From Parelaphostrongylus tenuis (lineage: Eukaryota; Nematoda; Chromadorea; Rhabditida; Metastrongylidae), in contig JAHQIW010000383.1 in NCBI GenBank assembly GCA_019055375.1, forward strand, positions 1 through 64,000: a stretch of DNA of 64,000 nucleotides, given 5' to 3'. Within the stretch, counting starts at the first letter, position 1. Every line of letters starts with the position of its first letter. The translations under genes and the position numbers were made by a program. The notes under the pieces were generated by a model. It worked only from the letters and a program-made list of their open reading frames with translations, did not search any database and had not been told where the DNA came from. Positions 1 through 64,000 of this stretch are shown piece by piece.

Positions 1-59
1 ACACACAAAAACGAACATAGAGAATCCAAAAAAGACTCAAATCAAGAGACAACACCATG

Positions 60-1020
60 CAGACAACAGCGTGCCGAGAAACGGGTTCATTCCTAGCAGT
101 TGCTTACTGGTTGAGTGCGTTCAGAAAGAAATGTCGAACCATCTGTGCAGTTTGATGGAAGCTTCCTGTACCTGAAGATCGATTTTGTGTACTGCAAAAT
201 GTGACACAAGAAGGGCCTTCATGATGCTGAGACGGTAATAATCAGATACGATGTGGCGATATATTCAGCAATCCTCAAACTCCATCAGTGTATGACTGTC
301 CACTTGTAATGTCAGAGGGCACTGTGAGTGTTTAAGAGTATTGACACGCTATTGCAAAAAATTTTTTATTCGATATCGACCACTGCAGGTTGTTAATTGT
401 CCAAGACAAGAGGGGCTAATAGATCAAAGTTACTCCCGGTTGTAAAGACCCTCTACTAAGGAACACTTCGTTCTTAGAGTTGTGCACCACTTCAATCTAT
501 TCGACACTATGCGGCAACGAAATACCTTCATGGGCAAGACAGTTACTTACCTACCACCGTCTTAGATCAGAATGGGGTCAACGCAAAACGAGTGTCTCGA
601 CTATTTAGCATACTAGAAATTCCTAGTACTAGCTACACTAATCCAATCACAAGATGTACTTGATTGTTTGTTCTCGATAAAAAATTTGGTATCTGAAGTG
701 TTTCGATTAGCTCAGTAGAAGAAAAATGACTTTATCTTTTCCTTATACCAAAGAATGTCATTAATCCTGCTCTTTTAGAAAAGGCAAATAGTGAAAATCA
801 CTGATGTTCACACCGTTTCGCGATAATTGTGAATATAATATTAAACCTGGGACAAAATAAGTCGGCCTTGTCATAATTACATACTGCTGAGGAAAAATTT
901 TAGAATATCCGAGCACATATGCATGCGTAGAAGACGTTCTAAAAATTTTTTGGCTATCCACAATTCTTCATTTAGCAAATGTTTTTTATATCTAAATTAC
1001 AAGAAGGATTTTAACCAAGT
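60..1020. repeat. Dispersed repeat family R, copy 1 (interrupted)
   Basis: This stretch matches 62525-63370 over most of its length, and 3085-4010 more distantly, in the same order and orientation. Shared landmarks include GAGAAACGG, TTGTGTACTGCAAA, ATGCTGAGACGGTAAT and CTATTCGACNCNATGCGGCAACGA. The homology resumes at about 1960-2260 (CATCTAGTCTATA, CGTTTCCTCG), so about 940 bp carrying a SINE and other sequence interrupts this copy. The - strand of the family has residual coding-like stretches, for example a DELKD-x-L-x-x-IATS motif in all three copies, but every copy has stops and frameshifts. I do not recognise the product. Confidence 0.75.
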
Positions 1021-1348
1021 GACGGGAAATCCAATTATACCTAAGCGGAATTAAGCGGTGAGACAGAAAAACCGACCTCAGACAGGGAGTTCGAACACGC
1101 GTTTCATCCATAACAGGGACGAGTAGCTACCAACAACACCACCAAGTTACCATGTGCCATTTCATCTTCAACATCTCTATGATAGCGTCAGCCACAAAAC
1201 TTTCACAGGTTGGTCGGGTTTGCGATTTCGCTTTATAAACCCAGTTGGAGCTGACAGCGACGTGATAGACAATACTCGAAATTTCTGTAACGCTGCGAAA
1301 AATGCAGTACAACACTGAAATTCTGAACATATCTATCACAGCAGAGCG

Positions 1349-1652
1349 CATGTGGCGCAGCTGGTTAGAGGTGCCCTGCGTCGCACACGAGGTCAATGGT
1401 TCGATCTCGCGCTCATGCTCACCAAGCCATCCATCCCTCCGGGGTCGGAAATTGGTACCAGACAGGGTCTCAGACTTGTCTGGGAGGATAAGCAGCACTG
1501 ACCCGGTTCAGCGGGAGGCCACCGCGAGTCATTGTAAAGGCCAGATAGTGCATTCAATACCTCAAACGAAGTTAAAAATTGAAGTCGAATGCATGGCGCA
1601 TCCCTCAGGGATTGATCAACGCCGAGAGCTGTAGCCTTTATCTTTCATCTAT
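1349..1652 (+). mobile_element. tRNA-derived SINE
   Basis: The head reads like a tRNA gene: a box A-like GTGGCGCAGCTGGTTAGAGG at about 1352 and a box B-like GGTTCGATCTC at about 1398-1408, spaced as in an RNA polymerase III internal promoter. No tRNA cloverleaf is completed. The body continues with GGTCGGAAATTGGTACCAG and a CTTGTCTGGGAGGAT block and ends near GCCTTTATCTTTC. It lies inside repeat R copy 1. I see no open reading frame of its own, as expected for a SINE mobilised by a LINE; RTE-type LINEs are present in the window. Element boundaries are approximate. Confidence 0.75.
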
Positions 1653-1779
1653 CACAGCGGTTGTCCAGCCCCAAATGAGTTTAACAAAGCGAAATCGTTA
1701 TACTCGATTGAACCTTTCAATGGTTTAGTGGCTGACAGGCTATCATCAGGGATGTAGAGAATGAGTGGTGGAGCGACTG

Positions 1780-1848
1780 ATTGGTGTAGTGTAGCACGCG
1801 TCCCCCGGTATGGATGAAGTGCGGGTTCAAAAAACTCCCGCTCGAGGT
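1780..1848 (+). repeat. Possible tRNA-like fragment
   Basis: TGGTGTAGTGTAGCACGCG resembles a tRNA D-arm/box A, and GCGGGTTCAAAAAACTCCCGC resembles a T-arm/box B about 40 nt later. The T-loop lacks the canonical GGTTCGANTCC and no acceptor stem is evident, so this is at best a degraded SINE head or tRNA pseudogene. Confidence 0.3.
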
Positions 1849-2259
1849 TTCTATTTTTGCTGACCACTCAGTGCTCTTAGGTATGTATAAAACATCATAA
1901 ACACTGCGAAAAATGCTGTTAAAAAAACACTAGGAATTTCGAAAACATTTGATGTGAATAGGAGCAGTGCCCCGAAAAGCAGTTTCGTCTACACCTAAGT
2001 AGGGGGAAAACTGCTCTTCAAACATCTAGTCTATAGTTCTATAGAGCTTGCAAACATTCGTATATTTCACTTTGAGGTCGTTTCCTCGCAGTCATCCTTC
2101 ACTTAGGTCTTCGACTTTTTGAGTTATGCCGCATTGATTCGAAGGTTATGAGGCATTTCAAGATCGGTGGAAAACGATATGATTACAGTTCCTAGAACAA
2201 TTAGATCTCACCGAGCTACTCTTTGACGCGACGTGGAATAAGTGGAGGAATTCCAGTGG

Positions 2260-2532
2260 GACGGCACTGCTTGAGTCACATGCCCATCAAAGATTCCGAT
2301 AGATGAAATAGGTTGGGAAAAAGATCTGAAAAAATACTTATAAATTTTTTGTGGTTGTCTACCATTCTCTGCGTTATTTAGGCTCTAGCCCCGTCTTCTC
2401 CCGTGTATGATTGGCATATAATTTATCGGCTTATTTCAAGATGGAGTTAACCAAACGAGCAAAATGAGGTTAATGATGATGCCCGAATGGCCTTTTTGGG
2501 GTCAAATATAACTTTTTTTTAAAAAAAAAAAA

Positions 2533-2569
<37 letters not shown>

Positions 2570-3065
2570 AAACGGTGGCAAAGTGAACGCATCAATCTGG
2601 CTCGGAGCGAACTTTATTATATTGGTTTTTGTAAGTTTATATTATATTAGATATAGTTAGTATCATATTATTATATTATATATATATATGAGGTTGTGTC
2701 TCCCATTCGGTTGTAATAGGGCATATATAAAATGTGTTACAAGCTTTTCTCCAAAAACTTTCTCTCCAACTTTATTAGAAGGGAGCTATTTTTACCTCAG
2801 CTGTTCAATAACCCTTTGCTTGTTTTTTTTGTTGTTAATTCGCAAACAAATTAATGGTGGTGGTTGAAGCCGTCTAATAGTAAACCACATGCTGGTCGCC
2901 CTCTGCTTCCCAAGAGTACCTCCACGTTCATCGCTTGGAAGCACACACTATGCTGAGTATTAAATCAGTTATGGTCCGTATTTGTTTCTTGATGAAAATT
3001 GAAATAAAGTTCTTGATGGAAACTCATTTTACCGCTACTTTTCAACTGGGTGGAAGCATCTGTTT
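2260..3065. other. Non-coding AT-rich stretch with poly-A run
   Basis: No gene is visible. A T-run followed by an almost pure A-run occupies about 2511-2568, possibly a retroposon tail. An AT-rich tract with TATATATA follows at about 2640-2690. Confidence 0.6.
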
Positions 3066-3084
3066 TATGTAGCTAGGATGTCAA

Positions 3085-4330
3085 TAACGGTGATGATAGT
3101 TGGTAATTGTTTACAATTAGCTGATGTCTTCAGATAGAATGTCATATATCTTTTCAGTTGGTGATAGCCTACTGTAGCATGAACTTTAATTTGTGTAATA
3201 CGAATTGACACAAGAAACGACCTCTCATCACTATGAAACGGTGACCTAAACAGAATCGATGTGGCGATATGGCTCAACTGGTCTTTCAGTTCATCAGTGA
3301 GTGACTGGATCATAGTGAGGTTGAGAAAGTCGATTCCGATAGTATTAACACTCTGTTTGTTAACAACTATTGAAACCGATCACTGCAGGTGGCATTACTA
3401 CTGAAAAATCAAGGAGACATAATAGGCTAACAGATCAAAATCAGTGCGGTTCAAATGCGCGCTGTTCATTGAGGATGATTTCCCATTTTCACAGTGGGCC
3501 TTGGTGATCTGTTCATCGTTTTCGACTCTATGCGGCAGCGATTATCTATATGAGAAAGACAACCACTTTCTGGCCAACGTCTTGGATTAGAATGGCTTTG
3601 ACGAAAAAGTATACCTCGATTTTCTAGCATATGAAAATTTTTATAACTAGCTCATGTTGGTATAATCACTCAAAATAGCATTAAAGTAGCATTGAGTGAT
3701 TATGCTGCGATAAAATGAAAAATTGGTATCTGGTTTGCTACGACTAGTTGAGGAGAAGGACGTTATTTTGAATAGATATTCTTTTTTCTTGTCATCTACT
3801 TAATGCTGTTGTCAACCTTAATTTTCCCCGAAAAAAAGAAGCAACGTTTTTATGACCGATGTTTATAACAATCTTGACAATAAATCTGATATATAATATT
3901 GCACACAGACCAAATAGACCGACACTGTCATAGTGTGTATTGGAAACTAATCGTTGGAGCAGTGCAGACGTCGTCATAAACAAAGGATGTTCTAAAGGAT
4001 TTCTGCTACCTCTATATCGCAGGTAGTGTATCAACCAAACTTTCAGGTGGGTAAAACCTAGTGAGGAGTCAAATAAATGTGAGTTTTATTCTCAACCAGC
4101 AATGTGTTCGTTTTTACTGGCAAGCTTTGAACATCCAGTTCATACGTGTAGAGCTCAATAAGCACACGCGTTTACATTCATTTCGTTCCCTCACATTCAT
4201 CTTCAAAAGCCCTTCATACTTTTCAAGCGTTGCCCTGGTTGCTGCAAAAACACTTCATCTTCTTTGTGGATGTCGTACAGTACTGGTCGAGACGATTCAC
4301 CTTGCAATTTTGTTGGTAGCCGCAGTGAAA
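3085..4330. repeat. Dispersed repeat family R, copy 2
   Basis: This copy aligns with copies 1 and 3 through landmarks such as GTGGCGATAT, CTATGCGGCAGCGATTA and GAGCTCAATAAG, and runs further without the 940-bp interruption seen in copy 1. It contains a perfect 12-bp inverted repeat (ATAATCACTCAA at about 3661 and its complement at about 3691). The - strand at 3065-3313 is open for 82 codons and shares residues with the broken frames of the other copies. The protein is not recognised. Confidence 0.7.
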
Positions 4331-4400
4331 GTAGTTGGGTGGCAATCAGACCGCTTTCGTTGTCTTACCCCAACGTATCACTCAGTCATGAAATAAACTA

Positions 4401-4762
4401 TTAGGTTGGAAAGAAACTTTTTATCGTTTAAGGGAATTGGACGGAGTTGAGATTCTACCGCACCCAGCCTATAGTGCGGACGTTGCTCCATCTGATTACG
4501 GCCTTTTCGATCAATGCAACAGTTTTTGGAAGGCCGCGGATTTGAATCTTTCGATGAAGTTGAAGAAGCATGCCAAGAGTTCTTAGATTCAAAGGCGAAG
4601 GATTGGCACTTCGATCAGATCCGAAACCTGGCGGATCGATGGCAAAAAGTGGTGGATAATGATGGCCTGTATTTTGAGAAATAGTTATTGTTGTTTCTTG
4701 TCTGAACATGTGCATAATTTTGAAAGTTTTATCAATCCATAAGAACTTTCTTCTCAACCTAG
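4401..4762 (+). mobile_element. Mariner internal-deletion derivative, 362 bp
   Basis: The left end TTAGGTTGGAAAGAAACTTT and the right end (complement of AAAGTTCTTATGGATTGATA in part; core CTTTCTTCTCAACCTAG) are inverted repeats. A TA dinucleotide lies on each side (4399-4400 and 4763-4764), the mariner target duplication. Between them is only the C-terminal end of a mariner transposase: the PHPAYSADVAPSDYGLF motif, which carries the third catalytic Asp of the D,D34D triad, then a region ending in RWQKVVDNDGLYFEK and a stop at about 4681. One base is missing at about 4506, which breaks the frame. The N-terminal DNA-binding part and the first two catalytic residues are absent, so it could move only if a full-length relative acted on it. 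Confidence 0.85.
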
Positions 4763-4764
4763 TA

Positions 4765-5165
4765 TTTTTTGAAAAGAATGCTGCGATGTCTAATTTGTGG
4801 TTACAATATTTTCTCAATCCAAGCCATACCCAAAAATCATTATAGTAGCTAAGTAATAGAAAAGAGTTGACTGCTTGTCAAAATGATGCCGCACAGTGCT
4901 TGCAACACCAGATCACAGAGAGAACAGAATTTTTGGTATTTTAGTGATAACACTCTTCTTGCACGGACTTTCTTCTGAAGCAGGAGTCTCTCGACGAAAA
5001 TGAGCGAATAAGTGAGAATTGAGGATAAAACTTATTCAGGTGTCACATCGATTAATTCTTATGGTGCCCATAGGTATAACTTGTCTCGGTCCTAAGATAT
5101 GACTTTTAGAAAAGGTAAACTCTGTGAAGGCTTGACGGTTAACGGAATGGGGACGGGGAAAGGGT
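4765..5165. other. No feature recognised
   Basis: I see no convincing coding exon, RNA gene or repeat in this stretch between the mariner derivative and the hammerhead pair. Confidence 0.5.
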
Positions 5166-5169
5166 GCAT

Positions 5170-5218
5170 GGGCTACTGACGACGTGGGCGAGACCTCCGA
5201 AACACGCGTGTATGGCCC
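5170..5218 (+). ncRNA. Type-I hammerhead ribozyme, copy 1
   Basis: All three core strands are present in the order of a type-I hammerhead. The stem I 3' strand GGGCTA (5170-5175) is followed by CTGACGA (5176-5182, the CUGANGA box), a stem II segment (5183-5198) and GAA (5199-5201). Stem III is ACAC-GC-GTGT (5202-5211). The cleavage-site A follows at 5212, then the stem I 5' strand TGGCCC (5213-5218), which pairs with GGGCTA with one G-U pair. The predicted cut is after GUA at 5212. Stem II is imperfect here (GG/CC inner pairs with a mismatch), so activity may be reduced. The very short stem III is typical of hammerheads in metazoan retroelements and retrozymes. Confidence 0.8.
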
Positions 5219-5434
5219 TGACGTACCAACCTTGCCTAGACTTTAAACTTTATTTGAAATTAATTTGAATATTTATTGCGAGGTTTTTAAAACGGTCAAT
5301 GCCATGGATCAGTTTTGTTCTACCAGCCAAGATCCATCGACTGAGAAGTGGTGATGGACCAGTGTAATTATGCACTGGGTCTTCACCACATACGCCCCCC
5401 TCCTTGCTACAATGCAGGGCTTAATGTGGTTTGT

Positions 5435-5483
5435 GGGCTACTGATGAGAGGGGCGAGACCTCCGAAACACACGTGTATGGCTC
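5435..5483 (+). ncRNA. Type-I hammerhead ribozyme, copy 2
   Basis: The second copy lies 265 bp downstream in the same orientation. It has stem I GGGCTA (5435-5440), CTGATGA (5441-5447), stem II GAGG...CCTC (5448-5463, with one extra C), GAA (5464-5466), stem III ACAC-AC-GTGT (5467-5476) and A at 5477. The stem I partner TGGCTC (5478-5483) pairs with GGGCTA through Watson-Crick and G-U pairs. Differences from copy 1 fall at the free N7 position, in the stem III loop, as a G-C to G-U change in stem I, and in stem II. The catalytic residues are unchanged. Homology between the copies continues about 60 bp downstream (TTGC-T-AG-TTTAAAC). Confidence 0.82.
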
Positions 5484-5576
5484 TGGCGTGCCAATCTTGC
5501 TTAGGTTTTAAACATTCTTTTTTTTGTATTAATTTTTCCTTATAGTTTTATTGGTTGAATATGACATTTTTTTTTC

Positions 5577-7720
5577 TCAGTTAATGAGAGTGACATAAAC
5601 GCCATATACAGCGAGTCGGAGAAAGTCATCCACGACGAAAATTCTTTTTATGTACTTGTTGTTGAAAACTTTGATACCAGATTTGGAGTGGCCAGCAAAA
5701 ATGAGCACATTAGAGGAAAATCTGGACTGGGAGAAAGAAAAAAGAACGAGAACTTCTATTGCAGTACTCCAATACGTGACACGTCTCTTCCATGGAAACT
5801 CAGTTTTCGTGAAGAAAGAAGCTCCTTGATGGAAATGGAAGCCTTCCAACGGGACGGCTTATGGGGAGATCGATCCAAACCTACAAACAGAAAACGAGGC
5901 CGCTTCGACACTTTAGTGGTACCAAGATTCCGTATGAGATCTGATCACCGTTTTTACGCGCGAAACTTTGATTGAGCCATTAGCTGAAAAGGAAGTGCTA
6001 GTATCGTCCAGGAAAAGTAGAACAAGTTGTGTATGACGAGGAAGCTCTCAACAGAGTTCCGTTCTTGTATGACTGCCAGAGAAAAGACAACCTGACCGGA
6101 GTCTACGAGCTGCATGTCACTAGGCGCAGGACGTGTGTCAGATGAGCATCAAATTTACATGCAAAAAGTCCAGATAGTATCCCCTATACCACTTCGGAGT
6201 TGCTCGAAAAGGGAAGGAAACTGAGGTTTAATCTCACTGCAACACATAACTTGGCTGGTGATAATTGTTAGCTTTAGAAAACAACTGCAAAAGGATATGC
6301 ATCGATAAGCGAAAAAAAGTTATAAAAAACAGCACAAAAACGATCTTGTCCAAAGAAATGCCGCCGTGATCTTTGCAACTGCTTTGCTCCATTTCCCGTC
6401 CTGATGAATTAAGACGGGACCGCTACTACAGCTTGCCATGCAATTGACAGCTGAAAAGTTCCATATCGGATTTCCAGCTAAAGAGCTCCGTCTCTAATCC
6501 TTAAATCTTCACTGGTTGTATCAACCCAAATTTCGGCCTCTGAGGTTCCAGTTGCAGTGGAAAACGTAAAGAGAGCTCAACTTCTAAGCCTAATAAGATT
6601 ACTATCGACTTCCTTAGGCTGGTGGTTACAGCATGCATGTGCTCCACGCAAGACAAATGACATCAAACCTTCAGAAGACAAAATTCCAGTTCAACGGACA
6701 ACATTGTGTGCAACAACCAACTTAGGAAGGGTAATGAAAGGAACCTTGCAACTAACATACGATAGCTTGTTAAGTGTGCTTTATAAGCTTTTTACAAGGA
6801 TCATGCTTTGGTGCATATTGAAAAGCCTATGTAGGAAACCATTCCAGCGACCAGCATTTTGAAAGAGTTTGTTGCAAGAGTCACATTCAAACCGTGTCAC
6901 GGATCGCCTAAAAGACTGCCGAGAATAATCTATGTCCTTTGTTGACCTTAAAAGCCCATTTTTGTCAGCGCTCGCCATTGAAGGTATAGACGCGTTCTAT
7001 CTACAAAAATTAGCTGACAGCTATCGGTGAAACAAGGACGATGCTCAATCTATTGAACGAACTGGAAAAATAGGCCGAGCTATGCATAAACAGGACGAAG
7101 CCACAGTTCGTGAAGAACCCATGGTACGAAGGTGAGCAAACTGGATCGGATGGTTTTCTGATTGAGAAGACCACCTTGTACGTGTACCTTGGACGATCAA
7201 TTGGCATGGAGAACAACATGAAAGAGGAATTAAACAAAAGAAGGAGAGCTGCATGCGCCTCATTCAGGCTTCTCAAGGAAGCCACCGACAGATAGCGGAC
7301 CCCAAATTCCGTGCTCACATTCTCGATCCGGCAGTTGCCCAGCACTCTGTTGTGTAGCTGAGACCTGGGCTAATATTACAACCACGTCACGCAGTCTGCA
7401 TAGCACCCGTAGAGTGCTAAGTAAACGTTGTGCACAGCTGTGATCCTCAAAAACTCTCTCATCTTGACGATCCAGAAATATATAGATCGAAATCAAAGCA
7501 TAGATGGTCATATAAAAAGAAACAGATAACATATGGACAAAGAAAAAACAGTGGAGTCGACTATAAAAGAATGCAATCGCCTTCTTGTAAGAACGCTCAA
7601 ACGATGGACAGACGTGATTGTGGCTAACTTCAAACATGTGGGTCCGCAGATGGCAGCGTGCTTGGAATTGGCATGGTCCTTACATGATCATATTCAATAT
7701 AAACCACCACAATGAGCGAC
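5577..7720 (+). mobile_element. RTE-type LINE fragment (endonuclease-RT), decayed
   Basis: The translated + strand follows the order of an RTE/APE-type non-LTR retrotransposon polyprotein. At 5590-5975 is the end of the APE endonuclease, including the FDTLVVPRFRMRSDHR motif with the conserved SDH. At 6557-6865 is the start of the reverse transcriptase (LLSVLYKLFTRIML). At 7100-7300 is the distal RT/thumb (VYLGRSIGMENNMKEELNKR), and at 7425-7640 the C-terminal DPEIYRSKSKHRW block. Stops and frame changes separate these blocks, and the endonuclease N-terminus, the RT catalytic FADD region and part of the palm are missing or unrecognisable. The left edge is close to the second hammerhead. Confidence 0.85.
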
Positions 7721-9365
7721 AATTGCACGAGACAGAAACAAATGGAAATCATACTGGAACTCCTATCTTCGGTAGGGACGAGCTATATTGGTATTCACTA
7801 TTCAAGCAAATTTTACTGAACATCTCATACGGCGCCCTAAGGCATTATTTAGCAAAAGTGAACATGAGCTCAGTTTGAATTACACCTAGTGTACCGGGAA
7901 CATGACGCCTTCTTGTTATAATCACTTCAAAAATTATGAAAGCATCATCCTGAGTCGACTAGCAATTACCGAGCTTTTCATTGTAAGCTTGTACCTAGCT
8001 TGTACCTAGGGACAGTCATAGCGAACTCTCGCTTTTCGTTTACCTGTCGGTGACTTTAACGCTGTTTTGATTGACCATGCACTGCCTCACGATTTTGTTT
8101 GCCACGAGATAAGCACTAATGATCGGCTATTTCATGTTCTTCCTTATGAATCAAGTCTTCGTTGAGGAACAGCCGGCGGTTTGAAGTTGGTTTAGTAGAC
8201 GGTGCTACTAAGTGACCACTCAGAAAACTTTACCGGGACTAAAAAGTTCTATATCTTTTACCGACCGTGTTTTTTTGTTATTACAAAAAAATAATGGAAT
8301 TATTTAATTGAGACGAATGGTTGGCTAGCTCTTGAAGACAGAATCTCTCAAATTAACTACTATCGAATGGAAATGGTAATAGACGAGCCGCAGTAGTTGT
8401 AGGAATCAATTGTAGTAGGTAATTTCCTACCAAAATATACAAAAATCTTGTACGTCTACTCTATTAATAATACATAACTTTTATTTAGTACAATGCCTGT
8501 TCTGAATAGCAGGGTGCCAAGTGAAATGCAGTCATTAAAATTCTAAGAAAAGAAGAATATTTTGAAAAAGAGATAGGAAATGACTCTTCGATTCAAGCAC
8601 TGGTTATGTTTCCGCAAAAATCCAGATTTCAAATGCAGGAAAGCCATTTCGACATAGTTCATTTGCAGCTTTTATTCAACTGAAAACTTAGACATTATGT
8701 TTATTCTCATCCCAAGCAAGATTTTAGTCCTGAGAAGAACGATCCGTGATTACCTAATGACTTGCACGCGAGATTTTTTAATTAGAAAAACTAGACTTCA
8801 AGATATTGGCTGTCCATTTAGTCTGTAGCACAAAGTTAATATCGAACATTGGTTCGTTTAACATTTCGAAGCCTTCATCTTCTCTAGAGCTGATTTTTGG
8901 GTCGACTGCTTACAGTGGTTGGTCCTCGATGTGCTTTTATTCTTCGTTGTCGATCGAATAATTTATTTTTCAGTTAGGCAACACCGAGATGAAGAGCTTC
9001 GCTCGGCGATGTATTTATATGCAAGAACATTTTTTGATGATAATGAATACTATTGAGTACTTTTCCGTTATCAAACAGGGACATTAAAAGAAAATTCTTT
9101 GCCGGGCAAAGGTCTTTCTTCAAACTAAAGGAGATTACTTTAGAACTCTGATCTGGAGATTTGAAAAATTTACTTGCTCTTTGGAACAACTTTTTGTAGC
9201 GCTGTGACACTAAAAGATATGCATCATAGCCGTCGCGCAATATTGCACCTATATCTCAAAGTACAAAGATCGTACCTTAGACTTTCGAAGGGCATTCATA
9301 GCGTTGGCAAGAGCGGAGCTCTTCGTCTTTGTTTAATTTTCTAAAACATTTGAGTTTTTAATACT
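7720..9365. other. No gene recognised
   Basis: Both strands are broken by frequent stops. The longest open stretch (8974-9240, - strand, 88 codons) has no recognisable motif, and I do not call it a gene. Confidence 0.5.
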
Positions 9366-9500
9366 ATCGCTTAAAGCAGCTTCTCGCAACCTTTTCATAT
9401 ATAACACTTATGTTTTTGTTCTAAGATGGGATTGCTTCAGAAGCAAAAACGACTGTTGATGCACGCTAGTGTGGTTGCGTGAGAAAGCAGCACTTTAAGC
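9366..9500 (+). repeat. Dispersed repeat pair, copy A
   Basis: This matches 12048-12180. Both contain ACTATCGC, GAGCAGCTTCTCGC, a TCTAAGATG-like block, a core reading TTGTTCTAAGTGTCAAAAC or its variant, and GTTGATGCACGC or GTTGAATCCACGCGAG. There is no coding content. It is probably a short interspersed or MITE-type repeat; ends are not defined. Confidence 0.55.
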
Positions 9501-10420
9501 GAGTTCTTTAAATCTTGCAGGCTATATCTGTGCTACTTTTCTTTTTCAACAAGCTTCTTAGTGATGGTAACGATCTCGGGTCACAGAACATACGATTTCA
9601 TTATCACTTAGCAGTGGAGACACTCAATAGGCATAAAAATCTCGTTTCCTTCAAGTTAACGACTGCTTGTGTTTTCAATTCTATCCCAGCATCTTTGTGA
9701 GTCTACTTCAAATCATGCCCTGACATAAAAAAGTGAGAAGTAGATAAAAGTTATAGAAAAGTTTATTTGAAAACAACGCCCTAAGTTTTTCTTTACACCA
9801 CTCATATACGTTACAAATCAAACTGAATCGTAGACTTTCTCTTCGTCAAAGAGACTTATACTCAAAATTGTGAAGCAAACCAATTTGTGCAATTCCGAAG
9901 AAAAATAAGGGTATAAGATGGAAAAAGAGCTGATATCATAATTTCTCCATAGAAACCAATGAACACCTATTAGCTTTAGAACTATCTATGTCATATTTTA
10001 CTGCATCTTTGATTACTTCGAATACAAATAATATGCCAAAGCGAAAACAAACCACAATAACTATAAAAGAAGAGTTGAGAAGTTAAATTTTTTCAAAAAA
10101 GCAACATTCAGAGGAAAAGGAATTCAGTCTTGAATTCTTAGAATTCCTATGAACTCAATTCACTTTGGGCGGCAATGCCTACTTACAATTACACGGGATT
10201 CCATTCATATATCAGCACATGGGTTGTTTTTCAGATAATACCCTAGCGCAGAGAAGTGGACAGTGAATACAAATCACAATCCACTGATAACGAGATAAAA
10301 AACGTTATCAACTTATTCACAATGATGGAAGCTCTCAGACTGTTAGGTATGGTCTCATGGCTGCTGCTCGACTAACTGGAGATCAGTCTTGATGACAAGT
10401 ACGATCCTCCGAACTGAATC
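9500..10420. other. No gene recognised
   Basis: No coding exon or structured RNA is evident. It lies just 3' of the - strand gene ending near 10422. Confidence 0.45.
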
Positions 10421-10421
10421 T

Positions 10422-11279
10422 CTATAGTTTGTGAGCACGAAATCTTCGTCTTATCAAGTTAACCAGCACTCTAGAAAAAAAAAGAAGCAAAATAGTGATG
10501 AATGATAAACTCAACTATAGTTCATACAATAGTACAAGAGGCGAACCTTACACAATACCTTCAGATCAAATTTTCCTGGTTTTCCTCAATACTAACATCA
10601 AGGCTATCTCATATTGATTCTCGCGTTTGACGTAACAGAAATACTCGTACAGTTTCTAAAGTTGCAAAAAAAATTGTTATTGTGACGAAGCAAATAAGGA
10701 TAATGCCTCGGAGGTAAATACAACTAAAGATTAGTTGTCAGTGTCCTATAGCTTATAAATGAACAAAAGTGCTGTGTATTCGTACGCAGTTTTTTTCACT
10801 TTTTTTTGATGAGCGACGGCAAAGTTTCTCACGATGATTACAACGATGGAAGAATAAACAAACCATCGGTGCGTTATCATGAACTTCTCGTAATGGAATA
10901 TATTGCGCAAATTGTTCTCCATAATGTGGATGTTCGAAGACGACAATACCAAGAACTTGACCAGTCACTGGATGTTCTATCACTGCGTTTATTTCCACGA
11001 ACTAAAAGTGTACTAATAAAAACTTGAATCGATGGAAATAAAAATTAGCATATGACAAAACCTCGTATCCTCTTTTGAACCCGTCTGATTCTCTGGAGAC
11101 GTACTTGAACAGGCCCCAAGGATCATCTCTCTTATAGAGTAACCGCGAAAGGAAGAGATTAATCATATATAGCGCAGAAATGTGCTTGGAAACGTTATAC
11201 AAAATCAAAGAAACAACTATACCCACGTCTTCAAAATTGCTTAGGTTGTGGTTTCTCTCCTGCCCTTTGTCGGCGTAAC
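10422..11279 (-). CDS. Unrecognised multi-exon gene (3' part)
   Basis: Reading the - strand, several short exons join in phase. They are 11279-11227 (begins GYADKGQERNHNLSNFED), 11184-11062 (41 codons, contains RDDPWGLFKYVSRESDG), 11001-10864 (46 codons, contains HPVTGQVLGIVVFEHP and QYIPLREVHDNAPM), 10655-10597 (KLYEYFCYVKRENQYEIAL), and a last piece 10470-10422 ending in TAG. Acceptors are AG after T/A-rich tracts (CACTTTTAG, CAACTTTAG, TTTCTAG). Donors are GTGGGT, GTTTTG, GTTTGT and GTTAGT. The 42-nt first intron is nematode-like. I do not recognise the family. The two central exons are the most convincing, the last two less so, and 5' exons upstream of 11279 were not found. Confidence 0.45.
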
Positions 11280-13515
11280 CTATAATTCTTGCTTGTTATA
11301 AGACATTTTTTACTTGAATTTAAACAATAATCTACGAATACATCAAGCTTATACAGTAACTTTGATTTACATCGATAATATGAATTTAGAGCGATTGTTG
11401 TTCGTTTTTTAAAAACAACTTTGTGCTAAAAGGACAAGAAATGAATAGCAAAAGAGCGTTCTGATGAAATCAGTTTCGAAACGGAATACAGAAGTGTCAC
11501 GAGATTAGGAATGCACTGAATATTTAAATTTTATTTACAAATATAACTGCTGTTCCTCATAGGCGTTTGCATGATATTCTACTTCATCTGAAAAATTTGA
11601 AACACTGGTGACCACTTTGCAGTAAAATTGCTTTGCACATCTACTTTCTTTACGATGAGTTTCAAAGAACCAAATTCTCGTCATCAATTTGCAAAGCTTT
11701 TTCTTCTTCAGTGTTTCTATTTCCTTTTTTCAAATTCTGTACCTTTTTGACTTGTTAATTTTGCTTGTCACAGACGGAAACGCCGGTACGGCGTTTTCAT
11801 AGCTAATCACTAAACCAAAATGCCATTCTTTCACGTTTTGTTTCATTTGCTTCCTATTTCACCTTTCTTGATTGATTGACGTCATTAACAAGGTTTTCTA
11901 ACGTTTGTTTATATTAAGACAGTAAGACTTCAATCCTGTGAAGAAGTACATCTATTTACGATCATTCACGCTGTGATATTGAGTCGGCAGGAAATCCCTA
12001 AACTTTTCCGTTTTTGTTGACTATGTTTTCACAAATTTGAATTTTCATTCTACTATCGCCTAGAGCAGCTTCTCGCGGTCATTTTAATACGTACCACCTA
12101 TAAATTTGTCTCAAGATGTAATTGTTCTAAGTGTCAAAACAATTGTTGAATCCACGCGAGTATCTATGACTTTCAAATGCTGCTTTAGCACGCAACGATA
12201 CACGTGTAGTATTAACAACTGTTTTGCTCTCGCGACAATTTCATCTCAAAACAAATGTGTGTTTTATATCAAAATAACCGCAGGAAGATGCTGTAAGCGA
12301 TAGCAAAACAAAAACTTACCCATATAATCAACAAGAACGAGAAAGCTTGGAAAATTTCTTGCCAGCTAAATATTCCCTACACTACTTGTTGTCACATTTT
12401 CTACTACGGGTCGCGGTAGGTTTAGCACCCTTTCTGTTTCCTCTCGATCACTGTCCTGAACACCATCGCACGTTTGATGCGCGGTTTCAGCCGTTGATTG
12501 AGAACCTCCTCTTCTTTCTAAATGTGATAGAGTGATGGTCATGCTGAATCTCCTTATAATTCTGAAGACAGCCGAGTCAAGACGTTCCTACGTGCATGCA
12601 GGAGAAGGAGGGAGTCGAATCTGCATCTTGCTTGCTAATCCTCTGCATGACTTTTACGGCTGTGGTTCCCCTACGCAATGGTTTTTTTTTACATACTTAT
12701 TTACTTGGATTCCTGGACAGTTGGTCATCGCAAAGTGTTCAGACCACAGCACAATTTTCATTTTCAATTTTTCATGTTGACCAATCAGTTTTACAGCAGA
12801 GCTATTCTAGGGGGAAGAGCGTAAGAAAAACTTTCATTTTACGTCGTAACATGGCTGATTTCATCTAACACCTGATTTCTTTATGATTGTCAAACTGACG
12901 AAAGAGTGAATTTTCGAAATGCAGTACCGGTTTTTTTCATGACAGTATAAGTCGCAGAACGCAGCATATTTCAATCCTATGAACTCATTCGACTGGAATA
13001 CAGCTTGCGTGGAATGTCATATTCACAGGCTATTCGCGACAATTCATAAATCGAAGAGATCAAATCACAGACGATAACGATTGCCTAATCAATAAAAGTC
13101 AGCCCGAAACAGTATTGTTTTCTTGAAGACGGATTATGCAAGATGAAACTTAGCTATGAAAAATGGGTCGCTCGAAATCTCACCGGCTTCAGTCTGGCCC
13201 AGTACCTAGAAATAGGAAATCAAACAGACTGGATACTAAAATATAAACGTTGTAGAACATACGTCATTATTTTTTCACTCTAGGAATTCTCGGACTCGCC
13301 ACCTGCAAAGTGAGGGCATATAATTTAGGCAAATACGCATTCAGTTTATTTTCTAACAACTACGATCTACAATGGCATCACCTCCAATACTCTGATTCGC
13401 CCACGATTGGTTCATTTTTCCTTTCATTCTGTGTAGCAGATCTTCTCATCGCAAGCTATTTTGGCCACATTATAGAAATCACAGCTAAGATAACGTTTAG
13501 AAGACATACCTGTTT
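11280..13515. other. Intergenic or intronic, possible lost 5' exons
   Basis: Upstream exons of the - strand gene at 10.4-11.3 kb may lie here. One acceptor-preceded - strand segment at about 12525-12400 is open in two frames but I cannot place it. Copy B of a short dispersed repeat is at 12048-12180. Nothing else is recognised. Confidence 0.35.
12048..12180 (+). repeat. Dispersed repeat pair, copy B
   Basis: Same orientation as and similar to 9366-9500 (ACTATCGCCTAGAGCAGC, TTGTTCTAAGTGTCAAAAC, CCACGCGAG). Non-coding. Confidence 0.55.
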
Positions 13516-13520
13516 TCTCT

Positions 13521-14626
13521 TCACGGATTTTCCTTGCCGCTTTCGCTTGTTTCCTCGCTGATTTTTTTTTTCGAACGTCGTTTTTGCTTTTTTTGCTCAT
13601 ATGAGTCAAACCGTCTAATCAACTCAGGACATTTCTGAATGGAATAGGAGTAAAATCAGTCATCATTGATACAACGAATATCAACTATCTAAATGACGGA
13701 AAAACAATATAAATTCAAGGAAACCATGAGAAGGTAGAATTCAGTGGAACGTTTTCTCAAAAACGCTAAAAATCTTAACATGTCTTCCTCGTTGACGTAG
13801 TTTTCGGGATCGCATGATATTGGGTATCCAACCTATTTGACGTGATATAGGTGCGTCCCATCGTTACTTATCTTGTAAAAGTAGATATATGGAGGCAGTG
13901 CATGATAATAATGGAAGTAGAACTTATTATATTGCCGATACCTATGACTCAGTGCCTACTTCTGAACCCTCTAATAAGAGGTGGCATTAAGACATTTTGG
14001 TCAGTGTATCTCCAAGACTCTTTGGTAAAAAGTCACACATGGCATACTGCTTTAAGACTGATAGAATGATTCTCCCAGCTCACTGACTATTATATATCTC
14101 TCTTTGAGTAGGTATATAGAGCATTACTAATCATCAACTATTTCGTAGAGAAAGACGGTGTAAATCGAGAAGCACGAAAACTGATTTTCGCGCTAAGAGT
14201 AACGCATTGGATTCAGCTCGCTGACGGAACTTGCTTAACACCAGATCGTTCTTCTTTGAAAGAAGAAATGCGCCCTTGACATGCAGAGAATTTCATTCGC
14301 TGGCGGGATATTCTCATCGGTCCTCAAGCAAATCGTCTTACTTAATTTTCGATATTATATTATGCTCAACAACGTTTCTGATCTTTGGTTGTTGTTGAAG
14401 ATCATAACCTTGAACTCCCGTACACATTGGCATGACAGGAGAGGATTGTTTCAATGTGCACGCACTTAATAAGAGTCTCAGAGATCGAAAACTGATCCCA
14501 AGATGTCCTTCAAAAATAGCACTAGTCGATTACCAGGTTTAAAAGACATTTCTAATTAAAAAAATAAGCAAAATCTAACAACTTACTATTCGATCTAGAA
14601 TGCGTTCCACCTCGTACAGTGGACCT
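13521..14626 (-). pseudogene. Chromodomain protein gene, disrupted (3' part)
   Basis: Three - strand exons spell a chromodomain, the fold that binds methyl-lysine on histone tails. Exon 14626-14587 gives PLYEVERILDRI (the first strand, with the aromatic Tyr-Glu-Val-Glu start). Exon 13871-13780 gives ISNDGTHLYHVK, then a TAG, then VGYPISCDPENYVNEEDM. Exon 13634-13521 gives KCPELIRRF, the C-terminal helix, then a very basic tail (KKQKRRSKKK) and a TGA. Splice sites are good (TTTGCAG, GTAAGT, TTCCATTCAG). The TAG at 13835-13833 falls exactly where chromodomains have the Trp of the VKW-x-GY motif. The GTTAAG donor of exon 2 gives phase 2 while exon 3 is only open in phase 0. Two faults suggest a pseudogene, but two base errors would explain them equally well. 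HP1-like or CEC-like membership cannot be decided. Confidence 0.6.
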
Positions 14627-14629
14627 CTG

Positions 14630-17500
14630 CAAACCAGTGCAATCTGACAATGTAAGAGAAGAATAAGGACGAAAATTTGTTACTAACTTAACCATTTCAT
14701 ATGACAAACTGTTTCCTTCCATGGATGATGTGCGCAAATGGTTGACAAAAGCGGGAACTCTGAATTCATATCAAATAAAAAGCAATCGTCAGAAACTGCG
14801 CTCCAGCCAGGCGACAAGTAAGATGAAATCACATGGTGTAAAATAGATATTTTGATCCGATTTATGCGACAAACTCCAGATTTGATTTTGGTTCGCCTAT
14901 TCTCAATTCGCTTTGCGATCAGCACGAGATAAACAAGCAGTGAATCACGCTAATATTATCACTCAATAGCTCAGAATCTAATCAAAGAGAAGAGAATAGG
15001 AATACGTAGAAATTCCGAATGATGTGGGTGCTGTGCTAAGATATAGGTAAGAAAAAATGAGATATGTGAGTTTGTCATTATTGACGACAAAGGATTTTTG
15101 GACAATAAGAAACGTTTCCTTTCACAAGATAATTTCATTCCGGTTTTGTCTTCCTCTTGAAGAGTATAATGAAAACTGTAAGGGTGTCGGCCAGCACGAA
15201 AATGTCTAGAGGTTGCCACAGTTCGATAATAACAACCGAAACTTGTGCATTAGCGATTACGTATCGACAATTCAATGAAGTAATTCTTTGTTATTGATTA
15301 GTCTCTTTTTTTGTGAGGCTTACTCAGGACAAATTTGTTTACTAATGATCAATTATTATCAAATGAAAAAAGAGGGAGGGGGAAAGGAGAGGGCCTTCAT
15401 GACGGTCTTCTGTGTGTTGAGCCACACGGTTGCACAGCTCGGTACGGATGTGGCAGACCTCAAAATGCGTAGCTAGAGATGTATACATATGACAAAAATA
15501 ATGGGGATGATCATTAAAAGTAGGATTAGACGACTTCGTGATGGACTGTCAAGGCATGTACGGAACGAATGGCATAAGGGAATATAATTCAACGTGGAAA
15601 GTAAAACCTAGGTGGTAGCACAAGAAGTGATGATCAGATTTGTTTGCGCAGATAGATGCTAATCTCTGTACATTCTCAGAAAAGTTGTTTTTGCATGAAT
15701 TACATGACACATGGATGCATCTCTAGTGCGTTGAAAGAACGATATCTTGATACCTACAGACAACTGGAAAACCCCGACTATTGAGCCGTCATCTTTGTAA
15801 TGACTGTACGGTTTTTTCGGTTATCCAGGGACAATCAAAAAAACGAAACCATTCACTGGGCAAGAACTTTCCATAAGAGTGGAATCAATTATTCCGAAGC
15901 TTAAATCTCTAGCTACTGCCCTGCGTGACCCTTTTTTCGAAAAAGATCATGTTTCACACGCACCATCTGCTTTTTTTTTATATTTCGCTCATAATTCGCT
16001 GTACAAATCTTTTCCCTTAGACTACCAGTAGTCTTTCAATAGCTCAAGTCTCGGAAAATTTAAAAATTTGTCTGCCTTTTGAAAAAACCTTTATATTTAC
16101 TTTGCAACAGATTGGAAACATTTGGGTTAATACATGCATTTTCCTCGAAGGCGAGCCTCAAGCAAATGTCGTCTGTTATGGATTAGGACGAAGAAACAGT
16201 AACGGAGGCAGTCTTGCAGGACATCTTTCCTTAGCATATCGCTTCCATGAATGTTCATTCCTAGTTTCCGGTCTATCTTAGAGCCAGCCAATGGTACGAT
16301 ACATGCGGGTTCGACCATATACCGAAAACAAAATTATGCCTAGTGACACATCGAGAGTCCAATCAATTCGTCTAGCTCTGATTAGTGTCCTCTTCAAGCG
16401 AAAATCCGTCTAAGTTGTGAGCTGTTATAGCGCGAGAACGAAAAAAAAAGTCGGTGTGTTTATAGTGCATCCCAAAAAGAGAGTATTTAGACCTTTCTGG
16501 CAGATAGAGAGGATTCCACCACCTTACAAGCTTATCGTCGAAGGAGAAAAAATAGTGCCCAGCTCGCTGTCAGATTCTGAAATTGGGAGATCACAGATCA
16601 CCGCCATTACCATGAAAATGCCGTTCAAAGGGAATGAGGGAAACTAGTGTTCGATCCTAATCAGTAGACTGGTCACGGGTAATATTACATGCTGCTCCAG
16701 AATAGCTTTACAAAAAAACCTATGTCGGTATAGGCGCAGGAAACTGTTAAAAGCATTGCAAGAAAATCTGCCAAGAATTGTCGCTGCGATATGTACGAAT
16801 AAATGTTTTGCAACAGTGGGATCATTGAACCCTTCCACAGTCATATGATATTGACAACAAGGAATTAACCAACCATTCCCTCTACACAGCCTCCGTACAA
16901 CCCTAGAACCGTACCGAAAAGAAATTACCCAAAATTTGCTATCCCGATATAAGTTCAGATAGAAAGCAAGGAAAAAAGCACAACTTCGAAGCCCGATACC
17001 ATTATCACCAACTTCCTTGATGCTATCGACTACACTCTACAAATACTCTCCGCAATCTGTATGGGATCCTTCGCTTTTAGGAGAATTTTATACCAGTAAA
17101 AAAGTCGTGCAGAGGCACACTGCCAAGAAAAGAGTCCAAAAAAGGTTTGAAACTATTGTTCGATATGCTTTTAAAGCGCACCCTACACAAATACTATTAA
17201 ATCGCGCTACAATCAGCTGAGCAAGTATGATTAAGCAAAAAATTTCGCTCTACGAACCACATCGAAACAGTGTCGATGGTCGTACAAGTTTACCGTGATC
17301 ACCTATTTCTAATCGTTACTTTTGCCGACAAGGAAACAGTCTTTGCAGTCAAAAAGGATGTACTGGTTTCAGCAATTGTCGATCAAAGAGCCTATGTTTC
17401 ACATGTGCACTTTGTCATGTTGTCATCGGAACTGCACCAAATTCACCTTTTCAATTAACATGTTACCGCGCCTACACAAAAAAAGTTCAAGCTCTGTTGA
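14630..17500. other. No gene recognised
   Basis: Possibly upstream introns and exons of the chromodomain gene. I found no further exon with a recognisable domain. Scattered open stretches of 60-80 codons on both strands look random. Confidence 0.4.
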
Positions 17501-17503
17501 GCT

Positions 17504-17848
17504 CTAAGAGACGGCTATGAAAACCGATGCGCGCAGAGCGAATTGCGCAACGGCGTGCAATTTTTGCTGTTTGATTGAGGTTTTTTCCTCCATTTTGCAA
17601 AAATTCTTGGAATTCTTGTGCCATTTGGTTATGCCGAATTTGGCAACCAGCCAATTGTATTGAAATGAAAAGGTATTACAGTAGATATCTCCAGTTTTGA
17701 TTTTCTCTGGATTTTCACAAAGCCCAAAAGTCATCATAATGTATACAAAATGGAACACAATGAGTAATTTGCCGAAAATGACGATGCATGCTGTATTCAA
17801 TACGAGTTCATCGGTAACTCCTACTATAACTAAGTTTATATCAGTCAT
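17504..17848 (-). CDS. Unrecognised 114-codon open frame, hydrophobic N-terminus
   Basis: Begins with ATG at 17848 and has two hydrophobic stretches in the first 45 residues (around NLVIVGV and CIVIFGKLLIVFHFVYIMM), then a polar C-terminus. It could be a lone exon of a membrane protein such as a nematode serpentine receptor, or chance. No splice partners or family motif were found. Confidence 0.2.
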   Translation of the reverse strand: MTDINLVIVGVTDELVLNTACIVIFGKLLIVFHFVYIMMTFGLCENPEKIKTGDIYCNTFSFQYNWLVAKFGITKWHKNSKNFCKMEEKTSIKQQKLHAVAQFALRASVFIAVS

Positions 17849-17849
17849 T

Positions 17850-20650
17850 TGTTTGTTTTTAATTATTTATAATTGATATATGAGAGAAAAAGTTGAGATC
17901 TTTTGGATAGTGGAAGAATTCTAAGCGTGGAGAGACAATCGTGTCAAATAAAAGGATTGAAACATTGGCATTATGCAAACTACTAGTCAAAAATATGTGT
18001 TGTCAATAAAACATTAAGTACTTTCCCTTATCCGCTACCATATTCAAAGACGTATTTTTTGCTCTTTCTAGACGTTTTAGTAATCACGGCAGTTCGAATC
18101 TAGAGAATTCGAACGGTGTATTCTATTTGAATAGCTTTTATATTACGTTATGACGGAATGCTATTTCACACTTACGTATTTTTTGCTGAGCAAGGGTTTT
18201 CCCATGAAATCAAGTGATTACTCGCTAGCATAAATTTAGGTGAACTTAAGAATGTTTGTGTTTTCCAAGAAGAACTTTTTGTTGCGCTGCAATATTGAAA
18301 TTAAAATTGCATTTCACATAAGGCATGGATACCTTACGCCGGTATGTAGATAATTTCACAGCACTAGCATCAAGCCATTGTCTTCAAAAGCTGATCGTTA
18401 GCTTAAATCTCGATGATTTCAATGAAGTGCATGTTTTTTGAAAAAAAAAACTTTTAGCGCGCTTGATGTGGAGCACATCTAGGTTCTTTTGCTAGGAACA
18501 GCTTTTCTCTCGGACTTTCAATAACAATTCGATAGCGCAAACCTCAACAATTTCAAAGATATGCTTGTTAGAAAGACTTCTAAGTGCCTTTTTTACAGCC
18601 GAAAAAAGATTAGGTTCCGCAGTCGACACGCATGGCGCTCATCGCGCCACATGTGAATTGTGCTGCGAGATCAACACGGCGCCTAATGCGAAACCCAATA
18701 TTCTCGCAGCTGTAACACTGACGAAAAAGTTTTTTCAGAAACCAAGCATATCATAGATATGCTGACATTTCTGGTATCGAATGGTTCTTGAAAATGCGAG
18801 AAAAAATCTGTACCCAACGATAAGTACTTAAATGTGGAACACAATTTTATTCTTACTGCAAAAGCGCACTAGGAGATTTTTTCAGAAACACACCATTGAA
18901 ACCATCGAGACTCAAGTATCGATCGGTTATTGAAGGTTATGGCTCGCTTCTAATGTCGCGAAGTTTATCCACATACCGGTGGAAGGGCACCGCATGTGAA
19001 ATCCATCATAACATAATATAATGTTACAGCACAATAGAAAGCTTTTCTAACTAAAACACTATTAAGTTAGTCGAAATTTGTGCTATCGAAGAATCACTGG
19101 ATTTTTTTTAGGACAAGCTTTACTCATCGAAACTTGGCTGAATATGAAATAATATTTTCTTTTACTGTTGCAGCGTACTATAGAGGCCTTTCAAAAATAA
19201 AATGCACTTTCAAACTTACGAAGTTTTAGCTAGTGAATGATCACTAAAATTCCTGGAAAGAGCAAAAAATACGTTATTCAAATATGAGTGCTGATAGGAG
19301 AGGTACCGTATTCCCTGCAATGAAGAACGCCTACTTACTCCAGCTACGTAATACAATTACCTCCACATAGTAAGTACTCTATTAGAGATCTTTATTTTGT
19401 AAAAAATGTGCTTTCAAGCTACATTTGCGCAAGACAGGTGATATAAATTCACAATAATGTTAACAGTTTGTTTATTTCCATACGAAGACGTGCTGTCACC
19501 TGTGAAAAGTAAACTCCTTAAAGAAAATCAATCGCTTTATATACAAAAAAACTTTATAAAAACATCAATAGTGGTACCCCATCCTTCATGCAACGGTAAG
19601 ATAGCTCTGATGTATTGATTTACCTGTGTTTAATATCAAACCAGCTATGACGCTCAAACGGCGGAGTGTCATTTTAGGCATAAAATGCATTTTGCCCAAT
19701 ATCTGAGAGAAAACTTCTGCCTAGTAAGAAAGGCCTTCAAACAATCGCATACCTCGGCTGGTACATGTCGTTCAGGTGTTAAGGCGCCACTATAGCGTTG
19801 GAGGTGTTTATAGCCACAGTGCATGCTTTAGTCACTCAATTGGGACGAGGAAAGCATATGTACTAGTGAAAACTTCTTACTTAATCTTTGTTTTGCTGAT
19901 GACATATGTGTATTTCCAGAGAAATGCCGGCGAAGCAGAGACGATGGCAATAAAAAAGATTGAACTCATACACTACTGTTCACGGAAAACAATTGAAGGA
20001 TATTTATACAGCAGACGATGAACGCTATGGGACTTTTTGAGTTTCTTAAGGAGTCTACCATCGATGAGTGTCCAAAATCTAAGCTCACCTTTGATTCAAC
20101 ACTCCTCACAGTGCTCAGTCATACAACAAAGACGTGAGCGGGTATATTAGACACTTCGAGAATATAGTGCACTATTAGGGGACCAGTTAGGCAATGCCGT
20201 GATGCAATACTTGGATCTTCCCAGCCTATCTCTTCTTCAGATTTAAGAATATTCACAGCGACAGCGAAACATAGATGAGCGCTTACTGAAAAGAACGGAC
20301 GACTAATGGACGACAAACGGACGAGTAGAAGTGCAGTCTAGACTCGACTAGTAGGTAGGCGTCCTCGGGATGATGACTCACGCGCTGAGGATTTGACATG
20401 AAACTTGCGCTCGCCTCCCTCGAAGCATACCATCATTCTGAATGACGATTGCAGTAAAAGTAAGAATCGAATGTGCGCTGGGGTCCACACATCTCGTGAA
20501 GACGGTACATCCAAATAGATAAATAGGTAGCTTGCAAGCGACGGCCGAGTTCTAGTGCAATGACTTCTCGAAGATTTGGAAGCAAAATCACGAATTGATC
20601 AAAAAGCCCTCTTCAGCTATCTACCCATTTGGGAACCTCATCTTCATGAA
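17850..20650. other. No gene recognised
   Basis: AT-rich, with recurring but poorly conserved phrases at 18240-19000 (runs of A next to GCGC, AGATATGC, TTCAGAAAC) that suggest old diverged repeats. I could not define a unit. Confidence 0.4.
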
Positions 20651-20663
20651 TTAATTATTAGAA

Positions 20664-20795
20664 TCAGAAGTGGTAGTGCATACATTTTTTTACAATGTAT
20701 GACACCCTATTGGCTGAAGTTTCGAAAATTTGCTCTTCCTCGGAGCCTGGGAATGTCAAATTGGATATCAATTTCTTTAGACAACCGCTTTTGAA
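20664..20795 (-). mobile_element. Penelope-like element 3' terminal fragment, very decayed
   Basis: Read on the - strand, the phrase at about 20755-20715 (CCAGGCTCCGAGGAAGAGC, then TTTTCGAAACTTCAGCC) matches the order of the terminal motif seen intact-looking at 32820-32855 and 21640-21595 (CAGGCTCTGA-N-GAAGGCGAA, GCCGAAACGT). No coding part is recognisable. Confidence 0.45.
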
Positions 20796-21174
20796 GGCTA
20801 ACCTCCAAAAACACTGAATGCCGAGGGACAACAATAAATAAACATGATAGATGTAGTACTTTATAAATAAGACGCCTGAGGTTTTTCGCACAGAGCTCTT
20901 CCGTAATGCAAAAGAATTTGACTCCTTTTTGCGTAAATAAACTACGAACGATTTATAGAAATCAGCATAGTCTTTGTATCCAAGTAGTGAAGGTGGAAAA
21001 GTTTACTCATGGGAACTGAGATTACCACGTTTATGGCTTACTCGTGAACGGCCACAACCACCTGCATGTAATCACAGAGTTATGCTGATAGGCCAAAACT
21101 TGATGGAGGTGCAGGGGATCGCCTTGAGGAAAATTCACTAATCTGACAACATATTTCAAACATTGCATGAGGTC

Positions 21175-21262
21175 AGATATGGAACTTATAGACACTGTTA
21201 TGAGTCTGATGTTTCGACTTTCAAGTCAAGCCTCCTTATAGGTAACATATGCCTTTCCTTTA
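21175..21262 (-). ncRNA. Hammerhead-like relic, inverted partner
   Basis: The reverse complement reads GGAAAGGCATATGTTACC, TATAAGGAGGCTTGACTT, AAGTCGAAAC and CCATATCTGAC, colinear with 21371-21445. The CUGANGA box is lost (CCTATAA). It forms an inverted repeat with the next entry, with about 110 bp between. Confidence 0.4.
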
Positions 21263-21375
21263 CCAGCCATCGAGCAAATGACTGTGAGTACAATTTCAGT
21301 GATGTTTTCACCGGGCGTGTAATGTAAAACGTTCGGCATCGATTCTCTTATAAGCAGGAGCTTGGCTTAACGAAA

Positions 21376-21439
21376 GGGCATGAGCTACTGATAAGGCTTG
21401 ACATCCAAGTCGAAACGTACTTCTAGCACTACGAGTGCC
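21376..21439 (+). ncRNA. Degenerate type-I hammerhead-like motif
   Basis: The order is stem I 3' strand (GGGCA...GCTA, 21376-21387), CTGATAA (21388-21394), stem II GGCTTG/CAAGTC with a 5-nt loop (21395-21411), GAA (21412-21414), a short stem III (ACG-TA-CTT), C at 21423 as cleavage residue, then TAGC (21424-21427) pairing with GCTA, and distal TGCC pairing with GGCA. Stem II pairs well. The core has A instead of the essential G8 (CTGATAA rather than CTGANGA), and stem III has one mismatch, so this copy should be inactive. Confidence 0.55.
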
Positions 21440-21540
21440 ATATCTGACTTGGGAGCCCAGAATGAGCCATCAGACTATATCGCTTCAAACAGTTCCCAAG
21501 ACCGACTGTCTATTAACCTCGGCATGCTTCAGTATGATTC

Positions 21541-21645
21541 TTGATTATCTTCTTTGAGCAGAACACGAGGTGTTACATTAAACTTTATTCGATAGCTGAC
21601 GTTTCGGCAGTTCGCCTTCTTCAGAGCCTGGAAAGGTCAAAATGT
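21541..21645 (-). mobile_element. Penelope-like element 3' terminus with CUGANGA/GAAA motif
   Basis: The - strand reads CAGGCTCTGAAGAAGGCGA, then ACTGCCGAAACGTCAGC and AATAAAGTTT. CTGAAGA fits CUGANGA, GGC-GAACT-GCC is a short stem II, and GAAA follows. This is the arrangement known at termini of Penelope-like retroelements that carry hammerhead motifs. The pairing of stems I and III is unclear. No GIY-YIG coding remains next to it. Confidence 0.55.
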
Positions 21646-21649
21646 TTGC

Positions 21650-23820
21650 AATACAATCAGTCAAACATCTCCATTACTTCTTTAGAAAAAATCACCAGAC
21701 CTGGATTTCAATTGCATCAAGCAAAAATCAACACTCAACATACTCACCGCTTTTTATGTGTGTTCCACTGAATGATCCAAGTGGAGATCACCGGAAAGAG
21801 AGACACATAGGCTCGTATGCACTCCACCCATCAAAACAACACTCTTATATACTGGCTCATATCACGAGTGTTTACGAGGCATTCCTCCCTGCGGTTTATG
21901 GTTGGATTGGTCGTATTAAAAGATTATTGCGCTTTAATTATCGACGATGTGATATCGCATGCAGTGTGCAGCATTATTTTGTCGAACTAAACGCTGTCTT
22001 GCAATTTTCAAAGACTATGCTAATTTTCGCCATTGTATGGAATAAAAAGATACATAACTGTTAGATTGATGTTGTGATACTTTATTTTGGAAGGACATTT
22101 GACTTCTTATTCATTTGTTGTAATGTATGAGAGTGAATTGCTGTTGATATGACAAATAAAAGATATATATATTGAAATATGAGTAAATCTAAGTAAACCG
22201 GTATAAGAACGTTGAGTAATAGATCGAATTTCTCCTTTCGTAAGGAACTGGTTTTCACCCGCAAAGATGCAGTATTTTGGAGGAAAGATTCGCGATGTTT
22301 TCAGTACCAACAAACTTAGTGTGGTCTTTTCTATCATATTCTATCATTTACCCAAAACGTATTTCCCTTTAGTGACGATCAAAAGCTGATGTTAATAGGA
22401 AACACTGTCGCTGGAGTAATCCGGTCAATCGGCAACGCTTTGTATACAAAGCGAAATATCAGCACCGGTCTTTAACATGTTAACGTCGAAGAACTCCGTT
22501 ACTCACGTTCAACACCAAACCTAAACACTAAAAAAAACAGTAGAACCAAAAATCTGTTTGGAACCTGCATAACCAAAGCCTGTCAGTTTGAATGGGCTTA
22601 CGGCCAATATGTGCCGCCAGACAAAACCCACTAAAAGCTGGCTGGTGGCACCTACAATAGTTGATTTCGTAAAAGGAAAGCTAACAATGCTTGGCCCGAC
22701 GATGTAGGGGTAGCACGGGCTATCGATATAGATAAAACGTAGGTTCATATCTCCCTTGCTGTCTGCCTCTTAGGGTGGAACATTTCGCATACCACTGGAC
22801 AGTGCTTGAGTAGAAGAAAGAGAAGGAGAAGAAGAAGAGTGCTTTTGTAGTGCCGAGGTTCACGGTTTCAGTTGAGCCTCAATATTTTTTGGTTGCATTT
22901 CACATAGTGCTCTACGACAAAAAAGAGTAGACACAAAAAATCTGAAATATTTCACTTCATATTTGCAGGCAAACAAGTTATTCGAAAATATTTTTAATGC
23001 AAATCTACCATACACAACTGATTCCTTTGATCGCTGGTATTTCGCTTATCGCCTTTACCACTTCACTACATTCAATCTCAAGAAATACTACGTACTAAAA
23101 TTTAACAGCAATTTCCCTTCCTCTGTTTTCTCTCTGTTTGGTGGACAATATTTACCTACACATACTTTGATAGCGAAACAAGGACAGAAAGAAAAAAAAT
23201 ACAGCAGAGAAATTGAAATTCATGAGCAACATGGCTAATGGAAGATAACAAATTTTTTAGTCTCTGTATTGCAGTCAGTTCAGTAATGGTGACATTAATA
23301 GTTCACCGTTAGCTTACGAAACACACTTGTAGTCCTGTGGTTACCTTTAATAGAGAGATGAACGTTAAGCGGTTGATTATAAGTGTGAGAGTTGACGGAT
23401 CTGAAATAATCGTGGAACTAGGTAATGATCAATAGCAACATTCACATTCTAGCATTGGCTAAAATGAGGAAAATTTCACCCCGATAGCCTTCTTTTACAG
23501 GGTGCAGAACTTTAGCGAAATGCTCGTAAAGTTCTGATGAGACTAAGTTTGGTTGACTATGTAATGTTTTGGAGTCTTAAAAACAAAACTGCGTTGTTCA
23601 TCTTACGATGGGTGTAATACAACGTGAGCTCAAATCCACGGATTATTACATAGCGTCAAATGGTGAAAATAAAAATGATTTTTTCTGCACTTTTGCTCAC
23701 TTCTTAAGAAGATAACTTGATGCTATGTAATTACCAGGTTAGAAGGAAATGAAAGGAAATTGATGTGTTGCTCAGTAGAAGATGGTGACCATTGCTTTCT
23801 TGTGTGTCTCTTAATCTTAG
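21650..23820. other. No gene recognised
   Basis: Several open stretches occur (21642-22064 +, 140 codons; 22521-22748 -; 22963-23238 +, preceded by ATTTGCAG). None contains a motif I recognise, and none joins to a neighbour by convincing splicing. Confidence 0.4.
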
Positions 23821-23829
23821 GACTGCACT

Positions 23830-24596
23830 TACAAGGCTCATCTGTTGACTTTAGTCACTATTACGATGTTCACGAGGAACGGATGGGTTTCGAATGCCCC
23901 ATTCACGCTCAACGGAGCAACAATCTCTGAATGCTCCAGTTACGTCTATCTAGGTCGTGAAATCAACATTACGAACGACCTAGCTCCAGAGTTGAGCAGG
24001 AGAAAAAGAGCGGCTTGGGGAACGTTTAAGAGCATTGAAGACGTACTGAAGAGGACTGAGAACATCTGACTCCGCGCCCACCTTTTTGACTCAACGATTA
24101 TCCCTACCCTAACGTATGCAGCAGAAACCTGGTCGTTACGTAACAGGATGAAAGATCATTTGGCGTTATTGAACGCGCAGTCGAAAGGCCGATGATAGGA
24201 GTATCTCGTATCTCGCAGATGAGAGAAAGAAACCAAAGTTCCAACCTACGTCAACGATCGAGGATCAGAGACGCCGTTCAACACTCCAGGATATCGAAAA
24301 TAAGGTGGGCCGGACAAGTGATGCGCTTCAACGACAACCGATGGACGAGAACCGTTACCGACTGGATTCCTTGGGAAATCTAGCGCTCTACAGGAAGACC
24401 ACCGACCCAATGGTCCGATTTTTTCACGAAAGCTACAGAAGAAAGATATGATGCTTAGCGAGTCTCTAGAACAAGGAGGACCCACTGGGCTTCTCTTGCA
24501 CGCGATAGGGAAAAATGGAAAAGTTGCTGATACCCGCTTGAGTCACTCGACGATCAACGGGATGACAGGTGATACAGGTGATACAGGTGGCGGTAA
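23830..24596 (+). mobile_element. RTE-type LINE, 3' end, 5'-truncated
   Basis: The frames read the end of an RTE reverse-transcriptase polyprotein: FTRNGWVSNAPFTLNG, YVYLGREINITNDLAPEL, then RAHLFDSTIIPTLTYAAETW, SKIRWAGQVMRFNDNRW and GRPPTQWSDFF. A TGA at about 24067, a frameshift near 24190 and a TAG near 24380 break it. It ends in a short tandem repeat (GATACAGGT units at about 24567-24592), as RTE elements often do. The RT catalytic core is absent, so this is a dead, 5'-truncated insertion. Confidence 0.85.
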
Positions 24597-24689
24597 TTTT
24601 ATTGAATTCTTTGTTCAAGTTTTGATTTAGAACCTGTTTCACTTATTTGTCTATCTTTAGTATTGCTTAAGGATCGTAAAAATCAAAAG

Positions 24690-25730
24690 TATCGAGGTAG
24701 TTGAGCAGCTCAAGACGGCAATGAAACACTACCGATATTGTTGAAATCAACTAATTTCAAGGCAGCAAGTTTGTATCGAACCGTGAGACTTTTCAGAGAG
24801 ACTAGAGTAATTGGGAGCCGTCCTCGTAGAAGCCGCCCAACCACCTATTCTACTCCGGAAAGCATTCAGAAGATTCTTTGCCAGATTCAACAAAACCCAA
24901 GACGTTCAATGCCCAAAATGGCTCGAAAAGCTCAAAAATAGCTAATGGATCGCCCGAAACATTGTCAAAGACATGCTGAAGCTGTGCAGGTACAAGATCG
25001 CTCATGTTCACTTTCTGGGCAGAAATATGAACGAAGAAGAGCTTCCAAAGGCTTGCCTGATGATTCGTGTGGTCATTGGTGGCCGTTTGTCGTAGTGCTT
25101 TACATGAGAAGAAATACATGAATGAGAAGAAATTAATGGTCAGACTACTCTAGAATACCCTGATTCGACTAAAGCTTTCCAAGAAGGGTCAGCAGAGATT
25201 TGAAGTAGCAAAAACTAGGGTCGCGATAATTTTCCGACTTATGTAATGGTCCGGGTCGGCATTTGCGACGTCAGAAAGACGCCGTTGGTCTTCATCAACA
25301 AAAACGTACGTTAAAATCAGCGCTACCAGCTCTCAGCAGCAAGGTTTACGGAGCATACGAGAAGCATAGAAATCTCAAAATTTTGGCTTCAACGGATTTA
25401 CGCTTCAATAGGGCTATGCTTTGCGTATTCGGCCGTTGAACGAATGGCATCTTTCAAGAGCAGCTTCGAGGCTTTTCGCTCAACGGCATTTGGTCGTGAA
25501 ATTCTCCAGATCTCAACCTAGTCGATTATTCCGTGTGGTCCCTACTGGAAGAAGAAATCGAGGCTATTTGCTGCACTTACGGAGACTCGCTAAGAACGGT
25601 TTTGACATGCGCTCAACACGAAATTATCGTGGAAACATATGCGAGCATAGCTGGAAATTTTCGCAAGCGAATTCTCAGCCATATAGAGGAATGACGGGGC
25701 AATTTTGAAAATTTCTTATAAGCCTTTTCG
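24690..25730 (+). mobile_element. Tc1/mariner-superfamily transposase relic
   Basis: The N-terminal helix-turn-helix part is readable at 24738-24941 (SLYRTVRLFRETRVIGSRPR, then NPRRSMPKMARKAQ). Distal pieces follow in other frames: FINKNVR-like sequence at about 25300, then SPDLNLVDYSVWSLLEEEIE at about 25510-25570, the block with the third catalytic acidic residue, and a tail ending IEE-stop at about 25693. The middle (24950-25280) is badly shifted. The DLN-x-VDYSVW form resembles Tc1-related nematode and insect families rather than the mariner copies elsewhere in this window. Terminal repeats were not found. Confidence 0.75.
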
Positions 25731-25739
25731 TTTATTTTT

Positions 25740-28700
25740 GTAATTATTGATCCGATAAAAGCAGAAATCCCTTTAGTTGAATGAATTTAATTGTTCAGAC
25801 AGGATTTTTTGTGCTGTTGAAATATCTGAAAAAATTGCGAGAACTTCTTACGCACTCTATACTTTACGTTATACATGATAGATCCACGACAGTTGGCGCA
25901 CAACCGTCTGAAAGCGCATTCCGGGTCCTTTTGCAAAATGTGATGGAACCGTTGACTCTAGTGCGGAGAGCAAAAGAATAATTAGCGCATTTGAAAAAAA
26001 TATTCTTTGCAGAATTCCTTCCATTCATATAGGTTTCGCACCTTCAACAATAGCGCGTAGTATTATAGGCTAGGAGAAGGAGTTGAACATGAGTTTGAGA
26101 TATAGAAAAGAGCTATAATGATATTATATGATAGAGTGCTAAGCTTCATAACTTTCAGCGGTAGCGAAATATCGGCCAAACTGATAGGCAAGCTGTTCAA
26201 CAAGGTGATCGAGATGTTCTGGTTCGTAGCCATCTACTCTCATCTCTCTATTCCTTCGAGCAGAGTCATCACGTTTCCTCTACAAGTCGGCAACTTACTA
26301 TCCTTGAGAAACACCTCTTTCACTGATTTGATCTGCTGGTTTTTGTGGTTCCTAAAGACAGTTGCCTTCTTTGGAGTGAATTTTGCTGCATCTAATGTAC
26401 TGGATTATTAACGTTTCAAAGCAGCACGGCCTCTAAAGATTACAGTGGAAACATGCACGCTGACCTTCAATGAAATATTTCGTTAAAGATGGTAGTTCTA
26501 ATATGAGCGGCTCCTTGAATCAATGGTTAAAATTTGAAAAAATCAATGTAAATTAGAGAATGATAAGCACGCTTCCAGTGTACTCTAAAAATCTTTTCAA
26601 TGCGCTACAGCAAAAAAAAAAACTAGATTATGTTTCACACTCAGCGCATTTTCTGCTGAATAGAGCGTTTATAGAGGCTTTTAACATCACTATAAACGCT
26701 TAAATAATTTCAATAATTTCAATGATGCAACTGATTCTTCAGAAAGACTTTTAAATAAGCTGTCACAACCAAAAGAAGACTTAGCTTTGCACTCTGCGCG
26801 CATTTCTTGTCGGTTAAGGTGTGGCGAGTGTCTGAGTATCGATCGCTCGGTTGGTCGATCGCAGCGCCACTTACATGTGGTGCGAGATCGTTTTGAAAAC
26901 TCTAGATAAAATATATGGCTCTTATACCTCAAGATTTGTCTACTCGTTCATATGCTTTTCCTGCATAGGCTAGGATGGTCAGGCCTAGGCTTATTGGTGG
27001 ATATATTTGACAATATAAAGTGAATATCAAAAACCTAGGCTTAGTGAACGATTAAGCGAAGTTTCTTCTACAATTGTAAAACAAAAATCTAAAAATTCAT
27101 GTAAAACAGGAATAATTCTTCAAATAATTGGTAAGAAAATGAGTACCAGTGTTCGCCGTTTTTGAGACGTAATTTTATTTTTACTCATACAACGCTGTAG
27201 GACAGCCTTTCTATCCACTGTAGGACAGCCTTTTTCAGTCATTCTCAAAAAATGAATCGATTATTGAAGAATACCAGCACACCTACATCCACTTAGCGCA
27301 CCACACGCGGAAGCCACCCAATAATCGCAGATTTTCATACCTTCGCACAACTTTGATAGCATTATGGAACTCGTTGAGAAGGTGTACTTCGCTGGGTCTT
27401 GTTGCCAAGCGAAAACCATTTGAACATTGAAGGGCATCTTCATAAGGTGCATTATGCACGCCCATCCTTTCACCCACTTACGTGATTGATTTTATCGTCA
27501 TGTAGAATGGCTGACTTCATAAATACAATTTCTCGAACAAACTACGTCGTATCTCAGATAAATTCTTTCGAAATATTGAATACATGTGGCTAGTCTTCAA
27601 ACATGTCGTGGATTGATGCGGGTTCAAATGCTGGAAAGTTCAGCTTTCCAATAAATATTGACTTTCGTTTAGCTAGCATCTCGTTTAGCTAGCATTTGAG
27701 GCGTGGATGGCCTCAAATACGACATGCAGTAATGTCACTTCCGTTATCGTCGATTACTACGTTATTCTGGCCATTGTGATCGTTATTCCTCTACTTAACT
27801 GTATCATGCTAATCTCTTTGAGAGTTTAACACAAGGTTAGTAACAATTAAAGTAGAAATGCCTCCCAGCATCAACTATTGTTTCTTTGATGAATGTGTGA
27901 CTCAAAGGCGAGTCTGTAAATTTTCCACTTATTTCCGTCGTTAAAAGTGAAGCACGGTGCTTTGTGCTCTTTCTAGAAACTAGCCGAGTATCATATGTTA
28001 TTCTAGAGTCAAAAAACAGCATTGACCTCCGGATCAATGGAGCTCCTTTAGTAAATTTGACATGTCGACGTATTTACTAGGTGACAGTTCATGCTGGACG
28101 CTTTTCATTAGGATGTATAAACTATCCAATCCACCTGACTTTTGATACTTTAACGTGCACATCGTTGTCTTAAATCTTTCATCGTTGTTGTAGATCAGAA
28201 CATCTGATTACCTCATTCACTTGTGTGACACGAGGTACTCGCTGCATCGCGTCGTCGAGTGTATTTAAATAACACGGAGTGGTCCTTTATTGTGCTTATG
28301 CACCAACCAGACTTCAGGCAGGTATTATAAAGCGCAAAGTATCGTGGTTCAAGGGTGGGGACCAGGTTACATGTTTCTATGCCTTTTCACTACATGACCA
28401 ATGTTATAAAAAATCCTCCGTTCTTTGTGCTCATCCTGGAACTATATTTTCTGTATATGTTATTCTCTCAGCGCAGACAAATACAGCTAGATTATTCGGT
28501 GACGATCGTCCCAATAAGTTAATTAAGAGTAAACGTTTCAGATTCAACTCAAAAAACGAAGATTTCCTTAGACCTCAACATTATTGATTAGTATATGTAA
28601 ATATTAGAGACTTGTCTCGTTTAGCCGACAAGAGGCTGATCATAGTAGTAATAGTAACTATAGTAATGATATAATCTGACAATGTATACTTTCATGAAGC

Positions 28701-29880
28701 CTTTTATAGGTGCTTATGCAGTTATATGTTATCTCTGCTGTGTCTGATGTGAATTTTCACTTCACATGCGCGCAGTGTAACATGTTCGTCGGTGATTCCT
28801 TTATGTAAGAAAATTTTCCTCCGAAAGGGAATGACTCGACGAAAGGCAGTTAACTGCCAGCGCTGCAACGCCTAAACACGTGTATTGCGATGTATAAGTG
28901 CCCATAAAAGGTTTTATGAGTGGCTCAAAAAATCTTGAGTGATTGGCAAACGCCAAGTTGTTAGAAAAACTTTTGCTCTGCAACTATGATCTAATTTTCT
29001 GAATGCAATGCAACTCCCAGTAGTCGGCACCAGTATTAGCAGGTGGAGAATAATGTAGCAACACTTTTATGACCGGTTTCCTCTTGCCTCGCTATGGTCA
29101 CTTAGTGCTTTAATGATTAGAAGATCAGCTGGGTCAGATCGCCACATCTTCTCAATAGCTTATCGTCTCAGAGTTTTAAGAACTCGTTCCTTGTGTTAAT
29201 TTACACTACATAATTTGAAATTCGGGCTACAGTAGGTCGTCATCAATTGCATACGAGTTCAACATTCCTATTTGGATAGTAAGGTAACTGCAAACGATTG
29301 CTAGATAATAATTATTCTTTATTGGCAATATAGCGTCTAACCAAGAATTTTTTTGTCCACTGGAAACATAGAGATGGAATGAAATTGTACGAGGATCAGA
29401 AGACTTCTCCCATTGGATCATAGGTTTTCCTTGAATGAGCTAAATGAAAGCTAATCGTGTACGAGAGAGCAGTTCTTTTCTGTAACGGTTGGTATTATCG
29501 AAATTTTGTGCTCCAATGGAAAGAGTTTTTCATAATTCCGACGGTGCCCACTCAAATATCTCTCATTGGCAAAAACATTAAATGGAAGTGCGCTTTTTTA
29601 AACAGGTAAGGTGCTTATGTGGCTGTTCAATGGCTCAAAATGTCCGAAAAGCCCAAAGAGTTCCCTCACATATATTTCAGACTGTACGAAAATGCACTAT
29701 TCATTTGCCCTCAAATTATTTTCACTTCATTGGTCCTTTATTTGGAAACAAATGGGCACTGTTTTTTACTCAAACATTCCCATGGGAATTACGTCATGCA
29801 CTGGATGGATAAGCATAATATTAGTCAATTTTCACCCAATCTTGAGGGTAAATTTATTATTTATTACATCATTTCATGAG
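25740..29880. other. No gene recognised
   Basis: More than 4 kb without a supportable exon. It contains a perfect 11-bp inverted repeat (AGCGTTTATAG...CTATAAACGCT, about 26663-26699). Overlapping + frames at 29582-29892 are open but have no motif. Confidence 0.45.
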
Positions 29881-29889
29881 TTTTGGCAC

Positions 29890-30225
29890 TGAAGAAAAAA
29901 AACACCAAATTTATTAACCAGAAGTAATTAGTTGCATGATTGTTTCGTCATTCGAGTGCTCATTTTTTCACCAGTTTTTCAATATACAGCTTTTCTATAC
30001 TTGCTTTGAGATGGAGCTATCCAGGAAGCAAATTTCTTCTTACTTGTGCACAAATGGCGCGTAGGGGAAAATGCTAGTGAAGCGGCGAACAAGATCAATG
30101 GAGCCTGGTACAATGACACAGTTGCAGAAAGGACGACTAGGAGGCGGCTCGCGATGTTCTAAGCTAGAGAGAACAGTCTGAAGGATCAGTTGGCTTCGGC
30201 CGTCCACAGGAAGCTCCATTAATAT
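29890..30225 (+). mobile_element. Mariner N-terminal fragment
   Basis: At about 30050-30200 the frame reads NASEAANKINGAWYNDTVAE and RTTRRRLAMF, the paired helix-turn-helix DNA-binding region of mariner transposases. It is preceded by a mariner-like 5' leader (GAGATGGAGCTATCCAGGAA). A stop follows at the end of the second helix-turn-helix. Only the 5' third of an element is present, and the copy runs directly into the inverted copy that follows. Confidence 0.7.
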
Positions 30226-30456
30226 TGCGCACCACTTCACTAGCAGTTTTACCTAAGCGAAAGTCGTACATGAGTAGCAAGCGATTATGTTTTGAAGACA
30301 GCTCTATCTTAAAGCAAAAATAGGCAGGTTGTATAGCGAAGTGTTTGCAAGAAAATCTCCAATTGACCCGTACCAAAATCATGCAGTTTTGATCAGTTTG
30401 GTAAATCATTTTGATGTCTATTGTTCTAGTGTCAAAACTTATATAACGACCTAACA
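30210..30456 (-). mobile_element. Mariner N-terminal fragment, inverted partner
   Basis: The reverse complement begins TTAGGTCGTTATATAAGTTT (terminal-repeat-like), continues through a leader like the preceding copy (GAGCTGTCTTCAAAACATAA) and reaches GCTAGTGAAGTGGTGCGCAA, the first helix-turn-helix. The two fragments meet tail to tail at about 30210-30225, making a large imperfect palindrome. Confidence 0.65.
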
Positions 30457-30459
30457 TAA

Positions 30460-31605
30460 AGTTATATTAGATCTCTAAAAATTCATGCTATAAAAAATCG
30501 AAAGTGGTAAGACATGGAAAATCGGAAAGATGGCTAGAAATCTTTAAGCATTTCACTGTCTTATTTTCTGCCTCCCAAGATGTTGCTGCGGTTGCTGTTC
30601 GCTCTAGTCATTCCCACCAATTAAAAGTAACATTTTCTACGTACGTCACTTTTGTACTAATAATCAATTTATCAGAGAAATTGTACGTCGTCAGTAACAA
30701 TGATGTCAGAAAACTTTTTGCCTCGAAAAGTAGAATTTCGTCAGAAGATTTACATTCTACGAGTGCATCATCGGAAGGAATCATTGCTTCTGCTTGGTTT
30801 TGTTTCTGCTTGGTTTTGTTTTTAAAAGAGGGCAGGAAATAGAGGAAAAAACATATTTTTACATCTTTGCACTAAGTAGGTTGTATGCTTTGATAAATAA
30901 TTCAAGAGGGTTTATGAACTAAAATTTTGCAGAATTATTTGATTTTAGCTTGATAGCTGTACTACTTCATTTTCAACTTCCTCAAATCGGTGTCAAGAAG
31001 TTAGTTTCAAAAGTAACCGCATGGTTTTTCCCAACAGCTGGGCGCAATATCCCTACACTCTAACGTTGTCTCATCCATAAGTAAACACTGGATTTTTTAC
31101 AGGTGACTGCCATCATCCCTTACAAAGGAACGTACAGTCAGGCACAGATCAATTAAACGTGTGCTACAGCGCTAATGCTGACGAAGAAAATGAAGAAGAC
31201 ATCACTTTGATGATGTTTCAAAATGAATGTTAACCGTATTCTAATGATATTTTGATAATGTTCTGTTGACGATAATCTGGGTCGAATAAGTTGCAGAACG
31301 AAAATATTCAAGCCTTAGCGTTTGTCACGAAATTAGCGTAGCAGGAAGTATTTACTGAAATTTATCAATAATGGTCTATATCTCCTCTATTGCTATCAGT
31401 ATGTTGCTGAGATTTTAGCGGCCACTTCGCTATCTTCAAACTACTTGCTTTGTTTCTATGGTCTCTTCCTGTCGCTGACAGCTTGTCAAAATTCAACATC
31501 TCAGTGGCTTTGACGTATATCAATAGCATCCTATAATTCCAATAAAAAATCAATCACGCACTTCAATTCAATGAAAAAATTTTCATATATTCTCTGAAAT
31601 TTGTT
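30460..31605. other. No gene recognised
   Basis: An open + stretch at 30504-30842 (112 codons) has no motif. Nothing else is supportable. Confidence 0.45.
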
Positions 31606-31611
31606 CTATAA

Positions 31612-31750
31612 CCCTTTGAGGACCATGTGGGACGTTTCGTCCCACACCGCGTGACGTCGTGTCTCACTCAGCTATTTTTAAGGGCGGCGTCGTGCCCCGT
31701 GAAAAAGGCGGCACATCCCGCGGAAAGGCAGACGCAGACGACATGATGGG
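31612..31750. mobile_element. Possible piggyBac-type MITE, 139 bp
   Basis: Starts CCCTTTGAGGACC and ends GATGGG, with ATAA before and TTAA after, close to the TTAA duplication of piggyBac insertions. It is GC-rich against its surroundings. Inside is a perfect hairpin GTGGGACG-TTT-CGTCCCAC. The two ends are not long inverted repeats of each other, which lowers confidence. Confidence 0.4.
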
Positions 31751-32299
31751 TTAAAGGAGACGAACACAGGTTCTGAGGGAGTATTATCACCATGAAATGA
31801 TGGAATTTCATTGAAGCTTCTATAGAGGCGAACTTAGCAAAAAGATATCTATGTCTTCCATATTTTATTTATATTTTTTAAATTCAGCAAGAAAATTACA
31901 TTGCAAAATGATAACGATAGTGAAAACGACTACGAAATGGTACCGCAAGCCACGTAGTAAAAATATCTTGTTTCATTACCCTTGGTAAAAACGTTCCATA
32001 CATCGTCCGATGTGTTTACTGGAAGGGAACAGAGAGTGGAATCCTTGAAAATGGCTTGGGATATAGTCATTTCCACTGCCTACAAAGCTGCAGCAACTCG
32101 GTTTAGGTTTAGAGTAATAACGCAACCCTGAACGGTAGCTCCAACGAAAGCAAGGTCCCGTTAATTCTCTTTTTCTATTTGAAAGACATAAGTATAGCTA
32201 TAAAACTCTGTTTGAAAAGTGCACACTTGGAGAAATCGTAACGATTATTGAAATTTCACCGAATAGTTTAAGGAACCAACTGTTCGCAACTGTTTATAC

Positions 32300-32900
32300 G
32301 ACCGTTTACGTTAAACGAAAGAATGCATGATATGCCCTAACGGTAGAGACGGGGATTACATGAGCATGGGTACAGTCTACCTAAGTTCTTGTAAAACGTG
32401 CAGCGGTGTATATATTGGCAAAACGAGAAGACTCCTCTATATCTGTATGAAGGAACATAAAATACCATTAGGATCGCATAGGGCACAGGTGCAAACTCGC
32501 AGAGAAACGAAAAACTTCAGCGCGCAAAATACTCGAAAATTCTGGATTTATACTAAGAATCCAGTAATAAATCGGAAAGATTAATGCCCAGTGATTAGTA
32601 GTGATTTCGTTCCAAACGAACACATTTCTCTCTCATATATTACTCGGTGCGGCTGGTCCACAATATTGACTAGTGAACTGGTGAACAACATAATACGGTT
32701 ATTATTTTGATAAAAGCTGACTACTATACATTCCAGCTTCTACGATTTCTGTTAGGTTCACTTTATCTGGTTGTTAAAAGTGTTCACCTCTGTAGATAGC
32801 ACGTCAATTTGGCTTCTTCAGGCTCTGACGAAGGCGAAACTGCCGGAACGTAAACCACTGATACAAACTTTATTGTACCATTTCGTACAAAGTAAACATC
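32300..32900 (+). mobile_element. Penelope-like element, GIY-YIG domain and 3' end
   Basis: The frame 32327-32584 (85 codons) reads GTVYLSSCKTCSGVYIGKTR, a GIY-YIG endonuclease start (here VYL...VYIG), then an Arg-rich helix, KEHK, GSHRAQ and KNPVINRKD, the order found at the C-terminus of Penelope-like retroelement polyproteins. After the stop, the 3' region carries CAGGCTCTGACGAAGGCGAA followed by ACTGCCGGAACGTAAACC (32820-32857), the terminal hammerhead-like motif. The reverse transcriptase is missing upstream, so this is a 5'-truncated copy. Confidence 0.85.
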
Positions 32901-33189
32901 ATGTATTAACAATCTCGCGTTTGCTGAACAAAATAAAGTTAGGGAAGAGCTGTTTGATTATAAGAGAACAAATGAGAAACTGGCCTCATTCGCTGGAGAG
33001 GAATTCTTTATGGGAGTGTTAGTAACCATCCGAAGCTTCTAGCTACAACTACTTCGTCGGTTTTCGAAAAAACCCTGTTATAACGCTGAAAAGTAGACAT
33101 AAAACTTTGTCTCAGACGTGCATTTTTTTTGCCGAAGAGAGATCATTGTCCAGACTATTATTAATCAATCGATAGCGTAATCGTCTTTG

Positions 33190-33480
33190 ATTCCAACGCC
33201 GTGCTAATATCCTGGAAAGATGGTTCTCTGAAACGCAGGAGGTAAAATAAATTGAATTCACATCTTCGTTCAAGGGGGTCTTTGGCCAATTCATGTGCGG
33301 CTGGCTGAGACAGCCACATGCACTGGCGCGATGCCGTACGACAGGTGCAAGGTCTGTCGATCATCGCGCCAGCGCACGTGGTTGCCTCAGCCAGCCACAC
33401 GTGAAGTGGTCAAACACCCCCTTGATCCAAAGACACTGATGATAAATTTACTCATCAAGTATCAGACACGAGGTTTCTAT
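33190..33480. repeat. Large inverted repeat (MITE-like hairpin)
   Basis: Arms of about 85-130 bp read CAAGGGGGT, GGCTGGCTGAGACAGCCAC and CACTGGCGCGATG on the left and CATCGCGCCAGCGCACGTGG, CCTCAGCCAGCCAC and ACACCCCCTTGATCC on the right. They enclose about 28 bp (CCGTACGACAGGTGCAAGGT...). Arms are imperfect. No coding content and no clear target duplication were found. Confidence 0.7.
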
Positions 33481-33689
33481 GACAATAATTATCCACAATA
33501 CGTGGATTTTTTTAACGATTTTACTTATTCGGAGTGTCAGGGTCAAATAACACGCAATTCAATCGGTCAAGCTCTACTTCAACACTTTTTATTTGTGTTT
33601 TGTAAGTTTTCCACTTAATGATGGAGACTTATAGAACTTATGTAAATGGATACTGTGATTCACTCTAAAGAATAGCTTTGAAAACGTAG

Positions 33690-34170
33690 TCAGGGATTGT
33701 TCATTTCAGGATTGACATCAATGGTTTTGCTTATGGAGTTTGTTCAACTTTCCCAAGTATTTCACGCTATGAACGTAGAATTTTCTTGACGACGATGGCG
33801 AATTCTACATCAGAACACTCTCCGTTATGACACTCTGTCCTATGAGATCCTAGTAGAGTCCCTGATCTAACTCTGAGTCTGTCAACTAGTTGTTCCTTCA
33901 TGTGGATAAGGAATGAACCTTTATATGGATGAGGAGTGGTATATCTAGCTTGCCAACATGTTCGTTCTCATAACTTGAAGGGTAGCTTAAAAGCGATTTT
34001 CATTTCGCTAAAGTCAACATATGGTCTCTCCTCTAAATCTATTCTAGTTAACTGCAATGGATACCGAAAGTGGTTAGGTGTTATGCCTATTTCAGGAGTT
34101 TTTCCTACTATTCTTCTTTGTGGTAGTCGTTCAGAAAATGCTTCTCGCAAGCGAACTTTTTATGTGTGAA
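33690..34170 (-). mobile_element. Penelope-like element C-terminal fragment
   Basis: The - strand at about 33890-33780 reads VDRLRVRSGTLLGSHRTECH and NGECSDVEFAIVVKKI, the middle of the GIY-YIG domain of Penelope-like elements (GSHR motif shared with the + copy at 32.5 kb). Upstream frames at 34150-33968 (RIVGKTPEIGI...) may belong to it but are not diagnostic. Many stops. Confidence 0.6.
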
Positions 34171-34796
34171 AGGTGAGAGGAAGTGTAAAAAATTAGCACA
34201 TTTTTGGAATATGATTTCCGGTGCCATTTTCGATGGAGCTGTTTTGGGACTGGTTGATCTAAAGGATAAAAAACTAGAGCTACCTTCATTTTGGTTCTTC
34301 TCGCATGGATTTTATGTTTCCTAGCAATTTGGTCAATAACTCAAAGCATTTCTCTGTCTCATTGTGTGTGGAGCAAATGACAAGACAGTAATCTATACAT
34401 CTACAGTTCAGTAATGGCTAGTGCTGATAGGTATCTCCAGTACACATCTAGTATCGGTAGCAGTGATCAAAATCCCACCTAACACTATTAGATGGTACTA
34501 GTTTGCAACCACGTGTATAATCGTCTATACGGAGCAGAAAATTTGATAATTTGTATTAATCTCAAAGACAGTCGTTGCGCCAGTTCGATATGATTCATCA
34601 CATCTCTTGTAAAATTGTGGAGGGCAAACGCTTGACTACTTGGCCGGAACGCCTTCACGAATTGTGTAGACTTGAGCACATATCCCAATCGTTTTTTCTC
34701 GCGATTGTCGTCCACGGTTATGGTTTCATTCCAACATGGCGGCTGGCAAGAATTTTATACCGTGATCTGTAAGATATCAGCAGCCAACTTCACTGA

Positions 34797-36000
34797 TTAA
34801 TGCTTATTATGGGCACGCTCGCCCAACGCGTAGGTGGTGGTCTTCGGGGCGGTGTGTTCGCATGGAATGCATTTTACAGTCCCTTTAATCCATCTATCGT
34901 TTGACCTTCTTAATATATGATCGGCCCATCTGAGTTTCACTATCGATGTGTATTCTTCTGAACCGGGTAAATGAAGTAGTTCCACAGATCTAAGCCGAGC
35001 AAGGCTCGATGATTTGGATGCCGAATGAGGTTCAAAAGAGATTTTTTGAGCTTTCTGTGAGTCGTTCACAGTAGTCTTGACTTGGTCGAAGTATCAGCCC
35101 ACGTCTCTGCTTCACAGCAAAGAGCTGGGAGGACTGTTAAGTCGAAACTGTTGGCATGTAGTTTTGGGAGAGTTATTTGTCGATGGTTTCTTTGAAAGGC
35201 TGAAATGCGGCCACGCTGCTCCCTCTCTCATTTGTCAAGTTCTTTCCTTCATGTTCTTCTCCAAATTCAGTGACCCCCAGCGTACACGTACGAGGTGGTC
35301 TTCGTAATCGGTAAACCGCCCAGTTCGATTTGCTCGCCATTGCGTCATTGGTATTTCATTGACTGAGTCTTCATGCCACATATGCGTAGTCCAATCTTCT
35401 TTTCCACTTTGTAAATTCCGTGAGCACCGTCTTCCGTTCACTGGTACTTTAGGGGTCAATGAAAAGCTATATTTTCGTGATGAACTTGTGATATCAGCCT
35501 GATAGAGTCTTAACGTAAGTTGGATCTACTCCATGATCAACAAGCGCTGATAGGACAACGTTCGCATCGTCGATATAAAGTCCTTTTTCTTAGTTGGTTA
35601 AAGTTAGGATTAGAGGCAGATGGTATTCACAACAAACTTCTATAATCCTCGGCAGGGTTTATCTGTAGTCCATGTGGTAGGACGTTGTCAAAATCCTGCT
35701 TGTTTAATTGGTAGTGCCTCGCCAAAAGCTTTGAATATGCGTAAAAAGATAATCGCCGTGAAGACCTTGTGAGGTACACTTAACAAGGAAATCGGGCGAT
35801 AGTTATAAAGATTCCTTCGGCTTTCCTTTTTCGTAAGATGACGGCGCGCGACTTCTGCATTGATCTGGTAATTTTTTTCTTTGAAGGCAAGATATCATAT
35901 GTGCGGTGGGAAGTACATCTAGATTATGGCCTACAGCTCTCAGAATGTCGAGAGTGATGTTATCTGGTCCTGAAGCTGTGCCGTTTACCATACTCTCTAT
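34797..36000 (-). mobile_element. RTE-type LINE fragment, antisense
   Basis: The - strand reads, from 35991 leftward, NGTASGPDNITLDILRAVGH, NYRPISLLSVPHKVFTAI, ALVDHGVDPTYVKTL, the region QWRANRTGRFTDYEDHLVRV, HEGKNLTNERGSSVAAF, and finally KLRWADHILRRSNDRWIKGT at about 34930. This is the RT finger, palm and C-terminal order of the RTE elements at 5.6 and 23.8 kb. Multiple stops and deletions, and no FADD motif found. It belongs to the same broad family but is a separate insertion in the opposite orientation. Confidence 0.8.
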
Positions 36001-36131
36001 AGCATTTCGAACTTTCTAATGTAGAGTCATGCACTGTTTTTTCTGCAGCGTAGACTTAAGGGTCCGAGATGGAGATGGCGAAACTGAAAAGATAAGCATA
36101 GAACTTTTTCCTTCTCAATTCCATATCATGT

Positions 36132-36548
36132 TGATAATCACTATAATCAGTGCAATCACACATGGGGACGTTCAAATGGACGAAGCGAGTAAATCACTAT
36201 AATTACAGCTTTTATAATCACTATAATGACACAAGAGAACGAATACTTTGACATGACGAGTGACTCACTACAATTACAGGTTTTGTAATCGCTATAATCG
36301 CTCTCAGCGTTTTTATTCAAAAGAAAACATTATAAAGACGGATCAATAAAGCGTCAAAAATAATCACTCAGAATAATGGATATATTGAAAAAACAAGTAG
36401 TCCACAACAATTACAGGTTTTATAATCACTATAATCACACAGGAGAGCAAACACATTGGCAAAGCGAGTAATTCACTATAATTACATGTTTTTAATCACT
36501 GTAATCACACAGGAGAACGAACTCATTGACAAAACGAGTAATTCACTC
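36132..36548. repeat. Diverged tandem repeat, about 70-78 bp period
   Basis: Five units start with AATCACTATAATCA or variants at about 36134, 36212, 36288, 36424 and 36494 and carry ACACAGGAGAACGAA, GACAAAACGAGTAATTCACT and ATTACAGGTTTT. The third unit has a 60-bp insertion. Non-coding. Confidence 0.75.
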
Positions 36549-37269
36549 CATATCTGTATAGAAATGGAAATTTATCGACCAGAAAATAAGGAAAATATTC
36601 AGTGCGAGAGCAGAGGACGAACAGTAATAACAGAAAGATTTTCAAATTAGAGGTCATCAATTTCACTCAGAAGCCTAGAACTTTGGAGTGTAAAACAATC
36701 GAGACATTCTGGATATATTCAGATTTAAAATGTAGCGCACTGAGTAGGCTTCCAATAACCGTGATCTCGCGCAGTGTCTAAAGGATGATCCTTGAACATG
36801 GGAAAGGGGTTTTATCCTCTCTTGTAGATCCTATGCAGCTATTCTCGATTGACAAGCGAAAGTTGAAGAAATGCTCAAATAATGAGATCAAATCAACTTG
36901 ACGTTAACACGTGTCAGAAAAGGATCAGTCCGGCAGTTTCATTCGAACTGAAAAAAATGCAAAAGTGAATTACAAAGAAACGCACAAGACTCCACTCTCC
37001 GCGTTGAAATGGCAAAAAAGGAAACTCTATAACTCTGCTGCTGTGGAGAAGATGCGTTAGAATTTAGCGCAGCAATCACTGTAATTATGAAACATATGTC
37101 CTAACGCCATTGTTAAACATTAGGCTTTACTGCTACCTAATTTGAAAGTATAATAAATGAAAGGAGATTTCAATAGGTTGTAGAAAAAGGTGTGCCGTAT
37201 TTAAAAGTGGGTAAAAAAATTTATTTGTTCACCATTTGAGTCTAGAAAAAAGAGCATTGTTTGCCATTC

Positions 37270-37600
37270 TTTTGAAGAATGTGTCAAATCGTCATTGAAT
37301 CACAATCAAACTCTTCAGCCAGCATCCGGCAAACTCAGCGATGGACCTTATTTAATTCGGCTCACAACTTTGGCTGTCGACTTCTCGTAGATGTCCCTCT
37401 CTTGGTTATTGGTCAATTGATCTCATTCTTTACGGAACATCTTGAACGAACGCTGAGCTGTACGAACTTCGCAAATATCGTCACCATACGTCTTGCAGAT
37501 ATGTCGACAAGCCTCAGAAGCGTAGAGCCGAATTTGTGGTGGAAGTTTCGCAGAGGACGATTTTTTCATTGGAGATCCATTCTGAAGGCTGCATAGACAA
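37270..37600 (-). mobile_element. Mariner N-terminal fragment
   Basis: The - strand at about 37530-37430 reads ASEACRHICKTYGDDICEVR and TAQRSFKMFRKE then a stop, the first helix-turn-helix of a mariner transposase. The remainder toward 37279 is broken. The family differs in wording from the copies at 30.0, 57.1 and 60.4 kb. Confidence 0.6.
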
Positions 37601-37609
37601 ATGATATAT

Positions 37610-38235
37610 TGTTCAATGCACATGCTTAAAACATATGTGTAGAAATTACTCACTGAGGAGATACGACAGAACTTTTTCTAAGTCCCATTAAAAGGAAATC
37701 CAAGAGTTTGATGATTTTTCCTTCTTATTGAGTATCAATGGCTTTTGAAGTCATAAAGAAAAGTCTCGGAGCCTTTCTGACAACTACGAATTTCGGCTTT
37801 TTCGTATGTCCTTCTTTGTTCCTACTCAGGTTGCAATAGCTTAGCTGGCGCACAGGAAGTTGGACTACATTTAGTTATCTCCTTTTAACTCGTTATAAAA
37901 TGAATTGATGAAGAATTGTTTTTGTAATTTTTGTTAACTGTGGTGTGCGAGCTGTCATCAACAAAAATTGAAAGAACTGTTATTTCAAAGTCAACGTGTC
38001 CTTTTTTTTTCTAATCACTACGAATGTGACACGAATTTTCTCACCGTTGAGCGTTGTGTTTTGAACGAGTCCTTTGTGTCTTAATGAAATGCAGCAGACA
38101 CAGAAAATTTACGCGATTTATACTACAAACAATAAATATTTTGCTTCATAAACAATTATGACAGCGAATTTGCATATTTTGAAAGGAGTACACCGTTACA
38201 ACGTTTAAAAGGAGCGATTCCCACCCGTTGGATAT
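37610..38235. other. Upstream region of the CAP gene
   Basis: AT-rich with no exon recognised. It would hold the promoter and trans-splice site of the CAP gene starting at 38239. I can point to no specific element. Confidence 0.35.
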
Positions 38236-38238
38236 CGT

Positions 38239-41200
38239 ATGCGCCCAGCAATGTTCCGTCTAACGCTGTTGGCATTTTATGGAACGGTCAGTGAGCGTTC
38301 ATACCATTCAGTTTGTACTTCAATAGTTATATAGAAAATGTTGCAGCTGTTCCGATCTTGCCTCGCCAGTGGTGGATATGAAAAACGTAAATGTTTGAAA
38401 TTTGCTCTGTGGCAATCTTTGTTGTAGTAAATTATCAATGACAATCTTAATTCAGCAAAAAGGTTACATCCTAATATAGATTATACAATGCATAATTGTC
38501 TATTTAAGCATTTCGATGCTCTACTTCAATAATGAGCGATGATACCAGACAGGGAGCACTCAATCTGATCAACCAAATCCGCTCACAAGTTGCGCTGGGT
38601 CAATTTCGAGCAATGAATCCTATGCCATCTGCTAGTGATATGTATAAATTGGTAAGTTTTTCGTATCTCAGCATTATATTATTTTGCAACAAATTCTATC
38701 TTTCCGCAAAAAAGTCTTTTTCACCTTAACATTCCTCAGAATGATGACTGATGCCTCAATATCGTCAATAAATTCGCCCACCACTCACAGAGCACCTGAA
38801 CGAAGTCTATCGAAATTCAGTCGGTAAACACAAGTCTGGCCGGTTTGCGCTGCTCAGATCTTCAAAAGATATCCTGTAAGGAAATCCAGAAATATGTACT
38901 TCACTAGCAAAGCAATATGTCAGTAACATAACATGAAGAAAAAGTACTAGAGTGAATTCCAAGGGAATACGAGTATCCTTTTGGACGGCCACCTAAGTGA
39001 TGTGCGGACGTGTTCGTGGCTAACTTCGCATCAGCAGATGACAACGAATTCAGACTTACAGACCGGGCCTTGTTGACATCGCCGTGTTTGGAACGGACTG
39101 GCATCACAGACAACTATTGCGCGGGAGAGACACGAATAATTATGCTGGACCCTACGATATCAGTTAGAACAGGTCATCGAAGTTTCCATTAAGTAAGAAA
39201 AAGTGTTAGGAATTTTATATTACGTTCACAAATAGCTTTTCTCATAAGTTTCAATTTAGCAAGTGAAGCTGACGTAAAAAATGCTTAGTGTTGCAGGCAT
39301 GGGACTGTAACCTGGAGAACATTGCTCAGAGAGTGATTCATGACTGCCCTGCACCTCCAAAATCTGCCAGAAATGCCATAAATTATGTATAGTGAGTTTG
39401 AAGACAAAAGTGCTCAAAATGTTTTCAGAATTTCCTCGCTTTTGTTTTCGCATTTTATGGTTTGAAAATTTAGCGTATCTCCAAAGACACCGCTAGATAA
39501 AGTCATTGAAACAGCGATTCCTAACTGGGCCGATGTTAGGAGCTACAACTGGCCAGACAACAGTATCTACAATGGAAATCTGAGACTGCTTTCTTTTGCT
39601 AACGTCAGTGCAGTCGCTAAGCGTTTATGAACGTTAGTTCCACAATAGGGCATTTATAGATGATTCATGCAACAACGACTGCTGTTGGCTGTTCCAGCAC
39701 TAAGTGTGGTAATCTCCTTGCAGCTGGATGTGTCTTTTCTCACCCGTGAGTGACTTTGAAAATATTATTTTTGAGCGATTTATGAGTGTGGTGGAGGTTC
39801 ATGTGGTTTTTGCTGTGTGGTCCCTGGATTTGTCTCAGGCAGTGACCCGATCGATATCTGAATATGGTTAGATTGTCCTTAGCGGTGCACTGACCTTTGT
39901 GCTGCTCCGGTCGAACTTCCGGGTTGCGACGACTTTTGCTTTTTGAAGTGGCTGGTTGCACTTCCAAGTTGCTACGGGCTGAACTTTGGTCTGTGTGACC
40001 GTGTCTTCTGCCAACTTGTCTCTTGTAACCGACAAGAGCACAAAGTTCAAATCGTTTATATGGGTTATACGAAACAATGTGGTGAAACCGAACAATGAAG
40101 TGGTACCACCAAACAATGCTGTAGTACCAAACAACCTATAATATACATACATTACTGTAATAATATAATAAGAACAATATATATACGATTGCGACATTTC
40201 GTTATATGAACATATGTCTGTTGAATGTGATGTATCGTCTTGTGGCGATAATATGGATAAGTGATCGTATTTGATGAGATGTATCGTCGTGTGACGACAC
40301 AATGAATGTTGTTATTAACGGAGCATGACTAGGCGGCGGAGCCCGTTTGGGATTGCTATGTTCGCCCCCAAGTAGAACACCGGAGGCGGGATCCAGTGGG
40401 TGAGTATATAGTGTTAGCAGTGGGGTCGATACTGATTATATATGGGCACAATCCCTTAACCGCGGTGATGGGCCGAGCATAGCCTAAGTGAGTTTGCTCC
40501 GCCACGTTAGTGATATGTTCCGCTCACAATTCTATTGAGTTCATCTGACAGTTGTATGAACTCAACCTTATGATACCAATTAGTTACATGATAACGAGAC
40601 TATGTGAGGAGAGCAATAATGAGTTGGCAATGAAATGAGGTGAGGTGGTCCGGGTGGCGTCAGACGACCGTTCGGATGATGCCCGTCGATCGAACTGCCT
40701 GTTGAGGTTGGTGGCAGCTGGGTGCCGCCCACGCCACATGGACCATTTTGTTTGAGGTCCTCGAACCTCTGCGGTAGCACTTGCTCTATTGGGTCGTGGT
40801 CCATCTGCGTTACCTAAATTATCATGTAATTCCCGAAAAGATAGCAAAACTCCGTTGGGAGGTTTGCTATATTCCGGCCTCGCGAAAGGATCATCTCCTA
40901 TGCTCAATGTCCGTGGGTCTATGAGCGTGATCATCGTGCCGTCTTGCATGTTCGAAGACGAGATGGCTGAATGAGAAGACGAGAGCTTCCCTGTAAAATG
41001 ATAGAGACCTGGAATTGACATTTAGGTTAACTGTGTAACTAACGGATCAAAGGAAATTGTGAGAAAAGATGTAAAAAACGGTAAAAGGAAGAAAAAAGAA
41101 GAATATATGTCTTTTGAATTGCTGAATTGTGGGGGACCTAATGGTAGGTGGCCCCAAGTTGTGGTGGTGTGTGAGTTAGGGAAACCGAATTATTATTTGA

Positions 41201-41920
41201 AGTGTATAATGGTTTCCAATTGGACCTGTCCTATATGTCCCACGACTGGGTCGGGAGTTGAATATGAATAGCCGCAAGCTGAGGTTGTTTTATTATTTTT
41301 TTGGTTTAATCAAGAAGATGCAGTTAGTCTTTGTAATTGATAGGTTTCCTCGGGCGGAAGTTATAGTTTCTGAATTGTGCTTCGGTCTCTTTTGACTTTT
41401 GCGTGGTTAATATGAACATGAGATGCTGCAATCTCTATTGAAGAGGTTGCATCATATTCGAATGTGTTGGAAACAGCTCTCCAACTTTCTGACAGTTGGC
41501 TAAGAAAGGAGGGTCCTTTCCACCGAGAATGCTGATTGAGTTCGGATCGATTAAGGCCGCGTGTGGCACAATCTGCCGCGTTGCCATTTGTTGTCACGTG
41601 GCCGAAGACGATCCGTGGTGTCATTCTATGTATGTGTTCGACGATTTTTTCTATTTCCATAAGTCGGTTGAGTACGAGACGCCCAACACTTGTTTGTGGC
41701 TTACGTCTTATCCAACTAAGAGTTAAGTGCTATTTCCGAATCGGAAAGAATAAAAATCTCGTGAATTCTCAGTGTTTTTTGAAGCTGTGTTAACACTGCG
41801 TTCGTTAGTCTAACTGCTAGGGTGACGGCACTTAGTTCCATTTTCGGTATGGTCATGGGAGATTTTAGTGAAGGCAACTTGCTTTTTCGCCATAAGAATA
41901 TTGACAGACTCCTCTAAACG

Positions 41921-41960
<40 letters not shown>

Positions 41961-44900
41961 TGCATGTTGCCATTGCTTCAGAGAGCTAGCATCTGCAAAG
42001 GTTACTAGGATATAGTTGTCGGTCTTCATGCCTATGTAGCGTGGTAGGGAAATAGAGAATCCTTCTATTGCCGCCCAAATATCAGCCCATTGTAGTGTAT
42101 CTTCGTCTTATAGTAGTTGGTCCCATCCGTATCCCCGTGACCATAAGAATCGCAAGAAAACTTTTAATTTATGAAGGAGAGGTAAAAGGAATCCGAATGG
42201 ATCGAATATGGAGGCGAGTGTACTGGTTGCTACTCTCTTAGTAATTTTTTGATGAGTTTTCGTATCGCATGATAGCTGTATGTGATCTAAATGGATGTCC
42301 CAGGGGATTCCGAGTGCTTTGGGTAGTTTCTCGTTTAATTTATCGGGTGCTGCTATTTGGGACATCAAGGTTGCATCATTTGAATCAAACTCGCAAACAT
42401 TTATGCTTAAGTCATTGAATATTTGCTTCAAACGTGAATAATTGCGAAATGATTCTTCGAGATTGTCAGCAGTTAAGATGACGTTATCAACGTATAAGTT
42501 ATTCTTTATTTCTTCCACTAATCGGGAGTCTTGTTCGTACGTGCTAAGATGGTAATGAATTGTTGCCGCTAATAGAAACGGTGATGCAATCAATCCAAAG
42601 GTTACTCTAGTAAAGCGAAAAATCTTAACGTTACTTGGGATGGGCGGTAATCTATGATTTTGAGGCCATAAACAACGTGTAGAATCACGGTCATCTTCAT
42701 GGAGACGGATCTGCAAAAATGCTCTCTCAACATCCGCAGTGAGGGCTATTTTTCCAAATCTGAAACGAAGGAGGAGTCCGAATAGCTCTGGGAGAATGAC
42801 GGGTCCACGATGCAATGCGTCGTTTAATGATAGTTGACCCTTGTAATGGGCGGATGCATCGGAGACTATTCTGAGTTTGGTTGTTGCCTTGTTAGGTGTC
42901 AGAACAGCTTGATGTGGCATGTAATGGACACGAGAATTGGGTGGAGTGTCATAATCATAGACTTCTTCCAAAATATTTGATCTGATTTGTTCATTAAATA
43001 TATCATTGTATCTCTCTAGATGGTTTTCGTTGTTTTTTAAGGATTTCCAAACGCTTACTAGTCTGTTGAATGCAATAATTTGTTATCTGGTAATGAGTTA
43101 CATGATTCTTTCCAAGGGAGTCGAACATAATATCCATCGATTCTTTTCTGGATAGTTCGATTGAAGTCATTCCAAATTTCTAGTTCGATCTGTTTCTTCT
43201 CTTCATTTTCAGAATTTCCAAATTCTCGTGTTCCGGCATATTCTAAGGTGCAAAAACTTTCCCATTTTTTTTTCTTGGTCATCATGTATGAAGGCCGTAT
43301 TAACTTGAGCTTGTAGAGTCCAACTTTGCTCCCACATTACAATGTCGTCATACTTGTCATTATTGTCCGAGATTTGTTGTTCTATTTCTGACTGCTGCAG
43401 TCCTAGCAGTAGGTTGTGGTCTTTATGGTACGACTGTGACGTCTCCTGGGATTTACCGGTTGGTAAGTGTCCAAGAGTTGTTGGGAGTAAATAAAGACCT
43501 GATGGTAATTGGATGAGAGGTTTATCTGTTTTCATCAAAGTCCAGAGTTGATCACATCCGAGAAGGATGGAGGGCTGAATGGGTTGTTGATTTCGATTGA
43601 TTTCAATTTGGATGTCATTTTCGCTTATAAACTTTAAATCTTCAAGAGTCATATTTGGCATTTGAATTGGTTTTGAAATATTGCTGTGGGTGTACAAATT
43701 GAGGGAAATTCTATTACCATCCTTGTCCCACGCGTCTATAGAGATCTTTTTTGACCAATGTTCTTGTACAGTCTGGGCGCCAAACGTGTTAAGGCGTAAC
43801 TTAACTTGTCCATTTACTTTTACATCTATTCTTGCGCAAGTTTCTGGTCGATGAAGAGAGTTCAGCGCCCGAATCGAATAAGACATGTATCTTTTGTAGG
43901 CGCTTGGATTGTGGATTTAGCACGGTGAGCTGTCCACTGGTCAGGGATGCTGGGCGTCCTATAGTCTGTGCTGGTGTTTATGTCTTCAGTCAAAGTTCGA
44001 TATCCGACTACGTTTACGTTGTTCGCGTTAGTAGGGCCTTTTTGTTAATGTCTGCTATCCCTTTTAGGCTTTATACTAGTTGTAGGGTTTTGATTAGGGG
44101 CGGCAGAAAGGCAGCATGACGTGTGATGGGATTTCTGGCAATTGCGGCAGAATGTCCCTCTGCACTGCGCTGTGGTATGTGTTGCAGATGCGCATATGTG
44201 ACATCGCTTGCTATCTCTAAGGTACTGATATCTGTCCTGCGGCGTTTTGTAACGATCACATTGGAAAGGGTAATGGTTGCCTCTACAATACATGCAACTG
44301 TACTTGGGAAACTGTGGTCTCCTTTGTTGGTTGGTGTTTTGTCTATAAGTTGTATAAGTTGAAGGGCGTGAATCGGGTTTACTGGCGGTTATGTAACGCG
44401 TTATGAATTCCTCATTGGAGATTGTCTCCTCTAAGGATTGCTGAAGCGACTGCATGGTAAACGATGAACCAGCTGTTGTTCCACTAGCCAATACTTTCCT
44501 TTGCGTTTCGGGTAGAAATTTGGTCAAAACTTTAGTATACATATATTGACTGTTGGTATACTCACCCTTTTGAGCTAACTGGAATAGTATGGCCTACACG
44601 TTTTCGAATAGTACCCTTTGGTCATTTATAGCGTTTGAGCGAAGCGAAGTTTCTAACTTTTGAAGCAGTTGGGCGATGAGTGCTTCTGGGTTTGCGTATT
44701 TGGAGGTGAGAGCATGTATGGCCTTTTGATAGTTATCACTGCTGATTTGGAACTTTTTAATGGCCTTGAGGGGCTTCCCCTTCAAAGAGTTAATCAAATG
44801 GTTAAACTTTTGAAGGTCTGATATATCTTGTGAATGTACGTTTGCATTGTAGAGTTCCCAAAAATTGTCCCATTCCCAGATGTCGCCATTGAACGTGGGA

Positions 44901-47900
44901 ATAGGTATCGTGGGAAGCTCCATTTGTCGAACAATGGTTGTTTCTGTAGTTTCCTCTTTTTTAGTTGGCAGTTGGGAAGTCTGTGAATGCTCCGGTAGCT
45001 GCCGTAATGAATCAGTTTTCGTAGCAAAATGGTCGTGTACTCAAAGAAGTCGTCTAAGAGTTGTTGAGAATAGGTCAAGGTGTCCCTATAATTCTGTTCA
45101 ACATTATCTGGGTCAGGATGTATTTCCCCTAGTTTGTCAAGAAAAATATCTAGGTCTTTTTGTACGTTATCCCTCATCTTCACAACTACAGATAATGCAG
45201 CTTGACATTGGACTCTTGCGGAAGTGAGGTCTTCCAATGTTATGGAATTCTGTATTTGTATCTGGTCTTGCTTAAGTTTTACCAGTGTTTTTTCAAGTTG
45301 TTCAGAGGCTTTATAAAAGCCTCATTTTTGTGAGAAAGAACAAGACTATGTGCCATAGTTGCTCTAGTATGTTTGAAGTGAATATTTGAAATTAAAATTT
45401 GGAACAGGTAACTCGGTACCTGACTCCTTTGATTGCAAGTTTCGTTGGCTACTCGTATTCGAACAAAGTCGGCCAATGCACCAATGTGGTGGAGGGTTAG
45501 TGGTAAACCCGACCCCGAACTAAGGCGGCCAATGCACCAATGTGGTGGAGGTTCAGTGGTTTTTGATGTGTGGTCCCTGGATTTGTCTCAGGCAGTGACC
45601 CGATCGATATCTGAATATGGTTAGATTGTCCTTAGTGGCGCACTGACCTTTGTGCTGCACGCGTCGAACTTCCGGGTTGCGACGACTTTTGCCCTTTGAA
45701 GTGGCTGGTTGTCACTTCCAAGTTGCTACGGGCTGAACTTTGGTCTGTGTGACCGTGTCTTCTGCCAACTTGTCTCTTGTAACCGACAAGAGCACAAAGT
45801 TCAAATCCTTTATATGGGTTATACGAAACAATGTGGTGAAACCGAACAATGAAGTGGTACCACCAAACAATGCTGTAGTACCAAACAACCTATAATATAC
45901 ATACATTACTGTAATAATATAATAAGAACAGTATATATACGATTGCGACATTTCGTTATGTGAACATATGTCTGTTGAATGTGATGTATCGTCTTGTGGC
46001 GATAATATGGATAAGTGATCGTATTTGATGAGATGTATCGTCGTGTGACGATACAATGAATGTTGTTATTAACGGAGCATGACTAGGCGGCGGAGCCCGT
46101 TTGGGATTGCTATGTTCGCCCCCAAGTAGAACACCGGCGGCGGGATCCAGTGGGTGAGTATATAGTGTTAGCAGTGGGGTCGCTACTGATTATATATGGG
46201 CAGAATCCCTTAACCGCGGTGATGGGCCGAGCATAGCCTAAGTGAGTTTGCTCCGCCACGTTAGTGATATGTTCCGCTCACAATTCTATTGAGTTCATCT
46301 GACAGTTGTATGAACTCAACCTTATGATACCAATTAGTTACATGATAACGAGACTATGTGAGGAGAGCAATAATGAGTTGGCAATGAAATGAGGTGAGGT
46401 GGTCCGGGTGAGGTCAGACGACGGTTCGGATGATGCCCGTCGATCGAACTGCCTGTTGAGGTTGGTGGCAGCTGGGTGCCGCCCACGCCACTTGGACCAT
46501 TTCGTCTGAGGTCCTCGAACCTCTGCGGTAGCACTTGCTCTCTAGGGTCGTGGACCATCTGCGTTACCTAAATTATCATGTAATTCCCGAAAAGATAGCA
46601 AAACTCCGTTGGGAGGTTTGCTATAATGAGAATTCATGAATAATAATTTCAGCGATGTGAAATCTGGAGCATCAGTGTACACGCCTGGGAAACCATGCCA
46701 AAATGACACCGAATGTGCTGCATTTGCGCCAGCCTATTGTGACTTCGGTCTTTGTGTGAACCATGTAAGGGAAACTACAACAACGGCAACGACGGCGAAC
46801 CAACAACATCGGTAGAACCAACCGCTGACGACAGAACTGCCAACGTCAAAAAAACAAACTATGATGACTGAACCGCCAACAACAGCAGAATCAACGATGA
46901 CGTCGGAGCCGCCAACAACATCGAATTCAACGACGACGTCAGAACCGATAACAACATCAGAATCAACTACGACATCAGAACCGCCAATAACAACGGAATC
47001 AACTACGACATCAGAACGGCATACAACGACAGAATCGCCACTAACGACAACATCCTCAACAGCGACAGAATCAACGACGGCGGCAGTAGAATCAACAACA
47101 ACAGAAACAACTACGACGACAGAGCTGCCAAAAACGACACCATCAACTACGATAACAGAACCGCAAACAACAACAGAATCGCCTGTAACGACAACATCGT
47201 CAACAGCGACAGATTCAACGGCGGCGACAGCAGAATCAACAACAACAGAAACAATTACGACGACAGAATCACTAACAACGACACCATCAACTACGATAAC
47301 AGAACCGCAAACAACAACAGAATCGTCAGTAACGACAACACCGTCAACAACGACAGATTCAACAACGGCGGCAGTAGAATCAACAACAACAGAAACAACT
47401 ACCCCGACAGAATCACCAACAACGACACCATCAACTACGATAACAGAACCGCAAACAACAACAGAATCGTCAGTAACGACAACATCGTCAACAACGACAG
47501 ATTCAACGACGGCGACAGGAGAATCAACAACAACAGAAACAACTACGACGACAGAATCACCAACAACGACACCATCAACTACGATAACAGAACCGCAAAC
47601 AACAACAGAATCGTCCAGTAACGACAACATCGTCAACAACGACAGAATCAACGACGGCGACAGTAGAATCAACAACAACAGAAACAACTACGACGACAGA
47701 ATCACTAACAACGACACCATCAACTACGATAACAGAACCGCAAACAACAACAGAATCGCCAGTAACGACAACATCGTCAACAACGACAGATTCAACGACG
47801 GCGACAGTAGAATCAACAACAACAGAAACAACTACGACGACAGAATCACCAACAACGACACCATCAACTACGATAACAGAACCGCAAACAACAACAGAAT

Positions 47901-50900
47901 CGTCAGTAACGACAACATCGTCAACAACGACAGATTCAACGACGGCGACAGGAGAATCAACAACAACAGAAACAACTACGACGACAGAATCACTAACAAC
48001 GACACCATCAACTACGATAACAGAACCGCAAACAACAACAGAATCGCCAGCAACGACAACATCGTCAACAACGACAGATTCAACGATGGCGACAGTAGAA
48101 TCAACAACAACAGAAACAACTACGACGACAGAGGTCACCAACAACGACACCATCAACTACGATAACGGAAACGCAAACAACAACAGAATCGCCAGCAACG
48201 ACAACATCGTCAACAACGGCAGATTCAACGACGGCGACAGTAGAATCAACAACAACTAGAAACAACTACGACGACAGAGGTGCCAATAACGACACCATCA
48301 ACTACGATGACAGAACCGCAAACAACAACAGAATCGCCAGTAACGACAACATCGTCAACAACGACAGATTCAACGGCGGCGACAGTAGAATCAACAACAA
48401 CAGAAACAACTACGACGACAGAATCACTAACAACGACAACATCAACTACGATAACAGAACCGCAAACAACAACAGAATCGCCAGCAACGACAACATCGTC
48501 AACAACGACAGATTCAGCGATGGCGACAGTAGAATCAACAACAACAGAAACAACTACGACGACAGAATCACCAACAACGGCACCATCAACTACGATAACA
48601 GAAACGCAAACAACAACAGAATCGCCAGCAACGACAACATCGTCAACATACGGCAGATTCAACGACGGCGACAGTAGAATCAACAACAACAGAAACAAGT
48701 ACGACGACAGAGGTGCCAATAACGACACCATCAACTACGATAACAGAACCTCAAACAACAACAGAATGCGCCAGTAACGACAACATCGTCAACAACGACA
48801 GATTCAACGACGGCGACAGTAGAATCAACAACAACAGAAACAACTACGACGACAGAATCACTGACAACGACACCATCAACGACGATAACAGAACCGCAAA
48901 CAACAACAGAATCGCCAGCAACGACAACATCGTCAACAACGACAGATTCAGCGATGGCGACAGTAGAATCAACAACAACAGAAACAACTACGACGACAGA
49001 ATCACCAACAACGGCACCATCAACTACGATAACAGAAACGCAAACAACAACAGAATCGCCAGCAACGACAACATCGTCAACATCGGCAGATTCAACGACG
49101 GCGACAGTAGAATCAACAACAACAGAAACAACTACGACGACAGAATCACCAACAACGACACCATCAACTACGATAACAGAACCGCAAACAACAACAGAAT
49201 CGCCAGTAACGACAACATCGTCAACAACGACAGATTCATCGACGGCGACAGTAGAATCAACAACAACAGAACCAACTACGACGACAGAGGTGCCAATAAC
49301 GACACCATCAACTACGATAACAGAATCGCAAACAACAACAGAATGGCCAGTAACGACAACATCGTCAACGCAAACAACAACAGAATCGCCAGCAACGACA
49401 ACATCGTCAACAACGACAGATTCAACGACGGCGACAGTAGAATCAACAACAATAGAAACAACTACGACGACAGAGGTACCAATAACGACACCATCAACTA
49501 CGATGACGGAACCGCAAACAACAACAGAATCGCCAGTAACGACAACATCGTCAACAACGACAGATTCAACGACGGCGACAGTAGAATCAACAACAACAGA
49601 AACAACTACGACGACAGAATCACTAACAACGACAACATCAACTACGATAACAGAACCGCAAACAACAACAGAATCGCCAGCAACGACAACATCGTCAACA
49701 ACGACAGATTCAGCGATGGCGACAGTAGAATCAACAACAACAGAAACAACTACGACGACAGAATCACCAACAACGGCACCATCAACTACGATAACAGAAA
49801 CGCAAACAACAACAGAATCGCCAGCAACGACAACATCGTCAACAACGGCAGATTCAACGACGGCGACAGTAGAATCAACAACAATAGAAACAACTACGAC
49901 GACAGAGGTACCAATAACGACACCATCAACTACGATGACGGAACCGCAAACAACAACAGAATCGCCAGTAACGACAACATCGTCAACAACGACAGATTCA
50001 ACGACGGCGACAGTAGAATCAACAACAACAGAAACAACTACGACGACAGAATCACTAACAACGACAACATCAACTACGATAACAGAACCGCAAACAACAA
50101 CAGAATCGCCAGCAACGACAACATCGTCAACAACGACAGATTCAGCGATGGCGACAGTAGAATCAACAACAACAGAAACAACTACGACGACAGAATCACC
50201 AACAACGGCACCATCAACTACGATAACAGAAACGCAAACAACAACAGAATCGCCAGCAACGACAACATCGTCAACAACGGCAGATTCAACGACGGCGACA
50301 GTAGAATCAACAACAACAGAAACAAGTACGACGACAGAGGTGCCAATAACGACACCATCAACTACGATAACAGAACCTCAAACAACAACAGAATGGCCAG
50401 TAACGACAACATCGTCAACAACGACAGATTCAACGGCGGCGACAGTAGAATCAACAACAACAGAAGAACCACGACGACAGAATCACTGACAACGACACCA
50501 TCAACGACGATAACAGAACCGCAAACAACAACAGAATCGCCAGCAACGACAACATCGTCAACAACGACAGATTCAGCGATGGCGACAGTAGAATCAACAA
50601 CAACAGAAACAACTACGACGACAGAATCACCAACAACGGCACCATCAACTACGATAACAGAAACGCAAACAACAACAGAATCGCCAGCAACGACAACATC
50701 GTCAACATCGGCAGATTCAACGACGGCGACAGTAGAATCAACAACAACAGAAACAACTACGACGACAGAATCACCAACAACGACACCATCAACTACGATA
50801 ACAGAACCGCAAACAACAACAGAATCGCCAGTAACGACAACATCGTCAACAACGACAGATTCATCGACGGCGACAGTAGAATCAACAACAACAGAACCAA

Positions 50901-53900
50901 CTACGACGACAGAGGTGCCAATAACGACACCATCAACTACGATAACAGAATCGCAAACAACAACAGAATGGCCAGTAACGACAACATCGTCAACAACGAC
51001 AGATTCAACGACGGCGACAGTAGAATCAACAACAAAAGAAGCAAGTACGACGACAGAATCACCAACAACGACACCATCAACTACGATAACAGAACCGCAA
51101 ACAACAACAGAATCGCCAGTAACGACAACATCGTCAACAACGACAGATTCATCGACGGCGACAGTAGAATCAACAACAACAGAACCAACTACGACGACAG
51201 AGGTGCCAATAACGACACCATCAACTACGATGACGGAACCGCAAACAACAACAGAATCGCCAGTAACGACAACATCGTCAACAACGACAGATTCAACGAC
51301 GGCGGCAGTAGAATCAACAACAACAGAAACATCTACGCCGACAGAGCTGCCAGTAACGACATCATTGAATATGACGACAGCAATACCAACTACAAGGACA
51401 ACTAGAAGAAAGAGCACAGATTGTCCAAGCACGGCGTTCAGTTCTGCTTTCAGAGAAACGGCGTTGGGAATGCACAACAATTTCAGGTATTACATTCAAC
51501 AGATAATGAAACTTATAATAGGGATGCCTTACTGGGAATTCTTAGATTTAATGAGATATGATCGTGTTATCATAGTTATATTGCTAGAAAATATATTTGC
51601 GCAGATCGCTAGTTGCAAGAGGTCGAGCAGTCAACGCCGAACATCGCGGCGAATTTGCACCACCGGCCTCACGAATGGATGTGCTGGTACAGTTGGCCTC
51701 TTCAATTATCGTAGTGTCTTTCGCCGTTCAAATTCGTACACAAGGATAAGAGCACATTCAGGAATATGATTGCTATGCGGAGGCATACGCTCATGCACAT
51801 GTGAGGTCGTGTGATAGACGAGAATCTTCACATACTGCTCGACCTGGTTACGAAGAAAATGTTCACATTCTTCGAACAACTGCTACTGACGCATTGGGTG
51901 CTATTCAGAATGTAAATATCTATGCAAATGCATGTGGAATGCATTTTGACATTAATACAGTGGCAACTCTACATCACATATAATTATTATGCTTGTTCTC
52001 TACGTTCTAATCATTTCAACTTAGGCAATTGCAACGTTTCGTCGCGAACTCACATCAATCGGTGTTCCTTCAAATATGATATACACTTCATATTTGGAAA
52101 AGCGGACTTCCAGGCCGATGACTAGAATTTCCAAGGTTTGTACACTGCTTTGTAAGCATGACAAAATGCGTTGAGAAGCAGAAATCATTTTTATTCATCG
52201 TGATATGTTAACTTAATTTTTTCAAGTAACCAGAATTCTTCCTATAGGATGTCTATCTGATTATATAGCTCGTATCAGTTGGCAATCGTCTCATAGAAGC
52301 CTAAATCCTTACCTAGGTCGAATTGACTGGCTTCTACTTTAGAACATTGAAGCGTTCTTATTGCTCAAATTTGACCCTGATTGCTTGTTTCTAGCTGTAG
52401 AATGCAGATGAAGCAGGCGATTTATTTAAAAAAATATGTAAGGACAATGAGGAAGAGGGATATAAATGTTGCTGATAGTGACAGCAGCGTTGAAATTACT
52501 GGAACTACAGTGTTTTCGGCAAAGCTTATATGCCGGCTGAAGACTTCTGGTTACATGCTATTTCGTTACAAAAAATCTATTCCACAAATGATCAGATATA
52601 TGTGCAACTGTTTGCCCCAAATGCTGACTTGGGATTGTGTCTAATGGAATACTATCTAGCCATAATCAATCTAAATAATATGCAATCGGATGTACATGGA
52701 AAGGTTTAAGGCAGATGTTTTGCTAAGAATAACCAAGACATATTAATGGTGTGGGCTACATTATGTCGATTATATTTTGTTCAGTTATAAAAAGTCAAAC
52801 ATAAGGTTGAAAAGAAAGTTTTGGGCACTTTAATAAGCATAAATAGTCCTATGCATATCATGGGCTTATTACAGTACCTTATGTGTAAATTTCCTTTTTC
52901 GAAGGCTCACTGACACAACTGTATTAATTTATCCAATCAGCTTAACCTTGCTCACAGAAGCCACGGCATGATTCGCACGAACTCACCAAAAAGTAAGCTG
53001 CCAAAAGAGTGGAATTTGTTGCTAATACTCAACAATCCACTGAATGACTGACTTTGGTGCATTGTGACTTCGGACAAGAAATGGGTGTACCCGGTCAGCT
53101 ACGATCCGGACAAACAGTGGGTTAAAAAGGATCACACTATGCCGTCAGTCCTGAAGCACAACCGGTCTGACAAGAAGGTCATGATCTGTGTCTGGTGAAT
53201 TTTTGAAGGAGTCGCGCATTTTGAGTTAGTTCCAAATGGCATAAGCTATAAATTTTGAGCTTTATTGTCAGCAGTTAGGCCAAGTCTATGACAAGCTTGA
53301 GGAGAAGTACCGCCTCTGGTCAATCGAAAACTCGTTTGATGCAGCAACACAATGCGAAAAAGCACACTTCCAAAAAGATCAAAGGCAAGTTTGATGAATT
53401 ATATTGCGCTCCATGCGATTTTGCCCTTCTCCGATCGATATATTTTCTTAATGGTCGCCGATTAAAAGTTAGATGAAGTCAAGGAAACATGTCAAGAGTT
53501 TTTTGATTTCAAGTTGAACGAATGGCGATTTCGGCCAGATACGAAACTTGGCGAACTGATGGCAGAAAGTCGTTGAAATGATGGCCTTTACTTTGAAGAG
53601 TAGTTTTATTGCCTTTGATTGAAATTCATAAATCTTTAACTTTTATAGCTGCTCCAGATTCAACTTTCCACCTTTTCAAATCAATTAGCATCGTGTGAAA
53701 CTTTTTGTTTATGATTCCTTGCAGGTTATCTGGGGGACAAACAGATACGTTGGTTGTGCAACCCATGTGTGCAGTGGTTTTTACTTTACTTCATGCATGT
53801 ACCGAGCTCCGTGAGACTTTGGCAGGTTGTTAAATCTGTGAAGTATGTAAATGTTTCACGGTTTCAGGGTGAACTTGATTGGATCGAGTATTTACTCTAT

Positions 53901-53973
53901 TGGTGCAGTATGCAGTGCTTGCCTCGGAGGTCCTAAGAATTGCCTTGGAAGTACTGGGCTGTGTTTCTGGTAA
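38239..53973 (+). CDS. Double-CAP (ASP-type) secreted protein with mucin-like linker
   Basis: Eleven exons join in phase: 38239-38290, 38509-38651, 39297-39391, 39474-39603, 39660-39745, 46653-51486, 51605-51686, 51762-51911, 52025-52135, 53725-53810 and 53868-53973 (TAA). The first exon encodes a hydrophobic start (MFRLTLLAFYG), probably a signal peptide, so the protein should be secreted. The inner ATG at 38251 is an alternative start. CAP1 runs over exons 2-6, the Thr-rich linker fills most of exon 6, and CAP2 covers the end of exon 6 to exon 11. The layout resembles two-domain ASPs of parasitic strongylids, which have a short linker rather than about 1,500 residues. Exon 6 needs several 1-nt frame corrections to read through. 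The donors at exons 1 (GTGAGC) and 4 (GTCAGT) and the acceptor TTTAAG of exon 2 are the weakest sites. No function in the host is shown by sequence alone. Confidence 0.8.
39787..40871 (-). repeat. BEL 3' LTR (left copy)
   Basis: On the + strand it begins TGTGGTGGAGG and ends GGTTTGCTATA, pairing base for base in length with 45541-46625. In element orientation it starts TATAGC and ends CCACA, so only one end has the usual TG/CA form. Confidence 0.93.
40872..41360 (-). pseudogene. BEL remnant between RNase H and 3' LTR
   Basis: No integrase motif (HHCC or D,D35E) can be read here. A - strand frame at 41021-40584 (MSIPGLYHFTGKLSSSHS...) enters the LTR and may be the tail of the original polyprotein. 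The internal deletion that removed the integrase must end here. Confidence 0.55.
41361..42107 (-). pseudogene. BEL RNase H region, broken
   Basis: The - strand near 42060-41980 reads YILVTFADASSLKQ (start of the RNase H-like fold, FADAS), then an AT dinucleotide run (41921-41961) interrupts it. At 41600-41490 it resumes with RIVFGHVTTNGNAADCATRG (the family's N-x-AD-x-x-TRG motif) and WKGPSFLSQLSESW. Stops separate the pieces. Confidence 0.8.
42108..43060 (-). pseudogene. BEL reverse transcriptase
   Basis: The longest intact frame of the element (42971-42108, 287 codons). Motifs in order: YMPHQAVLTPNKATTKLRIV (fingers), LTADVERAFLQIRLHEDDR (motif A with the first catalytic Asp), VTFGLIASPFLLAATI (motif B), NNLYVDNVILTADN (motif C, with Asn after the catalytic Asp where YVDD is usual), and STLASIFDPFGFLLPLL (connection). 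Upstream about 90 bp (NNENHLERYNDIFNEQIRSN) belong to it in another frame. The Asn may be a family variant, so lack of activity cannot be concluded from it alone. Confidence 0.88.
43061..44044 (-). pseudogene. BEL aspartic protease and spacer, frameshifted
   Basis: The - strand at 43925-43855 reads LQKIHVLFDSGAELS, the DSGA active-site motif of retroviral-type proteases, then the frame is lost by about one base. The long frame 43886-43209 continues in another phase with SILLGCDQLWTLMKTDKPLI and PSGLYLLPTTLGHLP, typical of the region between protease and RT. 43285-43058 gives RIDGYYVRLPWKESCNSLPD, the lead into RT. Confidence 0.8.
44045..44542 (-). pseudogene. BEL gag C-terminus with zinc knuckle
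   Basis: Reads CRGNHYPFQCDRYKTPQDRY, then CHICASATHTTAQCRGTFCR and CQKSHHTSCC, repeated Cys/His knuckles that bind nucleic acid in Gag. It is in the same frame as the upstream piece 44923-44594, separated from it by a single in-frame TAG at 44594-44596. Confidence 0.85.
44594..45357 (-). pseudogene. BEL gag N-terminal part (DUF1759-like)
   Basis: The frame 44923-44594 reads LPTIPIPTFNGDIWEWDNFW and FNHLINSLKGKPLKAIKKFQ, the DUF1759 capsid-like domain of BEL/Pao Gag. Upstream, 45237-45010 (EDLTSARVQCQAALSVVVKM) is in another frame, with shifts near 45315 and 45012. A likely start is the Met at about 45357. Confidence 0.8.
45524..45540 (-). promoter_or_regulatory. BEL primer-binding site
   Basis: Directly next to the 5' LTR, one base away, the element strand reads TGGTGCATTGGCCGCC, complementary to a tRNA 3' end GGCCAATGCACCA. 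This resembles nematode tRNA-Gly (GGCCGATGCA plus CCA) with one difference; the tRNA identity is inference. Confidence 0.6.
45541..46625 (-). repeat. BEL 5' LTR (right copy)
   Basis: Same length and ends as the left LTR. It lies 27 bp upstream of CAP exon 6, so the exon's acceptor (AATAATTTCAG) is just outside the element and its target duplication. Confidence 0.93.
46766..51402 (+). repeat. Mucin-like coding tandem repeat, 144-bp unit
   Basis: About thirty copies of a 144-bp unit encode a 48-residue Thr/Ser/Pro/Glu-rich block (ITEPQTTTESPVTTTSS and TTTDSTTATVESTTTE are its most regular parts). This predicts heavy O-glycosylation and an extended stalk between the two CAP domains. The repeat-proximal first 300 bp are less regular (SEPPTTSNSTTTSEP). 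The DNA is almost free of T on the + strand, so several frames on both strands stay open. Those Asn/Asp-rich (+) and Val-rich (-) frames are shadows. The Thr-rich reading changes frame near 47612, 48133, 48256, 48648, 48767 (each +1) and 50462 (-1). Confidence 0.9.
51403..53973 (+). other. CAP domain 2 and C-terminal hinge (end of exon 6 to exon 11)
   Basis: CPSTAFSSAFRETALGMHNN (exon 6 end) has the HN pair that CAP1 lost. Then come SLVARGRAVNAEHRGEFAPP (exon 7), EYDCYAEAYAHAHVRSCDRR and PGYEENVHILRTT (exon 8, the GEN-like EENVH motif), AIATFRRELTSIGVPSNMIY and TSYLEKRTSRPMTRISK (exon 9), VIWGTNRYVGCATHVCSGFY (exon 10), and CSACLGGPKNCLGSTGLCFW then TAA (exon 11). All exon joins keep frame (phases 2,0,0,0,2). 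This half looks intact. Intron 9 (52136-53724) contains a mariner relic. Confidence 0.88.
52801..53716 (+). mobile_element. Mariner relic in CAP intron 9
   Basis: Left end TAAGGTTGAAAAGAAAGTTT resembles the terminal repeat of the 4.4-kb copy. Frames give DWLWCIVTSDKKWVYPVSYD (around the first catalytic Asp, here S-D instead of G-D), KHNRSDKKVMICVWWIF, YCQQLGQVYDKLEEKYR, and a scrambled C-terminus ending GLYFEE near 53600. The N-terminal DNA-binding domain is missing, and several stops and shifts are present. The right terminal repeat is probably GTGTGAAACTTTTTGTTTAT at 53694-53713, about 10 bp before exon 10. Confidence 0.75.
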
Positions 53974-55800
53974 TGGTGGAACGTTTGGTCTGCCAACACT
54001 TTCGCGCTAAAGAATATACGAAGTAATTTCTTCGTGAAGCAAATCATTTGCTCATGTTATATCTAAATATTTATCTTTAATCAACATGATCATTCCTCAC
54101 ATCTACTGTTCTATTCACTTCACATCTTACATTTGACTCGCTTCTTCGTGTCCCTCTCACTATTCTTTAAACTCTTCGTTCGAGGTAATTCGAGACGCCG
54201 AATATTTATTGAACCCTCATTGTTAAATGATTCACTGTCTTTTTCTAATAAGCCACAAACAATATTGACATATTATAATTCATAACAGTTGTCGCTTGGG
54301 CGAATTTCGCCTCCTTCAGGGACTGAAAAATTCTCGTTGTCAGCCAAACTTCATCGTCGTAAAAGTAACAACCACTCTAGATTTTGAGAGCACTAAAAGA
54401 AAACAATTTTCCTATCTACTTATGGTTTTCTGTGAGTCTTCTATTGAGTTTTACACGTGGAGGCCAACCACACAGAAGTAACATAGTTATTCAGTGCATC
54501 TTTCACATCAAAATGTCAGTTTTGCATACAATATCTAATCGGCAGTGATTATATATTATAGGCACTCTGTACTACAATTGCGTGAATATTATGATCATAA
54601 TCACGTTTTATGAAAATAATGCCAGCCATCCTCATTTGTGCCTGGAGTGCTAAGATAACCCATCTAAAGCGTTACCACTTGAGTGTAGGGAATGATCTTT
54701 TATTCGGTAATGTTCCTGCCATAATTTCTAATTCTGATGGGATAAGAGGCTTGGTAAGTTTGGTCTAGGTGTCAAACCATCCGCGAGCCCAAGTTAACGA
54801 TATCACTACTGAGCCGCATAGAGCTCTTTTTACACTTCAGGTAGTCAATCGACAATTCGTTGAGCAAAAATTTCATTCAAATCTGGCCTCTGGAAAGGCC
54901 TTTTCGAATCGTTGTGTAGAAAAAAGTTACTCTTCACTTTGGGAAGTTTTGATCCTATACACAAAGATCAGATGGATTTGTTATTATTTGTATAGTAAAG
55001 TTTAGCCTCGTCAAAACCTCATATTAACCACTCATTCTGTATTACGGGCAAGCGATTACTATTTCAGAAATAAGGCACTAATTTAGGTGTTGTATTTATT
55101 TAGCTGAACACCCACAAGACTAATGCTTGTACCTTAAGCAGTCTGCACCGCTCCAAATCAACCAAAGGATGCCATGTAGGCAATTTTAAAGGTTCATCAT
55201 TCTCAGAGACCCTTGACTGCCCAACAGCATCTGATTTTTATCCTTCTCCAATTCTATGAAAAAGGTTTATGTAGCAAGACTACAATCTTTGTGAGCTACT
55301 TCAAAGTTGTTTTGTGGAAATTAGAGGAAGGGTCTGTTCAAATAAACGTTGTGAGTAAAAGGTTTTGTTGTGTCTTTAGACGTAATCCTGGAGCACTAAA
55401 GAATCCCAGTCAACAGCTTTCTGCAAGACTTTGATAAGGAAATTTGTGTCAAAGCCAGTAACACACTTGTCACATTCAAATATTGCGAATGGAAGTCGAA
55501 CACATATGTATGCATAAGTTTTTTGCAAAAGAGACCTGAATGAAGAACGGTTTTTATGGTCCGTTGGTATAAATAATAAAACTCAAGGACAGTCTCTATT
55601 CAATTCATAGCCTCATAGCCGAGCCAACTCTTTTCTCAAGGACTAAGTCAGCTCTACCAATCCGAAATTTCTCGAAATGTTACTGAATCTCCTAGCCACT
55701 ACCTCATTATATGCTAAATTTCCACTTTGGGGTGCATGATATTTGTAAAAGTGCAAATTGTGACAGTTTCCCTTTTTGCTGAGTTCCCATAAAGGGCTTA
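53974..55800. other. Downstream of the CAP gene; no further gene seen
   Basis: The CAP 3' UTR and polyadenylation site should lie in the first few hundred bases, but I see no unambiguous AATAAA. Short open frames at 54769-55005 and 55213-55434 have no motif. Confidence 0.4.
54280..54335 (-). mobile_element. Penelope-like terminus, very decayed
   Basis: The - strand reads CAGTCCCTGAAGGAGGCGAA then ATTCGCCCAAGCGACAACTG, following the order of the terminal motif at 32.82 and 21.6 kb (CTGA-N-GAAGGCGAA...GCCGAAACG) with one inserted G and a lost GAAA. Confidence 0.4.
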
Positions 55801-55812
55801 CTTGTAATGCGA

Positions 55813-55813
55813 G

Positions 55814-55845
<32 letters not shown>

Positions 55846-56212
55846 TATATATATAATATAATATATAATATAATATAATAATATAATATAATATAATAAT
55901 AATAATAATATAATAATAATATATATAATAATATAATATAATATAATATAATAATATAATATATATAATAATATCTAATATATATATAATATATATAATA
56001 ATATATATAATATAATATATAATATATATAATATATAATATATAATATATAATATAATATATAATATAATATATAATATAATATAATATAATATAATATA
56101 ATATAATATAATATAATATATAATATACAATATATATAATATAATATATATAATATAATATATATATATATATAATTACATATGTATATATATATATATA
56201 TATGTAATTTGA
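55813..56212. repeat. AT dinucleotide/trinucleotide microsatellite
   Basis: About 400 bp made only of A and T apart from rare C/G, mixing TA, ATA and TAATA units. The Tyr/Ile-rich frames across it on the - strand are artefacts. Confidence 0.95.
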
Positions 56213-56905
56213 GCAGACATGAAGCCATTGTTCTATATAGATTGAATTTAAACAGAGGCAAAGCGACCTCTGAAGGTACTGTTTGCTCACCTTCCAGCCC
56301 AAACAATCCACTATTCCCTGACTGCGCGCTATATGCCACCCTTCGTAGTACACTCTGGTTGAGCGATGCTCAACACGGAGGTTATCGCCGTGCTCTGCGG
56401 CTATCGCAGTACTCCTCTTTTCACTTAATTCACATCAATCTACTGATCATAAGATACCGCACAGGGGTCTGCCATCTTGTTCGGTAAATCAACAAAATTT
56501 CCATTAATTGCACTATAGTGGATGAGAAACTGTGAATAGATCGATGGACCACTGGTTTCTGAGATATTAAAAATGGGAGAAAGAGGAAAGTTAAAGAGAT
56601 TAATGCGGTAATATTCGAGCTTGGATAGCCAAAGCCATGAGACTATTATAATCACTATTCAGGTTGAAATAACATCACAGATGTTAGCAGTTTTAACAAA
56701 AATGTGGTTGCATTAGCATGAGGTATTAGTCTGTGAAAACGAAATACTGCTATTGACCGATACCAACAATTATCTTTTGACGTCAGTGCAACAATGGGAG
56801 ATCTTGCTTCATCACTGAAAAAAAATCAAATTGTTTCGTGTTCCTTTCTTTTTTCGAATGTAAACTCTTAGTGCTGAATAATGTACAATGTTCTCCAGTT
56901 GCCAA
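56213..56905. other. No gene recognised
   Basis: Slightly GC-richer at 56260-56480. No coding or structured RNA family was recognised on either strand. Confidence 0.4.
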
Positions 56906-56914
56906 AATACTAAG

Positions 56915-57370
56915 TGATTCTATAAGTCTGGCACCAGTGCAATAAACGCCAAATCTACTAACCACAATTAAAATTGCATAGTTTTAGTATTCTTCAATTG
57001 AGCATTTTCTTACGAACATATTGGTATACAACTATGCATTGTTTTGAGATGGAGCTGCTTTGAAAACAAATTCGCTTGCTACTCATGAACGATTGGCGCG
57101 TGAGGAAAAGTGCTAATGAATCGGCGCGAAATTGTTGGAGCTTGGAGCGATGATACTGCTGCGAAAAAGACGACTAGGAAGTGGTTTGCGAAGTTCAATG
57201 CTAAAGAGAACGGTCTGGATGATCAGTCTCACTCGTGTCTCCCACAGCAAGCTCAATTAACACGTTGGCAATGACAAGGGTCGAAATCGACGCTTGTCGG
57301 CGGTGAGGCGCCGTGGCCCGACGGGGCGGAGTCTGTACTATCACGCTTTGCAATGGAAATATGGTAGTTC
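56915..57370 (+). mobile_element. Mariner N-terminal fragment with GC-rich tail
   Basis: Leader GAGATGGAGCTGCTTTGAAA, then in broken frames SANES-AR and IVGAWSDDTAAKKTTRKWFA, KFNAKENGLDDQ (the two helix-turn-helix motifs). After GGTCGCC-like sequence the copy passes, at AACACGTTGGCAATGAC (about 57259), into a GC-rich segment (57275-57345) that is not mariner. The copy at 60.3 kb makes the same transition. Confidence 0.65.
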
Positions 57371-58277
57371 GTTTGATAATCTGTTATTATCATTATTATA
57401 TTATTGTATTAATGTGATGAAATGATGAATTATAGCAGGAGATACTTCAATAAAAGTTTATATTCTAAGAAAATGTCCATGTATCGAAAATCATTCAAGT
57501 TTTCAACGAGAAAAGCAATTATTGTGAAAGGGAACCCATTTCCAGTTGTTATATGACTCTTCTCTTTCTTTTTTAGCCGTGCATTTCTATCTCCCACTAA
57601 GTTTGCTCTATGAAAAGACTTTTATAGCCCGTTCTACAACTGAAACAGACACGTCTTACAGTCAGAGCTCGTTTTTTCAACTTCACAAAGTATTTCTTAG
57701 CATTGCGAAGCAAATTTTAATTCCAAGATAACTAGCGATGCAGAATAATAATTGTGATGCAAATAAAGAAGTGATATAGAAAAGGCTTCTATAGATTGTT
57801 TATAGTAAAAAGAATGCTCATGAAAATTTCTACGTTTCATCGAAAAAACCGCTTCCTACAAGGAAAAACATTTTTTTCTGGTTCCATATAACATTTTTTT
57901 TCCTAATTTATTGATGTTTTTATTAATCATTCGATAACCTGAATAACGCCACTTCGATAGCAAGCCTGGTTTCGGAAGAACCTCACTTCTACGTCATACT
58001 GGAGGAGAAGATTGACGTTGCGCCCTCACGATGCTTTCTTTCTACTTCACAATGAAATTCTTTGATTGTATGCAAAGTTTATTGCTAGGAAAGATATTTA
58101 TCGTTAAGAGATTTCTATATACGTACATTTAGCAAAAACAACGTCTAGTTATTTTAAATCTTCTCTGACCATCAAAACTTGTGTGGATCTATTCACCTTG
58201 TTTGAACACAATTAACATACGTATAACGTACAAACTTATAACATTTATATATATATATATATATATACATATCTGCT

Positions 58278-58309
<32 letters not shown>

Positions 58310-58480
58310 CTTGCATGCATGTACAAACACATATGTGCCACATATACGTATGTCATATATACATATAACTTATAAACACAATGATACAATAATTTGACCC
58401 AATAAAAATACAATCTTTCCCAAACAGTTAATCCATGTCTTAAACGTTTAAGATCATCAATTCTATGAGTAGCATTATGA
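57370..58480. other. No gene recognised; AT microsatellite inside
   Basis: TA repeats at about 58245-58312. Nothing coding is supportable; the 116-codon - frame across 58189-58539 is real only at its right end (piggyBac cysteine domain). Confidence 0.5.
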
Positions 58481-58484
58481 CATT

Positions 58485-59690
58485 TTAAACAAAAGTGCCT
58501 TATACACTGACTGCACCTTGTACGTGTTTTTTTTAGCATGATCTAAAGCGTAACTATAACCTAAATTCTTATTCACCGTGTTTTTATAGCACTCGATGCA
58601 CCGTCTACGCTTTCCGGAGGCGCCTTTTCGAGGACGTGGCTTGATCTAGAGGTAGGAGAATTAGGTAGTTCCAAATAGCTGACGATAGCAGCCTTGAAAA
58701 TGTTGAATTGGTTTTCTACTAAGGTGCGGCACAGTATCCACGAATTCTTGAGGCGTATGTGCGTGATAAAGTGGAATAGTAGACGTACATATCTAGATTG
58801 CGAAATTACAAATTACGCAGCTAAGAACTTTGCTTTCACCATTTATTAGTCCTTCTGAGAAATGGTGATATGGCAGCTATGTGGTTAGTCTGGTCCACCA
58901 ACGACTTTCTCCTATTGCACATCTTAACAACTTCAAACTTGTCCGTGCAAAGATTTTTGGTAGTGCCGTGAGCTGTTGAAAGCATTGTGACGTCTCTTCT
59001 GTCCTTGAATCTCAGAACCGTAAAGCTATTTCGATTCTGCATGGCTTTCCGCTCACCCTTGCGCAGTTTTCTTCCATGACCTCCTTAGGTAAACCTTTCC
59101 TGCTCTTTTGCATGTTCCGGTAAGGTATGTGTTGCTTTACAGCAGGCTCGCAGCTAAGGCCACTCTGGAGTACTAGTTGTCGGCAAAGAGGTGCCATGTT
59201 TCACTCAGAAATTCCTTCATTAGATCCTTCACCACAAAATCTGGAAGTGGCTCGTTCGGTGTCGGGTTTGTGCCAGCACCTATGTACACTATAGTTTTAG
59301 GTGTACCGGCCTTCATCACAAAATTTAAGTAGCTTTATTCCAATCTGTTCTTTTGTAAGGTGCATACTAGCGGAAATTGATTCGTCCTCTGAATCGCATC
59401 ATCGACTCATCAATACACACGTCTCCCCATGGTTTAAATGGGTCCTTACAATTCTTATTGACAAGTTCCAGCATTAGCCTTATTTTGTGTAATTTGTCAT
59501 TCGCATCGTGACCCATATTGTTGCTTAGATGCAAGTGGGTCATGATCTCAAAGAAACGGTCCCTCGACTTAAGACGCGACGCTATGGAGACGATGCGGGC
59601 CATTGCTACAGTAATCGTAGAGCCTTCGCAATCGTATAATGCTCATTTTGAGGCACAAGTCCAGAAATATCTTTATTTCTTCAATCGTTG
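58485..59690 (-). mobile_element. piggyBac-type transposase relic
   Basis: Read on the - strand in order: EEIKIFLDLCLKMSIIRLRR at about 59690-59620, RDRFFEIMTHLHLSNNMG, LHKIRLMLELVNKN, then DVCIDESMMRFRGR at about 59400 (the piggyBac DES-x-x-x-F-x-GR block with the first catalytic Asp), LPKEVMEENCARVSGKPC at about 59080, FKDRRDVTMLSTAHGTTKN at about 58990 (W/F-x-D-x-R-x-V-x-x-LST), and a C-terminal Cys-rich domain RRRCIECYKN...RCSQCIRHFCLKCHN at 58620-58490. Frameshifts separate most blocks. Ends with TTAA were not located. Confidence 0.85.
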
Positions 59691-59699
59691 TGTCTTTTC

Positions 59700-60235
59700 A
59701 ACTGTAAGGACGGGGCGGCCCATGTCTCTCATGTGTTGATGAACTTCGTAAACCACCTGTATGAGGTAGATCGTGGAAATGGGAGTGGAGGAGGCACAAA
59801 AAGTCTTGAGAGAAAACAACTGAAAAGAAATACGTTGGGTACAGGAATTAGTGCTCTTAGTGTCATGAGTCGTCATTTGTTCTCAGGCGCATAAGAAGTT
59901 TTATGCTCATTCATTCACTTTCTTTTCATTCATTTGATTTTCATTCGTGGTTTTATATGAAGATGAGTTGTTGCTGATGAATATGACCAAAATATGAATG
60001 AATATATATAGGATAACATAACGATGTTCAGTAACAGTTCGAAAGATCATCTTATGCTACGTATCTGCCTTTAACCTTAGAATTCGACGCCTTAGGAGGA
60101 AATATTGCCATTCTTCCTACCACAAGAAGTTTCATGGATGTCTCTTCTTTCATATTTGATCCTTTACTGCGAACAAAATTTTCATTTGTAACGATAACTA
60201 TCCATATTTGAATGGAAAACTACCATAACGTCATT
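59700..60235. other. No gene recognised
   Basis: May include the N-terminal acidic part of the piggyBac relic (- strand 59876-59700), but no motif confirms it. Confidence 0.35.
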
Positions 60236-60244
60236 GCTGCTGCC

Positions 60245-60540
60245 GCATATGTGGCTGCACAGCTCGGCAGCGCGACGGGCAGGATTTCAACGTCGTTGCC
60301 AACGTGTTAATGTTGCGCGCCGCTTCGCTAGCATTTCTCTTCACGCGCCATTCGTGTACGAGTAGTAAGCGAATGTTCCTAAGACAGCTTCACCACAAAA
60401 CAAATGCAGACCACTTGTGTACCAAAATGTTGGCAAGAAAATGCTCAATCTAATGGTGCCAAAATTGTATGGTTTTGAGAACTTCTGATTAATAAATCTG
60501 TTGTTTATTGCACAAGTGTGAAAATTTTGGAACAACTTAA
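60245..60540 (-). mobile_element. Mariner N-terminal fragment with GC-rich tail
   Basis: The - strand from about 60540: terminal-repeat-like TTAAGTTGTTCCAAAATTTT, leader, LLLVHEWRVKRNASEAARNI (first helix-turn-helix) at about 60370-60320, then AACACGTTGGCAACGACG and a GC-rich tail to about 60240. It has the same architecture as 56915-57370 but the opposite strand. Confidence 0.65.
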
Positions 60541-60672
60541 TAATTGGTGGTTTGAATACAATAGGTGTTTGTGGTAGTTCGAGGATACGTGAGCTTTCTA
60601 CAAAACATTCACCGTCATTGTACATCACAGCGCTGACATTTTTAAATTCTTGTATACCGCAAAATTTTTTGA

Positions 60673-60688
60673 GGGGGGGGGGGGGGGG
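60673..60688. repeat. Poly-G run of 16
   Basis: An uninterrupted G16 on the + strand, in otherwise AT-rich DNA. Confidence 0.95.
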
Positions 60689-60739
60689 AAATGTTTGAAC
60701 TAGCAACAAAAATTCGGTGGTAAAGCGTTTCATGATGAT

Positions 60740-62520
60740 TGAGCTTGGGACACCTGGAATCGTTTTATAGAGAGTTGATTGTGCGCATCAATTCTCCTCT
60801 GAGTATCGTTCTGCACATATCCTTGATCATAGATTACTCAAATTCATGGCATGTAACCCACTTTCACATCTATTTTGCGAATTACAGCACTTCTTGCATT
60901 AAACTTACATCTTATGCCTGCTATGCACGAATATCTCCAGATTTTCCATTCGTCGTTTTGTACGGTGATATTTCTTTATATACAAACCGACACCCAAAAA
61001 AGTTACAGTTACAGATTGTAATGCATGTGATGTGATGTCTGTCTTACGCGGCAATGTCGATGCGCTACAATTGATAACGAAAGGTGAAGGTCAGAGTTTG
61101 TAAACGCGAATGATTTCTCTATAGAGACCGAACTTTCATGGGTCTCACAACTACTTAATTGTGCCAACAGCAAAGATGTCGATTATTGTTGCATCATCAT
61201 ATCGTGTTATCAGTCAGTGCTTACTATTAATACTGATACATGAAGACTCGCAAGTTTTTTCATCAACTCGACATGTAATCGTGGCTGAGAGTAACATTAA
61301 AACAATAAGTTCCTCAGTTTCTTGATCTACATTGGTGCCGCTACACGAGTTCCGCAAGTTTATTGTTGCTTTTGCGTTTGCCCAAAAGGGATGATGGCTG
61401 TCACCTGCAAACAGTATACTTCGGACTTACGGATTAGACACTTATGTAGTGTAAGGATTGTTGCGTTCAGCTTTCGACATAAGCGATTTGGCTACGTACC
61501 TTTGATAGTTTTGTAGCTGTCGTCTTGAGACCGATTTGAGAGAGTCGAAAGCGAAGCAGTGCAACGATAAGGCTGGAAATTAAACAGTTCTTTGTAAGCT
61601 CGACCTTGTGCTCAGTTTCTCACTAAAGCAAATTATCCAGCTGATGAAGAAATGAATTTACAGAAAGAGTCGAAAACCTCAAACGCATCGTTTTTCTAGT
61701 ATCTCCAAACCCCTATCGATAAATTCAAACAAAAATAACGCTCGTTTTTGATTAAGCATTTCTGAAATTGAAATCTTTTAGCAATTTCCTACCTTTTTCG
61801 GCAGAGAGTTTTATGACACTAGTTTACTTGATTACGTTCGTTTCCTTTCATCTAACTAACCCAGTGCAAAAGACGTATATGTGATAAATTTTACTCAAAA
61901 GTGTTAAGAAAGACTCGACAAGTAAGCGTTACAAATCAATAGAAAAGTGAAAAATAGCCAATGAAATGTATTCAGAGTTTCATCTTCTCTCGAATAGTCA
62001 TGTCTCAACATCAGTTATTCTTTCTCGCAGTAGGACTTCTAATGGATTATATAACAACATTTTTCACTGTATTCATTAAAAACGATAGGTCCTCAAAATG
62101 ATACATACTCGTCCAGTGCACGACATAATTTCCATGGGAATGTTGAGTTAAGAGTAGTGCTCATTTGTATTCGAACAGAGAACGGATACAGTGGAAACTA
62201 ATTTGTGTCCACATAAATGTGACAATTTGGTAATTTCGCACAATTTAAATTATTCAACAGCGACTCAAGTGTCTCACCTGTTTGAAGAAGCGAATTTCCA
62301 TTTAATGCTTTCTTCGTTGAGCAACATTCTAGTGAATACCAACGTAATTATTAGGAATAGTTCATTAAAGACAATTTTCTTAAACCAAATTTCTGCTTAA
62401 AACTGATTCCCATTAACGATTAGTTTATTCTACCTTTCTTAGAAACTCATAAATCTACGATATGCCGAGCAAAATCTTAGTGCAACTTCATTTTACGCAA
62501 AAAAAGTATATCATATATAA
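60740..62520. other. No gene recognised
   Basis: Open stretches such as 60739-61035 (+, 98 codons) show no motif and no splice partners. Confidence 0.45.
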
Positions 62521-62524
62521 CAGG

Positions 62525-63775
62525 GGGCCGAGAAACGGTGTTTATTCTTAACAGTTGCTTGGAATTGGTTGAGTGCTTTCAGAAAGAAATGTCGTACATC
62601 TGTGCAGTTGACGAAGCTTACTGTACCATGAACATCGATTTGTGTACTGCAAATTGACACAAAAAGCGGCCTTTCATGATGCTGAGACGGTAATCTATCA
62701 GAAACGATGTTGCGATATACTTCAGCTAATCCTTCAACTCATCGTTATATGATTGGCCACTGTAAGGTCAAAGGGAAGTAAGTTTCAATACTGACACGCT
62801 ATTTGCCTATTTATATTAACACCGGCCAGTCTAGGTTGTAATTTTGTCAAGACAGGAGGGGCTAATAGATCAAAATCATTACGATTTAAAGGTTCACCTC
62901 TACTGAAGGCACTTCGTTCTCATAATGGTGCTCTACTTCAATCTATTCGACCCGATGCGGCAACGAATACGTTCATGACGAAAACAGCTACTTACCTACC
63001 ATCATCGTGGATCACAATTGCCCTGACAAAAACGAGTATCTCGACTCCTTAGCATACTGAAATTTTTTACTACTAGCCTAAATTAATCCATCACAATATG
63101 GTATTGATTGTTTGCCGCGATGAAAAAATTGGTATCTGAACTGTTTCGACTAGTTCAGTAGAAGAACGTTTTTCAAAGCGGGTACTCTTATTTTTTGCTG
63201 TATGCCAAATGACGTCATTAACCCTGCTCTTTTCTAAAAAGTAAAGCAATGGAACGTCACTGACGTTCAATACAATTTTCGTATAATTGTAATATATAAC
63301 ATCAAACCAGGACCAAATAAGTTGGCATTGTGATAATACATTTGTTGGAGACAACTTTTAGAATATTGACGATGTAGGTATGGGTAGGGGAAGTTTTAAA
63401 AGATTTCTGGGCTGCAGCAGTCTTCATTTATACAAAATTTATTCTGATAGCTAATTTATTAAAGGAATTCCAACCAACTGACTGGAAATGCAATGAATGC
63501 GGATGGGAGCAGCCTCCAACAAACAAGGTGTTTGTCTACAGTGTAAGGTACTTGGGAACTGCTGTTTAAACATCTAGTCTATATGTTCAATAGAGCTCGT
63601 TGAACATTCACGTGCACACTCAGTTCGTTTCCTCGAGCTCATTCATCACTTAGGTCCTCAAACTTGTCACATGTTTTTTCGACTACTGCATAAAAACTTT
63701 GTCTTCTTCGTGAGCATCGTGCTATTCCGGTAGAGAAATTCACCAGAAATTTTAGAAGTAGGCGTACTGGAAGTA
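62525..63775. repeat. Dispersed repeat family R, copy 3
   Basis: Colinear with copy 1 (60-1020 plus 1960-2260) without its interruption, e.g. GCCGAGAAACGG, CATGATGCTGAGACGGTAAT, GGGGCTAATAGATCAAA, TGCGGCAACGAATACG, CATCTAGTCTATA. This shows the contiguous structure of the unit (at least 1.25 kb). Broken - strand frames resemble those of copies 1 and 2. Confidence 0.75.
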
Positions 63776-64000
63776 ATCACTCTTCAGTTGAATTACCTTT
63801 CTTGCTTTGTCTCGGGGTATAATCCAGATTATCAAGAAAACTATTTATATTATACCTCAAACTGGGTAAAAAAACCTAAGCTCAAAAATGATTGCAAGGC
63901 ATATTGAAATTTGGGCTGTGTTCTTAAGAAAACACTCAAAACGAAGTTATTATGTAATGAATGTACTAGCCACGAGCAATCGAGTGTACAACACTCTGTG
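63776..64000. other. Window end, nothing recognised
   Basis: No feature could be supported here; it may still belong to repeat R. Confidence 0.4.

Follow-up and report, generated by a model that had tools for sequence, protein, structure and literature searches.

In the accessible parts of PMC7229834, non-LTR retrozymes of animals are described from coral, mussel and axolotl, and there and in the accessible text of PMC7761336 they are said to occur in rotifers, flatworms, annelids, crustaceans and insects as well. The same portions of both papers name Penelope-like elements (PLEs) as 'a strong candidate' for moving them, the case being built on co-existence, type I hammerheads in common and tandem copies. 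A word search of this available text returned no mention of nematodes in either paper and no inverted arms in PMC7229834, where the 11 words in 'invert' read 'invertebrate'. Titles and abstract openings in the literature, a scope that mostly leaves subscription papers outside, yielded no nematode retrozyme and no retrozyme with a PLE tail. As to PLEs, the purified anole protein cuts and extends both strands, and its reverse transcription starts internally, at two sites bounding the genomic 'tail' (PMC11167929). The PLEs of Adineta, as far as the accessible part of PMC3846280 describes them, carry an optional tail on one inverted pLTR, occur most often as head-to-head inverted repeats, and have duplications of 8-10 bp where these are given.

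Here, we analyzed a stretch of 64,000 nucleotides from the nematode Parelaphostrongylus tenuis (hereafter, the window), in which a pair of type I hammerhead ribozymes in direct repeat had been predicted. The sequence agrees with this prediction at 5170-5218 and 5435-5483, and the proposed cuts after 5212 and 5477, with a 265-nt unit between them, proved exact. Both hammerheads are open at stem I, which makes them type I. With up to 3 mismatches allowed, a degenerate core pattern had two matches in the 64-kb window, both of them these hammerheads, and 0 in 100 dinucleotide shuffles. The features of the retrozyme copy, all on the forward strand, are given below, where S and L stand for the two 3'-end positions of the family that are defined further on.

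5163..5524, +, whole retrozyme copy (BLAST with the unit of a relative, segments 220-269, 1-269 and 1-47)
5170..5218, +, hammerhead 1 (sequence, type I order, predicted cut after 5212): GGGCTA 5170-5175, CTGACGA 5176-5182, stem II 5183-5198, GAA 5199-5201, stem III with 2-nt loop ACAC-GC-GTGT 5202-5211, A 5212, TGGCCC 5213-5218
5213..5477, +, 265-nt unit that the two predicted cuts would release (sequence, BLAST)
5228..5235, +, 5' strand of a predicted tail helix, AACCTTGC, before the S site (sequence and predicted pairing)
5258..5318, +, S-to-L stretch of the full unit (family majority letters aligned with the PLE tail; ends of relatives)
5278..5285, +, 3' strand of the predicted tail helix, GCGAGGTT, between the S and L sites (sequence and predicted pairing)
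5348..5389, +, long hairpin inside the unit (reverse-strand profile matches at unit positions 136-180; fold)
5435..5483, +, hammerhead 2 (sequence, predicted cut after 5477)
5521..5524, +, right outer end at the S site (CATTCTTTTTTT)

Hammerhead 1 has stem I GGGCTA/TGGCCC, a 4-bp stem III and a stem II with two mismatches; when it is placed in an alignment of 97 near-full units from 58 loci, its core is intact and 13/15 helix pairs are formed (3/5 in stem II). Hammerhead 2, with stem I GGGCTA (5435-5440)/TGGCTC (5478-5483), core CTGATGA and one stem II mismatch, likewise has an intact core in this alignment and forms 14/15 pairs (4/5 in stem II). Every pair of stems I and III is formed in both copies, and the missing pairs all fall in stem II, where mismatches had been noted in both. 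The covariance-model check proposed for 5100-5560 went the other way: Rfam reported no hammerhead there at E up to 10, nor in the entire window at the gathering threshold, and neither copy reached the 34 bits of RF00163 (Hammerhead_1). A better-preserved relative, L013, was missed by Rfam as well, and among the RF00163 matches elsewhere in the genome (31 places, 20 above cut-off), the eight examined belong to a second family. Because L013 was missed and RF00163 detects a family with another stem II, we take the silence of Rfam as that of a model too narrow in sequence to refute the assignment. Minimum-free-energy folding of the single hammerheads did not return the hammerhead fold, and the free energy of hammerhead 2 is no better than that of shuffles (z +1.54). 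The identification, made at the level of sequence, draws on motif, family and geometry, with neither Rfam nor free energy contributing to it.

In the window copy, a partial unit bearing hammerhead 1 is followed by the complete 265-nt unit, which bears hammerhead 2, and then by ~47 nt from the start of another unit. It has one arm, whose 3' end lies at the S site (5524 by BLAST, 5521 or 5535 by other methods); the L end, at about unit position 101-106, is not an end in this copy, and no target-site duplication was recognized around it (score 4). The 265-nt unit has a GC content of 0.45 and a circular fold with z -2.5. Its segments 5228..5235 and 5278..5285 would pair into a tail helix, and ACCTCG stands at the 5' strand of this predicted helix in most relatives and in the PLE, while the long hairpin shows as a self-inverted match in most near-full relatives. 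No open reading frame of at least 110 aa overlaps 5163-5524, this interval holds no reverse transcriptase or GIY-YIG frame (such frames lie at other loci of the genome), and no LTR was seen in the anatomy of the copy. These data indicate that the window copy is a decayed, one-armed member of a non-autonomous retrozyme family of the animal type. Elsewhere in the window, frames of a BEL/Pao-kind LTR retrotransposon occupy 42108-44542 (-), with RVT_1 and Pao retrotransposon peptidase domains at 42108-42971, and long, repetitive, threonine/serine-rich frames on both strands at 46734-51769 likely represent a mucin-like tandem repeat region.

To place the copy among its relatives, we searched the genome (481.5 Mb, 5,105 contigs). 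The 314-bp stretch of the window that spans the two hammerheads matched at least 40 loci, with best matches per locus 81-86% identical. A 19-base ribozyme half gave 1,313 genome matches at up to 1 mismatch and its reversed control 0; when lengthened to take in stem III and the beginning of stem I, the pattern gave 479 matches at up to 1 mismatch, again with 0 in the control. A scan of IMG/VR with the ribozyme half gave 0 matches. The view of the locus as a decayed member of a dispersed retrozyme-like family is therefore supported, and the search for further tandem copies, which had been offered as a possible refutation, turned up many. In the alignment of 97 units, the core is intact in 41, intact with at least 13/15 pairs in 33, and accompanied by all 15 pairs in 6, shares that are biased upwards because a match at or near the ribozyme was how the loci had been selected. 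Two neighboring stem I pairs co-vary above independence (0.918 vs 0.879 and 0.959 vs 0.867), and for the remaining hammerhead pairs of the 97 units covariation is not clearly beyond independence. Across the whole unit, covariation gave no support, the paired share of cells being 0.913, compared with a mean of 0.908 and a maximum of 0.913 in shuffles.

We mapped the arms and ends of 61 loci, comprising the window, the 20 next-best matches, and 40 from the 100 listed ribozyme-half places, taken in listing order. The apparent duplicate C2270 was excluded from the 20-locus set; from the 40-locus set we excluded the apparent duplicate C57, two C60 places that were already included, and C83. The orientations were '-+' at 40 loci, '-+-+' at 1, '+' at 11, '-' at 9 and '+-' at none. 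Hence, 41/61 loci have head-to-head double arms, with the 5' sides joined and the 3' ends outward, and tail-to-tail arrangements number 0. The 3' ends are mostly bimodal, lying either about 45-65 nt (S) or about 95-117 nt (L) past the hammerhead cut, with some elsewhere. With each end classed by the vote of three end-calling methods, both ends could be assigned at 34 of the 41 double-armed loci, and 31 of these have one S and one L end, the exceptions being two S+S loci (L055 and L076) and one L+L locus (L028). The other 7 have an unclassed end. At L041, the script called a cluster at the edge of the stretch analyzed, and the left end is unclassed. When right ends were permuted, 31 S+L loci were never reached in 20,000 rounds (maximum 27); end calling by a single method gave S+L in 28/31. 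Since L019 and L025 (contig C2269) are 92% identical over 6.2 kb, the independent count is 30/33. One-armed loci end at S in 15 cases and at L in 4, and 1 is unclassed.

Target-site duplications were scored at 59/61 loci, L025 and one locus with too short a flank being left out. The mean score was 7.71 vs 5.90 with permuted flanks (max 6.56 in 500), and 18/59 loci scored at least 10 vs 2.0% of controls; L074, L052, L059, L077 and L068 are among those with clean duplications of 10-14 bp. The inner 5' ends vary in position and cluster mildly at unit positions 200-222. The longest arm measures 645 nt, and 26/101 arms have a length of at least 310 nt, which means that copying passed beyond one unit. 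We considered the 5' ends as evidence of cut linear templates and rejected this, as 10/101 lie at positions 1-5 and some of these are alignment breaks. Identity between laps is weak as proof of a circle: divergence between laps (0.176) and between arms (0.178) of one locus is modestly lower than that between loci (0.219), and the nearest neighbor came from the same locus in 8/73 cases, with 1.1 expected. The idea that a PLE body surrounds the retrozyme copies was also rejected, since the flanks of the 20 loci and the window have no common element body; they have many short or low-identity repeats in common. As a separate observation, the 6.2 kb held in common by L019 and L025 is a duplicated segment that includes the retrozyme.

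The RF00163 loci (L029-L036) form a second retrozyme-like family, family B, with ~283-nt spacing and seemingly younger than the family of the window. The eight loci examined have a different stem II, GTC..GAC-like, a form that the search pattern itself required. By eye, the family B tail, AGACC..CTTATCA..GGGTCT..GCAGTCGA, has the same layout as that of the window family. A 24-base pattern from this tail gave 1,174 genome matches at up to 2 mismatches (control 0), the 100 listed being exact. Among these 100, neighbors within 2 kb were oriented '++' in 12 cases, '-+' in 11, '--' in 9 and '+-' in 0, and the same-strand spacings were 280-284 nt in 19/21, with one run of six units. S and L ends, called by eye, were found together in 2/3 double-armed loci (L033, which is repeated by L034, and L035); L030 is ambiguous.

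We then turned to the PLEs of the same genome, where 150 GIY-YIG matches were scored out of 1,723 candidates. The open frame of L084 holds RVT_1 and GIY-YIG domains, and the named relatives of its protein are from strongylids (Ancylostoma, Haemonchus, Necator, Angiostrongylus and others). For a COX1 fragment, the closest named relatives are mixed nematodes at 89-91%, and two unnamed ones reach 94 and 96%. The COX1 result points to a nematode and no further, and the hookworm type suggested in the original prediction was not confirmed. Neighbors within 6 kb among the 150 scored matches were '-+' in 20 cases, '--' in 1, '++' in 1 and '+-' in 0. All 10 of the '-+' pairs examined carry one S and one L tail, as called by script, and two further PLE pairs, located in sequence flanking L053 and L078, are also S+L. 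Single PLE ends were S in 9/10 and L in 1/10. Just before the tail, 8/10 PLE loci have a hammerhead-like motif without stem III (CTGAAGA...GAAACG), which is altered in L087 and L088, copies of one locus. One PLE arm lies in the window itself:

21490..21919, -, truncated arm of a likely helper PLE (95.6% to L080, 98.9% to the L093 tail)

This arm has a minimal-hammerhead-like motif and an L-type tail end at about 21490, as called by script. At 31932-32886, the window contains older PLE fragments with about 71-84% identity to the PLEs of the genome. At L047 (700-1081), a retrozyme copy stands, by eye, directly behind an S-type-like PLE tail in the same direction, suggestive of either one insertion inside another or a jump between templates.

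Between S and L, the PLE tail and the retrozyme can be aligned colinearly, with a score of 38 (z 6.1) against a null of 17.6 (sd 3.3) and 1/2,000 shuffles, in a test made after the similarity had been seen by eye. The entire PLE tail gave z 2.85 against the retrozyme and the portion before S gave z 0.0; the monomer windows scoring best against the PLE tail were those over positions 1-110. When the unit was compared with ten PLE loci by plain BLAST, nothing was found (best E 0.29), a null that is limited because nine of the ten end at S and so are without the S-L stretch. Retrozyme and PLE are also alike in a predicted pairing across S, between an ACCUCG-type segment before it and a CGAGGU-type segment after it. 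Collectively, the retrozyme insertions bear the signature of a PLE, including the one-S-one-L rule that they have in common with the PLEs of the same genome, together with a similar tail stretch. The original prediction was right about the retrozyme unit; the head-to-head layout of the arms, their two fixed end positions and the link to PLEs escaped it.

Given this signature in the retrozyme copies, copying of retrozyme RNA by a PLE protein is the most economical explanation. The window family probably represents a self-excising retrozyme, likely circularized, and likely copied by the reverse transcriptase-endonuclease of a PLE with a similar tail; cleavage, circles and PLE action on the retrozyme are what we infer from the genomic pattern. 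The role of the ribozyme would be to free the unit RNA for circularization. The PLE protein would bind the tail hairpin of the retrozyme, and its GIY-YIG domain would make a staggered double cut in the target, each 3' end of which could prime reverse transcription, one at L and the other at S. The cDNAs would travel along a multimer or around the circle, in some cases beyond a single lap, halt at variable points and then be joined head to head. The retrozyme is, in short, likely a tail parasite of PLEs that is copied from circular or multimeric RNA, and the multi-lap arms, the regular spacing of family B and the paired ribozymes are our grounds for a circular template. SINEs are non-coding and use the reverse transcriptase of a partner LINE via a common 3' tail. 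By analogy, animal retrozymes may be to PLEs what SINEs are to LINEs: an RNA circle with the start-site tail of a PLE would be copied from L on one target strand and from S on the other, and two reverse transcriptases may chase around one circle to leave multi-lap head-to-head arms. We put this sharper version forward tentatively, as nearly an even call that leans slightly against it, marked down since the similarity was known before the tail was tested and a single circle is itself deduced.

The same PLE machinery might instead use a linear, uncut multimer as template, which would make ribozyme and circles irrelevant to transposition. In vitro, the anole PLE hammerhead is dispensable for insertion: its mutants insert equally well, and the substrate is mainly RNA that has not been processed (PMC11167929). 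The mild cluster of 5' ends at 200-222 would fit a transcript start just before the hammerhead, and the laps are only weakly concerted. Against these points, six-unit runs of family B and 645-nt arms, more than 2 laps, would need long tandem source loci, and the two co-varying stem I pairs suggest that the hammerhead fold was kept in source copies. We regard a linear template as somewhat unlikely. A different pedigree with the same movement is conceivable if the unit were a PLE derivative, namely a pseudo-LTR, solo or internally deleted, that kept its hammerhead. The S-L tail and the insertion geometry are common to both, and PLEs do have a hammerhead-like motif just before the tail; however, the comparisons gave no match of the unit to the PLE outside S-L, and the hammerheads differ, with a 4-bp stem III in the retrozyme and none in the PLE motif. 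This origin appears distinctly unlikely to us. The short unit in direct repeat and the silence of Rfam might also suggest satellite DNA or a chance hammerhead look-alike, with tandem copies produced by unequal exchange and without retrotransposition, but the dispersed loci, unrelated flanks, fixed ends, duplications and pattern controls of 0 rule this out, and we give it almost no credence. Of these readings, a self-excising retrozyme copied by PLE protein is the one we carry forward.

Taken together, these results are genomic evidence, at the level of sequence, for a retrozyme-PLE partnership that was earlier proposed on co-existence. The PLE signature in retrozyme insertions makes this partnership testable with purified PLE protein, the S/L pattern can be checked by sequence in other genomes that carry retrozymes, and the family adds nematodes to the hosts of retrozymes. 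Plant LTR retrozymes (PMC4918200, via the accessible text of PMC7229834 and PMC7761336) are similar in having a non-coding, hammerhead-bounded unit thought to move as circles; their type III hammerheads, LTRs, ~700-bp repeats and 4-bp duplications, as given in the available parts of PMC7229834 and PMC7761336, have no counterpart here. The likeness is closer with the animal non-LTR retrozymes, in which, according to the accessible parts of PMC7229834, type I hammerheads bound a short non-coding unit in direct repeat, GC is below 50% and PLEs are present in the genome too. The 265-nt unit falls within the 150-450 bp given there, and duplications of >4 bp, as in that text, are found here at the level of the family, not in the window copy. 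Unlike the animal retrozymes in that portion of PMC7229834, the present ones have a nematode host, mostly head-to-head double arms, two fixed 3' ends, one each per insertion, and a PLE-like tail. They resemble PLEs with minimal hammerheads (PMC11167929 and the accessible part of PMC3846280), which have head-to-head arms, an optional tail on one arm, short duplications and a hammerhead near the 3' tail. This PLE-type insertion pattern belongs to the family as a whole, the window copy itself being one-armed. What sets the retrozyme unit apart from PLEs is the lack of a frame for reverse transcriptase or GIY-YIG and the presence of stem III in its hammerhead. Like SINEs that share the tail of a LINE, it would borrow the reverse transcriptase of a partner; unlike them, its partner would be a PLE, the starts would be internal and the template may be a circle.
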